DNA of 64,000 bases, from positions 1 to 64,000 of the forward strand of contig CANCPC010000001.1 of NCBI GenBank assembly GCA_947379965.1, in the 5' to 3' direction. Positions 1 to 64,000 of the stretch are shown piece after piece. The position numbers and the translations under genes are program-made. The stretch comes from Flavobacteriaceae bacterium (GTDB lineage: Bacteria; Bacteroidota; Bacteroidia; Flavobacteriales; Flavobacteriaceae). Each line of letters starts with the position of its first letter. Position 1 is the stretch's first letter. The notes under the pieces are model-generated. The model was given only the letters and a program-made list of their open reading frames with translations, had not been told where the DNA came from and searched no databases.

Positions 1-459
1 GCCGTAATGTTTAAGAGAAACGAAAACCAATAATTATAAAAAACCAAATAATATAAGTTCAAAATAAGTAAAGAGGCAAGAAGGCCAATGAATTGAAATC
101 TCATTATTGAATTATTCTTGTAATATTTTGAAATTTCAAAAATCAATACAAGTGATATAGTACAATTTATAATGTGTAAATTTTCAAACATTTAATTTAG
201 GTTCTATTTAATGGCAATAAAAACTCAAAAATACAATTATAATTTAATTGAAATGAAATGGCCCTAAACTTTTATATTGTATGCCAATTTTACTATAGAA
301 CTTGAAAAAAGAAAAAGGCACTTATTCACTTAAAAGTATTGTAAAAAAATACTAACTAAAAACCAAAATTTGTAGTAGGTCAATCATTTAAATAGTTTAG
401 ATTTAAAATCAAAACAAATCATTGATTTTATGAAGGTTATTGGTTCAATATAAAATAAA

Positions 460-489
460 AATGACCTTAAAAATTAATTTAAAGTCATT
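460..489 (-). terminator. Probable intrinsic terminator downstream of tRNA-Arg
   Basis: AATGAC...GTCATT stem extended by TTAAA/TTTAA with one mismatch; T-rich on the minus strand just downstream. Confidence 0.5.
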
Positions 490-499
490 GGTACTACTG

Positions 500-573
500 T
501 GACCCCGGCAGGGTTCGAACCTGCAACCTTCAGAGCCGAAATCTGAAATTCTATCCAGTTGAACTACGAAGCC
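500..573 (-). tRNA. tRNA-Arg (TCG anticodon)
   Basis: Reverse complement gives a cloverleaf: GGCTTCG acceptor, TCAGA-TTTCGGC-TCTGA anticodon arm, GGTTCGAACCC T-arm. Confidence 0.9.
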
Positions 574-662
574 ATTATTTTTAGATTGTTAGACCATTTA
601 GATTTTTAGATTTTTAGATTTCTTAGATGCTAAAATGTTTGAAATCTAAGAAGTCAAAATTG

Positions 663-1112
663 CTAAACCAACAATTTCTTAACGATTGTCGAAATAGTTT
701 TGCCCTCAGCAGTTCCGCCTAATTGAGCGGATGCCAATCCCATTACTTTACCCATTGAAGCAATTCCCGAAGCACCTGTTTCGGAAATAATTTTTGCGAT
801 TACGACCTCTACTTCTGCTTCACTTAATTGAGCGGGTAAGAATTTCTCTATTACTGAAATTTGGGCTAATTCTGGCTCAGCCAAATCTAAACGATTTTGT
901 TCTGTAAAAATTTTGGCACTATCCTTGCGGGTTTTTACCAATTTTTGAAGCAATTTAATTTCGTCTGTTGCCGAGATTTCTTCTTTTAACCCTGATGCTG
1001 TTTGAGCTAAAAGAATTTCTGATTTAATAGCTCTTAACGCTTCTAATGCAACGGTATCTTTGGCTCTCATAGCTGTTTTTAATTCCTCCATGATTTGTGC
1101 TGATAAACTCAT
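663..1112 (-). CDS. GatB/YqeY domain-containing protein
   Basis: 149 aa ORF with YqeY-like sequence (MEELKTAMRAKDTVALEALRAIKSEI...GKVMGLASAQLGGTAEGKTIS). Confidence 0.9.
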   Translation of the reverse strand: MSLSAQIMEELKTAMRAKDTVALEALRAIKSEILLAQTASGLKEEISATDEIKLLQKLVKTRKDSAKIFTEQNRLDLAEPELAQISVIEKFLPAQLSEAEVEVVIAKIISETGASGIASMGKVMGLASAQLGGTAEGKTISTIVKKLLV

Positions 1113-1264
1113 ATGTTTTATTGTTTATTTGTTGAATCGTTTATATGTTGAATCGTTTGCTGAAACGCTGTTTTGAAAACAATTCTTTTATTTGCTCCTT
1201 ATGAAAGTTAAAAGACCCCAATTTTCTGGCGTGACTTGTAGCGAACATCTGTATTAAAGCACGA

Positions 1265-1295
1265 CAAATTTAAAGAATTTTAATGGAATCTACAA
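1265..1295 (-). promoter_or_regulatory. Bacteroidota-type promoter for the yqeY-like gene (TTG-N20-TAAATTTG)
   Basis: Minus strand reads TTG, 20 nt, TAAATTTG, matching the -33 TTG / -7 TAnnTTTG consensus; lies just beyond the ftsZ terminator. Confidence 0.6.
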
Positions 1296-1332
1296 CTCAT
1301 TACTTCCTGGTTGCGAGTTCAAAGTATAAAAA

Positions 1333-1361
1333 AACCCGAAAATTAAATTAATTTTCGGGTT
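1333..1361 (-). terminator. Intrinsic terminator of the dcw operon after ftsZ
   Basis: Perfect 14-bp stem AACCCGAAAATTAA / TTAATTTTCGGGTT with a T-tract on the minus strand. Confidence 0.85.
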
Positions 1362-1383
1362 AGTCAACTTAGGTTTAAATAGG

Positions 1384-3357
1384 TTAGTCTACATTGTCAT
1401 GCAAAAAAGAATTGTTTGAACGCAATTGTAAATCATCATTGCTGTCTGTTCCGACAGATATTCTAGAATTTGCGGAGTTAGATTGCGCATTCGAAAGATC
1501 TATTCCTAATCTTTTGTAGGCTGGTTCTCTTTCTAGTTCGTCAATTTTTGAAATATTACTGTGAAATTTATAATTGAATTCTTTGAGTTTTTTTCTTCTC
1601 TCGTCTGCTCTGAATTTTAATGTTTCTTCGATTGTCATTTCCATTGGAGAAATAGAGGAGTACTCAGAAGAAGTAACTTCAACACTTTCTACTTTTTTCA
1701 TGGTAATATTTAACTCTTCAGGAATCACTTGTTCTACGATTTCTTCTTGTTTGGCTTCTGAAAAAACCTGCTCTAACTCGGTAAATTCTTCTAGTGAATA
1801 TCTGATAATTCCCTTATCGGTCAATTCGGTTACCGGTACAAATTGAACAGCATCATTCACTTTAATATCACGAGTTTCATTCGTCAATTCGAATATAATT
1901 GTATTTTCTTCAACTTTAGCTACTGGTTCAGTAACTGGCGCTGGGTTAAAAAGTGGCAAATCGAAAGAAAAAGCAGTTTGTTCTTGTCTTTCTGCAGTTT
2001 TGGCAGCAACTACTTCTATCGTTTTTTCTTGTTCACTTCTTGTAGTTCCTAAAAAACTTTCGATTTTTGGTGTAGTAACTTGAAAATCAATATCCTTAAT
2101 TGGAGAAACTATTTCGAAAGTTACATCTAAATTTTTTATAAATTCAGACATAACCATTAATTCTTCTTTATTGATTGAAACAACTTCAGGCTCTTCAATT
2201 GTATCTTCTAACAATTCAAAAACAATTCTTTCGTTAGAACTTACAGAGGTAGATTCATTATCCAAATTAAATGCAGGAATAGCCTTTGTTGTCAAATCTA
2301 GCTCGCTTTTTTGTTCGTCACCTAGAACATGAATAATTTTATTAGGAGGTGTATTTACAATTTCATTTTGTTGTTCGATATCAAATCCAGTTGCGATAAT
2401 GGTAACTGAAATCGAATCACCTAGCGATTCTTCTTCACCAACACCCATAATAATATTAGCATTATTTCCTGCTTCTGCTTGAATATAATCATTGATTTCA
2501 CCTATTTCATCAATAGTGATTTCGTCAGATCCTGAAACGATGAGCAACAATACGTTTTTAGAACCTGTGATTTTATTATCATTTAATAATGGGGAATCTA
2601 AAGCTGAAATAATCGCTTCTTTCGCTCTATTTTCGCCTGACGCAACTGCAGATCCCATAATAGCCGTTCCGCTATTATACAAAACTGTTTTTGCATCTTT
2701 TAAATCGATATTTTGAGTATAGTGGTGCGTAATTACTTCGGCTATTCCTCTTGAGGCTGTTGCCAAAACTTCATCCGCTTTAGAAAAACCGGCTTTAAAA
2801 CCAAGATTTCCGTATACTTCTCTTAATTTGTTATTATTGATAACAATTAAGGAATCGACTTGTTTGCGTAATTTATCAATTCCAATGAGCGCTTGCTCTT
2901 GACGAACTTTACCTTCAAACAAGAAAGGAAGGGTAACAATGCCTACTGTAAGAATATCTCTTTCTTTAGCCAATTGAGCAATTACTGGCGCAGCACCTGT
3001 TCCTGTTCCTCCACCCATTCCTGCGGTGATAAAAACCATCTTGGTATTACTATCAAGCATTTTTTCTATATCCGAAATACTCTCTATAGCAGATTGCTGA
3101 CCTACATCTGGGTTTGCACCAGCACCAAGTCCTTCGGTTAAGTTAACACCTAACTGGATTTTATTAGGAACAGAACTGTTATCCAATGCTTGAGAATCAG
3201 TATTACAAACGATGAAATCAACACCTTTGATACCTTGCTTAAACATATGGTTTATGGCGTTACTTCCGCCGCCACCTACTCCTATAACTTTAATTACATT
3301 TGATTGGTTTTTTGGTAAATCAAATGAAATACTTCCAAATTCTGAGTTGCTCATCAT
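1384..3357 (-). CDS. ftsZ: Cell division protein FtsZ with long C-terminal extension
   Basis: Tubulin signature GGGTGTGAAPV; start IKVIGVGGGGSNAINHM; 657 aa. Confidence 0.98.
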   Translation of the reverse strand: MMSNSEFGSISFDLPKNQSNVIKVIGVGGGGSNAINHMFKQGIKGVDFIVCNTDSQALDNSSVPNKIQLGVNLTEGLGAGANPDVGQQSAIESISDIEKMLDSNTKMVFITAGMGGGTGTGAAPVIAQLAKERDILTVGIVTLPFLFEGKVRQEQALIGIDKLRKQVDSLIVINNNKLREVYGNLGFKAGFSKADEVLATASRGIAEVITHHYTQNIDLKDAKTVLYNSGTAIMGSAVASGENRAKEAIISALDSPLLNDNKITGSKNVLLLIVSGSDEITIDEIGEINDYIQAEAGNNANIIMGVGEEESLGDSISVTIIATGFDIEQQNEIVNTPPNKIIHVLGDEQKSELDLTTKAIPAFNLDNESTSVSSNERIVFELLEDTIEEPEVVSINKEELMVMSEFIKNLDVTFEIVSPIKDIDFQVTTPKIESFLGTTRSEQEKTIEVVAAKTAERQEQTAFSFDLPLFNPAPVTEPVAKVEENTIIFELTNETRDIKVNDAVQFVPVTELTDKGIIRYSLEEFTELEQVFSEAKQEEIVEQVIPEELNITMKKVESVEVTSSEYSSISPMEMTIEETLKFRADERRKKLKEFNYKFHSNISKIDELEREPAYKRLGIDLSNAQSNSANSRISVGTDSNDDLQLRSNNSFLHDNVD

Positions 3358-3399
3358 CTTATGGTTTTTATATTTTTACTATTCTTTTTATTATTAACT

Positions 3400-4776
3400 T
3401 TATTCTGCGTTGTCTAAGAAATCTTTAATCTTACCTACGTATTTATCAAAAAAGGACTCTCTGATTTTTTTTTCTGTAGACTCTTCTTTTTTGATATCAA
3501 TCGGCGTTTCTATTTCATTTACAGGTTCCTCAATTTCTTCCATTGGAGGCTCTGGCGCTCTGTAAATCGGTACTTTTGGTGCTTCAACTACATCTATTCT
3601 TACGGCACTTTGAGTGTTATTTTCAATGCTATTCATTACTAAACCAACCGCTGTTGCATATAAAGGACTAGATATTTCTTCATCTGAATTCCCTGCTAAA
3701 TGCTCGTTTGGATATCCAATTCTAGTATCCATACCCGTAATGTATTCTACTAATTGCTTAATATGTTTCAATTGTGCTCCACCACCAGTAAGTACAATAC
3801 CTGCTATTAGTTTTTTACGAGGATCCTCATGACCATAATCTTTAATCTCCGTAAAAACTTGCTCTATAATTTCGACAACACGTGCGTGTATTATTTTAGA
3901 CAAATTCTTCAAAGAAATCTCTTTTGGCTCTCGTCCTCTTAAACCTGGTATAGAAACAATTTCATTGTCTTTATTTTCACCTGGCCAAGCAGATCCAAAT
4001 TTAACTTTCAATAATTCAGCTTGTTTTTCAATAATCGAACAACCTTCTTTAATATCATCCGTAATTACGTTGCCACCAAAAGGAATCACAGCAGTATGAC
4101 GGATAATTCCATCTTTAAAAATAGCTAAATCCGTTGTTCCTCCACCAATATCAATTAATGCAACTCCTGCTTCTTTTTCTTCTTGACTTAAAACCGCATC
4201 CGCCGAAGCTAATGGTTCCAAAGTCAATCCTGATAATTCAATTCCCGAACTTTGGATACATCTCCCTACATTTCGTATTGAAGCGGCTTGCCCAACTACA
4301 ACATGAAAACTAGATTCTAATCTACCACCATACATTCCTATAGGCTCTTTGATATCCGATTGCCCGTCTATTTTAAATTCTTGAGGCAAAACATGAATTA
4401 TCTCTTCCCCCGGTAACATTGCTAATTTGTTCACTTGGTCAATTAAAAGCTGAATGTCATTTCCACTAATTACCTCTTCCGCACTGCTTCTAATAATATA
4501 ATCACTGTGTTGAATACTACGAATATGCTGACCAGCAATACCTACAACAACATCTTTTATTTTATAACCAGACTTATTCTCGGCTTCTAAAACTGCTTGC
4601 CTAATAGATTGAATTGTTTGAGTAATATTGTTAACAACCCCTCTTGCAACCCCTAAGCTATTTGCTTTGCCTATACCTAAAATTTCTAGCTTACCGTATT
4701 CATTTTTCTTGCCTATCATTGCAACAATTTTTGTTGTCCCAATGTCTAGACCTACTGCAATATTCTCTTTTTCCAT
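3400..4776 (-). CDS. ftsA: Cell division protein FtsA
   Basis: Actin-like ATPase motifs (VGLDIGTTKIVAMIG, ALIDIGGGTTDLAIF, GIVLTGGGAQL); immediately upstream of ftsZ. Confidence 0.97.
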   Translation of the reverse strand: MEKENIAVGLDIGTTKIVAMIGKKNEYGKLEILGIGKANSLGVARGVVNNITQTIQSIRQAVLEAENKSGYKIKDVVVGIAGQHIRSIQHSDYIIRSSAEEVISGNDIQLLIDQVNKLAMLPGEEIIHVLPQEFKIDGQSDIKEPIGMYGGRLESSFHVVVGQAASIRNVGRCIQSSGIELSGLTLEPLASADAVLSQEEKEAGVALIDIGGGTTDLAIFKDGIIRHTAVIPFGGNVITDDIKEGCSIIEKQAELLKVKFGSAWPGENKDNEIVSIPGLRGREPKEISLKNLSKIIHARVVEIIEQVFTEIKDYGHEDPRKKLIAGIVLTGGGAQLKHIKQLVEYITGMDTRIGYPNEHLAGNSDEEISSPLYATAVGLVMNSIENNTQSAVRIDVVEAPKVPIYRAPEPPMEEIEEPVNEIETPIDIKKEESTEKKIRESFFDKYVGKIKDFLDNAE

Positions 4777-4782
4777 TATCGA

Positions 4783-5505
4783 TTATTTAGTACAAACTAC
4801 TTGTTGCGAAAACCTTAGATCAATTATTTTATATTTATATAACGAACTATCTAAAACTGCTTTTTGAAAAAAAGCTTTGTAATTATTGAATTTGGCTTTC
4901 ATTCGTACTGTTCCACCAAAATCAATTTGATAATTAAAATTCCTATTCAGCATTTTCAAGCTCCCGTTTGGCATAATTTGAACACCAATGATATTTTTTT
5001 TCAAAAATTCATCGTCATGAATTATGCGAAATAATTCGGCTAAATTGTCGCTGTTCATCTTGCTGATTTCCCCAGAAACAAGTGGAACTCTAGCAGTAAA
5101 ATTGGTCGATAACGGCATGGTATTTCCTTTATAATCAATATAAAAGGAAGCCTCTCCGTTAAAAACTCTAGCCACAGGGGTTTTTTGTTTTACTCTTGCT
5201 TTGAGCACTCCGTCTACGCTCACAAACACTTCTGCTTTCTCAATCATTTCTTGAGCATTCAGTGCTTTTTCCAATTTATTCAAATTTAATTTATCTTTAC
5301 CTATACTTTTTGCTTCTCTATTATTTTCTATTAACAATTTATTAACCGTTTCCCGATTAACAAAAGGAGCGTTATCTCCTACAAAAAAAACTTCAGATTT
5401 AGTCAGTTTTCTAGTTTCATTCCGTTTTGAAGTGAATGAAAACAAAAAAACAACTAATGAAAACATCAGTAATAATCTAATGTTTGTCCAATTAATTAGT
5501 CTCAT
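4783..5505 (-). CDS. ftsQ: Cell division protein FtsQ
   Basis: One N-terminal TM segment then a POTRA/FtsQ-like region; position between murC and ftsA. Confidence 0.85.
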   Translation of the reverse strand: MRLINWTNIRLLLMFSLVVFLFSFTSKRNETRKLTKSEVFFVGDNAPFVNRETVNKLLIENNREAKSIGKDKLNLNKLEKALNAQEMIEKAEVFVSVDGVLKARVKQKTPVARVFNGEASFYIDYKGNTMPLSTNFTARVPLVSGEISKMNSDNLAELFRIIHDDEFLKKNIIGVQIMPNGSLKMLNRNFNYQIDFGGTVRMKAKFNNYKAFFQKAVLDSSLYKYKIIDLRFSQQVVCTK

Positions 5506-6841
5506 CTAACGCTTTTTTAATTGACGGAACCATTTCTCCAATATCGCCAGCTCCAATAGTTACAATAACGGTTGCATCGCTGTCTAAAATTGAAGTAATC
5601 AAATCCTGTTTTTGTATTAATTTTTTATGATAATTATTCATTTTATCCATTAACCATTGCGACGTAATTCCTTCTATTGGCAATTCACGAGCGGGATAAA
5701 TATCCAGCAAAAGCACTTCATCAAATGCTGAAAGACTTATTGCAAAATCATCAGCAAAATCTTTAGTTCGGCTAAACAAATGCGGTTGAAAAACGGCCAA
5801 AACTTTTTGGTTTGGATACAATTCACGAACTGCTTGATGAACGGCATTTATTTCGGTAGGATGATGTGCATAATCATCAATATAAACTAAATTTTCATTT
5901 TTTATTTGATACGAAAATCTTCGCTTGATTCCTTTAAATGAATGCAAGGCACTAGCAATGTCTTCGTTTGGGAGGCCGAAAGTTTTCGCCATCGCCAATG
6001 CCATTAATGCATTCATTAAATTATGTTTTCCAGGTAAACCAAATTGCAAATTCAAGATGATTTCTGTTGGTGTTTGTACGTCAAATACATACTGACTATT
6101 TACAATACGAATGTTGCAAGCTGAGAAAACGGCTTCTTCGTTTACAGCACAAGTCATTCCTTTTATAGGCAACTCTTTAGTAATAAATAGATTGCTTTTA
6201 TCTTTAACCTTATCTGCAAATTCAACAAATGAAGCTTCGATTGCTGATTTATCTCCATAAATATCTAAATGATCCGCATCCATAGAAGTTACGCAAGCAA
6301 TATTAGGATTCAAATGCAAGAAGGAGCGATCAAACTCATCGGCTTCTACAACAGTAACCGTTTTTCCGTTTCCAATTAAATTGGAATTATAATTTTCGAC
6401 AATTCCTCCAATAAAAGCAGTAACATCAACACCACTTTCAAAAAGAATATGTCCAAGTATTCCTGATGTAGTTGTTTTACCATGTGTTCCTGCAACTGCA
6501 AAACAAAATGTTTCTTTAGTAATAATCCCTAGAACTTCGGCTCTTTTCTTAACTTCATAATTGCGTTCTATAAAATAATTCCACTGCGAATGTTGTTTTG
6601 GAACTGCTGGGGTAATAATCACTAAGGTGTTTTCTACATAATAATCTGCCGGAATCAAATCTATGGCATCTTCAAAATGAATTGCAATTCCATGTTGCTG
6701 CAATTCTTTTGTTAATTGCGTTTCAGTTTTATCATAACCAGATACATTCTTACCGATGGTTTTGAAATAACGCGCCAAAGCACTCATCCCAATCCCTCCG
6801 ATTCCTATAAAATAAACGTTATGTATTTGATTTAGATTCAT
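5492..6841 (-). CDS. murC: UDP-N-acetylmuramate--L-alanine ligase
   Basis: [44 protein letters not shown] motifs. Confidence 0.97.
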
Positions 6842-7926
6842 TTTATTAATTTAACTATTTCGTCAACAATTTGTTTTGTTGCGTTTGGCAAAGCCAAATG
6901 CTTTATGTTTTTACTCAATTGTTCTTGCTTCCCTATATCCTTTAACAAAGCTTCGAAAACAAGACTAAATTCCGATTCAAGTTCACTTTCTTTTATCATA
7001 ATCGCCCCTTTTTGATCGACCACTGATTTGGCATTTTTGGTTTGATGATCTTCGGCTACGTTTGGCGACGGAATAAAAATTACTGGTTTACCAACAATAC
7101 ACAATTCAGAAACAGAAGAAGCTCCCGATCGAGAAATCACGATATCGGCAGCTGCATAAACCAAATCCATTCGGTCAATAAAAGCTGAAATCTGTACATT
7201 TTCTGAATTATATTTTTTATATTCATCGATATACAACTTACCACATTGCCAAATAATTTGAATATTATGCTTTTCAAAAGAGGCTAATTCTTTTTCTACT
7301 AATTGATTAATTCTTCTTGCACCAAGGCTTCCACCAAGAATTAATACCGTTTTTTTAGAAGCATCTAAATTAAAATATTGAATCGATTCTTCTCTTTTAC
7401 TTTCAATGTCAATTAAATCCTGACGAACTGGATTTCCTGTTAAAATCATTTTTTCTTTTGGAAAAAAGCGTTCTAAATTCTCGTAGGCAACACAAATTTT
7501 ATTCGCTTTTTTGCTCAATAATTTATTGGTTATTCCCGGGAATGAATTTTGTTCCTGAATCACCGTCGGAATATCCAAAATATTTGCCATTTGTAATAAA
7601 GGCCCCGAGGCAAAACCACCAGTTCCTATAACCACATTCGGTTTAAAATGCTTAATTATTTTTCGAGATTTCCATAAACTATCTATCAATTTGAATGGAA
7701 ACATTGCGTTTTGCATCGTCAATTTTCTTTGCAAACCAGCAATCCAAAGTCCCTTAATAGCATATCCCGCCTGAGGCACTTTTTGCATTTCCATTTTATC
7801 TTTGGCACCCACAAAAAGAAATTCGGCATCTGGGAAACGAGACTTTAATTCATTAGCAATCGCAACCGCAGGATAAATATGGCCTCCTGTTCCACCGCCA
7901 CTTAATATGAATTTATACTTTGCCAT
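6838..7926 (-). CDS. murG: UDP-GlcNAc--undecaprenyl-PP-MurNAc-pentapeptide GlcNAc transferase
   Basis: [16 protein letters not shown] and [10 protein letters not shown] motifs. Confidence 0.97.
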
Positions 7927-7942
7927 TTTTTCTACTTTTTAA

Positions 7943-9244
7943 TTATTTATTCAAAACTGCATTCATTGGATTATTTGCATTGTCTTGAATAGAATAATTT
8001 TCATCACCATTCAAATCCTCTTCGCGTTCTAATTCTAATTCCTTATCTATAAGTTTTTGAAGCGCTGCTTCTCTGATTGCTTTTTCCTGAATTTCTTCAG
8101 CGATTTCTTCGTCTTTTTTGGTTACGTTTATGATGATTCCTAAAGCAATACATGTCATCCATATCGAACTTCCTCCGCTACTTATAAGTGGCAAAGTTTG
8201 CCCAGTTACTGGCAATAATTCAACTGCTACCGCCATGTTGATCATCGCTTGAAAAATCATCGGAAATCCCAAACCAACCACTAATAATTTTCCGAATAAG
8301 GAATTCGATTTATGAGCGGCAACAATGAACCTGAAAAACAATAATAGGTATAAAAATAAAACACCCAAACCGCCTACTAATCCCCATTCTTCTACAATAA
8401 TAGCATAAATAAAATCGGATGATGACTGAGGTAAAAAGTGTTTTTGCACACTTTTTCCAGGTCCAAGTCCGTAAATTCCGCCAGAAGCAATGGCTATTTT
8501 TGCTTTTTCTATTTGGTAATCATCTTCGCCAGGCTTGTTGGTTTTAAAGTTTTCGATTCGGCTTGTCCAAGTATCTACTCTACTAAAAAAGTGAGAATCC
8601 GGAAATGATTTCGCTAATAATACAAATAAAACTAGTCCTGCAATGCCTGCCCCTATTATAAACCCAATATATTTTAGAGGATATTTCCCTACGAAAGCCA
8701 ACATTAAAACCATGGAAAATATTAATGCAGCTGTTGAAAAATTAGAGGGTAATATAAACATCAAGGTAACAAAAACGGGGAGCCAAAGTTCTAATAATGA
8801 GGCTTGAAAAGTAGGCTCATCTTCTTGCTTTTTAGATAAATATCGAGCTACATAAAGCATCAAAACAATAGAAGCCAATGTCGATGTTTGAAAAGTAATT
8901 CCAATAAAAGGCACTTGAATCCACCGACTGGCATTGGCACCTGCGATAACAGTTCCTTTTACCATTGTATAGGCTAATAATAGCCAAACAATAGGCAATA
9001 AAATTTTTGAGATTCCTTTATAATAATGAAATGGCACTTTATGAACCCAGTAGATAATAATAAATCCAATGAAAATATGAGCCAAATGTTTCAGTAAAAA
9101 ACTCATTGTATTTCCTGTTCCGTGGTTCATGTAAGCCAAATTACTACTCGCACTAAAAACAGGCATAAACGAAAACAAGGCTAATAAAGCCACAAACGAC
9201 CATATTACTCTGTCTCCTTTTAGATTGTTTATTAGTTCTTTCAT
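7943..9244 (-). CDS. ftsW: SEDS-family cell division protein FtsW
   Basis: Polytopic SEDS protein; GLVGGLGVLFLY, LPVTGQTLPLISSGGSS motifs. Confidence 0.95.
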   Translation of the reverse strand: MKELINNLKGDRVIWSFVALLALFSFMPVFSASSNLAYMNHGTGNTMSFLLKHLAHIFIGFIIIYWVHKVPFHYYKGISKILLPIVWLLLAYTMVKGTVIAGANASRWIQVPFIGITFQTSTLASIVLMLYVARYLSKKQEDEPTFQASLLELWLPVFVTLMFILPSNFSTAALIFSMVLMLAFVGKYPLKYIGFIIGAGIAGLVLFVLLAKSFPDSHFFSRVDTWTSRIENFKTNKPGEDDYQIEKAKIAIASGGIYGLGPGKSVQKHFLPQSSSDFIYAIIVEEWGLVGGLGVLFLYLLLFFRFIVAAHKSNSLFGKLLVVGLGFPMIFQAMINMAVAVELLPVTGQTLPLISSGGSSIWMTCIALGIIINVTKKDEEIAEEIQEKAIREAALQKLIDKELELEREEDLNGDENYSIQDNANNPMNAVLNK

Positions 9245-9318
9245 TTTTATTGGGTTTTGGGTTTCGGACTTTGGGTATTAGGTCAAACAGTTAGCACCTA
9301 TAACCCAAAACCTATTTT

Positions 9319-10656
9319 TTACAAATTCCTTACTGCTTGTTTAAATTGATTTCCTCTGTCTTCATAGTTTTGAAATAAATCGAAACTTGCGCATGCTGGC
9401 GACAATAATACGGTATCTCCTTTTTCGGTAAGATGTTGTGCCATTTTTACAGCATCAGCCATAGTATCAACTTCAACCATCATATCTACAACATTACCAA
9501 AAACGTCAATGATTTTATTATTATCAATCCCAAGACAAATAATCGCTTTTACTTTTTCGCGAACCAAAGACATCAATTCGTTGTAATCATTGCCTTTATC
9601 AACACCTCCAACTATCCATACTGTAGGGGTATTCATGCTATCTAAAGCAAAAAAAGTAGCATTGACATTCGTTGCTTTTGAATCATTAATATATTGTACA
9701 TTTTGAATTTTCAACACTTTTTCTAAACGGTGTTCTACACCTTGAAAATTGGATAAACTTTCGCGAATCGTGGCATTTCTAATTTTCATCAATTTTGCTA
9801 CAGAAGTTGCTGCCATCGCATTTTTCATATTATGCTTGCCTTCAAGAGCCATAGTTTCAGTTTCCATTAAGAATTCTTCTTCGTTGATGATATTTACTTC
9901 CATATTTTTATTTTTTATAAATGCTCCATTTTCGAATGTTTTTGTCAAAGAAAATGGAATTAATTGTGCTTTTGTTTTATTGATTTTGAACCAATCGGCG
10001 ATCACTTCGTCATCGGCGTCGTAAATGAGGAAATCCTCCTCTGTTTGATTCATCGTTATTCTAAATTTCGAGGCAATATAATTTTCATATTTGTAATCAT
10101 ATCGATCTAAATGATCCGGACTTATATTTGTGATTATGGCAATGTGTGGCTTATAATCTATGATTCCGTCCAACTGAAAGCTACTTAATTCTAACACGTA
10201 AGAATCATATTTATCATCCGCAACTTGCCAGGCAAAACTCTTTCCTATATTACCTCCCAATGCCACATTCAAACCAGCCGATTTTAGCAAATGATGCGTG
10301 AGCATTGTAGTTGTCGTTTTGCCATTACTTCCTGTAATTCCAATGGTTATTGCTTTTGTAAAAGGAGCAGCAAACTCAATTTCGGAAATAACTGAAATCC
10401 CTTTGGCAACTAATTTTTTTAAAATGGGTGCTTTTTCAGGAATACCTGGGCTTTTCATAACCACATCGGCATTCAAAACCAAGTCTTCCGTATGCTTTTC
10501 TTCTTCCCAAGCAATGCCATAATTGATAAGAACTTCTTTGTAATTTTCTTTTATCTTTCCAAAATCGGACACAAATACATCATATCCTTTTTTCTTTCCA
10601 AGAATTGCAGTTCCAACCCCGCTTTCGCCACCTCCAAGAATTACGAGTCTTTTCAT
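9319..10656 (-). CDS. murD: UDP-N-acetylmuramoylalanine--D-glutamate ligase
   Basis: GITGSNGKTTTTMLTHHLL and YINDSKATNVNATFFAL motifs. Confidence 0.97.
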   Translation of the reverse strand: MKRLVILGGGESGVGTAILGKKKGYDVFVSDFGKIKENYKEVLINYGIAWEEEKHTEDLVLNADVVMKSPGIPEKAPILKKLVAKGISVISEIEFAAPFTKAITIGITGSNGKTTTTMLTHHLLKSAGLNVALGGNIGKSFAWQVADDKYDSYVLELSSFQLDGIIDYKPHIAIITNISPDHLDRYDYKYENYIASKFRITMNQTEEDFLIYDADDEVIADWFKINKTKAQLIPFSLTKTFENGAFIKNKNMEVNIINEEEFLMETETMALEGKHNMKNAMAATSVAKLMKIRNATIRESLSNFQGVEHRLEKVLKIQNVQYINDSKATNVNATFFALDSMNTPTVWIVGGVDKGNDYNELMSLVREKVKAIICLGIDNNKIIDVFGNVVDMMVEVDTMADAVKMAQHLTEKGDTVLLSPACASFDLFQNYEDRGNQFKQAVRNL

Positions 10657-10729
10657 TTTTTTGTTAATTTGTTAATTTGTTAATTTAGTTAATCGATTAA
10701 ACGAATAACCAGATAAACGAATAACCTTT

Positions 10730-11959
10730 TTATCTTAATTTCAAAGTAACGATTGATAATATGGCGAGCATTATGGCAACAATCCAAAAACGGGTTACAA
10801 TCTTGCTTTCGTGGTAGCCTTTCTTTTGATAATGATGATGCAAAGGCGCCATCAAGAATATTCTTCGGCCTTCGCCAAAGCGTTTTTTGGTATATTTGAA
10901 AAAGCCTACTTGCATCACAACTGATAAATTTTCGACCAAAAATATTCCGCATAATAAAGGAATCAATAACTCTTTTCGAACTGCAATTGCAAGTACTGCT
11001 ATAATCCCTCCTATAGTTAAACTACCCGTATCACCCATAAATACAGATGCCGGAAAGGAATTATACCAAAGAAAACCAATTAATGCTCCTACAAATGCTG
11101 CAATAAAAACGGTCATTTCTCCTGAATTTGGGATGTACATAATATTCAAATAAGTAGAGAAAATAATGTTACCCGAGACGAAAGTAAAAATCCCTAATGC
11201 CAAGACCGAAATGGCCGAGGTTCCTGCTGCTAAACCGTCAATTCCATCAGTCAAGTTTGCACCGTTTGAAACTGCTGTTATAATAAAGATAACGACCGGT
11301 ATAAAAATTAACCAAGCCCATTTTTCATAGCCTTCCCCTGTCCAAGCCAAAACTTTGGCATAATCAAATTCGTTATTTTTAAAAAATGGAATTGTAGTAG
11401 CAGTAGATTTCACTTCAATTGGTCCTTGTGAAATCGTAGTTTCAGTTAGAACTCTATTAACATCACTATTACTTGCCGAAGTTCTAACAGTTACTACAGG
11501 ATTAAAATACAGAACCGAACCTACAATCAACCCTAAACCTACTTGTCCGAAAACCTTAAATATCCCTTTTAAACCTTGTTTGTCTTTTTTGAAAATCTTG
11601 ATATAATCATCTATAAACCCAATAGTCCCCATCCATAAAGTGGTAACAATTAATAACAAAATATAGACATTCTGTAATCTAGCAAATAACATTACCGGAA
11701 TTAAAGTCGCAATAATTATAATTAATCCTCCCATTGTTGGTGTTCCTGCTTTTTCATTTTGACCTGCTAAACCAAGTTCACGAACCGTTTCACCAATTTG
11801 TTGATTGCGTAAAAAAGTAATAATTCTTTTTCCATAAATAGTAGACAACAAAAGAGAAAGCATAAATGCCAATGCCGATCTAAAAGTAATGTACTGAAAA
11901 ACACCCGTTCCTGGGATATTCAACACTTTGTTTAAATATTCAAATAAATAATACAGCAT
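10730..11959 (-). CDS. mraY: Phospho-N-acetylmuramoyl-pentapeptide transferase
   Basis: [41 protein letters not shown] motifs. Confidence 0.97.
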
Positions 11960-12036
11960 ATATTGTCGTTTATTTGGTTAATCTTTTATTTGTTTAAATT
12001 TTATAGGCTTTCGATTAGACGAAGAACCTATTAACC

Positions 12037-13500
12037 TTATTTACCTAATTGTTCTATAAATTCCTTTACTATTTTCATATCATCAAAATCATGGCGAACA
12101 CCTTGAATTTCTTGATATGTTTCATGTCCTTTTCCTGCGATTAGGATAATATCATTGGGCTGCGCCAGTTGACAAGCTGTTTTTATAGCTTGCTTTCTAT
12201 CGGTAATTGACAATGATTTTTTATAATTTTGAGGAGCAACACCTTGTTCCATTTCTTGAATAATAACTTCCGGATCTTCATTTCTAGGATTGTCCGAAGT
12301 CAGGATTACTTTATCGCTAAGTTCCGCTGCAATACCTGCCATAACTGGTCTTTTTGCTTTGTCTCTATTTCCGCCACAGCCGACAATAGTTATAAATTGC
12401 TCATTTTTTGTTCGGATATCATTAATCGTTTTTAATACGTTTTCAAGTGCATCGGGTGTGTGTGCATAATCTACAATTGCGGTAATATTCGAATTGGAAA
12501 CAATAAACTGAAAACGTCCTGAAACACTTTCTAAATCAGACAATAATCGAAGAACTTCAAGACTTTCTATTCCTAATTGAAGGGCAGTACCATAAATTGC
12601 CAATAAATTATAAGCGTTAAAAGTCCCAATAAGTTTTACCCAGACTTCATTTCCGTTGATTTTCAACAACAATCCCGACAATTGATTTTCGAGAATTTGC
12701 GCTTTATAATCGGCATAGGATTTTAGCGCATACGTCAATTTTTTTGCTGCCGTATTTTGCAACATTACTTGTCCGTTTTTATCATCGATATTCGATAATG
12801 CAAAAGCAGTTTTTGGCAAATTGTCGAAAAACGATTTTTTTACATCTCGATATTCGGCAAAAGTGGGATGATAATCTAAATGATCGTGCGATAAATTGGT
12901 AAAAACACCACCTTCAAAATGCAATCCTTCGGTACGTTTTTGATGAATTCCATGTGAGCTCACTTCCATAAAACAATAGTCAATTCCGCTGTCAACCATT
13001 TCTTTTAAATAATGATTTATCGTTATTGAATCAGGAGTTGTATGAGTGGCTTTGTATTCTTTATCGTCAACAAGAATTTTTACTGTAGACAAAAGCCCTA
13101 CTTTGAAACCTGCCTTTTTGAATAATTGATATAATAAGGAAGCAATAGTTGTTTTGCCGTTTGTACCCGTTATACCAACTAATTTTAATTTTTGCGAAGG
13201 ATTTCCAAAATAATTCGCCGCCATATAAGCCAATGCTTTATTGGTGTCTTTTACTTGTACATAGGTAATCCCTTTTTTAATTGTTTCAGGAAATTCATCA
13301 CAAACAATAGCTATTGCACCTTGTTCAATTGCTTTTTCAATATAATTATGTCCATCTGAAATTGTACCACGAATAGCCACAAAAACATCATTTGCACCAA
13401 TATTTCTGGAATCGAAATCCATTTTATCGATAGCAATATCTGTTGAACCTTTTACGGCTTCAATAGCTACTTTGTATATTATTTCTTTTAAAATAATCAT
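12037..13500 (-). CDS. murE: UDP-MurNAc-L-alanyl-D-glutamate--2,6-diaminopimelate ligase
   Basis: GITGTNGKTTIASLLYQL; DNPRNEDP (meso-DAP specificity) motif. Confidence 0.97.
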   Translation of the reverse strand: MIILKEIIYKVAIEAVKGSTDIAIDKMDFDSRNIGANDVFVAIRGTISDGHNYIEKAIEQGAIAIVCDEFPETIKKGITYVQVKDTNKALAYMAANYFGNPSQKLKLVGITGTNGKTTIASLLYQLFKKAGFKVGLLSTVKILVDDKEYKATHTTPDSITINHYLKEMVDSGIDYCFMEVSSHGIHQKRTEGLHFEGGVFTNLSHDHLDYHPTFAEYRDVKKSFFDNLPKTAFALSNIDDKNGQVMLQNTAAKKLTYALKSYADYKAQILENQLSGLLLKINGNEVWVKLIGTFNAYNLLAIYGTALQLGIESLEVLRLLSDLESVSGRFQFIVSNSNITAIVDYAHTPDALENVLKTINDIRTKNEQFITIVGCGGNRDKAKRPVMAGIAAELSDKVILTSDNPRNEDPEVIIQEMEQGVAPQNYKKSLSITDRKQAIKTACQLAQPNDIILIAGKGHETYQEIQGVRHDFDDMKIVKEFIEQLGK

Positions 13501-15503
13501 GACAATTCTAATGTTATTATTGTGTTTTTAGCTAAACTTCCACCTGGTTGTAGGGATTGTTTCTTTACCCTTCCAATACCAATTATTTTTACTTTTACTC
13601 CAAGATTTTCAAAAATAGCAATCGCATCCATTCCCGACATTCCTTTCACATCAGGAACAATTGACACTTGCTGCTTTTGAGACTTTACAAAATAAGAATC
13701 ATAATCATTATCCTGAACCTGTACTTTATTGTTTATATTTTTAATTTCGTTTCTCGAAGGAGAATCGGTAAAGATCTTCTGAGCAATTTTCTTGAAAACG
13801 GGTCCAGCAACATCAGCTCCATAATAATTATTATGAGCCGTACTTGGTTTATGAACCACAACTATGCAAGAATATTTTGGATTATCAGCAGGAAAATAAC
13901 CAACAAAAGAAGAAGCATAATATTTATCTGCCCCTCCATTTGTAGAATAATTGACTTGCGCTGTTCCTGTTTTTCCAGCCATAGAAAAGTCTTTCGAATA
14001 TAGTTTTGAAGCAGTTCCTTTTTTGACCACATTCAACATAACCGCTTTCAATTTCTTAATCGTTTCTAGCGAACATACTTTAGGGTTTATAACTTCCTTG
14101 TCATATTTTTTTATGGTTCGGTTCCACGCTTTAATTTCTGAAACAAATTGTGGTTTTACCATTTCTCCATTATTGGCAACAGCATTATAGAATGTCAATG
14201 TTTGCAAAGGTGTAATAGAAACTCCGTAACCAAAAGCCATCCATGGAAGCGAAAGATTAGACCAACTTTTATCTGTTGGTTGCGGAACTCTAGGAATTCC
14301 TTCTCCTTTAATCGAAATTCCCAAACGTTTATTCAATCCGTATTTATTGATATGATTGACGAATTGCGAAGGATTATTTTTGTAATTATTATAAACCGCT
14401 TGGACCATCACTGTATTAGAAGACAATTCGAATCCGCGAGCTAAACTTATTTTATCATAACCACCTGCATGAGAATCTTTTACATGCTTTCCTGAATACG
14501 TAATATCTCCGCCATGGGTATCGAAAACAGCACTAGTATCAATTTTTTTATCTTCAAGCAAGTTCATCAAATCGACTAATTTATAAGTAGATCCTGGTTC
14601 GTGAGCTTCGGCAACTGCATAATTTGTTGTCTCGTAATACGTGCCGTCTTCTGCTTTTCCTAAATTAGAAATTGCTTTTATATAACCTGTTTTAGTTTCC
14701 ATAACTACCACGCAACCGTGATCTGCTTGATACTCTTCTAATTGTTTTAACAAAGCATGATGGGCAATGTCTTGAACAAAAACATCAATTGTCGAAACCA
14801 CATCATAGCCATCCTGAGGATCAACTTCATTCATATCACGAATAGGTTTCCATTGTCCTTTTGAAATTTTTTGTTTCAAAATCCTACCGTCTTTTCCATT
14901 CAGATAATTGCGAAAGGCCCATTCAATTCCTTTTCCATCAGACGCTCCGGTTGGCGTTTTTCTTTCGTAACCAATAGTTCTCTCGGCAATTCCTCCAATA
15001 GGGCGTTCTCTAACTGTTTCCTGTTCAACAATAATTCCACCTCTATAAGCACCTAAACTGAATAAAGGAAATCCTTTAATTTTAACAAAATCAGTATAAT
15101 TCAGGTTACGGGCCACTAAATAATATCTGTTTTTATTAGCTCGAGCTTTTCTTAATTCATTAAAGTAAAAACTACTCGGTTTTCCCAAAAGCTTTCCCAG
15201 CGAATCTGATAATGGTTTTACATTTTTTTCGAAATCTTCTATTTTTGACGCAACCGCATCGAGTCGGATTTCATAATTAGGAATAGAAGTAGCTAACAAG
15301 CTTCCATCAGCTGAATATATATTCCCTTTATTAGCAGGAATTACAAAATTTCGAACGGTTCTTTCTTTGGCTAATTTTCTATAATAATCACCATTGACCC
15401 ACTGAATATTTGTCAACTTTATGACAATGGCAATTGCCATCAAAAAGATGGCAAAAGCTACCAGATACATTCTGTAGGATATGTGTTTATCTTCTACTGC
15501 CAT
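13497..15503 (-). CDS. ftsI: Penicillin-binding protein FtsI/SpoVD-like transpeptidase with C-terminal PASTA domain
   Basis: SSNT motif, KTGTAQV motif, C-terminal PDVKGMSGMDAIAIFENLGVKVKIIG PASTA repeat; dcw position. Confidence 0.93.
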   Translation of the reverse strand: MAVEDKHISYRMYLVAFAIFLMAIAIVIKLTNIQWVNGDYYRKLAKERTVRNFVIPANKGNIYSADGSLLATSIPNYEIRLDAVASKIEDFEKNVKPLSDSLGKLLGKPSSFYFNELRKARANKNRYYLVARNLNYTDFVKIKGFPLFSLGAYRGGIIVEQETVRERPIGGIAERTIGYERKTPTGASDGKGIEWAFRNYLNGKDGRILKQKISKGQWKPIRDMNEVDPQDGYDVVSTIDVFVQDIAHHALLKQLEEYQADHGCVVVMETKTGYIKAISNLGKAEDGTYYETTNYAVAEAHEPGSTYKLVDLMNLLEDKKIDTSAVFDTHGGDITYSGKHVKDSHAGGYDKISLARGFELSSNTVMVQAVYNNYKNNPSQFVNHINKYGLNKRLGISIKGEGIPRVPQPTDKSWSNLSLPWMAFGYGVSITPLQTLTFYNAVANNGEMVKPQFVSEIKAWNRTIKKYDKEVINPKVCSLETIKKLKAVMLNVVKKGTASKLYSKDFSMAGKTGTAQVNYSTNGGADKYYASSFVGYFPADNPKYSCIVVVHKPSTAHNNYYGADVAGPVFKKIAQKIFTDSPSRNEIKNINNKVQVQDNDYDSYFVKSQKQQVSIVPDVKGMSGMDAIAIFENLGVKVKIIGIGRVKKQSLQPGGSLAKNTIITLELS

Positions 15504-15841
15504 ATTTTTTTGAAAAAACTTTTCTCCTCTTCTTTCTTAATTGTAATTTTTACTGGAGGAACTGTTGATGGATAAATTTTCTTTTCTACCATTTTTTCTG
15601 AAACAGTCGACTCCATTTTTAACTTCATTAATTCCGAACGTCGATCCACAAATTCCGAACGTAATTCTTTGACTTGACTTGTCAATTCATTGATTCTAAA
15701 TACTTTTTGTTCAAAACGTTGCGTATTAGCAATCATAATTATGGCAAGAATGATCAAGAAAACAATAAAACGCCAGTTCTTTATTGAATCATCATCAATA
15801 AGAAAACGCGCTTTCAATATGCCATAAACTCCTTTTTTCAT
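15494..15841 (-). CDS. ftsL: FtsL-like cell division protein
   Basis: 115 aa bitopic protein with coiled coil (INELTSQVKELRSEFVDRRSELMKLKMES) between rsmH and ftsI. Confidence 0.8.
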   Translation of the reverse strand: MKKGVYGILKARFLIDDDSIKNWRFIVFLIILAIIMIANTQRFEQKVFRINELTSQVKELRSEFVDRRSELMKLKMESTVSEKMVEKKIYPSTVPPVKITIKKEEEKSFFKKIWQ

Positions 15842-16743
15842 TCTAAATTTTTCTTTTCAGCAATTCTTAATTTGGCACTTCTTGCTCTGTTATTGATCTT
15901 TATTTCGTGATTGTCCGGAACAATTAGTTTACCAATCGTTTTAAATGGAACAGAAAAATTACCAAAAAAATCACGTTCTGGTTCCCCCTCAAACATTCCA
16001 TTTTTCATAAATCTCTTTACCAATCGATCCTCAAGTGAGTGATAAGAAATAACACTTAATCTTCCTTCAGGTTTCAAAATCTCTAATGATTGCTCAAGAA
16101 ACTCTTTCAAAACATCCATTTCTTGGTTGACTTCTATTCGAATGGCTTGATAAATTTGAGCCAATATTTTATTCTTCAATCGATCAGGTAAATATTTCAA
16201 CAAAACTTCTTTCAATTCATCGGTGGTTTTAATCGGACGATTTTCTCTTGATTCAATAATGGTTCGTGCCAAAGCAGGGGCAATTTTCAATTCACCATAA
16301 TCCAAAAAAACTCTTTTAAGGTTTGATTCATCATATTCATTTACAACCCTATAAGCATTCAGGTCATTTTTTTGACTCATTCTCATGTCCAAACCAGCAT
16401 CAAAACGAGTCGAAAAACCTCTTTCAGGAACATCAAATTGATGAGATGAAACCCCTAAATCAGCTAAAATTCCATCCACATTTTTCACACCATAAAAACG
16501 CAAAAATCTTTTTATAAATCTAAAATTCTCATTGATTAGCGTAAATCTTTCATCTGGTAATGCGTTTGCCAATGCATCTTCATCTTGATCAAATGCAAAT
16601 AATTGACCTTTTGGCCCTAGCCTACTTAAAATTGCTGCCGAATGTCCGCCACCACCAAAGGTTACATCAACATAAATTCCGTCCGGTTTTATATTCAAAC
16701 CATCCACCGAAGCCTGAAGCAAAACCGGATTATGATATTCCAT
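15838..16743 (-). CDS. rsmH: 16S rRNA (cytosine1402-N4)-methyltransferase
   Basis: MEYHNPVLL, VDVTFGGGGHSAAIL, SYHSLEDRLVKRF motifs. Confidence 0.97.
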   Translation of the reverse strand: MEYHNPVLLQASVDGLNIKPDGIYVDVTFGGGGHSAAILSRLGPKGQLFAFDQDEDALANALPDERFTLINENFRFIKRFLRFYGVKNVDGILADLGVSSHQFDVPERGFSTRFDAGLDMRMSQKNDLNAYRVVNEYDESNLKRVFLDYGELKIAPALARTIIESRENRPIKTTDELKEVLLKYLPDRLKNKILAQIYQAIRIEVNQEMDVLKEFLEQSLEILKPEGRLSVISYHSLEDRLVKRFMKNGMFEGEPERDFFGNFSVPFKTIGKLIVPDNHEIKINNRARSAKLRIAEKKNLE

Positions 16744-17203
16744 TATCGCTGTTATTTATGTTTCCCATTACCTCTTCGGCAAGGTCTGCAAAATCTACAT
16801 CCTCCCCACTAATTGATTTTTCATATGAATCTTTATCCCATATTTCAACAATATTAACAGCCGATGAAAACACAACATCTTTCGAAATACTTGCAAAATT
16901 CACCAAATCTTTTGGAACCAATAATCGACCTAAAGCATCGATCTCAACTACTTTTACTCCAGCAGTAAACCTGCGGATAAAGTCATTGTTTTTCTTTACA
17001 AATCGATTGAGTTTGTTGATTTTTTCCATCATCAAATTCCATTCTTCAATAGGGTACAATTCTAAACAGGATTGAAAAACCGAACGCTTTAAAACAAAAC
17101 CGTTTTGAAGTGAAGTAGCCATTTGCTTTTTTAAAGGCGATGGCAACAATAGCCTGCCTTTAGCATCAACCTTACATTCATATGTTCCAACAATTGTATT
17201 CAA
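16730..17203 (-). CDS. mraZ: Division/cell wall cluster transcriptional repressor MraZ
   Basis: Two SpoVT/AbrB-like halves (CKVDAKGRLLLPSPLKKQM, VEIDALGRLLVPKDL); first gene of the dcw cluster. Confidence 0.95.
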   Translation of the reverse strand: MNTIVGTYECKVDAKGRLLLPSPLKKQMATSLQNGFVLKRSVFQSCLELYPIEEWNLMMEKINKLNRFVKKNNDFIRRFTAGVKVVEIDALGRLLVPKDLVNFASISKDVVFSSAVNIVEIWDKDSYEKSISGEDVDFADLAEEVMGNINNSDNGIS

Positions 17204-17228
17204 GAGATAAAATTTAAATGATACAAAG

Positions 17229-17236
17229 CAAAAATA
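17229..17236 (-). promoter_or_regulatory. Candidate -7 element (TATTTTTG) of the mraZ/dcw promoter
   Basis: Matches TAnnTTTG; 26 nt upstream of the mraZ ATG. Confidence 0.5.
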
Positions 17237-17246
17237 TAAAAATAAT

Positions 17247-17293
17247 TACCACATTTTACCACAAAATACCACTTTGTTAATAAGTTTTACCAC
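17247..17293 (-). promoter_or_regulatory. Candidate MraZ operator: four direct GTGGTA repeats
   Basis: TACCAC on + at 17247, 17257, 17267 and 17288 (spacing 10, 10, 21 bp), directly upstream of the mraZ -7 element. Confidence 0.65.
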
Positions 17294-17547
17294 TTGTATT
17301 CCTGAAACCCTATTTTTAGATCGTCCGAACATTAGAAGTTGTTCAAATTCTTGTTAAAAACTGTTGAATTATTAAAAAAATAAACCGTGAAGAAAAAGAA
17401 TAATTTTCTGTTTTTGAAAATTGGTTTTAAAGAAATAATCAGCTAAAAAAAGAAAAACTATCAGTATTAAATCCTTATTTTTTGGAATAAGAATGATATA
17501 AATTCCTAAAATCTACCCCCAAAAATTCATTTTTATTTTTTAAACCC

Positions 17548-17555
17548 TATATTTG
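17548..17555 (+). promoter_or_regulatory. Candidate -7 element (TATATTTG) of the alpha/beta hydrolase gene
   Basis: Matches TAnnTTTG about 30 nt upstream of the ATG; no clear -33 TTG. Confidence 0.4.
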
Positions 17556-17584
17556 TGCAAATTCAAAATTCCGAATAAAAACGC

Positions 17585-18358
17585 ATGGAAAAATACTATA
17601 AAAAAGAAGGAAGATACAGTTATTATGAGGCTGGAGAAGGAACTCCAATAGTTGTATTACATGGTTTAATGGGGGGATTAAGTAATTTTGATGGCGTTGC
17701 AAGCTATTTTTCAGAAAGAGGTTATAAAATCATCATTCCTGATTTGCCAATTTACACCCAAAGCTTATTAAAAACTAATGTAAAAAGTTTCGCAAAATAT
17801 GTTAAAGATTTTATTACTTTCAAAGGTTTTGATAGAGTAATATTATTAGGAAATTCATTGGGTGGCCATATTGCATTGTATCATACCAAACTTTATCCAG
17901 AAAAAGTAGCAGGACTTGTATTAACAGGAAGTTCAGGACTTTACGAAAGCGCCATGGGCGATAGTTACCCTAAAAGAGGGGATTATGAATATATTAAAAG
18001 AAAAGCTCAAGATGTCTTTTATGATCCAGAAATGGCTACAAAAGAATTGGTTGACGAAGTTTACGCATCAGTAAATGATAGAATAAAATTGATAAAAACA
18101 TTGACAATTGCCAAAAGTGCTATTCGTCATAATATGGCGAAAGATTTGCCAAAAATGCATGTTCAAACTTGTCTTATTTGGGGGAAAAATGACAGCGTTA
18201 CCCCTCCAACTGTAGCTGAAGAATTTAGCAAATTATTACCCAATTCAACGCTTTATTGGATTGATAAATGTGGTCATGCAGCCATGATGGAGCACCCACA
18301 GGAGTTTAATCGTTTATTGGAGGATTGGTTGACACATACTCATTTGAACGCACATTAG
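17585..18358 (+). CDS. Alpha/beta hydrolase
   Basis: VVLHGLMGG oxyanion region, LLGNSLGGHIA nucleophile elbow, CGHAAMMEHPQEF catalytic His region. Confidence 0.9.
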   Translation: MEKYYKKEGRYSYYEAGEGTPIVVLHGLMGGLSNFDGVASYFSERGYKIIIPDLPIYTQSLLKTNVKSFAKYVKDFITFKGFDRVILLGNSLGGHIALYHTKLYPEKVAGLVLTGSSGLYESAMGDSYPKRGDYEYIKRKAQDVFYDPEMATKELVDEVYASVNDRIKLIKTLTIAKSAIRHNMAKDLPKMHVQTCLIWGKNDSVTPPTVAEEFSKLLPNSTLYWIDKCGHAAMMEHPQEFNRLLEDWLTHTHLNAH

Positions 18359-18388
18359 TCTAAAAAATAGAATTCATGAAAATTTATT

Positions 18389-19009
18389 ATGAAAATTAAT
18401 ACCGCCGAATTTATTATAAGCAATTCTGAAGTGGCGAAATGTCCGAAAGACTTTTTGCCAGAATATGCCTTTATAGGCCGGTCAAATGTAGGTAAATCGT
18501 CGTTGATTAATATGCTTACCAATCATAAAAATTTGGCAAAAACTTCTGGAAGACCAGGAAAAACCCAATTAATAAATCACTTTTTAATTAATAATAATTG
18601 GTTTCTTGTTGATTTACCCGGTTATGGTTATGCGAAAGTATCAAAGAAAACTAAGTCGGTTTTCCAGCAATTTATAACGGATTATTTTGAAACTCGAGAA
18701 CAACTCGTTTGTGCATTTGTTTTGATTGACATTCGCCATGAAGCACAAACTATTGATATTGAATTTATGTCTTATATGGGTGAAAGTGAAATTCCTTTTT
18801 GCATAATTTTCACAAAAGCAGACAAAATTAGTAAGGTAAAAATCAATTCGCACATTGCGGCCTATAAAAAGAAAATGTTTGCTAATAATTGGGCCGAAAT
18901 GCCTCATTATTTCGTTACCTCAGCAACTGAATCTACAGGAAAAGAAGATTTACTTGCTTATATCGGAGAAGTAAACGAAGAAGTCTTTAAAAATAATTCT
19001 AGTTTTTAG
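18389..19009 (+). CDS. engB: Ribosome biogenesis GTP-binding protein YihA/YsxC/EngB
   Basis: FIGRSNVGKSSLINML G1 motif, DLPGYGYAKV, TKADK motifs. Confidence 0.95.
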   Translation: MKINTAEFIISNSEVAKCPKDFLPEYAFIGRSNVGKSSLINMLTNHKNLAKTSGRPGKTQLINHFLINNNWFLVDLPGYGYAKVSKKTKSVFQQFITDYFETREQLVCAFVLIDIRHEAQTIDIEFMSYMGESEIPFCIIFTKADKISKVKINSHIAAYKKKMFANNWAEMPHYFVTSATESTGKEDLLAYIGEVNEEVFKNNSSF

Positions 19010-19029
19010 AAAGCTAAATGAATCCAAAT

Positions 19030-19071
19030 AAAAATCCCAAAACTATTTTTTTTTTAGCTTTGGGATTTTTT
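19030..19071. terminator. Bidirectional terminator between convergent engB and gldC
   Basis: AAAATCCCAAA ... TTTGGGATTTT stem flanked by A/T tracts between convergent genes. Confidence 0.6.
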
Positions 19072-19082
19072 TGATTCCCTAT

Positions 19083-19421
19083 TTATTTTTTGACCAACTC
19101 TAATTTTTCAGCAAAATAATCACAAAAATCTTTCATAGTTGCTGCCATTTTTTCATCGCTAGTGGCACGTTCAAAAGTTTCAGTCATAGACAAAAGCGTC
19201 TGATGAAAGAAAATTTTCATTTCGTCTACTGGCATATCTTTAGTCCAAAGTTCAATGCATTTTGTAGATTTCTCTCCACTGTCCCATACAGAAAGCATAA
19301 AAGCTTTAGCTTCTTCGGAGTTTATTCCGCCTTCAATAGCTGACCAAAATAATTTTTCGGGAACGCGATTTTCGTCTAACTGAATTTGGACTTTGATTTC
19401 TGAGGTACTGTTATTCGACAT
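19083..19421 (-). CDS. gldC: Gliding motility protein GldC
   Basis: GldC-like sequence (SEIKVQIQLDENRVPEKLFWSAIEGG); start set at internal ATG (MSNNSTSEI), giving a short overlap with gldB. Confidence 0.88.
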   Translation of the reverse strand: MSNNSTSEIKVQIQLDENRVPEKLFWSAIEGGINSEEAKAFMLSVWDSGEKSTKCIELWTKDMPVDEMKIFFHQTLLSMTETFERATSDEKMAATMKDFCDYFAEKLELVKK

Positions 19422-20379
19422 TTTTGTTGGGTTTATATTTAGATTTTTCAAAAACTTCCTTGGCATTCTTCTTTAATAACTCAGGCAAAGTTACTTCATT
19501 ATTTTTCATATAGGAACGAACAATTTGCCAACCTAACCAAGTTCCTACTCTTCCAGGCGATTCGTTATCGATTTCTAAATAAAATTTAGAAAAAGGCGCA
19601 GGAGTAATAAATCTCATATTTAGTTTTTGGTCGTTACTATATAACATCTCTTTTTCTAAAAAATAACGCCACATATAGCTTTCGTTTTCTTGACACCATT
19701 TAATTTGTTCTGGCGTATATCCAATCTTGTCAGAATCTGAATAATCAGTTAATAGCAAGTCTTTTAGATACAATTGTTTTCCAAAATAGATCATTTGAGC
19801 AAGAAAATTTTTCTCAGTTATAGGCGCTATTTTTTTTGTTGAAAAGTCAGAAACAATATCGGGCATAATTTGCTTTTGCTCAAAATTTTGTTTCAAATAT
19901 TTGGGGAATTGGTAAAATTTATGCTCTTTCCCCAAATACAATTCAAGTGAAATAATTACCAAACTATCCGCGTAAATAACCTTATTATTATAATCCATTT
20001 CAGAGATTACGGTAATTATTTTTGGTGTTTTTGTTTCAGGAAAATAATATTTGATATGTTTAAAAAGCGTTTCGAACTCTTTTTGAACAGGTTCAAAATT
20101 GGCATACTTTTTTTGAACTTCAGTGTATAATTCTCGCCAGATTGGGTCTTTCATTTTATTTACCCATACACTGTCGTCATTTCCCGCGGGAAAAAAGAAT
20201 GGAAAATCTTTTTTTAGTTTACCCAAATCTTGTGGAGGTGTTTCGAAAAAAAGTTTGTCAAAACGTGCTACTTTTATTTCGACAGCTGGAATTTGATCGA
20301 CTGCCTTTTCTACTTTTGATTTTTTATTACAGGATAACACAATAATGGCTACAGTAATCAAGAAAATTATTCTCCTCAT
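19411..20379 (-). CDS. gldB: Gliding motility lipoprotein GldB
   Basis: Lipobox (IVLSC), GldB-like sequence (EIKVARFDKLFFETPPQDLGKLKKDFPFFFP); adjacent to gldC. Confidence 0.88.
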   Translation of the reverse strand: MRRIIFLITVAIIVLSCNKKSKVEKAVDQIPAVEIKVARFDKLFFETPPQDLGKLKKDFPFFFPAGNDDSVWVNKMKDPIWRELYTEVQKKYANFEPVQKEFETLFKHIKYYFPETKTPKIITVISEMDYNNKVIYADSLVIISLELYLGKEHKFYQFPKYLKQNFEQKQIMPDIVSDFSTKKIAPITEKNFLAQMIYFGKQLYLKDLLLTDYSDSDKIGYTPEQIKWCQENESYMWRYFLEKEMLYSNDQKLNMRFITPAPFSKFYLEIDNESPGRVGTWLGWQIVRSYMKNNEVTLPELLKKNAKEVFEKSKYKPNKNVE

Positions 20380-20527
20380 TTTATTTTTTTTAGCCCCGAT
20401 AAAAGTGGAAATCCTTTTTTTTATTCTTTAAAAAAAACAAAAGATTAAAACGAATAGCGGGATAAGCTCCTTAAAATTATTATTTTTGCAAATATACAAT
20501 TCCTGTAATTTAAAAACCCAAACTATT

Positions 20528-21334
20528 ATGCCAAAAAAAAGCACACTTCAAATTGAAAAAGTAAATTCAAGTATTGTAAATTGGTTGAAATCATATGCTG
20601 AGAACGCAAAAGTGAATGGTTTTGTTGTAGGTATTTCTGGCGGAGTCGACTCGGCAGTAACTTCAACACTTTGCGCACAAACGGGATTACCAACTTTATG
20701 CGTAGAAATGCCAATACATCAGGCAGAAAGTCATGTAAGTCGAGGCCGAGAACATATAAATCAATTAAAAAATCGTTTTCCAAATGTGACTAATGTTGAA
20801 GCTGATTTGACATCGGTTTTCGAAACTTTTAAAACTGTTGTACCCGATACTGAAAATAAGGAAAAGTTACAATTGTCTTTGGCAAACACTAGAGCGCGAT
20901 TAAGAATGACTACGTTGTATTATTTTGCTGGTATTCACGGGCTATTAGTTGCTGGAACAGGTAATAAAGTAGAAGATTTTGGTGTTGGATTTTTTACAAA
21001 ATATGGTGATGGCGGAGTTGATTTGAGTCCGATAGCTGACTTAATGAAATCAGATGTTTATGCTTTGGGTGACTATTTAAAGATTCCAAACTCAATATTA
21101 GTAGCTTCACCAACAGATGGATTATTTGGTGATGATAGAACAGATGAAGAACAACTTGGAGCAAGTTATGATGAATTAGAATGGGCTATGCTTGAAGATG
21201 AAAAAGGAAAAATTCCAACAGATTTCACTGGAAGAGAAAAAACTGCTTTCGAAATATACAAACGTTTAAATACAATAAACAAGCATAAAATGCTAGAAAT
21301 ACCCGTTTATCATATCCAAAACGAGATAAAGTAG
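20528..21334 (+). CDS. nadE: NAD(+) synthase
   Basis: VVGISGGVDSAVTS PP-loop, TGNKVEDFGVGFFTKYGDGGVDLSPI; start set at MPKKS because the longer ORF begins inside TATTTTTG at 20481. Confidence 0.93.
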   Translation: MPKKSTLQIEKVNSSIVNWLKSYAENAKVNGFVVGISGGVDSAVTSTLCAQTGLPTLCVEMPIHQAESHVSRGREHINQLKNRFPNVTNVEADLTSVFETFKTVVPDTENKEKLQLSLANTRARLRMTTLYYFAGIHGLLVAGTGNKVEDFGVGFFTKYGDGGVDLSPIADLMKSDVYALGDYLKIPNSILVASPTDGLFGDDRTDEEQLGASYDELEWAMLEDEKGKIPTDFTGREKTAFEIYKRLNTINKHKMLEIPVYHIQNEIK

Positions 21335-21420
21335 TATTTTTCTAATAAATATACCGTTTTTAAATTTTTAATTTTGTAATTTTACTAGGTAAAGAAATGT
21401 ACAATTTTAAAAAAAATATT

Positions 21421-22050
21421 ATGATAAAAGTTTGCCTCGCGGACAACCACCCCGTAGTTCACTTTGGAGTAAAGTCTTACTTTAAAGATCACAGCGAAAT
21501 TTCAATTGTTGCCAATGTTGGTAACTTTTTAATGGTAAGAGACATCCTCCTGACAAAGGAAGTTGATGTTTTGATATTAGATCTAGAACTAGAAGGTCTT
21601 TCTAGTATTTTTGAGGTTAAATCCCTTTTGAAAAATTTCCCTAAAACAAAAATTGTAATTTTTAGTGATCTTTCTGAGCAAATTTATGCTCCAAACGCTA
21701 TTAAAGCTGGTGTTTCAGGATTTATTTCTAAAAAAGAAAAACTAGAAACTTTAGGACAATCAATTGTAAAAGTAAATCAAGGAAAGGTTATTTTAAATGA
21801 AACTGTGAAGAAAAACCTTGCTTTAATTGCAAAACAAAACAAAAGCGGCCGTCTGTATAGAAAACTTTCGAATCGTGAGGTTGAAGTTTTACGTTATTTG
21901 AGTGACGGAAAGAAAAACAACGAAATTTCTAAAATCCTTGGTCTTAACGAAAAAACAATAAGCACATATAAATTAAGATTATTGCAAAAATTAAACGTTA
22001 CCAATCTAGTAGACTTGGTTAACAAAGCGAAAACATTAGAAATAGTTTAA
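21421..22050 (+). CDS. NarL/LuxR-type response regulator
   Basis: Receiver domain (CLADNHPVVHFGV) plus LuxR HTH (KLSNREVEVLRYLSDGKKNNEISKILGLNEKTISTYKLRLLQKL). Confidence 0.92.
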   Translation: MIKVCLADNHPVVHFGVKSYFKDHSEISIVANVGNFLMVRDILLTKEVDVLILDLELEGLSSIFEVKSLLKNFPKTKIVIFSDLSEQIYAPNAIKAGVSGFISKKEKLETLGQSIVKVNQGKVILNETVKKNLALIAKQNKSGRLYRKLSNREVEVLRYLSDGKKNNEISKILGLNEKTISTYKLRLLQKLNVTNLVDLVNKAKTLEIV

Positions 22051-24023
22051 GTATTGCGTGACATTACTCTTCCTAATTTTTTAGAAAACGAATTGATTAA
22101 TTTGTAATAATCCATAGCTAATGACATTGGCTCAATATTATCTGAACCTGGTTCTGACGATATTGAGCTTTTTAATTCTTCAATAATTTTATCTACTAAA
22201 TACCATCGCATGGTAAGAATGGTTTCGGATACATATTGACTTATAGTTTCGCTTTTTGTTTTTGGATAAATATTTTGACCTTCCCAATTGTGCAGAACTA
22301 CTCTTTCATCTTCCATTAAAATATCGGTTACTTCTTGAGCAAAATCAGGCTGTAAGTGCATTAAATACTTCTCAATATTAAAGGATTCGTTTTGATGATA
22401 ATAATCAATTAAATTGTTAAAAATACCTCTAAATAAAGGATTCGCTAATTCAACTTCATCCTCCTGAAGGCTCAAAAATATTCTTTGATATACTTTATAT
22501 TTTTTCTTTTCTATACTATTTTCAATTTCTCCTTCGGCATTTGTTTTCAAAAGGACATCTTCAAATATTTCTGTTTTATTTCCGTATAACAATAATATTT
22601 CTATTATTTTTCGCTCTAAACCATAGAGAATATCTATTTTTTTAACTTGTTCAGCAGTCTCATTTTTTACAACTTCAAAGGTTTTTTGATCTTGTTTTTG
22701 TTTTTTACCAACCTCCGACACCTCTTTTTGAATCAGTTGTGCCAATGTACTCACAAGCACTTGTTCAGAAATATCCATAATTCGAGAACATTCCTGAATA
22801 TATATTTCGCGCTGAATTCTATCTGGTATTTTAGAAATACTCACCACCATATCCCGAATTAAATCGGCTTTTTTTATGGGATCATTCTTGGCATCATTCA
22901 TTAATAATGACGCTTTAAATTGGATGAAATCTTTAGAGTTTTCGTCTAAATAGTTAAGCAACTCCTCATAAGGAGTTTTTCTAGCAAAACTATCTGGATC
23001 TTCACCGTCAGGGAAAGCACAAACTTTAACGTTCATCCCTTCCTCAAGAATCAAATCGATTCCTCTTACAGAAGCACGAAGTCCGGCGGCATCACCATCA
23101 AAAAGTACCGTTATGTTTTTTGTCAATCTATTGATTAATCGGATTTGATCTGGCGTGAGAGCAGTTCCTGAAGAAGCCACTACGTTTTCTATTCCGGCTT
23201 GATTAAACTGAATTACATCCGTATATCCTTCGACTAAATAACAATTATTTTGTTTGGCTATAGCTTGTTTGGCTTGAAAAATACCATATAAAACTTTACT
23301 TTTATGATAAATTTCACTTTCTGGCGAATTGAGATATTTTGCTGCTTTTTTATCATTGCCCAAAATTCTCCCTCCAAAACCTAATATTCTTCCAGACATA
23401 CTTTGAATAGGAAACATTACACGACCTTTGAAACGGTCGAATGGCCGGTCTTCTTTAGGAATTGTTAAACCAGTGCTTTCTAAAAATTCTAATTTATATC
23501 CTTTTCCCAGCGCTTCTTTAGTAAATGAATCCCATACTTCGGGAGAATATCCAAGCCAAAATTTATTGATAGTTTCGGTGCTAAAACCTCTTTCTTTAAA
23601 ATAAGAAAGACCGATAGCTTTACCTTCTTCTGAATGCAACAGAGATTTATGAAAATAATCTTTAGCAAATTCAGAAACTAAATACATGCTTTCGCGGACA
23701 TCTGTAACGGCTTTCTCCTCGTCTGTTTGTTCGGTTTCTTCAATCTCTATATTGTATTTTTTAGCTAAATATCGGATCGCTTCAGGATAAGTAAAATGAG
23801 AATGTTCCATTAAGAAGGCAACCGAATTACCTCCTTTGCCCGAGCTAAAATCTTTCCAGATTTGTTTTACAGGCGAAACCATAAAGGACGGGGATCTTTC
23901 ATCAGAAAAAGGGCTTAGCCCCTTAAAATTAGTCCCAGCTCGTTTTAATTGTACAAAATCACCAATAACCTCCTCAACTCGAGCAGTTTCGAAAACAGTA
24001 TCAATGGTAGCTTTTGAAATCAA
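22047..24023 (-). CDS. dnaG: DNA primase
   Basis: Toprim motifs (LVEGYTDVI, LFDGDAAGLRA), GFGGRIL; shorter zinc-binding N-terminus. Confidence 0.95.
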   Translation of the reverse strand: MISKATIDTVFETARVEEVIGDFVQLKRAGTNFKGLSPFSDERSPSFMVSPVKQIWKDFSSGKGGNSVAFLMEHSHFTYPEAIRYLAKKYNIEIEETEQTDEEKAVTDVRESMYLVSEFAKDYFHKSLLHSEEGKAIGLSYFKERGFSTETINKFWLGYSPEVWDSFTKEALGKGYKLEFLESTGLTIPKEDRPFDRFKGRVMFPIQSMSGRILGFGGRILGNDKKAAKYLNSPESEIYHKSKVLYGIFQAKQAIAKQNNCYLVEGYTDVIQFNQAGIENVVASSGTALTPDQIRLINRLTKNITVLFDGDAAGLRASVRGIDLILEEGMNVKVCAFPDGEDPDSFARKTPYEELLNYLDENSKDFIQFKASLLMNDAKNDPIKKADLIRDMVVSISKIPDRIQREIYIQECSRIMDISEQVLVSTLAQLIQKEVSEVGKKQKQDQKTFEVVKNETAEQVKKIDILYGLERKIIEILLLYGNKTEIFEDVLLKTNAEGEIENSIEKKKYKVYQRIFLSLQEDEVELANPLFRGIFNNLIDYYHQNESFNIEKYLMHLQPDFAQEVTDILMEDERVVLHNWEGQNIYPKTKSETISQYVSETILTMRWYLVDKIIEELKSSISSEPGSDNIEPMSLAMDYYKLINSFSKKLGRVMSRNT

Positions 24024-24042
24024 TTTATAATTTTTTGAAAGC

Positions 24043-24050
24043 CAAAGTTA
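24043..24050 (-). promoter_or_regulatory. Candidate -7 element (TAACTTTG) of dnaG
   Basis: Matches TAnnTTTG about 20 nt upstream of the dnaG ATG. Confidence 0.4.
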
Positions 24051-24285
24051 CAAAGTTTAGGTTTATTAATTTGAACAAATAAAATTAAAATAGTTAGATA
24101 AAAGAAGAAAGTCATATCATCAAAATTCTAAAAATCAAATTAAAATGTAAAAGTAATAAATTAATGATTTTTAAATAGATAAAGTGCTATATTCTAAAAA
24201 TATGCTTTCTTTTGTATAAGTAATCAAGATAACTAATTTATTGATCTTAAATTAAATTATTTAATAACCCTACTAAATTTTTAAT

Positions 24286-27200
24286 ATGGATCAAGAAGTC
24301 GATATTTTTCCTATAACCTCAGCCGATAAGCATGAATTTGAAGTGATTTTATCCTTCATTTCAGAAATATGCGAAGTGCCACAAGTACTAATTTCATTAA
24401 TTGATTCTGAAAAAAAAATCCTCTTTTTCGGAAAAGGATTTGAAAAAAATCCAATTACAGAAAGTATTTTGGCACTGAATCAAGAAGTAATAAATACAAA
24501 AAACCATTTCACAGCTTCAAGCATAAATTGTCCTTTTTCGTTTTTTTTTGGTTTACCAATTTGCAACTCTGATAATTTAGTTATTGGCACTATTTGCATT
24601 TTAGATAATAACCCTAGGAAACTTTCATCATTTCAACTGAAGACTCTTCAACATTGTGCTAGTCAAGTTGTGACTCATTTAGAACATAAAAATCAAAACA
24701 AGAAACTCTTAAACATAATCAAGAAGAAAGAATGGCTATTTCAACAATTTATAGATAATTCTAAAGAAATTTTGTTCGAACTTAATCTTGAAGGAATATT
24801 TATTTCTGTTTCAAAAAATTTGATTCTCTTTTTAGGTCATGAAGCTGATGAACTAATAGGAAAAAACATTGCGTTATTTATTCATCCGGAAGACATAGAA
24901 ATGTGTCTTAATCATTTGAATAATGTACTAGAAGTAGGAAAAAGTAAAAAAGAACTTGTTTATCGAATTTTACATAAAAACGGTCATTATGTTTGGCATT
25001 CTTCTAATTTAAAATTTTCAGAAAACGAGGGCGAATCTATTTTAATTGGAAACTGTAGAGACATAACGGAACAAATTGAGACACAACAAAAAATCCTAGA
25101 ACAAAAAGAACTTTACGAAAAAATATTGGATAAAATCCCAACAGATATTGCCGTATTTGACTCTAATCACAAATATATTTATTTAAATCCATATGCAATA
25201 AAAAATGATGAACTTCGGAAATTTATCATTGGGAAAAATGATTTTGAATACGCAAAACACACTGGAAGAAATTCTATTTCAGCTGAAAACAGAAGAGTAA
25301 AATTTTTAGAGGCTGGATTATCGCAAAAGTTAATTGAGTGGGAAGAAAAATTTGATGGAATGAATGGCAAACCAACCTATCATAATCGAAAATTTAACCC
25401 GGTTTTAAATGCAGATGGTAGTCTTGATATTATGGTTGGTTTTGGTGTTGACATTACCGATATGAAGCAAAAGCAAGAAGAAATAATCAATAACAGACAA
25501 CTTCTCAACAGTATTATTGAAAATGTAGCCGTTGGAATTCTAATTCAAGGACCAAATTCAGAAATAATTGAAAACAATATAGCTGCATGTGAAATGTTAG
25601 GTCTTAACCAAGACCAACTTCTTGGAAAAACTTCATACGATAAACATTGGAAAGTAATTCACCTTGACGGAACTGAATTTCAAGCAGAGGAACAACCTGT
25701 GCTTCAAGTCATCAAGCAATTAAAAGCGGTAAAAAATGTAGTAATGGGTGTGTTTCGTCCTACTACCAAAAACTTTATTTGGTTATTAGTAGATGCGGTC
25801 CCTGTATTTGATGATTTAGGATCATTGTTATATGTTGTCTGTTCTTTTAATGATATTACTGAACTTAAAAACATAGAAGATGAATTAATAATAAGCAATG
25901 AACGTTTTGCATATTCAAGCAAAGCCACATCAGATGCAATTTGGGATTGGAACATAATAACCGATGCGATTTTTGTAGGAGCCAGTTTTACGGATATTTT
26001 TGGTCATTCCTTTAAGGATAATACTGTCATGAGATCAGAGTGTTTTAGTTTGGTACATCCTGATGATAGAGCGGTTTATGATAAAAATATAATAGCTGTT
26101 TTAAATAGTAACACTGATAAATGGTCTGATGAATACCGCTACTTAAAATCAGATGGGACTTATGCAAATGTAAATGACAAAGCCATAATTATTAGAAATA
26201 GCGAAGGACTTCCCATAAGGATGATTGGTGCCATGCAAGATATTACCAATAAGAAAAAACTGGAAGATAAATTACGACAAAGTGAAGAGCGATTTAAAGG
26301 AACTTTCGAGCATTCACCAGTTGGAAAAGCCATTATGAGTATTGAAGGTTATTGGACGGAGGTCAATAATAGGAGTTGTGAAATATTGGGTTACTCTAAA
26401 GAAGAATTAAAAAAATTACGTTTTCGAGATATAAGCTTTCCAGAGGATTTAATTGAAGATTTAGAGAATAAAGAAAAATTAGATTCTGGTTTAGTGGCAA
26501 ATTTTACAAGGGAAAAAAGATATATCCGAAAAGACAAATCTATAGTTTGGGTACTTTTATCTGTTTCTTTGCTACGAAATAAAAATGGGGAAATTACAGA
26601 TTATCTCTCTCAAATAATTGATATAAGTGAAAAGAAAAAAATTGAAAATGAGAATAAATTATTAATCGAAGAAAACAATAGAAACAGAACAATTCAGTTA
26701 GACGAAGCAAAAGATTTGTATCGATTATTGGCTAACAATACGGTCGATTTAGTTTGCTTACATCATTTAAATACTAGCTTTCAATATGTATCTCCATCAG
26801 TTAAAAAATTAATAGGATATGAAGTTGAAGAATTAATAGGTAAATCACCAACTGATTATATTCATCCAGATGATTTGAAAGAATTTCAGGAAAGACTTAC
26901 TGGTTTCATGGATTATAAAGAGGACATGACCCAGGAATTTAGATTCAGAAATGCAGAAGGTAATTATTTATGGCTTGAAATAACAGCGAATATTGTTGAA
27001 GAAAATGGAATTCCAATCGGTTTTCAATCTAGTGCGAGAGATATTACCCAAAGAAAGGAAGCCAAACAATCCGTTGAAAAAGCATTATTAAAAGAACGGG
27101 AATTAAACGAATTGCGAACCAATTTAGTATCAACTATTTCACATGAATTTCGAACACCTATTACAACTATTAGAACAAGTGCTGAGTTAATAGGCATCTA

Positions 27201-27795
27201 TCGTGAAGGAAGTTTTAGTGGAAAAGACCAACAAATAGAAAAAAGGTTAAATACCATTACAAGTGAAATAGATCGCGTTATAGAACTAATGGATTCTGTT
27301 TTAACAATTTCTAAAGAAGATTCTGGTAAAACTAATTTTAATCCGATATCATTCGATTTAAAACAGCTTTGTCTTGATGTTGTTGAAACAAGTTATTCCA
27401 ATCAAAAAGATGGTAGAAAAGTAAAATCTGAAATTCACGGAAATCATTTTAAGGTTTTTGCCGATAAAAATCTTATGGAATATTCCCTTTTTAATTTATT
27501 GAATAATGCTTTCAAATATTCTATGAATTCTGGTGATATCGTTTTAAAACTTTCAAAAACAGCAACAAATATAATTCTTCAAATTATAGATTATGGAATA
27601 GGCATACCTGATGAAGATCAACATAAACTATTTAATACATTTTTTAGAGCCAGTAACACAAATGGAATTCAAGGTACTGGATTAGGCCTTTATATCGTTA
27701 AAACATTTACAGAAAAAAATTCAGGAAGTATAAAATTAGAAAGTAAATTGGGCAAGGGAACAAAAGTAAGTTTGAAATTTGCTTTGGAAAAATAA
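24286..27795 (+). CDS. Multi-PAS sensor histidine kinase with GAF-like N-terminus
   Basis: Repeated PAS/PAC segments; HisKA motif STISHEFRTPITTI; HATPase motifs NNAFKYS, DYGIGIPDED, GTGLGLYIVK. Confidence 0.93.
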   Translation: MDQEVDIFPITSADKHEFEVILSFISEICEVPQVLISLIDSEKKILFFGKGFEKNPITESILALNQEVINTKNHFTASSINCPFSFFFGLPICNSDNLVIGTICILDNNPRKLSSFQLKTLQHCASQVVTHLEHKNQNKKLLNIIKKKEWLFQQFIDNSKEILFELNLEGIFISVSKNLILFLGHEADELIGKNIALFIHPEDIEMCLNHLNNVLEVGKSKKELVYRILHKNGHYVWHSSNLKFSENEGESILIGNCRDITEQIETQQKILEQKELYEKILDKIPTDIAVFDSNHKYIYLNPYAIKNDELRKFIIGKNDFEYAKHTGRNSISAENRRVKFLEAGLSQKLIEWEEKFDGMNGKPTYHNRKFNPVLNADGSLDIMVGFGVDITDMKQKQEEIINNRQLLNSIIENVAVGILIQGPNSEIIENNIAACEMLGLNQDQLLGKTSYDKHWKVIHLDGTEFQAEEQPVLQVIKQLKAVKNVVMGVFRPTTKNFIWLLVDAVPVFDDLGSLLYVVCSFNDITELKNIEDELIISNERFAYSSKATSDAIWDWNIITDAIFVGASFTDIFGHSFKDNTVMRSECFSLVHPDDRAVYDKNIIAVLNSNTDKWSDEYRYLKSDGTYANVNDKAIIIRNSEGLPIRMIGAMQDITNKKKLEDKLRQSEERFKGTFEHSPVGKAIMSIEGYWTEVNNRSCEILGYSKEELKKLRFRDISFPEDLIEDLENKEKLDSGLVANFTREKRYIRKDKSIVWVLLSVSLLRNKNGEITDYLSQIIDISEKKKIENENKLLIEENNRNRTIQLDEAKDLYRLLANNTVDLVCLHHLNTSFQYVSPSVKKLIGYEVEELIGKSPTDYIHPDDLKEFQERLTGFMDYKEDMTQEFRFRNAEGNYLWLEITANIVEENGIPIGFQSSARDITQRKEAKQSVEKALLKERELNELRTNLVSTISHEFRTPITTIRTSAELIGIYREGSFSGKDQQIEKRLNTITSEIDRVIELMDSVLTISKEDSGKTNFNPISFDLKQLCLDVVETSYSNQKDGRKVKSEIHGNHFKVFADKNLMEYSLFNLLNNAFKYSMNSGDIVLKLSKTATNIILQIIDYGIGIPDEDQHKLFNTFFRASNTNGIQGTGLGLYIVKTFTEKNSGSIKLESKLGKGTKVSLKFALEK

Positions 27796-28239
27796 GAAAA
27801 AAATCATGAGATTTACTGTTTAGATACACATCAAAACTCATTTCAATTCATATTTAGCATCATCAAAACACTAAGATTACTATATGAGGTATTTGTTAAA
27901 AAGTATTTTTATTCTAAAATTACTAAATCTTAATCGCCAACTTTTACTCCAAGATAAACTCAAATTTAGAGATAAAAAGAAGATAATAGAATAAATAATT
28001 TCTAAAGTAATATTTAAAAACTAAATTTACTTACTAGAATAATAAAATCCTTACTATATTGACCCCAGTTAAAACTATAAAATGTCAAATTGTATTGTAA
28101 TTAAGGAAATATATATTATTTTCTTAAATAAAATATGAAAAAATCTGATCCGTTTTAGGTTAATTTTTAGTTTCGATTAACAAAAAAAAATCCATAAATT
28201 ACTAATAGAAAAAACTATTTCAGTAAAAGGATCTTACTT

Positions 28240-29319
28240 ATGAAACAGAAGAAAATACTCCTTGTAGAGGATGAAATAAATTTAAGAGAAACCATACAAG
28301 ATTTACTTGAACATTATGACTATGAAGTTAAAAGTGCAGAAAATGGTCAAAAAGCTTTAGAACTATTAGATAACTGGCTTCCAGATTTAATAATAAGTGA
28401 TATCATGATGCCAGTTATGGATGGTCATTCGTTTCATCAAATAATTAAAGAAACAAAAACTTTAAACCAAATACCATTTATTTTTTTGACTGCAAAAAAT
28501 GATGAAAAAGAAATGGAGAAATGCCTTTTAAACGGAGCTGACCTTTTCTTAACAAAACCCTTTAAAATTGAAACATTAATAAAAATTATTCAATCAAAAA
28601 TTAAAAGGTTTGATGAATTAAAAAGTGTGAATAAGAGCATTAATCCTACTGAAAGCAATTATTTTTTACATGAAATAAACACCCCACTTTTTGGAATTTT
28701 AGGATCGGTTAACCTTTTATTAAATCCTAAACATAATCTTAAAGAAAAGGAAATTGATTTTTTCTATCAAACCATTAAAACTTCAGGAAAAAGATTAGAC
28801 CGAACCTTAAAAAACTCTATTTTATATGAAAATCTTAAAAATAACAATCTTGATTTTTATGAAAATTTAACTTCCGATATTGCAAATTCATTTTCTAAAG
28901 TCAAGAAAGATATTGCCGATTTTGATAAAGCACAAGCAAGAAGAATCACTTCATCTGTCGAAGAATGCGCTATCAAAATTCACAATAAATATTTGATTTT
29001 CATTCTTTTTGAATTAATAGATAATGCTTTGAAGTTTTCCAAAAACAATAAAAAGATCATTGTCACCGGAAAAAAATTTAACACTGAATTTTACGAGCTT
29101 TTAATACAAGATTTCGGAATAGGATTTAGCGAAGATGAACTCAAAGAAATCAATGTCTGCAAACAGTTCAATCGAAATCAAGAAGAGCAACAAGGGTTAG
29201 GGTTAGGTCTTTTTATGAGCAAGTCGTTTATCGAAAAAACAAATGGAGTTTTCAGCATCAATTCACAAAAAAATGTGGGCACCACAATAAAAGTATTTTT
29301 ACCCTTAAAAAAAGGATAA
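28240..29319 (+). CDS. Hybrid REC-histidine kinase
   Basis: N-terminal receiver (KILLVEDEINLRETI...DLIISDIMMPVMDGH...FLTKPF), HisKA-like LHEINTPLFGIL, HATPase motifs DNALKFS, DFGIGFSEDE, GLGLGLFMSK. Confidence 0.9.
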   Translation: MKQKKILLVEDEINLRETIQDLLEHYDYEVKSAENGQKALELLDNWLPDLIISDIMMPVMDGHSFHQIIKETKTLNQIPFIFLTAKNDEKEMEKCLLNGADLFLTKPFKIETLIKIIQSKIKRFDELKSVNKSINPTESNYFLHEINTPLFGILGSVNLLLNPKHNLKEKEIDFFYQTIKTSGKRLDRTLKNSILYENLKNNNLDFYENLTSDIANSFSKVKKDIADFDKAQARRITSSVEECAIKIHNKYLIFILFELIDNALKFSKNNKKIIVTGKKFNTEFYELLIQDFGIGFSEDELKEINVCKQFNRNQEEQQGLGLGLFMSKSFIEKTNGVFSINSQKNVGTTIKVFLPLKKG

Positions 29320-29326
29320 AAAATTA

Positions 29327-30304
29327 CTATTTTTTTCTATCAATTACATAATTTACCATCAAAATTAGAGCATCTTTAAACTCTGATTTTGGATAATGAT
29401 CTAAAAGCAAAAGTGCTTCTTGTTGAAATTCAGCCATCTTTGTTTCTGCATAAAGCAAACCATTGTGAACTTTCACAAAAGCAATAACTTCTTTTACTCG
29501 TTTTTTATCTTTGTTGTGATTTTTTATCGAATTTATAACCCATGATTTCTCTTTTGAAGTACAATTATTCAAAACATGAATCAATGGCAAAGTCATTTTT
29601 TGTTCTTTAATGTCAATTCCTGTTGGTTTACCAATAGCTTCTTCACTGTAATCGAATAAATCATCTTTGATTTGAAAAGCCATTCCGATGAGTTCGCCAA
29701 ATTTTCGCATATTTTCAACCTGAACCTCATCTTCAATCACCGATTTTGCACCTAAAGCGCAACATGCAGCGATAAGTGTAGCCGTTTTTTTTCGAATAAT
29801 TTCATAGTAAACATCTTCAGTGATATCGAGTCTTCTGGCTTTTTCAATTTGCAGTAATTCACCTTCGCTCATTTCGCGAACAGCTACCGAAATAATCCGC
29901 AATAAATCGAAATCGCCGTTATCTATAGAAAGTAATAATCCTTTCGAAAGCAAATAATCACCAACAAGTACCGCAATTTTATTTTTCCAAAGCGCATTAA
30001 TTGAGAAAAATCCTCTTCGGCGGTTACTGTCATCTACCACATCATCATGAACCAAAGTTGCGGTGTGAATTAGCTCAATAACACAAGCTCCGCGATAGGT
30101 TCTTTCGTTTACAATTCCTTCGGAAATCATTTTTGCCGTTAGAAAAACAAACATTGGGCGCATTTGTTTCCCTTTTCTATTAACGATATAATAAGTGATT
30201 CTATTCAATAAAGCCACTTTTGAAGTCATCGATTCATAGAACTTTTTTTCAAAAAGTTCCATCTCGCTAAAAATGGGCTGTTTTATTTGAGAAGTAATGT
30301 TCAT
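29327..30304 (-). CDS. Polyprenyl synthetase family protein
   Basis: First aspartate-rich motif LVHDDVVDDS; second aspartate motif QIKDDLFDYSEE. Confidence 0.95.
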   Translation of the reverse strand: MNITSQIKQPIFSEMELFEKKFYESMTSKVALLNRITYYIVNRKGKQMRPMFVFLTAKMISEGIVNERTYRGACVIELIHTATLVHDDVVDDSNRRRGFFSINALWKNKIAVLVGDYLLSKGLLLSIDNGDFDLLRIISVAVREMSEGELLQIEKARRLDITEDVYYEIIRKKTATLIAACCALGAKSVIEDEVQVENMRKFGELIGMAFQIKDDLFDYSEEAIGKPTGIDIKEQKMTLPLIHVLNNCTSKEKSWVINSIKNHNKDKKRVKEVIAFVKVHNGLLYAETKMAEFQQEALLLLDHYPKSEFKDALILMVNYVIDRKK

Positions 30305-30380
30305 ATAGTTATCAAATATACGCTATTAGCACTCAACACTACAAATCCTTTCATCCTTTTTATTCTAATAAAAATAAAAT

Positions 30381-31424
30381 TTATGCTTCTTTATTGGCTA
30401 ATTGACCACAAGCAGCATCAATATCTTTACCACGACTTCGGCGCACTTTTACGACAATACCACTTGCTTCAAGCGCGTTGATATACGCATTGATACTTTC
30501 TTCCGAAGCTTGTTGAAATTCTCCGTCGTCTATCGGATTATATTCAATCAAATTAACTTTACAAGGAACATATTTACAAAATTTGACTAAAGCATCCACC
30601 GAGGCTTTATCATCATTTATCCCTTTCCAAACTACATATTCAAAGGAAATCTTGCTTTTGGTTTTTCTGTACCAATATTCTAATGATTCTCTCAAATCTG
30701 CCAAAGGGAAGTTTTCGCTAAACGGCATAATTCTAGAACGGATTTCATCAATTGCGGAATGCAAAGAAACCGCCAAATTGAATTTAACTTCATCATCCGC
30801 AAGTTTTTTAATCATTTTTGGCACACCCGAAGTCGAAACCGTAATTCGTTTTGGTGACATTCCCAAACCTTCGTTTGAAGTTATCATTTCAATCGCTTTC
30901 AAAACATTACCGTAATTCATGAGCGGTTCGCCCATTCCCATAAAAACAATGTTTGACAAAGGGCGATTGTAATACAATTTACTTTCCCTGTCTATTGCAA
31001 TTACTTGGTCATAGATTTCTCCAGGTTCCAAATTTCGCATTCTTTTTAAACGTGCTGTAGCGCAAAAATTACAATCCAAACTGCAACCTACTTGGCTAGA
31101 AACACAAGCAGTTGTTCTGGTATTTGTTGGAATCAAAACGCTTTCTACCACCAAACCATCGTGCAAACGAACCGCATTTTTCACCGTTCCGTCTTCACTA
31201 CGTTGCATGGTATCGACTTTGATATGATTGATAACAAAGTTTTCTTCAAGTATATTTCGAGTGGCTTTTGCCACATTAGTCATGTCATCAAAACTATGTG
31301 CGCCTTTGCTCCACAACCATTCATAAACCTGATTTCCTCGAAAGGCTTTATCACCATTGGCAACAAAAAAATCACGTAATTGGTCTTTGGATTGGGCTCG
31401 TATGTCTTTTTTCTCGATTTGCAT
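30381..31424 (-). CDS. rlmN: 23S rRNA (adenine2503-C2)-methyltransferase (radical SAM)
   Basis: CNFCATARLKRMRNL radical-SAM CxxxCxxC context (SLDCNFC), FMGMGEPLMNY. Confidence 0.96.
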   Translation of the reverse strand: MQIEKKDIRAQSKDQLRDFFVANGDKAFRGNQVYEWLWSKGAHSFDDMTNVAKATRNILEENFVINHIKVDTMQRSEDGTVKNAVRLHDGLVVESVLIPTNTRTTACVSSQVGCSLDCNFCATARLKRMRNLEPGEIYDQVIAIDRESKLYYNRPLSNIVFMGMGEPLMNYGNVLKAIEMITSNEGLGMSPKRITVSTSGVPKMIKKLADDEVKFNLAVSLHSAIDEIRSRIMPFSENFPLADLRESLEYWYRKTKSKISFEYVVWKGINDDKASVDALVKFCKYVPCKVNLIEYNPIDDGEFQQASEESINAYINALEASGIVVKVRRSRGKDIDAACGQLANKEA

Positions 31425-31487
31425 GGCGCAAAGTTAATTACAAATTTGAATTATATTGAATTTTTCTAGCCTTCAAATTATAATTTG

Positions 31488-31495
31488 TAACTTTG
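31488..31495 (+). promoter_or_regulatory. Candidate -7 element (TAACTTTG) of the remnant TA module
   Basis: Matches TAnnTTTG 21 nt upstream of the ATG at 31517. Confidence 0.4.
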
Positions 31496-31516
31496 TTATT
31501 CCAAAATAATAAAATT

Positions 31517-31772
31517 ATGGGACTTCCAGAATTAAAACAAAAAATTCAAATGCAAATTGAAAATGCTGATGAACGACTATTTCGCATTGTTTCTTCTGTT
31601 TTTGATAATTATTTGAATGAGGATTTGTCTGATAATAAAACGTTGAATTCAAAGACATTGTTAGAAAAAAAAAGCGATAGACGAAGCCCTTGTACAAGTT
31701 GAAAACAAGCAAACTATTTCGCATGATTTGGTATTGGAAAAAAACCCAAAAAAAGTGTCCAAAATATTTTAA
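31517..31772 (+). pseudogene. Probable type II antitoxin-like gene, frameshifted at an A9 run
   Basis: Intact frame ends early at ...LLEKKSDRRSPCTS*. Removing one A from A9 (31665-31673) restores ...LLEKKAIDEALVQVENKQTISHDLVLEKNPKKVSKIF* ending at 31772, next to the toxin ATG. Confidence 0.7.
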
Positions 31773-31774
31773 AA

Positions 31775-32065
31775 ATGAAAATTGAATGGACATTCGCTTC
31801 AATAAATGATTATTGGCAAAATATTGAATATCTAGAAAAGGATTGGTCCGAAAAAGAAGTTTTCAATTTTATTAATGAAGTTAATTTATAACTAAATTTA
31901 CTTTTAGGAGGAAAAGTAATAATTAGCAAATCTGAATATCTTAATGAATATAAAATGGTAATCATAAAACAAATTACTATTTATTATACCATCGAAAACG
32001 AAAACATCTACTTGTTACGATTTTGGAATAATCACCAAGATTTAAGCCATTTTAAAATAAAATAA
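31775..32065 (+). pseudogene. Probable RelE/ParE-like toxin with one in-frame stop
   Basis: MKIEWTFASINDYWQNIEYLEKDWSEKEVFNFINEVNL*LNLLLGGKVIISKSEYLNEYKMVIIKQITIYYTIENENIYLLRFWNNHQDLSHFKIK; TAA at 31889-31891, same frame resumes. Confidence 0.7.
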
Positions 32066-32706
32066 TGCACTTTATTTCTCAAGAATTAGAAGATTACATC
32101 GAGCAACATTCCGAAAAGGAACCCGAATTACTTGCTGCTTTAGATAAAGAAACGTATCAGAAAATTTTACTGCCTCGAATGTTGAGCGGTCATTTTCAAG
32201 GTCGGGTTTTAAGCATGCTAGCCAAATTAATTCGGCCTGTGAATATTCTCGAAATCGGAACTTACACCGGTTATTCGGCGTTGTGTTTGTGTGAAGGAAT
32301 GCAGGAAAACGGACAACTCCACACCATTGATATCAAAGAAGAATTAGTCGATTTTCAGCGAAAATATTTTGACAAATCACCATGGGGAAATCAAATTATT
32401 CAGCATCTTGGCGAAGCCGTAGACATTATTCCAACTTTAGAAATGAAATTTGATTTGGTTTTTATTGATGCCGATAAAGAAAACTACATCAATTATTTTG
32501 AATTGATTATTCCAAAAATGAACAGAGGAGGAATTATACTTTCGGATAATGTTTTATGGAGTGGAAAAGTTCTTGAGCCGTTAAAAAAGAATGATTTAAG
32601 CACCAAAATCCTTCTAGAATACAACCAGTTATTGAAAAATGATCCAAGGGTAGAAACTGTTTTACTGCCAATTCGGGATGGATTAACCGTAAGTCGGGTT
32701 TTGTGA
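32065..32706 (+). CDS. Class I SAM-dependent O-methyltransferase
   Basis: ILEIGTYTGYSALCL, DLVFIDADKENYINYFE, GGIILSDNVLWSGKV motifs. Confidence 0.93.
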   Translation: MHFISQELEDYIEQHSEKEPELLAALDKETYQKILLPRMLSGHFQGRVLSMLAKLIRPVNILEIGTYTGYSALCLCEGMQENGQLHTIDIKEELVDFQRKYFDKSPWGNQIIQHLGEAVDIIPTLEMKFDLVFIDADKENYINYFELIIPKMNRGGIILSDNVLWSGKVLEPLKKNDLSTKILLEYNQLLKNDPRVETVLLPIRDGLTVSRVL

Positions 32707-32738
32707 AAAATTTAGATGGCTTCGTTCCTAGCAATGAC

Positions 32739-33302
32739 TTATACAGGAAAATATTTTTTCTGAGTAATTTGATATAATTTAAACATCAAAAAACCCAATA
32801 TTAATCCGCATATATACCCACAAAATATATCTAAAGGATAATGTAACCCCAGATATATTCGGCTATAAGCAAAGATTAGAGGCCATAAAAACAAGAATCC
32901 AAAATATTTGAAATAACGCTTTAAATTGAGGTATAAAAAAGTAGAAACCGCCATAGTATTTGAGGCATGGGCAGAGAAAAAACTAAACGAATCACTTGAT
33001 TTTATTATTCTAATTTTTGTGTTTATATCAGGATTAGTACAGGGTCTTAATCGCTGAAATCCGTGTTTAAATAAATTAGTAATTTGATCCGAACAAGTTA
33101 TAAGTATTGCTACGAATAAGAGCAAAAATAAGGTTTGTTTTGTTCCTAATTTTTTATAAATGAAATACAATAAAACTATAAAAAATGGAATCCAGCTAGT
33201 TTGCTTCGTGATAATTAACCATAATTTATCGTAGGTTTCCGAACCTAATCCGTTTAAATAAATAAACAATTGGGTATCAAGCGAAAGGATTTTTTCCAAC
33301 AT
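32739..33302 (-). CDS. PAP2-family phosphatase
   Basis: KHGFQRLRP, SFFSAHASNTMA, YSRIYLGLHYPLD phosphatase signature. Confidence 0.92.
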   Translation of the reverse strand: MLEKILSLDTQLFIYLNGLGSETYDKLWLIITKQTSWIPFFIVLLYFIYKKLGTKQTLFLLLFVAILITCSDQITNLFKHGFQRLRPCTNPDINTKIRIIKSSDSFSFFSAHASNTMAVSTFLYLNLKRYFKYFGFLFLWPLIFAYSRIYLGLHYPLDIFCGYICGLILGFLMFKLYQITQKKYFPV

Positions 33303-33769
33303 TATCCTTGACGTTTTATTGGTCCTTCAACTTCCTGAATTTCCTCTTTTACTTTGTCGGTTTCAGCCAATGGAAGTGCTTCCTTTTTTTCTATTTCAAC
33401 AGTAGTTGCAGTCGAAACTTCAGTAATTGTTGTCGAATTACCTTCAATATCGTTTTTTACTTTGCTTATTTCTGAGGAAATAGAGCTTGCCATTCCGTTA
33501 AATGTTGTTGGCGTACCTCCTAACAAATTAGTTTTAGCTTTATCAATTTCTGAGGTGATCGTATTTGTCAAATTATTCAATGTTTTTTGATCAAAACCAT
33601 TGTCTTCAACTCCTTTTTGAATTTCGCTTTTTATATCGTTTGTTGCGTTTTTTAATTGCGCCATCATTTTTCCCATCCCGCGAGCCATTTCCGGGACTTT
33701 ATCAGCACCAAAAAGCATCAAAACCACGAACATGATAAAAATTAATTCGCCTCCTCCTATTCCAAACAT
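33302..33769 (-). CDS. Twin-arginine translocase TatA/TatE-family subunit
   Basis: GGGELIFIMFVVLMLFGADKVPEMARGMGKMM N-terminus. Confidence 0.9.
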   Translation of the reverse strand: MFGIGGGELIFIMFVVLMLFGADKVPEMARGMGKMMAQLKNATNDIKSEIQKGVEDNGFDQKTLNNLTNTITSEIDKAKTNLLGGTPTTFNGMASSISSEISKVKNDIEGNSTTITEVSTATTVEIEKKEALPLAETDKVKEEIQEVEGPIKRQG

Positions 33770-34047
33770 AATTTATCTATTTTAGGGAGTAAAGTTACAA
33801 AGTTCCCGACTTACAAAAAGCATTATTTTGTAAATAATTAACATTAGAAGAATTAATAATTATTTTTAGTATTTCTTGATTTATAGCAAGTTCAAAAAAA
33901 GATTATATAATTAATATTCAATTTCGAATTGGACTAATGAACACTATTTACAACTTCTGACAAATTTAAATTAGCTTTTATTTCAGTGATTTTTTAAATG
34001 GTTTGACCAATTAATTGTTATTGCAACTACATATTAAGTTGAAGTGA

Positions 34048-34785
34048 TTATTCGTTCTCACAAGCAATTATTTCAAGATATTTTGTTGCCAATTGTGTCA
34101 TCAAAAACTCGGTCATAGTTTTATTTTTTGAATTTAAAGACGTTGTAAATCTTTCGTTTTCAACAATATAATATTCAAATCCTTTGATGTATTCTACAGG
34201 AATTTTCAAAATATCAACGAAGTGATGTTTATCAAACCTATCGTCTAATTTTTGGAGATAAAATTCCTTTTTCTCGACTTCAATTTCTTTTTTAAGCATT
34301 GCTGTTCTGCCTGAAAACATATTAATTAAAGGATCTAAACCCATTGGATTCATTTTCCCTGAAGTTGCTGTTACATATTTTCGTTCTGCAGGCGTATAAT
34401 GTTTCATTCCCGGCGGTACAATTCCTAACGAAACGGCGTTGATATTATCATACCGTAGGATTATTACTTCTGGCAATTGAGTAATCATTTGCTCCATTTT
34501 CACAAAAAATAATTCTTTTTGAAAATCGATTGGTTCTAAACAAATTTGGATTCCTTTAAACTGCATCGAGGAAAACATAAGCGTTTCACCCGGATTGGCT
34601 TCAATCGTGAAAAAGCCGCCTTTCTCTGTAATTACAGATTTTTCGGTTTTTAAATTTACTACATAGATCCCTTCCAGATCATTCGAATTAGCGTTAATTT
34701 TTCCATTCAATTTAACCTTAGCCGTTTCTTGCGCAAAGCCATTTGTGAAAACTAAAAGAAAAAAGACCGCTATAACTGTTCGCAT
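34048..34785 (-). CDS. Hypothetical exported protein, carboxypeptidase-regulatory-like N-terminus
   Basis: Signal peptide; early segment resembles a CarboxypepD_reg-like fold (KINANSNDLEGIYVVNLKTEKSVITEKGGFFTIEANPGETLMFSS). Confidence 0.65.
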   Translation of the reverse strand: MRTVIAVFFLLVFTNGFAQETAKVKLNGKINANSNDLEGIYVVNLKTEKSVITEKGGFFTIEANPGETLMFSSMQFKGIQICLEPIDFQKELFFVKMEQMITQLPEVIILRYDNINAVSLGIVPPGMKHYTPAERKYVTATSGKMNPMGLDPLINMFSGRTAMLKKEIEVEKKEFYLQKLDDRFDKHHFVDILKIPVEYIKGFEYYIVENERFTTSLNSKNKTMTEFLMTQLATKYLEIIACENE

Positions 34786-34943
34786 TGGAAGTATTCAATT
34801 ATTAATAAGTTGTAAAAGTATCTTAAAGCCTTCAAAAATAACTATTAACGGCTTGGTAAAAATATGTTAATTAAAAAAGGTAAAATCAGATTTAAAAAGC
34901 TTGATTTAATATCTTTATAACCAATTATTCTAGCTCTAAAAAG

Positions 34944-35651
34944 ATGAAAAACATAATTATTGCAAGCACCTCAACACTTCACGGAGGAAATTACTTAGAA
35001 TACCTTATGCCTGAATTGAGCGTTCATTTTCAGGATTGCAAAACGATACTTTTTATACCTTTTGCTAGACCAAGCGGAATTTCGCATCAAAAATACACCG
35101 AGAAAGTAGCCTTGGCATTCGCCAAAATCAATAAGACTGTAAAAGGAATTCACGAATTTGACGATGCTGCATTGGCAATCAAAAACGCCGAAGGAATATT
35201 TACTGGCGGAGGAAATACCTTTTTGTTAGTTTCGCAATTGTACAAAAATAACATCATGAGCATTCTTGCGGATGCTATAAAAAATGGAATTCCTTATTTG
35301 GGAACTAGCGCCGGAAGCAATATTTGCGGAATAACGATGCAAACTACGAATGACATGCCAATTGTTTATCCGCCAAGTTTCAATACTTTAGGATTGATAC
35401 CATTTAATTTGAATCCTCATTTTCTAGATGACAATACTGATTCTAAACATATGGGAGAAACTCGTGAAACAAGGATAAATGAGTTTCATGCTTTCAATAC
35501 ATTTCCTGTTTTAGGATTACGTGAAGGAAGCTGGATTGAGGTAAAAGGAGACGCAATGACTTTGAGAGGAAATTTATCAGCTAGGCTTTTTAGACAAAAC
35601 CAAATTCCAACAGAAATAGCACCTGGAGCAGACTTAAGTGCTATAAAATAA
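34944..35651 (+). CDS. pepE: Dipeptidase PepE (peptidase S51)
   Basis: FTGGGNTFLL, GTSAGSNI (nucleophile Ser), LNPHFLD motifs. Confidence 0.93.
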   Translation: MKNIIIASTSTLHGGNYLEYLMPELSVHFQDCKTILFIPFARPSGISHQKYTEKVALAFAKINKTVKGIHEFDDAALAIKNAEGIFTGGGNTFLLVSQLYKNNIMSILADAIKNGIPYLGTSAGSNICGITMQTTNDMPIVYPPSFNTLGLIPFNLNPHFLDDNTDSKHMGETRETRINEFHAFNTFPVLGLREGSWIEVKGDAMTLRGNLSARLFRQNQIPTEIAPGADLSAIK

Positions 35652-35679
35652 AAAACCTCAAACTTACGTTTGAGGTTTA
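35649..35679 (+). terminator. Terminator after pepE
   Basis: AAACCTCAAAC-TTAC-GTTTGAGGTTT hairpin. Confidence 0.6.
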
Positions 35680-35680
35680 G

Positions 35681-35753
<73 letters not shown>

Positions 35754-36017
35754 ATTACAACGGTGCAAATATAATTAATTAGTTAGATGCTAAACAAACT
35801 TTTTGAATAAAAAATTACAAATAAATTGATTTTTTTTATAACCGTTTTAAAATTAAATTGTTATATAATAATTAATTATGGTAAGGCATTACTATCTATC
35901 AAAAAACTGCAACAAAACCAATGATATAAAAAGTTATTTGATTTTTTTGAAAAGAAAAAAACTCAAACCTCTTACAGTTTTACAATTGGAAAATTAATTT
36001 TCGAAATTATTTCGAAA

Positions 36018-36740
36018 TTAAGAGTTTAATGGAGAAACAACTTTTAAATTATTAGTGGTGAAATAAATAAAAAGACAAGATTTATTTTTTATCGTATTAA
36101 TTATTCCTTTCGATAATTCTTCAGGAACTGCAGGACAACCTTGACTTCTTCCTAATCGTTTATTATTTTTAATAAACGAATCCGAAACATAATTTGCTGG
36201 ATGTATAACCACACCTCTTGCTCTAGCATTATCATTAACTCCTTTCTCGAGACCATCTAATTTTAGAGATATTCCATGTTTTCCGTTATAAATTTCACCA
36301 GTAGCATAAAATCCGAGGCTACTTTTAAAAGATCGATCTGCATTCGAAAAACTTTTAGCATATTCATCTCCAGTGTTTCTTCCGTGAGCAACAAGCGAAT
36401 GGTATAAAATAGTATTTGAAACTAAGTCAATCACCCAAAGCCTTTTGATGTTTGATGACAAACTAAAATCGATTAATGTCAAAATATCTTTGTGAATTAA
36501 ACCTTTTTCTTTCAGTAAATAAAATCCTTTCAACGCTTGAGTAAAACTCTGTATATTAGGCAACTCAAATTGATTTGGATTTAGACTTCTATAAATTTGC
36601 CCGATATTCCTATCTGAACTCAATACAATTGTACTAGCAACAACTTTCGGATGACAATACTTATGTTCAGGGAGATTTGCTTTACTAGATGCAAACAAAA
36701 ACAAAAAAGGAAAAAGGAATGAAAATGTTTTGTAAAGCAT
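36018..36740 (-). CDS. Murein L,D-transpeptidase catalytic domain family protein
   Basis: Signal peptide; VIHPANYVSD...LGRSQGCPAVPEEL resembles a YkuD-like catalytic His/SxGC signature. Confidence 0.85.
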   Translation of the reverse strand: MLYKTFSFLFPFLFLFASSKANLPEHKYCHPKVVASTIVLSSDRNIGQIYRSLNPNQFELPNIQSFTQALKGFYLLKEKGLIHKDILTLIDFSLSSNIKRLWVIDLVSNTILYHSLVAHGRNTGDEYAKSFSNADRSFKSSLGFYATGEIYNGKHGISLKLDGLEKGVNDNARARGVVIHPANYVSDSFIKNNKRLGRSQGCPAVPEELSKGIINTIKNKSCLFIYFTTNNLKVVSPLNS

Positions 36741-36930
36741 TGAATACGTTTATTTTATAAATCAGAAAAAGGAAAGCAAATATACAACTCAAACAAGCCT
36801 AATGCAACTTATTAAGATAAAAATAACGTATTGAAACAATTAACTTGTTTTTAAAGGAATATATATAAACTAATCTGTTTGTTTTTAATGTTAATTTTTT
36901 ACTATTTTTGTTAACCCCTATTCCTGATTT

Positions 36931-39324
36931 ATGACTAAATTAAATTCTTTAACGCTACTTTTATTTCTTGCTTTTAGCACGAATATTCATAGTCAAAAAA
37001 AGGTTCTTCAGGCAAAATACACAACTGAAAATATAATAATAGACGGAAAATTTGATGAAGAAATTTGGAAAAATGCACCAAATGCTTCTGATTTTATTAT
37101 GTTCGAACCGGACAACGGTAAGCCCATTGGGACATCCAAAAAAACGGAAATAAAATTAGTTTATGATAATACCGCCATCTATATTGCGGCTTTATTATTT
37201 GATGATCAGCCCAATAAAATTTCTAGAGAATTGACCAATCGAGATGTTTTTGGAATTGCAGATGACTTTTGGGTTTCAATAAACGGATATAATGATGGCC
37301 AGCAGGATTTTAGATTTATTGTAAGTGCTGCTGGTGTACAAATGGATTGTTTAGCAACAGAGGATAGCGAAGATTATTCTTGGGATGCTATATGGGAAAG
37401 CAAAGCTAAAATAACCAATTTTGGATGGGTCGTAGAAATGAAAATTCCATATGCCGCCTTACGTTTTTCGAAAGGCGACACGCAAACTTGGGGATTGAAT
37501 TTCATGCGAACCATAAAACGTGATGCTCAAAAATACACTTGGAATCATGTTGACACGAAAATTGGGGCTGTAATTGCACAAGAAGGAATTCTAAAAGGTA
37601 TTGAAAACATTAAACCTCCTACTCGCCTTTTCTTAATTCCCTATTCATCTTCTTATTATCAAAAAAATAATTTTGGTTCCGATAAAACTTTTAAGGCCGG
37701 TTTAGATATTAAATACGGAATTAACGATTCTTTTACTTTTGACGCAATTTTGGTACCCGATTTTGGACAAACAAAATTCGATAATTCAATCCTTAATTTG
37801 ACTCCTTTCGAACAATTACTGAGCGAAAATAGACCTTTTTTTACTGAAGGAACTGATTTGTTTTCTAAAGGTGGCTTATTCTATTCCAGAAGGATTGGAG
37901 GCCAAGCAAGTTTTGATCCTACAACGGCAACGAATGAAGAAATAACAAATTATCCAGGTACCGTTAATTTGCTTAATGCTCTAAAAATATCAGGAAGAAC
38001 AAAAGAAGGTTTGGGAATAGGTTTTTTGGATGCCGTTACAGATAATACCTATGCCACAATACTTAATACAGTCACCAATCAAACACGAAAAGAAATTATT
38101 CAACCATTGACCAATTATAATGTATTGGTATTAGATCAACGCTTTAGACAAAATTCATCAGTAACATTTGTAAATACAAATACGACTAGAAATGGTAATT
38201 TTAGAGATGCAAATGCTTCTGCTCTACTTTTCGATTTGAATACAAAAGCAAACACGTATAATTTATATGGGGATTTTAAGTATAGTGATGTTCATGATTT
38301 GAATGATTATAGTGGTTACAAAACTTCATTAAATTTTGCTAAAACAAGCGGAAGATATAGATATTTGTTTTCAGGTAAATATCTTTCTGAAAATTATGAT
38401 ATCAATGATTTAGGAATACTTTATGTAAATAATTACCATGCTGCATATGCAGAATCGAGCTATAGAATTGTAAATCCAACTAAATTTTTCAGCACATTTA
38501 AAGCGTCACAAAACCTGAATTATGAAATTCAAAACTCTACCGGCAAAACTCAAGAAGCATGGTATCAAATAACTGCAAAGGCAACCACATTAAAAAATAA
38601 TTATCTAGAAGGACTTTTACAAATTAACCCAATTAATCGGTTCGATTTTTATGAACCACGAGAATATGGAAAATACGTTTACAAACCCAAAAGTATCATA
38701 GGTTATTTTCAATTTTATTCGAACGAAAACAATCCTTTTCATTATGAAATTGAACTTTCATCGGAGAAATTCGATGAAAAGAATAGGGCCACTTACAAAA
38801 TATTTGGAGGAACAAAGTATCGATTTAATGACAAATTTTCTTTACAATACAATTTTCAATATTCGCGTTTAGTAAATGATAGAGGCTGGATTGACTCTGA
38901 TAATTCCAACATAATTTTTGCGGAACGAAATCGTGAAATAGTTCAAAACGATTTCGTTGCAAAATACACATTAACTAACAAGATGAACTTGAATGTTACC
39001 GCTTATTACTACTGGTCCTATTCTAATAATCACCAATTTTTCAACTTACAAAATGAAGGTTATTTAACTCCAAATTCAAATTATTTTGTAAACAAAAATA
39101 GAAACTTCAATTCTTGGAATTTAGACTTATCTTATTCTTGGTGGTTTGCTCCCGGAAGTCAACTTACCTTTTTATATCGTAATTATGCACTTGAAAGCAC
39201 CCGAATTGTAGAAAGAAATATTCAAAAAAACCTTTCAAATGTCTTCAATAATAATCCAAACAACATTATTTCGGTAAGCCTTCGTTATTTTATAGATTAC
39301 AATTCGCTGAAAAGAAAACACTAG
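36931..39324 (+). CDS. DUF5916-like protein with N-terminal CBM9-like domain
   Basis: Signal peptide; IDGKFDEEIWKNAP...DDFWVSINGYNDGQQDFRFIVSAAG CBM9-like segment; beta-rich C-terminus. Confidence 0.85.
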   Translation: MTKLNSLTLLLFLAFSTNIHSQKKVLQAKYTTENIIIDGKFDEEIWKNAPNASDFIMFEPDNGKPIGTSKKTEIKLVYDNTAIYIAALLFDDQPNKISRELTNRDVFGIADDFWVSINGYNDGQQDFRFIVSAAGVQMDCLATEDSEDYSWDAIWESKAKITNFGWVVEMKIPYAALRFSKGDTQTWGLNFMRTIKRDAQKYTWNHVDTKIGAVIAQEGILKGIENIKPPTRLFLIPYSSSYYQKNNFGSDKTFKAGLDIKYGINDSFTFDAILVPDFGQTKFDNSILNLTPFEQLLSENRPFFTEGTDLFSKGGLFYSRRIGGQASFDPTTATNEEITNYPGTVNLLNALKISGRTKEGLGIGFLDAVTDNTYATILNTVTNQTRKEIIQPLTNYNVLVLDQRFRQNSSVTFVNTNTTRNGNFRDANASALLFDLNTKANTYNLYGDFKYSDVHDLNDYSGYKTSLNFAKTSGRYRYLFSGKYLSENYDINDLGILYVNNYHAAYAESSYRIVNPTKFFSTFKASQNLNYEIQNSTGKTQEAWYQITAKATTLKNNYLEGLLQINPINRFDFYEPREYGKYVYKPKSIIGYFQFYSNENNPFHYEIELSSEKFDEKNRATYKIFGGTKYRFNDKFSLQYNFQYSRLVNDRGWIDSDNSNIIFAERNREIVQNDFVAKYTLTNKMNLNVTAYYYWSYSNNHQFFNLQNEGYLTPNSNYFVNKNRNFNSWNLDLSYSWWFAPGSQLTFLYRNYALESTRIVERNIQKNLSNVFNNNPNNIISVSLRYFIDYNSLKRKH

Positions 39325-39441
39325 AATGCATTAATTTTAATAAAAGATTACTTCTTCAAAGCAATTTTTGTTTTTTATTGTAGTTCCCTAAAAAATATAT
39401 AATTATGGATTAAAGCGAAACCAAATTTTTTAGAAAAGCTT

Positions 39442-39449
39442 TATCTTTG
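39442..39449 (+). promoter_or_regulatory. Candidate -7 element (TATCTTTG) of gpmI
   Basis: Matches TAnnTTTG 17 nt upstream of the ATG. Confidence 0.4.
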
Positions 39450-39465
39450 CATAAAAAATAATCGA

Positions 39466-40983
39466 ATGAACAAGAAAGTAATCCTTATGATTCTGGATGG
39501 TTGGGGAAAATCTCCTGACCCAAAAGTCTCAGCAATAGACAATGCCGATATTCCATTTATCAATAGTTTATACACCAAATACCCTAGCGCTCAGCTTAGA
39601 ACCGACGGATTAAACGTAGGTCTACCAGAAGGCCAAATGGGAAATTCTGAAGTAGGACACATGAACCTGGGCGCCGGAAGAATTATATATCAAGATCTTG
39701 CAAAAATTAACCTTGCTGTAGAAAACAAAACTTTAAACAATGAACCTGTTCTTGTTGATGCTTTTCAATATGCAAAAGACAACAATGTAAATGTCCATTT
39801 TTTAGGATTAGTTTCGGATGGTGGCGTTCACTCTCACACCTCACACTTGCGCGGTTTGATTGATGCAACTCAAGACTTTGGTTTGCAAAAAGTATTTGTT
39901 CATGCCTTTACTGATGGTCGCGATGTAGATCCAAAATCGGGTGCGACTTACATTCGGGATCTAGAAAATTATATCGCAAACACCTCTGTAAAAATTGCTT
40001 CGGTAGTAGGAAGGTATTATGCAATGGATCGTGATAAACGTTGGGAAAGAGTAAAAATTGCCTACGATTTATTAGTAAACGGAACAGGAACCCATTCCGA
40101 AAACCCAGTAAAAAACATCGAAGGAAGTTATAAAAAAGACATAACCGATGAATTTATTGACCCAATAATTGTTGTTGACGAAAGTGATAAACCCTTGGCA
40201 ACAATAAAAGAAAATGACGTTGTGATATTCTTTAATTTCAGAACCGATAGAGGTCGTGAACTTACTGAAGCTTTATCGCAAAAAGATTTTCACGAGCAAA
40301 ACATGCACAAACTCAATTTGTATTATGTGACGCTAACCAATTATGACGAAACGTACCAAAACGTAAAAGTGGTTTATAACAAAGATAATGTTACAGAAAC
40401 CCTAGGCGAAGTCTTGGAAAAACATAATAAAAAACAAATCAGGATTGCCGAAACAGAGAAATATCCTCACGTGACTTTCTTCTTTTCGGGCGGTCGAGAA
40501 CTCCCTTTTATTGGCGAAAGCCGTATCCTAAAAAACTCACCGAAAGTTGCCACTTACGATTTACAACCTGAGATGAGCGCATACGAACTAGCCGATGCTT
40601 TGGTTCCAGAATTAAACAAAGGTGAAGTAGATTTCGTTTGTCTTAATTTTGCCAATGGCGATATGGTAGGACATACCGGAGTTATGAGTGCCGCTATAAA
40701 AGCTTGTGAAGCAGTTGATAAATGTGTCGAGAAAGTAATTACAGCAGCTTTAGCTAATAATTATACAACATTAGTTATTGCAGATCACGGTAATTGTGAA
40801 ACAATGATTAATCCTGACGGAAGTCCAAATACTGCTCATACTACAAATCCTGTTCCACTTATTTTGGTAGATAATGAATTAAAAACAATTCATGATGGGG
40901 TTTTAGGAGATATGGCACCAACGATTTTAGATTTAATGGGAATTAAAAAGCCTGAAGTAATGACCAGACATTCATTATTATAA
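39466..40983 (+). CDS. gpmI: 2,3-bisphosphoglycerate-independent phosphoglycerate mutase
   Basis: MILDGWGKSPD, GNSEVGHMNLGAGRIIYQDL, ADHGNCETM motifs. Confidence 0.97.
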   Translation: MNKKVILMILDGWGKSPDPKVSAIDNADIPFINSLYTKYPSAQLRTDGLNVGLPEGQMGNSEVGHMNLGAGRIIYQDLAKINLAVENKTLNNEPVLVDAFQYAKDNNVNVHFLGLVSDGGVHSHTSHLRGLIDATQDFGLQKVFVHAFTDGRDVDPKSGATYIRDLENYIANTSVKIASVVGRYYAMDRDKRWERVKIAYDLLVNGTGTHSENPVKNIEGSYKKDITDEFIDPIIVVDESDKPLATIKENDVVIFFNFRTDRGRELTEALSQKDFHEQNMHKLNLYYVTLTNYDETYQNVKVVYNKDNVTETLGEVLEKHNKKQIRIAETEKYPHVTFFFSGGRELPFIGESRILKNSPKVATYDLQPEMSAYELADALVPELNKGEVDFVCLNFANGDMVGHTGVMSAAIKACEAVDKCVEKVITAALANNYTTLVIADHGNCETMINPDGSPNTAHTTNPVPLILVDNELKTIHDGVLGDMAPTILDLMGIKKPEVMTRHSLL

Positions 40984-41011
40984 TTGAAATGAATAGTCAT
41001 AGAATTAAAAA

Positions 41012-41048
41012 CAAAATTCTCGTAAACCTTAAGTCTACGAGGATTTTT
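41012..41048. terminator. Bidirectional terminator between gpmI and galE
   Basis: AAAATTCTCGTA ... TACGAGGATTTTT hairpin between convergent genes. Confidence 0.65.
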
Positions 41049-41076
41049 ATTTTATACATGAAACAAAAAGATTTAT

Positions 41077-42090
41077 TTAGCTTCTAACTTTCTGTTCCCA
41101 CTTCCAAGCACTTGCTAACGCTTCTTCTAGTGTAGATTGTGATTTCCATCCTAATATATTATTGGCTTTATCCGTATTGGCATATGCCGAAGTTATATCA
41201 CCTTCACGGCGAGCTACAATTTTATAAGGTAATTTTTGACTACTAACTTTCTCAAAAGCATGAATCACTTCAAGCACCGAGCTTCCTGTTCCCGTTCCCA
41301 AATTAAAAATTTCAACTTTTTCTACATTCTTTTTATTCAATAATCGTTGCATGGCAATTACGTGAGCTTTCGCCAAATCAACTACGTGAATATAATCACG
41401 AACAGCAGTTCCGTCAGGCGTTGGATAATCATCACCATATACAGATAATTCTTGACGCAAACCTAATCCGGTTTGGGTAATAAAGGGTACTAAATTTTGT
41501 GGAACTCCTAATGGCAATTCGCCAATTTCAGCCGAAGAATGCGCTCCAATTGGATTGAAATAACGTAATAAAATTGAATTAATATTGGTTACTTTGGCAG
41601 CATCGGTGATAATTTCTTCACCAATTTGTTTGGTATTTCCATAAGGTGACATCGCAGTTTGGATTGATGCATCTTCAGTAATTGGCATTTTTTCGGCTTG
41701 ACCATAAACCGTACAAGAAGAACTAAAAATGAAATTTGCTTCTGGTTTTTTTTGTAATTCCTGAAGCAAATAAACCAAAGTATTGATGTTATTTTCATAA
41801 TACAATAATGGATTTCCAACACTTTCTCCAACCGCTTTTGAAGCTGCAAAATGAATTACACCATCAATATCGTGATGTCTTTTGAAGAAATCCTGTACTT
41901 TATCTTTCTCGCGTAGATCTAACTTTTCGAATGCGGTGTTTATCCCTGTAATATTGGCAATTCCGTCTAAAACACTCAAAGAAGTATTCGAAAGATTGTC
42001 GATAATTACTACCTCAAAACCTTGATTTTGTAATTCTACTACGGTATGTGAACCGATAAAACCTAAACCTCCTGTAACTAGTATTTTCAT
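41077..42090 (-). CDS. galE: UDP-glucose 4-epimerase
   Basis: MKILVTGGLGFIGSHTVVEL, SSSCTVYG, YGNTKQIGEE; start set at MKILV because the longer ORF runs into an intergenic palindrome. Confidence 0.95.
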   Translation of the reverse strand: MKILVTGGLGFIGSHTVVELQNQGFEVVIIDNLSNTSLSVLDGIANITGINTAFEKLDLREKDKVQDFFKRHHDIDGVIHFAASKAVGESVGNPLLYYENNINTLVYLLQELQKKPEANFIFSSSCTVYGQAEKMPITEDASIQTAMSPYGNTKQIGEEIITDAAKVTNINSILLRYFNPIGAHSSAEIGELPLGVPQNLVPFITQTGLGLRQELSVYGDDYPTPDGTAVRDYIHVVDLAKAHVIAMQRLLNKKNVEKVEIFNLGTGTGSSVLEVIHAFEKVSSQKLPYKIVARREGDITSAYANTDKANNILGWKSQSTLEEALASAWKWEQKVRS

Positions 42091-42109
42091 TTTATGTTTT
42101 TTGTTTTTG

Positions 42110-42155
42110 TAGAGACGCACTGCAATGCGTCTCTAGGTGTGCGTCTCTACGTGTA
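42110..42155. repeat. REP-like GAGACGCA palindrome plus extra half-site
   Basis: TAGAGACGCA-CTGCAA-TGCGTCTCTA (10-bp stem), then GTGTGCGTCTCTACG. Confidence 0.75.
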
Positions 42156-42188
42156 CGTCTTTTTGTGTCTGTGTTTACAGGAATTAAA

Positions 42189-43319
42189 CTATTTTAAAAA
42201 TTCTAAAACTGAATCCGTTATAAATTGGATTTGTTCATCGTCTAATTCGGTGTGCATTGGCAACGAAATCACTTCTTTTACTAATTGATTGGTTACTGGA
42301 AAATCTTCTTCTTTGTATCGAGGATCCAAATATGCTTTTTGCAAATGCAACGGAATTGGATAATAAATCGCACATGGAATTCCTTTATCTAGCAAGTGTT
42401 GCATCAATCCATCTCTGTCAGCATTGATGATTCGCAAAGTATATTGGTGAAAAACGTGGCAGTCACAGATATCACAAATGTTTGGTGCAATGATATTTTT
42501 GTTTCCTTCAAAAGCCGCAGTATATTTTCTAGCTGCATTTTGACGAGCTGCATTGTATTCATTTAATAAGGGTAATTTAGCATTCAAAACAGCAGCTTGT
42601 ACACTGTCTAATCTTGAATTTACACCAACCACATCATGATGATAACGTTCGTACATTCCGTGGTTTACGATTCCACGGATTTTGTGCGCTAAAGCATCGT
42701 CATTTGTAAAAATAGCACCGCCATCACCATAACATCCTAGGTTTTTAGATGGGAAAAATGAAGTTGAACCTACATTTCCTATTGTTCCAGCTTTCTTTTT
42801 GGAGCCATCTGAAAATCTGCAATTCGCACCAATAGCTTGTGCATTATCCTCAATAACATACAATTTATGTTCTTTGGCAATAGCCATAATTGCTTCCATA
42901 TTTGCAGCACGGCCAAATAAATGTACCGGAACAATTGCTTTCGTTTTTGGTGTAATCGCTTTTTTGATTCCTTCGATAGAAATATTCATGTTTACCAAAT
43001 CTACATCGACTAAAACTGGCGTAAGTTGCAATAAAGCAATCACTTCAACGGTTGCAGCAAAGGTAAAATCGGCAGTAATTACCTCATCTCCGGGTTTCAA
43101 ATCTAATCCCATCATGGCTATTTGCAAAGCATCGGTTCCGTTTGCGCAAGGAATCACATGCTTTACATCAAGATAATTTTCTAGATTTTTTTGGAATTGG
43201 TGCACTTGTGGTCCGTTGATATAGGTATTGGTATCAAGAACTTCTTGAATGGAAGTATTTACGGCGTCTTTTATTTTATCATATTGACTTTTCAAGTCAA
43301 CCATTTGAATTTTTCTCAT
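42189..43319 (-). CDS. DegT/DnrJ/EryC1/StrS family aminotransferase
   Basis: CANGTDALQIAMM, VIEDNAQAIGA, SFFPSKNLGCYGDGGAI (PLP lysine) motifs. Confidence 0.95.
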   Translation of the reverse strand: MRKIQMVDLKSQYDKIKDAVNTSIQEVLDTNTYINGPQVHQFQKNLENYLDVKHVIPCANGTDALQIAMMGLDLKPGDEVITADFTFAATVEVIALLQLTPVLVDVDLVNMNISIEGIKKAITPKTKAIVPVHLFGRAANMEAIMAIAKEHKLYVIEDNAQAIGANCRFSDGSKKKAGTIGNVGSTSFFPSKNLGCYGDGGAIFTNDDALAHKIRGIVNHGMYERYHHDVVGVNSRLDSVQAAVLNAKLPLLNEYNAARQNAARKYTAAFEGNKNIIAPNICDICDCHVFHQYTLRIINADRDGLMQHLLDKGIPCAIYYPIPLHLQKAYLDPRYKEEDFPVTNQLVKEVISLPMHTELDDEQIQFITDSVLEFLK

Positions 43320-43457
43320 TTATTCTTTGTTTAGGGTTTAAAGTTTCTTGAAACGATGAATGCTTACTTTAAACGAACAACAAAAATAGTTATTAAATGA
43401 ATTTAAACCAATGAAAATAATATAAAGAAAACGTATTTTAGCCACAAATTTTCAACG

Positions 43458-44687
43458 ATGCTTTTCATTTACACTATATTAATTCAAATCGCGGGTTTTT
43501 TATTAAAAATCATCGCTGTATTCAGTCCAAAAATCAAGCTTTTTGTAGATGGACGCAAAGTTGTCTTTGCTACTTTGAAACAGAAAATAAAAAATTCCGA
43601 CAAAACGATTTGGTTTCACGCAGCTTCTCTTGGCGAATATGAACAAGGTTTACCTGTTATCGAAAAAATAAAAACAAAATTTCCAAATCATAAAATTATC
43701 CTCACTTTCTTTTCTCCTTCCGGTTATGAAGTTCGTAAAAACAATTCCGTTGCAGACGTTACGGTTTATTTACCTTTGGATACCAAAAAAAATGCCCAAG
43801 AATTTTTAAAATTGGTTCACCCAGAAATGGTTTTCTTTATCAAATATGAATATTGGCCTAATTATCTGAATGAACTTCGAAAACTTGGAACGCCAACCTA
43901 TTTGATTTCAGGGATTTTTAGAAAAAACCAAACGTTTTTTAAATGGTATGGCAGATTTTATAGAAAAGCACTCGATACGTTTACTTACTTTTTTGTGCAA
44001 AATCAAATTTCAAAAGATTTATTAATACAATTAGGCAAAACCAATGTTGCTATTTCTGGCGATACCCGTTTTGATCGAGTGGCATCCATTTTAGAAAAAG
44101 ACAACATTTTAGATTTTATTTCAGAATTTAAAAACAATACCTTGACAATTGTCATTGGAAGTTCTTGGCCAAAAGACGAAACATTATTGGTAAATTATAT
44201 CAATCAAACTTCCGAAAATGTAAAATTTATTATTGCACCTCACAATATAAAAGCAGAGCAAATACAAGAATTAAAAAATTCCATTACCAAAAAGGCAGTT
44301 CTATTTTCGGAAAAATCGAATAAAAACCTAGCGGAATTTGATGTTTTTATTATTGACACCATCGGGATTTTGACAAAAATTTATAGCTATGCAGATATTG
44401 CCTATGTCGGTGGAGGTTTTGGCAATCCGGGAGTACATAACCTTTTAGAACCCGCAACTTTTGGGGTTCCAATAGTGATCGGACCAAATTTCAGTCATTT
44501 TGCCGAAGCAACTGCTTTAGTGAATATGGAAGGGTGTATTTCTATTTCAAATAAAAACGAACTTCAAGATGCCTTTTCTAATTTAATTGCAAATAATGAT
44601 ATTCGACATGAAAAAGGACACATTTGTAGTACTTTCGTACAAATGAACAAAGGAGCAACAGATATAATAATGAATAAAATTTTATAA
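43458..44687 (+). CDS. waaA: 3-deoxy-D-manno-octulosonic acid transferase
   Basis: WFHAASLGEYEQGLPVI; AYVGGGFGNPGVHNLLEPATFGVPIVIGPN. Confidence 0.95.
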   Translation: MLFIYTILIQIAGFLLKIIAVFSPKIKLFVDGRKVVFATLKQKIKNSDKTIWFHAASLGEYEQGLPVIEKIKTKFPNHKIILTFFSPSGYEVRKNNSVADVTVYLPLDTKKNAQEFLKLVHPEMVFFIKYEYWPNYLNELRKLGTPTYLISGIFRKNQTFFKWYGRFYRKALDTFTYFFVQNQISKDLLIQLGKTNVAISGDTRFDRVASILEKDNILDFISEFKNNTLTIVIGSSWPKDETLLVNYINQTSENVKFIIAPHNIKAEQIQELKNSITKKAVLFSEKSNKNLAEFDVFIIDTIGILTKIYSYADIAYVGGGFGNPGVHNLLEPATFGVPIVIGPNFSHFAEATALVNMEGCISISNKNELQDAFSNLIANNDIRHEKGHICSTFVQMNKGATDIIMNKIL

Positions 44688-44994
44688 TAACACTTACTAT
44701 AGGCAATGCTGTCAAATTTATTTTACGATATAAATAGAATATTTGAAATTTAAATTTTTTATAAAAATTAGGCGTTTAATTAATAAATAAAAAATTAGAG
44801 CGCCAATCTTTAACAAAATCAATAATTATTGAGATATCTCTCACTAATTACAGCAGCTGATACTTTTAGAATATAATAGAATAACCTATACAAATATTGA
44901 TTAATTGTTAGTTTTTTTAGAATTAGAAAGAAAAAAACAATTCATTTTTTTTCAAAAAAAATATAAAAAAATATTTTACCTATTAAAAAATTTA

Positions 44995-45002
44995 TATCTT
45001 TG
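44995..45002 (+). promoter_or_regulatory. Candidate -7 element (TATCTTTG) of the small Ala-rich lipoprotein
   Basis: Matches TAnnTTTG about 37 nt upstream of the ATG. Confidence 0.45.
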
Positions 45003-45039
45003 CCACGAATTAATAATTAACCTTTTATAATAAAGTAAG

Positions 45040-45234
45040 ATGAAAAAAGTATTTTTAAGTTTAGCCGTTGTTGCTGTGTTGACTGTTGTTTCTTGTAAAA
45101 AAGCTGAAGCTCCTGTAGAAGCTGCTCCTGCTGTTGACACTACTGCTGTAGCTGTTGATACTGCTAAAGCTGCTGTTGATACTACTCAAGTTGCTGCTCC
45201 AGCTACTGAAACTGCTGCTACACCAGCTAAGTAA
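45040..45234 (+). CDS. Small Ala/Thr/Val-rich lipoprotein
   Basis: 64 aa; lipobox VVSCKK; low-complexity AVDTTAVAVDTAKAAVDTT; own candidate promoter and terminator. Confidence 0.8.
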   Translation: MKKVFLSLAVVAVLTVVSCKKAEAPVEAAPAVDTTAVAVDTAKAAVDTTQVAAPATETAATPAK

Positions 45235-45253
45235 TTCTAAATTACAAAAAAAT

Positions 45254-45282
45254 AAAGCTACGCGATGCGTAGCTTTTTTTTT
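45254..45282 (+). terminator. Intrinsic terminator after the small lipoprotein gene
   Basis: AAAGCTACGC-GAT-GCGTAGCTTT plus T-tract. Confidence 0.85.
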
Positions 45283-45510
45283 GTGCCTTATATTTCCTAA
45301 ATTAATAGTTTAGTTGTTGAAAATTTTTAAAAAGCGTTATAAAGAAAGAATCATAATCTTAAAGTTTAGATCATTGCTTTTTATTGACTAAATTAAATTT
45401 ACAAACAGATTTCAAAATTGATTTAACAATTTAATCTTGAAAACATTTGGCTGAAAGGCATAAAAAAAACCGCAAAGAATTAACAATTAAGTCTTTACGG
45501 TTTAACTAAG

Positions 45511-45596
45511 TACTCAGAGCGGGACTTGAACCCGCACGAACATTGCTGTTCACTGGATTTTAAGTCCAGCGTGTCTACCAATTTCACCATCCGAGC
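45511..45596 (-). tRNA. tRNA-Leu (TAA anticodon)
   Basis: 86 nt with long variable arm; CTGGA-CTTAAAA-TCCAG anticodon arm; GGTTCAAGTCC T-arm. Confidence 0.92.
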
Positions 45597-45609
45597 AGTA
45601 TGGTTTTTG

Positions 45610-45682
45610 AGCGAAAAACGGGGCTCGAACCCGCGACCTCGACCTTGGCAAGGTCGCGCTCTACCAACTGAGCTATTTTCGC
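45610..45682 (-). tRNA. tRNA-Gly (GCC anticodon)
   Basis: Reverse complement GCGAAAATAGCTCAGTTGGTAGAGC..TTGCCAA..GGTTCGAGCCCCGTTTTTCGCT. Confidence 0.94.
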
Positions 45683-45828
45683 ATATTCAATCTTAAATAG
45701 AGCACAATACTTGTGCCATATTGCGGATGCAAATTTAATACATTAATTCGATTACACAAGCCTTTTTTGCAAAAAATATGAAGATAAAAGTTAACGTTCT
45801 GAAAACCTAAACTTTAAAAAAAATAATG

Positions 45829-48435
45829 CTATTTTTTAGTCAACATCCTTTTAATTTCGTTTAGTTTCATTAAAGCTTCCATCGGAGTAATTGTATTAAT
45901 ATCTAAACCTAAAATTTCTTCTTTTATTTCCTCAAGTAATGGATCGTCTAGATTAAAGAAACTCATTTGCATTTCATCTTTATTCGACTTGATTCCGTTC
46001 AATACTTCGCTTGAATGTTCTTTTTCTAACTTTTTTAATAATTTCTGAGCTTTCAGAATGACAATTTGCGGCATTCCTGCCATTTTAGCCACGTGAATTC
46101 CAAAACTATGCGCACTTCCTCCTTTAACTAATTTACGAATGAAAAGCACTGTATCTTTTAGTTCTTTTACTGAGACATTATAATTTTGGATTCGGGTTAA
46201 AGATTCACTCATCTCATTCAACTCGTGATAATGAGTTGCAAACAGTGTTTTGGGTTTCGAAGGATGCTCGTGAAGAAACTCGGCAATAGCCCATGCAATA
46301 GAAATACCGTCATATGTGCTTGTTCCTCGACCTATTTCATCCAACAAAACTAAACTTCGATCTGAAATATTATTCAAGATAGAAGCTGTTTCGTTCATTT
46401 CGACCATAAAAGTAGATTCCCCCATCGAAATATTGTCACTTGCCCCTACTCTAGTAAAAATTTTATCTACTATTCCCATTCTTACGCTATCCGCGGGAAC
46501 AAAACTTCCCATTTGAGCCAATAGAACTATTAAGGCCGTTTGACGTAAAATAGCTGACTTTCCAGACATATTGGGACCAGTAATCATAATTAATTGTTGT
46601 GTTTCTCTATCCAAAAAAACATCATTAGCAATATAGGGAATACCAACAGGTAATTGTCTTTCGATAACAGGATGTCTTCCGTTTTTGATATCCATTTCGA
46701 AAGTATCGTCAAGATATGGGCAAACATATTTGTTTTCGATGGCTAGTTGAGTGAAAGAACATAAGCAATCCAATTGTGCCACAAAATTAGCATTCATTTG
46801 AACTGGTTTTATGTACGTAGATATCCAACTAACCAATTGTTCGAATAATTCGGATTCAATTTTGTGAATTTTTTCTTCGGCACCGAGAATTTTTGTTTCA
46901 TATTCTTTTAATTCTTCGGTAATATAACGCTCTGCATTAACTAAAGTTTGCTTTCGAATCCATTCTGGCGGGACTTTATCTTTGTGAGTATTTCGAACTT
47001 CAATGTAATAACCAAACACATTATTAAATGATATTTTCAAGGATGAAATTCCTGTACGTTGTGATTCGCGTTTTTCAATTCCTTCTAAAAATTCTTTTCC
47101 CGAAGTAGAAATTGCTCGTAAATCATCGAGTTCTTGATGGATTCCTTTGGCAATGACATTTCCTTTGGCTACAGCCACAGGAGCATCTTGATTTAAAGTA
47201 GATTTTATTTTTTCACGCAATAAATCACAACTATGTAGACTATCTCCAATAGTTTTAACGGCTTCTTGCGGACTTTGTAAAGCCAATGTTTTTATTGGAA
47301 TAATTGCATCTAAAGATTCTTTTAGGCTAACTATTTCTCTTGGAGAAACTTTTCCCGTTGCAATTTTCGATATCAAACGCTCTAAATCCGAAATTTGTTT
47401 TATTTGTTGTTGAATTCCGTTTAGAACTTCACGATTTTCATTCAGATACACAACCACCTGATGGCGATTTCTAATTTTGTTTTTGTCTTTTAAAGGCAAA
47501 GCCAACCATCTTTTGAGCAAACGACCTCCCATTGGCGAAAGTGTTTTATCAATAATATCAAGAAGCGTAACCGCGTTAGGATTGTAACTATGGTATAATT
47601 CGAGATTGCGAATTGTAAAACGATCCATCCATACGTATTCGTCCTCGGCAATGCGTTGTATAGTCGTAATATGCTGTAATTTATTATGTTGTGTTTCAGA
47701 TAAATAATACAAAATCGCCCCAGAAGCTATAATTCCTTCCTGCAATTCCTCGATTCCAAAACCTTTAAGCGATACCGTTTGAAAATGTTTTGTAAGGGTT
47801 TCAAAGGCATAATCTCCTTTGTAAATCCAATCTTCTAAATAAAAATTATGATAATCATCACCAAAAGTTTCCCGAAAAAGGTTTTTGTTATTTTTAGGAA
47901 TAAGTACTTCACTTGGATTAAAATTTTGAAGTAACTTATCAATATATTCTGCATTACCTTGAGACGTTAAAAATTCCCCTGTGGAAATATCTAAAAAAGA
48001 AATCCCAATTGATTTATTGGCAAAAAATAGTGCTGCCAAAAAGTTATTTGTTTTAGAACTTAAAACCTCATCATTCATCGAAACACCAGGAGTCACTAAT
48101 TCAGTAACGCCTCGTTTTACAATAGTTTTAGTCATTTTTGGATCTTCAAGTTGGTCACAAATTGCTACCCGCAGTCCAGCTTTTACCAATTTTGGCAAAT
48201 AGGTATTAATGGAATGATGTGGAAAACCTGCCAGAGCAGTTTCTGTTTCGGAACCGGCCCCTCTTTTGGTTAATGTTATTCCAAGAATTTTAGATGCGCG
48301 AACAGCATCTTCGCCAAAAGTTTCATAAAAATCACCCACTCGAAACAACAAACAAGCATCAGGATATTTCCTTTTAATCTCGTTATATTGCTTCATTAAA
48401 GGGGTTTCTTTGACTATTTTTTCTTTAGATGACAA
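45829..48435 (-). CDS. mutS: DNA mismatch repair protein MutS
   Basis: FRVGDFYETFGEDA mismatch-binding motif; TGPNMSGKSAILRQ Walker A; LLDEIGRGTSTYDG Walker B. Confidence 0.98.
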   Translation of the reverse strand: MSSKEKIVKETPLMKQYNEIKRKYPDACLLFRVGDFYETFGEDAVRASKILGITLTKRGAGSETETALAGFPHHSINTYLPKLVKAGLRVAICDQLEDPKMTKTIVKRGVTELVTPGVSMNDEVLSSKTNNFLAALFFANKSIGISFLDISTGEFLTSQGNAEYIDKLLQNFNPSEVLIPKNNKNLFRETFGDDYHNFYLEDWIYKGDYAFETLTKHFQTVSLKGFGIEELQEGIIASGAILYYLSETQHNKLQHITTIQRIAEDEYVWMDRFTIRNLELYHSYNPNAVTLLDIIDKTLSPMGGRLLKRWLALPLKDKNKIRNRHQVVVYLNENREVLNGIQQQIKQISDLERLISKIATGKVSPREIVSLKESLDAIIPIKTLALQSPQEAVKTIGDSLHSCDLLREKIKSTLNQDAPVAVAKGNVIAKGIHQELDDLRAISTSGKEFLEGIEKRESQRTGISSLKISFNNVFGYYIEVRNTHKDKVPPEWIRKQTLVNAERYITEELKEYETKILGAEEKIHKIESELFEQLVSWISTYIKPVQMNANFVAQLDCLCSFTQLAIENKYVCPYLDDTFEMDIKNGRHPVIERQLPVGIPYIANDVFLDRETQQLIMITGPNMSGKSAILRQTALIVLLAQMGSFVPADSVRMGIVDKIFTRVGASDNISMGESTFMVEMNETASILNNISDRSLVLLDEIGRGTSTYDGISIAWAIAEFLHEHPSKPKTLFATHYHELNEMSESLTRIQNYNVSVKELKDTVLFIRKLVKGGSAHSFGIHVAKMAGMPQIVILKAQKLLKKLEKEHSSEVLNGIKSNKDEMQMSFFNLDDPLLEEIKEEILGLDINTITPMEALMKLNEIKRMLTKK

Positions 48436-48565
48436 AACTTACTATTTAAAATTTACTAGAAAGCGAATTTATAGATTTTATGGTGAATAATTATCACTCA
48501 TGAAATTTAAAATATTTATAAACTATATTTAAGAGAAATTTAGCATAGATTTTTAATTTTTTGTA

Positions 48566-48573
48566 TAAATTTG
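48566..48573 (+). promoter_or_regulatory. Candidate -7 element (TAAATTTG) of the DUF1573 gene
   Basis: Matches TAnnTTTG 26 nt upstream of the ATG. Confidence 0.4.
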
Positions 48574-48598
48574 TACAACTAACATAAAAAAAATAAAG

Positions 48599-49072
48599 AT
48601 GAAAAAAATAGTTACACTTTCAATTGCGCTTTTAGGATTTGCTTTTTCGAATGCACAAGAAACTGCAAAAATTTCAAAACCAACAAAAAAAGCAACTGTA
48701 AAAACTGCCGTTGTATCTAAAGTAGAAGGAGCTGGAATGGTTTTTGACACAGAAACAATAGATTACGGAACCATTGCACATAACTCTGAACCAAACCGTA
48801 AATTTGAATTTACTAACAATGGCAACAAAGCATTAATCATCACAAATACTCAAGGATCTTGTGGATGTACAGTACCTACAACTCCTAAAGAACCAATCGC
48901 ACCAGGTGCAAGAGGAGTTATTGGCGTAAGATATGCTACAGACAGAGTAGGTCCTTTTGAAAAAACAGTTACTGTTTCATCTAATGCTGAAGGAATGCCA
49001 TCAAAACAACTTAAAATCAAAGGTACTGTTTTACCAGATCCAACTCCTGCAACTCCTGCAACAAAAAGCTAA
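48599..49072 (+). CDS. DUF1573 domain-containing exported protein
   Basis: Signal peptide; IDYGTIAHNSEPNRKFEFTNNGNKALIITNTQGSCGCTVP. Confidence 0.92.
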   Translation: MKKIVTLSIALLGFAFSNAQETAKISKPTKKATVKTAVVSKVEGAGMVFDTETIDYGTIAHNSEPNRKFEFTNNGNKALIITNTQGSCGCTVPTTPKEPIAPGARGVIGVRYATDRVGPFEKTVTVSSNAEGMPSKQLKIKGTVLPDPTPATPATKS

Positions 49073-49092
49073 ATTCTTTAAAGAATTAACAT

Positions 49093-49125
49093 AAAGGCTT
49101 CCTAAAACTAGGAAGCCTTTTTTAT
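49093..49125 (+). terminator. Intrinsic terminator after the DUF1573 gene
   Basis: AAAGGCTTCCT ... AGGAAGCCTTT hairpin with T-tract. Confidence 0.8.
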
Positions 49126-49142
49126 AACTTACAACTACTACG

Positions 49143-49679
49143 ATGCGAAAGCTAGAAAACAGCGAACTCGAGAGAAAATCTATAGAAGCTTTTAAAGAAG
49201 CTGAAAAAACACCAATTAGCATTGTTTTAGATGATATTAGGAGTTTACATAATATCGGTTCAGTATTTAGAACTGCAGATGCTTTTTTGATTGAAAAAAT
49301 ATATTTATGCGGCATAACAGCAATTCCTCCCAACAAGGAAATTAATAAAACTGCACTTGGCGCTACCGAAACAGTTTCATGGGAATATAATCCCGATGTT
49401 CTAGAAATTATCAAAAAGCTAAAAGAAGAAAATATAGCGGTACTTGCTATCGAACAAGTAGAAAATTCAATTTTTCTACAAGACTATAAAATAGAAAAAA
49501 ATAAAAAATACGCCTTAGTTTTCGGAAACGAGGTGCATGGGGTTTCTCAAGAAGCTGTTGCAATATGCAATGGCAGCATCGAAATTCCGCAATTAGGAAC
49601 CAAACATTCTTTGAACATTTCGGTTAGTGCAGGAATAGTGGTTTGGGATTTATTTAAAAAAATGAAATGGAATTTGTAG
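49143..49679 (+). CDS. TrmH/SpoU-family RNA methyltransferase
   Basis: LDDIRSLHNIGSVFRTADAF, LVFGNEVHGVSQEA, IEIPQLGTKHSLNISVSAGIV motifs. Confidence 0.95.
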   Translation: MRKLENSELERKSIEAFKEAEKTPISIVLDDIRSLHNIGSVFRTADAFLIEKIYLCGITAIPPNKEINKTALGATETVSWEYNPDVLEIIKKLKEENIAVLAIEQVENSIFLQDYKIEKNKKYALVFGNEVHGVSQEAVAICNGSIEIPQLGTKHSLNISVSAGIVVWDLFKKMKWNL

Positions 49680-49727
49680 ATTTAACTCATAATTGACCTA
49701 ATTATTTTTTTTGTAAATTAATCTGTT

Positions 49728-52700
49728 ATGAAAAAACTACTTTTTGTTGTTTTATTATTATCTAATTTTTTTGGACACTCTCAATATACATTAATACCAG
49801 ATATTAATTTTGAAAAAGCATTAATTAATAGACTTATTGACACCGGTATACCTGACGGAAAAGTACAAACTTCAAATATTATTGGATTGACTGATTTGAG
49901 TTTGACTGGAGAAAACATTACAAATTTAACTGGCATACAAAGTTTTGTTAGCTTAAAAAATTTACAGTGTGGCCAAAATTTATTTACTAGTATCGACCTA
50001 TCAAAAAACACTTCTTTGGAAAATTTAGATTGTACGATTAATAAATTAACTAGTTTAGATATTAGCAAAAATTTAAAGTTGACCAATTTGGCTTGTGAAG
50101 GCAGTCCATTAACAAACCTAGATGTTTCAAAAAATACCGCCTTGAAATACTTAAATTGTGGAGGAAGTCAATTAACATCCCTAGATGTTTCTAAAAATAC
50201 AGCTCTGGGATTGTTAATTTGCAGAAATAATCAATTGACAAGTTTAGATGTTTCAAATAATAAATCACTGCTTTATCTTGAATGTTTTTATAATAATTTA
50301 ATCCATCTAAATTTAAAAAACGGGAATAATGTTGCAATGGGAGAAGGAGGGGTATTATTACAATTTAATCCAAACCTAAGCTGCGTACAAGTTGACAACA
50401 AAGCGTATTCTGATGCAAATTGGTCAACACGTAAAGACGCTACAACCAGTTTTTCTGAAGATTGCAGCAAAATAGCCGCTATAGCTCCGCCAATAATTAC
50501 TGCAACAGGAAATCAAACTTATTGCCCAGGAACTTCTTTACCTATTGTCGAAAATATATCAATAACAAACGACCCGTCAGAACCATCAACAGATGCTATT
50601 TATATTCAAATATCTTCAGGTTATATTATAGGCCAAGATCAATTAATATTAGCTAATGCAGGCTTACACTCTTCGATTACAACAAGCTGGGATGCTAATG
50701 CAGGAAAACTAAAATTATATAGTCCTAGTGGCGCTAAAATTCTATACAAAGATTTTGAAACTGCAATTAAAGATGTTCAATTTAGTAGTTTTTCCGCAAC
50801 AGCTTCTGGAATACGATCCTTTTCAATAACTATTGGTCAAGCGAACTATTTACCGAGAAACAAACATTTTTATCGATACATTTCTAGCCCAGGTATCTAT
50901 TGGAAGGATGCTAAAGTAGAAGCTGAATCCCAAGCAAAATATTATTATGGATTACATGGCTATTTAGCAACACTAACATCTGCAGATGAAGCTCAATTAT
51001 CAGGAACACAAGCACTGGGCACTGGGTGGATTGGCGGTAGTGATGAAGCAGAAGAAGGAACTTGGAAATGGGTAACAGGTCCTGAAGGATTAGAAAACGG
51101 AGGAACAGGTACGGTTTTTTGGTATGGAACAAATTCAGGATATAGTCCAAGTCCAATCAATTTTGCCTTTTGGAATAATAATGAACCCAATGATTCTAAT
51201 GGTAGCTTAAATGGAATTGGTGAAGATTACGCACATATTACCAACCCGAATTTGTCAGGAGCAATAAGAGGATCTTGGAATGATTTACCTAATACAGGAG
51301 GTTCTGGTTTATATGCTCCACAAGGATATATTGTAGAATATGGAGGAATTATTCCTGGCGATGTTGATGATATTCATATTTCTGCAAGTACTTCTTTAAC
51401 AATAGCAAAAATTACAACTATAACTCCAAATGTTACCATTTGTGAAACATCAACTACTATGCTTCAAGCGAGTTCTACAACTGGAGTAATAAACTGGTAT
51501 GATGCTGCAACTGGTGGAAACTTATTAAAAAACAATAGTTCAAATTATACAACTCCTCCACTCTCCACAACAACTACTTTTTTTGTTGACAATGGTTGTT
51601 CTGTTAGAAAGCCAATCACAGTAACTGTCGAACCATTACCTATTGCAAATATTGTAACAATCCCCAGAAAATGTGATGACAATCAAGATGGAATAGTCAC
51701 TTTTGACACAAGCAATCTTGAATCAAATTTATTAAACGGACAAAGTCTTTCTAATGTTAGCGTTTCTTATTTTGACCAAAATAATGCAACATTACCAAGT
51801 CCATTTCCTGCTAGTTTCACAACAAAATCGCAAATTATAAAAGCCGTTATAACAAACAAAACGAGTTTAAAATGTTCGGCAGCAACAAATATTCAATTTA
51901 TTGTAGATGTATTACCACAAGCTTTTAGTGTTCCCGCATCATTAACAACAACATGTGATGACGAACCAAACCCAATAAATCAAGACGGAAAATTTGCATT
52001 CGACACATCGACATTCGAATCAATACTATTAGGAACTCAAAGTGGAATGGAGGTAACTTATACTTTACAAAACGGAACTATACTTTCTACTTTATCACCC
52101 ACTTTTGTAACAGGAACACAAGATGTTTTAGTAACCGTTACAAATCCATCAAATACAAACTGCACCGCAACAACAACTTTACATTTTGTCGTAAATCCTT
52201 TGCCTATTGTCAATGATGTAACTATCATTCAATGCGATAGTGATTTGGTCCCTGACGGGAAAACTTTTTTTAATTTGAATGTAAAAAATGATCAAATTTC
52301 TACAAATTATATAAACGAGGATTTTACCTTTTACACTTCACAATCAGGAGCTAATATAGGAATACTTTCGCCCGATTTAATTCTAAATGAATTAGCTTTC
52401 GAAAACACAACTGCATCGATAATGGAAGTATGGACGAGAGTCACCAATAAAATTACAGGTTGTTTTAGTATTGCTAAATTAATATTAAAAGTTCCAGCAA
52501 CTAATCTTCTGTCCACTTATAAAATTGAAGTTCCGCCTGTTTGTGATGATTTTATAGACTCTAATAACGATAATAGAGATGGGATTTCAACTTTTGATTT
52601 TTACTGGACAAAAGCAAAAATATTAGAACAACTGGCAAATCAAAATTACACAATAAATTACTTTCGTAACAAAATCGATGCCTTATCTCAACTCAATCCT

Positions 52701-54140
52701 ATTACTGATATTTCAAAATACAGAAATACTGGTTATCCTAAATCACAAGATATATGGGTAAGAGTAGAAAGCAGCATAGATAATGCGTGTGTTGGTTTAG
52801 GACCTTATATTACTTTAAAAGTTGAGGCATTGCCTTTTGCAAATCCAGTAAATATTCCTAGAAAATGTGATGACAATCAGGATGGAATAGTCACTTTTGA
52901 CACATCCAATTTAGAATCAACTTTAATAGGGACAAATCAATTTTATCCCATTATTGTAAAATATTTTGACCAAAATAACAACCCGTTACCAAGTCCTTTT
53001 CCTGCTAGTTTTACAACAAAATCTCAAGTTATAAAAGCTGTTGTAACAAACAACACAACTTTAAAATGTTATGATGAAACTAAAATTCAATTTATAGTTG
53101 ATGTTTTGCCACAAGCATTTCCGGTTGCTTCTAGCCTAACAACTGTTTGCGATGACGAATTAGATCCTTTGAATCAAGACGGAAAATATGCATTTGACAC
53201 TTCAACATTCGAAGCAACTATTCTAGGTGGTCAAACAGGAAAGACAGTAAAATACATAGATGGAAATGGAAATCAATTACCTAGCCCGCTTCCTAATCCG
53301 TTTAAAACAGGAACCCAAAATGTAGTAGCGACAGTATTAAATCCTGCTAATACTTCTTGCACATCAACAACACAATTAAATTTTGTTGTAAATCCTCTTC
53401 CAAAAATCAATTTGAATACCAATGGCAACGAAAATAAGTTGGTTTGTTCTAATGATCCTACTTTTTCTGTTCTACTTGATGCAGGAATTCAAGACAATTC
53501 ATCACCAAACGATTATACTTATACATGGTCAAAAGACGGTATTATTTTAGGTAAAAAACCAGAATTATCCGTAAATAAAAAGGGCACTTATACCTTAGAA
53601 GTAAAAAATTCCTTTGACTGTAGCCGATTACGAAACATTACTGTGAATGCCTCAGATATTGCTAAAATTGAAACTATTGAAATTATAGATATGACTGATG
53701 TCAATACGGTTACCGTAAATGTAACCGGGCCAGGGAAATATGAATATAGTATAGATGACCCTGTTGGTTTTTGGCAAGACTCTAATTTCTTTGCTAATGT
53801 GCCTTCAGGAATTCACGATGTTTATATAAAGGATAAAAATGGCTGTGGCTATGTTAGCAAAACAATTGCCGTTATTGGAGCGCCAAAATTCTTCACTCCA
53901 AACAATGATGGCTATAACGATTATTGGAGTATAAAAGGCGTGAATGAAACTTTCAATTCTAAATCTATAATCTATATTTTTGATCGATATGGAAAACTTA
54001 TAAAACAGTGGGCCCCTTATTTAAACCAAGGCTGGGATGGTACTTATAACGGATCGCCTTTGCCTGCAGATGATTATTGGTTTACGCTAAAACTAGAAGA
54101 TGGCCGAGAAACAAATGGTCATTTTAGCTTGAAACGATAG
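49728..54140 (+). CDS. T9SS type B sorting domain surface protein with LRR-like and C-type lectin-like regions
   Basis: Signal peptide; LTSLDVSKNTAL repeats; lectin-like segment (GYLATLTSADEAQL...WIGGSDEAEEGTWKWVTGPE); C-terminus FFTPNNDGYNDYWSIKG...FDRYGKL...WDGTYNGSPLPADDYWFTLKLEDGRETNGHFSLKR. Confidence 0.9.
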   Translation: MKKLLFVVLLLSNFFGHSQYTLIPDINFEKALINRLIDTGIPDGKVQTSNIIGLTDLSLTGENITNLTGIQSFVSLKNLQCGQNLFTSIDLSKNTSLENLDCTINKLTSLDISKNLKLTNLACEGSPLTNLDVSKNTALKYLNCGGSQLTSLDVSKNTALGLLICRNNQLTSLDVSNNKSLLYLECFYNNLIHLNLKNGNNVAMGEGGVLLQFNPNLSCVQVDNKAYSDANWSTRKDATTSFSEDCSKIAAIAPPIITATGNQTYCPGTSLPIVENISITNDPSEPSTDAIYIQISSGYIIGQDQLILANAGLHSSITTSWDANAGKLKLYSPSGAKILYKDFETAIKDVQFSSFSATASGIRSFSITIGQANYLPRNKHFYRYISSPGIYWKDAKVEAESQAKYYYGLHGYLATLTSADEAQLSGTQALGTGWIGGSDEAEEGTWKWVTGPEGLENGGTGTVFWYGTNSGYSPSPINFAFWNNNEPNDSNGSLNGIGEDYAHITNPNLSGAIRGSWNDLPNTGGSGLYAPQGYIVEYGGIIPGDVDDIHISASTSLTIAKITTITPNVTICETSTTMLQASSTTGVINWYDAATGGNLLKNNSSNYTTPPLSTTTTFFVDNGCSVRKPITVTVEPLPIANIVTIPRKCDDNQDGIVTFDTSNLESNLLNGQSLSNVSVSYFDQNNATLPSPFPASFTTKSQIIKAVITNKTSLKCSAATNIQFIVDVLPQAFSVPASLTTTCDDEPNPINQDGKFAFDTSTFESILLGTQSGMEVTYTLQNGTILSTLSPTFVTGTQDVLVTVTNPSNTNCTATTTLHFVVNPLPIVNDVTIIQCDSDLVPDGKTFFNLNVKNDQISTNYINEDFTFYTSQSGANIGILSPDLILNELAFENTTASIMEVWTRVTNKITGCFSIAKLILKVPATNLLSTYKIEVPPVCDDFIDSNNDNRDGISTFDFYWTKAKILEQLANQNYTINYFRNKIDALSQLNPITDISKYRNTGYPKSQDIWVRVESSIDNACVGLGPYITLKVEALPFANPVNIPRKCDDNQDGIVTFDTSNLESTLIGTNQFYPIIVKYFDQNNNPLPSPFPASFTTKSQVIKAVVTNNTTLKCYDETKIQFIVDVLPQAFPVASSLTTVCDDELDPLNQDGKYAFDTSTFEATILGGQTGKTVKYIDGNGNQLPSPLPNPFKTGTQNVVATVLNPANTSCTSTTQLNFVVNPLPKINLNTNGNENKLVCSNDPTFSVLLDAGIQDNSSPNDYTYTWSKDGIILGKKPELSVNKKGTYTLEVKNSFDCSRLRNITVNASDIAKIETIEIIDMTDVNTVTVNVTGPGKYEYSIDDPVGFWQDSNFFANVPSGIHDVYIKDKNGCGYVSKTIAVIGAPKFFTPNNDGYNDYWSIKGVNETFNSKSIIYIFDRYGKLIKQWAPYLNQGWDGTYNGSPLPADDYWFTLKLEDGRETNGHFSLKR

Positions 54141-54205
54141 GTATTCAATTGCTATAAATAAGTAAATATTCCAATAGTATTATAGAAAATTAACAATTTT
54201 AAGAA

Positions 54206-56518
54206 ATGAAAAATGCTATTTTTTTTATAATAATCCTACTCTTGTTTTCTAAAATTGGATTTGCAACTAATTCTATAATCACGCCAAAACAAGATTCTAT
54301 TTCATCTAGAAATGACACCATTAGTTATAAATCATTTCCGTTTTTTAAAATCAATAAAACATCATCACCCGCAACTAATCTTTTAGAAATAAAGGCAACA
54401 GGCGATCAAGTTTATTGTCCACAAACAGCAATAAATATCGTAACCGATATTACAATAACAGATTCTGAACATATAAATACTGATGCAATCTATATCCAAA
54501 TTTCAACGGGATATAATGATTCACAAGATTTACTAACCTTAACTGGTTCTCATCCAACAATAAAATCAGTTTGGGATTTAACCACAGGTAGACTAACGCT
54601 AACCTCAAAAAATCCAGGTATTCTAGTCAATTATGATGATTTTATTAAGGCAATAAAAGATGTAGTTTATACCAACTCGTCCTATAAACCAACCGGAAAT
54701 AGAACCTTTTCTATAAGTACAGATAAACTTAGTTACTTACCATCTAATCAACATTTTTATGAGTTTGTATCAAGCAAAGGAGTTACTCCAGATTTAGGCA
54801 TTGATTGGGGAATAGCTGATAAATTAGCAAATGCAAGAACGTATCATGGATTAAAAGGCTATTTAGTCACCATATTATCGGCAGATGAAAACCAACTAGC
54901 AACAACACAACAAACAATAAATGGCGGTGGATGGATTGGCGGTTCTGATACCGTAGAAGAAGGCGTTTGGAAATGGATGACAGGCCCCGAGAAAGGAACA
55001 CAGTTTTTTTTCAACTTATCTTCCACTCCAGCGCCAGGTGTTTTTATATCTAATCCTCGTGGAGTTGGGTATGTTTCAAATTATGCAAATTGGAATAGAA
55101 GCAGTACCAATTGGTACAACGGAATTCAAATTTACGAACCCGATAATATTTATAATTTATTTAGAGAAGATGAAGATTATGTTATAATTGTAGATAATGA
55201 TGGAAAAGGAACTAAAGGAACGTGGAATGACTTAAATTACTATGGCGAATCATTTGAAGGTTCTCAACAAGCCAACGGATTTATCGTAGAATATGGCGGA
55301 ATGCCAGGTGATCCCGAAATACATTTAGCCACAAGTACCTCTTTAACCATTCCTCAAATTACCAGTACTACCGAGTCAGCAACCTGTGGAAATGGCAATT
55401 TAATTTTAGAAGCAACCTCTAATTTAGGAACTATTAATTGGTTTAAAAATGAAACTGGTGGTATTGCCATTGCAACAGGAACAACTTTTACGACACCTAA
55501 TCTATCAAAAACCACCACCTACTATATAGACACCGAATATAGTCTTTGTGATAAATATTCAACTAGAACACCAGTAACTGCAACTATTTATAATATCCCA
55601 GTAATTACAACCACAAATTCGAGGTTCACTTTATGTGGTCCTGGTAGTGTGACACTAGAGGCAAAAACAACCGAAGGAACAATATATTGGTATAGTGAAT
55701 CAAATGGGAACAATCTAATTGCAGTAGGAACAACGGTAACAAGAACTTTTGATAAAAACACAACATTATACATTGAGGCAGTTAACCAAAATTGTACGAC
55801 GGGGACTCGAGTTCCAGTTGAAGTAGTTGTATATACTCTGCCTATTATTCCTGATGAAGATTTAGTTATTTGTAAAACAAAAAAGTTAATAATTGACGCT
55901 AAAATTTCAGAAATAGGAATGACCTATTTATGGTCTAATGGAGAACAAACTCAAACAATCGAAATTTCTAAAGCTGGAATATATACGGTTGATATAACCC
56001 GTGCTGCACCCGAAAATTGCACCGTCCAAAAAAAAATAACAGTAACAGAAAACCCGGCTCCTATAATAGAAACAGTTTCCGTTGAAGAAACAACAGTAAC
56101 CATAAAATTAAAAAATCCTAATACTTATTATGAATTTTCTATTGATGGAATAAACTATCAAGCATCAAATGTTTTCGAAAATTCTTCAGCTGGACTACAA
56201 TTAGCATCTGTAAGAGAAGTAAATGGTTGCAACTATGTCGCCGAAAATTTTGTAGTAATAGTAACCCCTCGTTTTTTCACCCCAAACAATGACAACTTCA
56301 ATGATTATTGGGAAGCAAAAGGTTTAATTAATTTTCCAAATGCAGTAATCACTATTTTTGACCGATACGGAAAACTAATTACCCAGCTAAATTCATTAAA
56401 ACCAAAATGGGACGGAACATTCAATAATAAGCTTTTGCCTTCTGATGATTATTGGTATGTATTAAATTTAGGAAATGGAATGGCAGTAAGAAAAGGACAT
56501 TTTTCTCTAAAAAGGTGA
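54206..56518 (+). CDS. T9SS type B sorting domain surface protein with C-type lectin-like region (paralog of upstream gene)
   Basis: Signal peptide; GYLVTILSADENQL...WIGGSDTVEEGVWKWMTGPE; C-terminus FFTPNNDNFNDYWEAKG...FDRYGKL...WDGTFNNKLLPSDDYWYVL...KGHFSLKR. Confidence 0.9.
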   Translation: MKNAIFFIIILLLFSKIGFATNSIITPKQDSISSRNDTISYKSFPFFKINKTSSPATNLLEIKATGDQVYCPQTAINIVTDITITDSEHINTDAIYIQISTGYNDSQDLLTLTGSHPTIKSVWDLTTGRLTLTSKNPGILVNYDDFIKAIKDVVYTNSSYKPTGNRTFSISTDKLSYLPSNQHFYEFVSSKGVTPDLGIDWGIADKLANARTYHGLKGYLVTILSADENQLATTQQTINGGGWIGGSDTVEEGVWKWMTGPEKGTQFFFNLSSTPAPGVFISNPRGVGYVSNYANWNRSSTNWYNGIQIYEPDNIYNLFREDEDYVIIVDNDGKGTKGTWNDLNYYGESFEGSQQANGFIVEYGGMPGDPEIHLATSTSLTIPQITSTTESATCGNGNLILEATSNLGTINWFKNETGGIAIATGTTFTTPNLSKTTTYYIDTEYSLCDKYSTRTPVTATIYNIPVITTTNSRFTLCGPGSVTLEAKTTEGTIYWYSESNGNNLIAVGTTVTRTFDKNTTLYIEAVNQNCTTGTRVPVEVVVYTLPIIPDEDLVICKTKKLIIDAKISEIGMTYLWSNGEQTQTIEISKAGIYTVDITRAAPENCTVQKKITVTENPAPIIETVSVEETTVTIKLKNPNTYYEFSIDGINYQASNVFENSSAGLQLASVREVNGCNYVAENFVVIVTPRFFTPNNDNFNDYWEAKGLINFPNAVITIFDRYGKLITQLNSLKPKWDGTFNNKLLPSDDYWYVLNLGNGMAVRKGHFSLKR

Positions 56519-56521
56519 TTT

Positions 56522-57658
56522 TTATTCACTAACTTTTTTTTGAATTTCATCTAAAATATAAAGGTAGTCTTCTTGATTTTTCACAAAATCACGATTAGTA
56601 ATATCTATCATCAATACATTTAATTTGCTTTGTGATTTGATATACTCTAAATAACCATCATTAATTTTATCCAAATAGGAAGCTGAAATATTTTGTTCAT
56701 AATCTCTGCCTCTTTTCTTGATATTGGCTAACAAACATTCGGAATTTTGATACAAATAAACATACAAATCGGGTTTTGGTATTTCCTTATAAACAATGTT
56801 AAATATCGTGCGATACAATCGATATTCCTCTTCGGCAAGTGTAATTTTGGCAAAAATCAAGGATTTAAAAATATGATAATCAGCAACTATAAAATCCTTA
56901 AACAAATCAAATTGAGCTAAATCATCATGTATTTGCTGGTATCTATCGGCAAGGAAAGACATTTCAAGCGGAAAAGCATAACGGCTTTGATCTTCATAAA
57001 ATTTTGGAAGAAAAGCATTATCAGCAAAACGTTCTAGGACCGTTTTAGCATTAAAGTCTTCGGCAAATCTTGTAGCTAAGCTTGTTTTACCTGCACCTAT
57101 ATTTCCTTCAAAAGCAATATAATTATAGTTTTCTAAAGAAATTTTATCCAATGGTATTTCTAATTTTTGAACTAAAGTGCAAACGCTTTTATCAGGAGAT
57201 ATTTCAATTAAATCTGATATTTTTTTTTGAAGAATAGGATGTTCCCAATCTAAATTCAAATCCTGCATAGGTAACAAAACAAATTTTCTGTTTTGCATGA
57301 GAGGATGGGGAACTTTTAGATTTTCGGTTTCAATTATTTCCTCATCAAAAGTGATTAAATCGATATCTATAATTCGGGATTGATAGTTTAAATTTTGGCC
57401 ACGAACACGACCCATTTTTTTTTCAATCTTTAAAAAAGCAGTCAAAACAGCCTGTGCGTTTTTATAAGTATGTAAGACCAAAGCACAATTATAAAAGGCA
57501 TCACTATCAAAACCCCAGGAGGGAGTTTCATATAAATTCGAAACTTTGATAATTGTTCCAATTTCCTGATGAATGAACTGCAAACAATTTTCTATGTTTT
57601 TTAGACGATTGCCTTGATTGGTTCCAATGGATAAAACGATCTGATGTTGTAATTTCAT
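56522..57658 (-). CDS. Fusion: HPPK (FolK)-like domain + deoxynucleoside kinase domain
   Basis: N-term VLSIGTNQGNRLKNI...GRVRGQNLNYQSRIIDIDLI...PHPLMQNRKFVLLPM; C-term YIAFEGNIGAGKTSLATRFAED...LADRYQQ. Start set at MKLQHQ. Confidence 0.92.
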   Translation of the reverse strand: MKLQHQIVLSIGTNQGNRLKNIENCLQFIHQEIGTIIKVSNLYETPSWGFDSDAFYNCALVLHTYKNAQAVLTAFLKIEKKMGRVRGQNLNYQSRIIDIDLITFDEEIIETENLKVPHPLMQNRKFVLLPMQDLNLDWEHPILQKKISDLIEISPDKSVCTLVQKLEIPLDKISLENYNYIAFEGNIGAGKTSLATRFAEDFNAKTVLERFADNAFLPKFYEDQSRYAFPLEMSFLADRYQQIHDDLAQFDLFKDFIVADYHIFKSLIFAKITLAEEEYRLYRTIFNIVYKEIPKPDLYVYLYQNSECLLANIKKRGRDYEQNISASYLDKINDGYLEYIKSQSKLNVLMIDITNRDFVKNQEDYLYILDEIQKKVSE

Positions 57659-57901
57659 ATTAGTATCAGTTTTGAAATAAACCATGCAAATTTTACGAAG
57701 TTATTTTGTTTTTTTGTGCAACAAATCATTTGAATAGGACCGCTATTGAAATGGTTTTTAACGCAGAAAAAGAGAAAATTATAAGTCAAAACAAAGTTCA
57801 CTTAACACAAATGAAAGTAAAAACATAGTGAAGTAAATGTAATGTTTATTTTGAAAAATATACTTGACCACAAATTAAGTAAAAGAATTTTAGAATTGAA
57901 C

Positions 57902-57909
57902 TATATTTG
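57902..57909 (+). promoter_or_regulatory. Candidate -7 element (TATATTTG) upstream of sppA
   Basis: Matches TAnnTTTG; about 90 nt upstream of the likely start. Confidence 0.35.
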
Positions 57910-57971
57910 CGTTCGAGTTGATAACAATTTAACAGTTAAAAAAAATTGATTTTGTAACACAAACACTCGTT

Positions 57972-59759
57972 TTGCTACTTATTAAAAAAAATAAAATTAT
58001 GAAGTTTTTAGGAAATGTATTGGCAACCGTTGTTGGTTTATTCGTTTTTATTATGATGTTCGTTTTCGGAATAATAATCATTGCTACCGTTTTTGGTGGC
58101 AATTCCGAAGAAATTGCAGTTAAAGATAATTCGGTTATCGAATTAAATTTAGAACACATCAATAATGATTATGCTGGAAAATATAAAGATCCTTGGATGT
58201 CAATTTTATCCGATGGAGAAAAAGTGGGCCTTATTGACGTGATCAACGCCATCGAAAAAGCAAAAACAGACGATGACATCAAGGGAATTTCGATTTTGAA
58301 TGACGAATCCGAATTAGGGATGGCGCAAAGAAAAACACTGCGTGATGCAATGGAAAATTTCAAAAAATCAGGAAAATTCGTAATGGCTTATGCCAATTCC
58401 TATTCACAAAAAGAATACTATTTAAATTCTGTGGCCAATACCATCTACCTGAATCCGATTGGCGATTTTAATTTCAAAGGACTATCCGCCGAAATTATGT
58501 TTTTCAAGGATTTACAAGAAAAAACAGGCGTTAAAATGGAAGTTATTCGTCACGGAAAATACAAAAGTGCTGTGGAGCCTTTTTTAGAAAATAAAATGAG
58601 CGATGCCAATAGAGAACAAACTTCGGCATTATTAAATTCGATTTGGAGTTCGGTTACCGATGATATTTCAAAAAGTAGAAATATAACTGTAACAAAATTA
58701 AACGAAATTGCCAATGGCCTTCAAGCAAGAACTCCGGAAATGGCAAAAGCAGAAAAATTAATAGATGTTATAGCTTATGAAGATAGCTACCATGACGCTA
58801 TTCGACAAATTTTGAAGGTCGAAAAAAACAAAGATTATAACAAAATTAGCATTTTGGACTATACCCGAAAAATGATAACTACATCAGAAAACACAGATGC
58901 GGTAGATAAAATTGCAATTATTTATGCACAAGGAGAAATAAAAAGTGGGGAAGGTGATGTAAATACAATTGGAGAAATTTCTATGAATCGCTCGCTGATA
59001 GAAGCTAGAAAAAATAAAAATATCAAAGCAATTGTCCTTAGAATCAATAGCCCTGGAGGGAATGCATTGACATCCGATTTGATTTGGAGAGAAATCGAAT
59101 TGACCAAGAAAGTAAAACCGGTGGTGGTTTCTATGGGAAATTATGCCGCTTCAGGCGGATATTATATTGCATGTAATGCTAACAAAATTTTCGCCGAGAA
59201 CAATACTATTACAGGTTCAATAGGAGTTTTTGGAATATTACCTAATTTCAGCCCATTGGCAACAAAAATAGGTTTGCATACCGAGCAAGTAAAAACCAAT
59301 GAAAATGCAGCTGAATATAGTCCGTTTTTACCTTTGGAAGAAAAATTCAAATCCACAACCCTTGAAGGTGTGGAGCATATCTACAAAACATTTGTAACCC
59401 ACGTTGCCGAAGGAAGAAAAATGACCTTTGCACAAGTGGATTCGATTGCCCAAGGAAGAGTTTGGTCTGGTCGCGAAGCACTAAAAATTGGACTCGTTGA
59501 TAAAATTGGTGGTTTAGATCAGGCTATTAAAGAAGCCGCAACTTTGGCAAAAATCAAAAAATACAATACACAAAATTTTCCAGAATATGAAAAAGACCTC
59601 AACGATATTCTAGGAAATTTGCCATTTGCAAAATCTAAAGAATCTTTTATAAAAGAGGAATTTGGTATGGAAACCTATAAAATCATGGAGCAAATAAAAA
59701 GAGTTCAATCTAAAAAAGGAGTTCAGGCATTAATGCCTTTTGAGATTAATATTCAGTAG
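57972..59759 (+). CDS. sppA: Signal peptide peptidase SppA, 67K type
   Basis: N-terminal TM; IVLRINSPGGNALTSDLIWREI; SMGNYAASGGYYIACNANKIFAENNTITGSIGVFG. Likely start MKFLGNVLATVVG. Confidence 0.94.
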   Translation: MLLIKKNKIMKFLGNVLATVVGLFVFIMMFVFGIIIIATVFGGNSEEIAVKDNSVIELNLEHINNDYAGKYKDPWMSILSDGEKVGLIDVINAIEKAKTDDDIKGISILNDESELGMAQRKTLRDAMENFKKSGKFVMAYANSYSQKEYYLNSVANTIYLNPIGDFNFKGLSAEIMFFKDLQEKTGVKMEVIRHGKYKSAVEPFLENKMSDANREQTSALLNSIWSSVTDDISKSRNITVTKLNEIANGLQARTPEMAKAEKLIDVIAYEDSYHDAIRQILKVEKNKDYNKISILDYTRKMITTSENTDAVDKIAIIYAQGEIKSGEGDVNTIGEISMNRSLIEARKNKNIKAIVLRINSPGGNALTSDLIWREIELTKKVKPVVVSMGNYAASGGYYIACNANKIFAENNTITGSIGVFGILPNFSPLATKIGLHTEQVKTNENAAEYSPFLPLEEKFKSTTLEGVEHIYKTFVTHVAEGRKMTFAQVDSIAQGRVWSGREALKIGLVDKIGGLDQAIKEAATLAKIKKYNTQNFPEYEKDLNDILGNLPFAKSKESFIKEEFGMETYKIMEQIKRVQSKKGVQALMPFEINIQ

Positions 59760-59975
59760 TTTTTTGATCAAAAGTGATTTTCATACATAAAAATTTATTT
59801 TTAAAAACATAGATTTTTATTAGTTTTTAAAAGTCGCTTTACTTGATTTTAGTATATCATATTTAGGATTAAACAAAATTGGGCTCCATAACTCCTTTTA
59901 GTAGGTTTATATCTGAATTATTTTTAAAATTTATAATTAGTTGGACTTTATATTAATTACATCCAACGGATTCTA

Positions 59976-60770
59976 TTAAATATTAATTTGCACAACATAA
60001 CCTTCGGAACTGCGAACATTAAAAACTGTTCCGTTTTCGAAAATTAAATATTGCCCTTTTATTCCGGTGAGTTTTCCTTGAAAATGAGGTGTTTTTTCTA
60101 AACTCAAACTATTCACTTTATTGGGATATTCTAAAACTGGATAATCCATAAGGTATAAATCCTCTTTTTGGGAGTAGAAATATTCCTTCACTTCGGATGG
60201 AATTAAGTTTTCGACTTTTAATCTTTCAGTAACTAAATCGACTTGTTCCACATCGTTTTGGAGCATTTTACGCCAATTGGTTTTATCGGCATAATGATTT
60301 TTCAAAGCAACTTCGGTAATCCCTGCAAGGTAGCGATTAGGAACTTCTACAATCGAAATAGCTTGCGTGGCGCCCTGATCGATCCATCGAGTAGGCATTT
60401 GGGTTTTTCGGGTCACGCCTACTTTCACTTCACTTGACAAGGCTAAATAAACGATATGAGGTTGCAATTGAACTTTTTTTTCGTAAGCGATATCTCGATC
60501 TTCAATACCTAGATGCGCCTTGCTTAACTCGGGTTTCATTATCCAATCGCCTACAGCGGGACTCGAATAAAAACATTCATAGCAAAACCCCTGACGATAT
60601 ATTTTTTTCTTTTTTCCACAATTCAAACATTGGTGACCCACAAAATTAATTGTTAGGCTTTTATCCAACAATTGATTCATATTTAGAAAACTGTTTTCGA
60701 AAACCAAGTAATATTGAATTGGATTTCCAAATTCGGTTTGCATTTTAGTAAGTACGCCTTCGTATGTCAT
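59976..60770 (-). CDS. DUF2797-like protein with Cys-rich zinc-ribbon-like segment
   Basis: CLNCGKKKKIYRQGFCYECF; KVGVTRKTQMPTRWIDQGATQAI; family from memory of the motif. Confidence 0.8.
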   Translation of the reverse strand: MTYEGVLTKMQTEFGNPIQYYLVFENSFLNMNQLLDKSLTINFVGHQCLNCGKKKKIYRQGFCYECFYSSPAVGDWIMKPELSKAHLGIEDRDIAYEKKVQLQPHIVYLALSSEVKVGVTRKTQMPTRWIDQGATQAISIVEVPNRYLAGITEVALKNHYADKTNWRKMLQNDVEQVDLVTERLKVENLIPSEVKEYFYSQKEDLYLMDYPVLEYPNKVNSLSLEKTPHFQGKLTGIKGQYLIFENGTVFNVRSSEGYVVQINI

Positions 60771-60794
60771 TTAATTTCTGATTGTAGATTAACG

Positions 60795-60963
60795 ATTTAT
60801 GATTTTAGATTTTGGAGTATAAAGATTAGATTTCTATTTATTAGTAACCCTATCTAAGGCAGAATCTTTATGAAAATAGATTTTTTATATAAAAAAACAC
60901 TATTTTTGATACGAATGCAAAGTTAGTATTTGTCAATCGATAATCAAATCTAAAATCATAAAT
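60795..60963. repeat. 18-bp perfect inverted repeat flanking the DUF2797/GH3 intergenic region
   Basis: ATTTATGATTTTAGATTT at 60795-60812 and its reverse complement AAATCTAAAATCATAAAT at 60946-60963. Confidence 0.8.
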
Positions 60964-60988
60964 CAGCACTCTAAAATCATAAATTTCT

Positions 60989-62515
60989 ATGCCGATACCT
61001 ATCATTAATTCGTTTGCCTCATGGGTCTTGAAGCAAAGGATTCATCAGATCGAGCTTTTTGTTAAATATCCCAATGAGGTTCAAGAAGAATTATTGATGA
61101 ACTTGATTAAGGCAGCCGAAAACACAATTATTGGTCAAGAATATGATTATGCATCTATAAATTCTTATGCTAATTTCGCCGAAAGAATTCCTGTTTCGAC
61201 TTATGAAGAATTACAACCACTGATTGAGCGTACCCGAAAAGGCGAGCAAAATGTTTTTTGGGAAACTCCTATAAAATGGTTTGCCAAATCGAGCGGAACG
61301 ACCAATGCCAAAAGCAAATTTATTCCCGTAAGTTACGAAGCCTTAGAGGATTGTCATTACAAAGGAAGCAAGGATCTGTTGTGCATGTATCTCAATAATA
61401 ATGAAAATTCCGAAATGTTTTTGGGAAAAAGTCTTCGTCTTGGCGGAAGCTCTCAAATTTATGAAGATAACGATACTTTTTTTGGCGATTTATCCGCTAT
61501 TTTAATTGAAAATATGCCTATTTGGGCCGAATTCAGTAGCACGCCAAATAATAAAACCTCGTTGATGAGCGATTGGGAAACAAAACTTCCCGCGATAATA
61601 AATGAAGTCAAAAATGAAAATGTAACCAGTTTTGCTGGAGTTCCTTCGTGGATGCTAGTCTTAATGAATAAATTACTCGAAGAAACAGGCAAAGGAAATT
61701 TGCTGGAAGTATGGCCAAATCTTGAAGTCTATTTTCATGGTGGTGTAAGTTTTGAACCTTATCGAGAACAATACCAAAAAATTCTACCTAAAAACGATTT
61801 CAAATATTACGAAATATACAATGCTTCCGAAGGATTTTTTGCCATTCAGGATTTGAATAACTCCAATGATTTGTTGTTGATGCTGGATTACGGAATATTT
61901 TACGAATTTATACCGATGGATACTTTTGAAACTCCAGATCAAAAAATAATCCGATTATCTGAAGTGGGTCTATTTAAAAACTATGCCATTATCATTACCA
62001 CAAATTCAGGTTTATGGCGCTACTTAATAGGCGACACCGTTCGGTTTACGAGCTTAAATCCGTATCGAATTCGGGTTTCGGGAAGAACAAAACACCACAT
62101 CAATGTTTTTGGCGAAGAGTTAATGGTCGAAAATACCGATCAGGCTATTACCAAAGCTTGCCAAATTACCGGAACCGAAATGGTCGATTATACTGTTGCG
62201 CCCATTTTCATGAAAGACAAGGAAAAAGGAGCCCACGAATGGATTATCGAATTCAGGAAAAACCCAGCTGATATTGGCCTTTTCCAAAAAGTATTGGACG
62301 AAACATTGCAATCTTTAAATTCGGATTACGAAGCCAAACGTTATAACAATATGACGCTAAATCCATTAGTTGTAAATATTGCTCGTAAAAATTTATTTTA
62401 TGATTGGCTAAAAGACAAAGACAAACTAGGCGGACAACACAAGATTCCAAGATTATCGAACCAAAGAGATTACTTGGAACAATTGAAGGATATGCAGGTG
62501 ATTGTAAATCAATAA
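60989..62515 (+). CDS. GH3 auxin-responsive promoter family protein (acyl-adenylating)
   Basis: FAKSSGTTNAKSKFIPVS AMP-binding-like motif; FHGGVSFEPYREQ; YYEIYNASEGFFAIQD; GLWRYLIGDTVRF. Confidence 0.93.
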   Translation: MPIPIINSFASWVLKQRIHQIELFVKYPNEVQEELLMNLIKAAENTIIGQEYDYASINSYANFAERIPVSTYEELQPLIERTRKGEQNVFWETPIKWFAKSSGTTNAKSKFIPVSYEALEDCHYKGSKDLLCMYLNNNENSEMFLGKSLRLGGSSQIYEDNDTFFGDLSAILIENMPIWAEFSSTPNNKTSLMSDWETKLPAIINEVKNENVTSFAGVPSWMLVLMNKLLEETGKGNLLEVWPNLEVYFHGGVSFEPYREQYQKILPKNDFKYYEIYNASEGFFAIQDLNNSNDLLLMLDYGIFYEFIPMDTFETPDQKIIRLSEVGLFKNYAIIITTNSGLWRYLIGDTVRFTSLNPYRIRVSGRTKHHINVFGEELMVENTDQAITKACQITGTEMVDYTVAPIFMKDKEKGAHEWIIEFRKNPADIGLFQKVLDETLQSLNSDYEAKRYNNMTLNPLVVNIARKNLFYDWLKDKDKLGGQHKIPRLSNQRDYLEQLKDMQVIVNQ

Positions 62516-62516
62516 A

Positions 62517-62675
62517 ATGAAAAGACTACTATTAATACTATTATTTATTTCTTTCCTGATTTCTTGCGGACCACACCGATTAAAATGCGGACCAAGAGGA
62601 AATTGTAATGCTTCGGAAAAGCAAATTCTAAATCAGTTTAGAGAGAATCATCAGAAACAAATTGTAAAAATTTAA
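62517..62675 (+). CDS. Small putative lipoprotein (52 aa), absent from the ORF track
   Basis: ATG directly after GH3; MKRLLLILLFISFLISCGPHRLKCGPRGNCNASEKQILNQFRENHQKQIVKI with lipobox LISC. Confidence 0.65.
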   Translation: MKRLLLILLFISFLISCGPHRLKCGPRGNCNASEKQILNQFRENHQKQIVKI

Positions 62676-62680
62676 CCAAC

Positions 62681-62707
62681 AAAAAAGCCTTAGTTTTTCT
62701 AGGCTTA
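62681..62707 (-). terminator. Terminator between the small lipoprotein and serB
   Basis: AAGCCT(T)AG-TTTTT-CTAGGCTT hairpin; A6 on + gives T6 on minus. Confidence 0.6.
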
Positions 62708-62730
62708 TGTATGTAATTTGAATATATATA

Positions 62731-63966
62731 TTATTCTTGCATCATATCAATATGTCTGTCGTGATATCCCAAAAGGTATAATATTCCGTCTAGACCTAGA
62801 CTTGATATTGAAGTGGAAGCGTTTTCTTTTACTTTCTGTTTCGCGTGAAAAGCAATTCCTAAACCTGCCAAATTTATCATTGGCAAATCATTAGCTCCAT
62901 CACCCACAGCAATAGTTTGATTGATATGAATCCCTTCTTTATCGGCAATAGCTTGAAGATATTCGGCTTTTTTTGCGCCATCAACAATTTCACCTAAATA
63001 TTTACCAGTCAGTTTTCCGTTTTTAATCTCCAATTGATTGGCAAAAACGTAATCGATTCCCAATTCTTTTTGCAAATAATCACCAAAATAAGTGAATCCT
63101 CCAGATAAAATAGCGGTTTTGTAGCCGTAATATTTCAAGGCTCTCATCAATCGATGTGCTCCTTTTGTTATCGGTAAATTTATTGCCACATTATGCAGAA
63201 CATCTTCGCTCAAACCTTCCAATAAAGCCATACGTTTTTTGAAGCTTTCGCTAAAATCTATTTCGCCGTTCATTGCTGATTCGGTGATGGCCCTAACTTC
63301 TTCGCCAACACCTGCTAATTCGGCTAATTCATCGATTACTTCGGTTTGAATCAAGGTAGAATCCATATCAAAACACACTAAACGTCTGTTTCTTCTATAA
63401 ATATTATCTTCTTGAAATGAAATATCAACGTCTAATTTTCTGGAAATTTCCATAAAACTAGCCGTCATCAACGTTTTGTCTTTAATAATACCCGTTACAG
63501 ATAATTGCACACAAGAACGTGGATATTCTTCTTTTTCGACTACCGAAGTTCTTCCAGTTAATCGTATAATCGAATCGATATTTAATTTTTGATCCGACAT
63601 TATTTTAGTTACCGCCGCTAATTGTGCCGCTGTCAACTTTTCGCCCAAAACATTGATAATAAAACGTTGCTTGCTCTGTCCTTTAACCCAAATTTCATAA
63701 TCCGGAATTGTGATTGGAATAAACTTGACATTAATTCCTAGTTCGTATGCTTTGAACAATAAATCTTTTAAAACAGGTGCTGAAGAAGAGCCTGCTTTTA
63801 TTTCAAATAATATACCTAAAGATAAGGTGTCATGAATATCGGCTTGACCAATATCTAAAATAGTGGCGTCGTAATTTGCCAATATCGATGTTAAACCAGC
63901 TGTTACTCCCGGTTTATCCTGACCAGAAACTTTTAACAAAATAATCTCTTTATCTTCTAGTATCAT
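62731..63966 (-). CDS. serB: Phosphoserine phosphatase with N-terminal ACT-like domains
   Basis: FDMDSTLIQTEVIDELAELAGV HAD motif; AVGDGANDLPMINLAGLGIAFHAK; N-term VSGQDKPGVTAGLTSIL ACT-like. Confidence 0.96.
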   Translation of the reverse strand: MILEDKEIILLKVSGQDKPGVTAGLTSILANYDATILDIGQADIHDTLSLGILFEIKAGSSSAPVLKDLLFKAYELGINVKFIPITIPDYEIWVKGQSKQRFIINVLGEKLTAAQLAAVTKIMSDQKLNIDSIIRLTGRTSVVEKEEYPRSCVQLSVTGIIKDKTLMTASFMEISRKLDVDISFQEDNIYRRNRRLVCFDMDSTLIQTEVIDELAELAGVGEEVRAITESAMNGEIDFSESFKKRMALLEGLSEDVLHNVAINLPITKGAHRLMRALKYYGYKTAILSGGFTYFGDYLQKELGIDYVFANQLEIKNGKLTGKYLGEIVDGAKKAEYLQAIADKEGIHINQTIAVGDGANDLPMINLAGLGIAFHAKQKVKENASTSISSLGLDGILYLLGYHDRHIDMMQE

Positions 63967-64000
63967 TTTTATTTAAATTGATTTACAAGGGGCAAAAATC

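Follow-up and report, generated by a model that had tools for sequence, protein, structure and literature searches.

The mraZ promoter in the window analysed here (the whole stretch of DNA, 64,000 nucleotides) raises the question of which proteins read the phased repeat array that precedes the dcw cluster. The mraZ gene lies on the minus strand at 16730..17203 and encodes 157 amino acids from a TTG start at 17203; its product matches PF02381 (E 1e-24) and is similar to solved MraZ structures. The gene opens the co-directional run mraZ-rsmH-ftsL-ftsI-murE-mraY-murD-ftsW-murG-murC-(ftsQ)-ftsA-ftsZ. The members after mraZ occupy 1384..16743 on the minus strand and were recognized by Pfam and as co-directional ORFs, with ftsQ assigned by position only. 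Just past ftsZ there is a terminator-like hairpin (1361-1333), and the remaining terminator-like matches on the dcw strand fall inside genes. We infer that a single promoter may drive the whole 15.8-kb cluster.

The first-pass annotation described four exact TACCAC copies (GTGGTA on the coding strand) starting at 17247, 17257, 17267 and 17288, in steps of 10, 10 and 21 bp, just upstream of a -7-like element of mraZ. The sequence bears out each of these points, and the candidate -7 element, TATTTTTG (17229..17236, minus strand), is kept in the Flavobacterium alignment. The Bacteroidetes-type -7 consensus is TAnnTTTG. All four boxes are on the minus strand: box 1 (17247..17252) is nearest to the -7 element, followed by box 2 (17257..17262), box 3 (17267..17272) and the more distant box 4 (17288..17293). 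The array is located 43 bases upstream of the mraZ start, and the coding-strand order of the promoter is AAGTGGTAAAAC-TTATTAACA-AA-GTGGTATTTT-GTGGTAAAAT-GTGGTAATTATTTTTA-TATTTTTG.

The hexamer GTGGTA occurs 17 times in the window against 12.0 expected, an enrichment that is not significant; the signal is the phased array. Three GTGG at 10-bp steps were found once in the window, both strands considered, and in none of 300 simulated 64-kb windows. The core GTGGKN5GTGGKN5GTGGK had a single match in the whole genome of the window, at 17248-17272 of the first contig, and the reversed-pattern control gave no match in that genome. From 12 genomes searched, seven carried the three-box core, once in each and every time just upstream of mraZ.

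Conservation in relatives was one point on which the earlier proposal of an MraZ operator could have failed. For this, we compared 101 Flavobacterium mraZ loci, comprising the window, 80 loci from named records and 20 from other genomes of the same genus; some are near-duplicates, with 96 distinct sequences among the 100 aligned. At least three phased boxes precede mraZ in 100 of the 101 loci, which is the 10-bp array that boxes 1 to 3 form in the window. The exact four-box 21/10/10 layout is present in 95 loci, and 38 loci harbor an additional box 5' of it. Across the 90 Bacteroidia genomes that form the class sample, two or more phased boxes occur in 73 (0.7 expected) and three or more in 51 (0.06 expected). 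Box 4 is mainly a Flavobacterium feature and is mostly absent in other families.

The repeats at 17247-17272, at least three with a GTGK core and a 10-bp period, were then compared with known MraZ sites. The E. coli K-12 mraZ promoter (NC_000913) carries AGTGGGAAATTGTGGGGCAAAGTGGG, and MraZ boxes at this promoter were reported by Eraso et al. 2014, as cited in PMC8475190 and PMC7761207. As in the window, three direct repeats with a GTGG core and a 10-bp period stand beside mraZ; however, the E. coli boxes are GTGGG and lie downstream of the -10 element according to the account in PMC7761207, whereas those described here are GTGGT[A] and lie upstream of the -7 element. The Mollicute MraZ site, (AAAGTGKN3)3 as quoted from Fisunov et al. 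2016 in PMC5282649, has the same core and the same 10-bp period, and boxes 3 and 4 of the window read AAAGTGG and CAAGTGG. In the Burkholderia cenocepacia dcw promoter, four 7-nt repeats with 3-nt spacers are bound by MraZ in EMSA (PMC7761207), and the number of repeats is the same as here, although they are located at and downstream of the -10 element and the start site. The E. coli and Mycoplasma types of box, which had been set against each other as alternatives, share the GTGK core and the 10-bp period.

Because its core is unique to the mraZ promoter, conserved, and the same as in the E. coli boxes and the Mollicute site, the GTGGTA array is very probably an MraZ operator, presumably bound by MraZ itself. 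MraZ is reported to act as a repressor in both E. coli and M. genitalium (PMC8475190); by analogy, control here is most likely autorepressive. Taken alone, such an operator is a further case of an already known kind of site. The MraZ-operator reading thus stood as far as conservation and the core are concerned; it was incomplete in that the unit found across the class combines the MraZ array with a DnaA box.

This second part was overlooked in the first-pass annotation, in which a gap interrupts the four MraZ boxes. The 21-bp gap contains TTATTAACA (17275..17283, minus strand, read from 17283 to 17275), which takes up the helical slot separating box 3 from box 4. It lies 2 bp from the GTGGTA of box 3, and the AAAGTGG form of that box has one A in common with it. 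Its conservation is deeper than that of box 4. All 101 Flavobacterium loci have TTAT[TC]AACA beside the array, and a TTWTNMACA box is present in all nine loci of greater divergence, of which three come from the same genus and six from other families of the order. Taking these nine together with the class sample, the element stands in forward orientation, within 1-4 bp of a GTGG box, in 60 loci: TTTTCAACA in 25, TTATCAACA in 15, TTATTAACA in 12, TTTTCCACA in five, TTTTTAACA in two and TTATCCACA in one; the search pattern held six positions of the nine constant, which leaves positions 3, 5 and 6 as the informative ones in these forms. The spacing between the MraZ box and the DnaA box is 2-3 bp in 55 of the 60 genomes. 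In other lineages the box is inverted, mostly as TTATCCACA or TTTTCCACA, the former being the E. coli DnaA box consensus (PMC11317965).

An adjacent box on the forward strand alone was found in 51 of the 90 Bacteroidia genomes. When both strands were considered, inverted boxes included, 78 had a box in the slot, against 10.7 expected in shuffles, and 12 had none on either strand. In a control region some 260 bp further upstream, five of 89 genomes had a box. The window has further TTATNAACA sites at 9596, 56694 and 56787, all within coding genes. E. coli DnaA in vivo favours pairs of boxes 2-3 bp apart (PMC11317965). Unlike such pairs, the array has one clear box, with at best the degenerate neighbour TTTACCACT on the other strand (six of eight positions); across the 60 divergent loci, a neighbour scoring at least 7/8 occurs in 18, against about 10% at random positions.

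The motif TTATNAACA behaves as the DnaA box of this group, and the element beside the array matches it. In F. ammonificans (G157, NZ_AP025183), the cumulative GC skew reaches its minimum near 640 kb. Within the 454 kb read around this minimum, TTWTNMACA sites cluster most densely at 643.3-643.6 kb, inside the noncoding gap that precedes an rnr-like gene. A second genome (G010) has a local sign change of the GC skew at 1.040 Mb, the wider sampled skew being noisy, with a four-box cluster there in the same gap. A search for a DnaA-box cluster near the dnaA gene, as a test for oriC, found none, in agreement with the report that oriC of Bacteroidetes is commonly far from dnaA (PMC4755523). The Flavobacterium oriC is likely to lie upstream of rnr, at the GC-skew switch and far from dnaA, and we propose this position together with TTATNAACA as the DnaA box. 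The AT-rich noncoding gap upstream of rnr contains four TTATNAACA sites at conserved spacing in both genomes (G157:C1:643160-643880 and about 1.040 Mb in G010).

When six genomes were scanned for paired TTATNAACA sites, the matches that recurred lay upstream of hup and dnaB. Across 30 genomes, the dnaB upstream regions contain 72 sites against 1.3 expected, mostly at -209, -85 and -64, and the hup upstream regions, also from 30 genomes, contain 54 against 1.4 expected, mostly near -129 and -109; base 5 is free in both sets, and both include the genome of the window. These two genes are candidate members of a DnaA regulon, as judged from the distribution of the motif. Two or three TTATNAACA sites stand at fixed places before dnaB and hup across Flavobacteriales.

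The box sequence also follows the DnaA protein. In genomes whose mraZ box has C at base 6, the dnaB boxes mostly have C there as well (four of five genomes), and where the mraZ box has A, the dnaB boxes mostly have A (16 of 17, with one tie). Residue 435 belongs to the part of E. coli DnaA that contacts DNA bases (PMC5043019). The DnaA of A-type genomes, that of the window included, has Ala at this residue, and most C-type genomes have Ser or Thr. Base 6 is C in seven of eight Ser/Thr genomes against two of 24 Ala genomes (Fisher 8e-5, in a test that ignores descent), with G151, G097 and G154 as exceptions, and a small number of evolutionary events may underlie the C-type genomes. The box thus tracks residue 435 across lineages, descent being ignored and the three exceptions noted, and the change from Ala to Ser/Thr is a possible specificity switch. 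In domain IV of DnaA, Ala at the E. coli position 435 goes with TTWTNAACA, and Ser or Thr occurs in most proteins that go with TTWTNCACA.

We consider it quite probable that the locus is a composite MraZ/DnaA operator in the dcw promoter, at which MraZ likely autorepresses and DnaA probably modulates. The strongest alternative is a plain four-box autoregulatory operator, in which TTATTAACA would be a spacer or an extra determinant of MraZ binding and DnaA would have no role. In its favour, regulation of dcw in E. coli, Burkholderia and Mycoplasma is exerted by MraZ without DnaA (PMC7761207, PMC8475190). The box here also always adjoins the MraZ array, and arrays in other classes of the phylum mostly lack the box. 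However, the TTATNAACA motif occurs without GTGG arrays at the oriC-like regions, dnaB and hup, and the box is more conserved than box 4, inverted in some lineages and linked to DnaA specificity. We therefore regard the plain operator as unlikely.

Single DnaA boxes can act as DnaA sinks. The box could accordingly titrate DnaA, or serve the divergent upstream alpha/beta hydrolase gene (17585-18358) and not mraZ, and in 71 of 93 loci the closest ORF on the upstream side is divergently oriented. Yet the box stays 2-3 bp from the MraZ boxes, whereas the distance from the anchor to the edge of the upstream gene is variable (quartiles 189-330 bp), and one site would be a weak sink, which makes this explanation very improbable. 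Least credible of all is a sigma70-type promoter formed by TTAACA (17280) and TAAAAT (17253), with the conserved element as its -35 hexamer: it has 10 of 12 matches and a 16-bp spacing, but such sites number 80 against 70.7 in shuffled DNA, the first three bases of the element (TTA) are conserved outside the hexamer, the element turns into TTTTCCACA or inverts in other lineages, and a conserved -7 element lies further downstream.

Under the composite MraZ/DnaA operator, MraZ, the product of the first gene, would bind the phased GTGGTA boxes and most likely repress its own operon. As the boxes span approximately the position where a -33 element would stand, directly upstream of the conserved -7, RNA polymerase should be hindered once MraZ is bound. 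The probable binding site of DnaA is TTATTAACA between boxes 3 and 4, at 2 bp from box 3. The arrangement of the sites makes direct interplay of the two proteins likely, and their one-base overlap tips the balance slightly towards competition rather than cooperation. The amount of free DnaA, or its nucleotide state, around replication initiation could then alter MraZ occupancy and with it dcw transcription, and the dcw cluster could sense replication initiation via DnaA activity.

Promoters of division genes that carry DnaA boxes or bind DnaA have been described for Caulobacter ftsZ, B. subtilis ftsL and E. coli ftsQA (PMC8203912), and the present case resembles them. Unlike the box described here, these involve other genes, and neither a fused MraZ operator nor a class-wide fixed geometry is described for them; moreover, the DnaA boxes that precede ftsZ in E. 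coli turned out to be inactive (PMC8203912). On the MraZ side, the E. coli array has no adjacent DnaA box, whereas here the box is built in. For the Mollicute site, the account in PMC5282649 describes no DnaA box, whereas the array of the window also has its fourth box displaced by two turns. None is described for the B. cenocepacia promoter either (PMC7761207). Our search for mraZ with DnaA boxes or with Bacteroidetes, in a literature library with few subscription papers, found no description of the arrangement.

Arrays sampled from the other classes of the phylum are mostly preceded by a TTGACA-like promoter, with no DnaA box beside them, and the composite therefore looks like a Bacteroidia feature. 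These classes share with E. coli a GTGG array placed downstream of the promoter, which is TTGACA-like in them; the Bacteroidia array is instead found upstream of the -7 element.

The coupling of replication initiation to division in bacteria is a long-standing question. The conservation of the pair in most Bacteroidia suggests a direct and testable link between replication initiation and division proteins. The broader proposal, that across most Bacteroidia DnaA directly regulates the whole dcw cluster via the box in the MraZ operator, with dnaB and hup also in its regulon, is in our judgement evenly balanced. If true, replication initiation would be coupled to the supply of division proteins within one promoter. 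The DnaA box in the dcw operator is a single 9-bp target, and its mutation would test this coupling directly.

From 119 sampled Bacteroidia genomes, nine have no detectable mraZ (G046, G056, G062, G075, G113, G137, G143, G144 and G146). These genomes offer a natural test of whether the array and the DnaA box get lost separately. Elsewhere in the window, the ORF at 56522-57685 on the minus strand (387 aa) resembles, by eye, a fusion of a FolK-type (HPPK) domain with a deoxynucleoside kinase.
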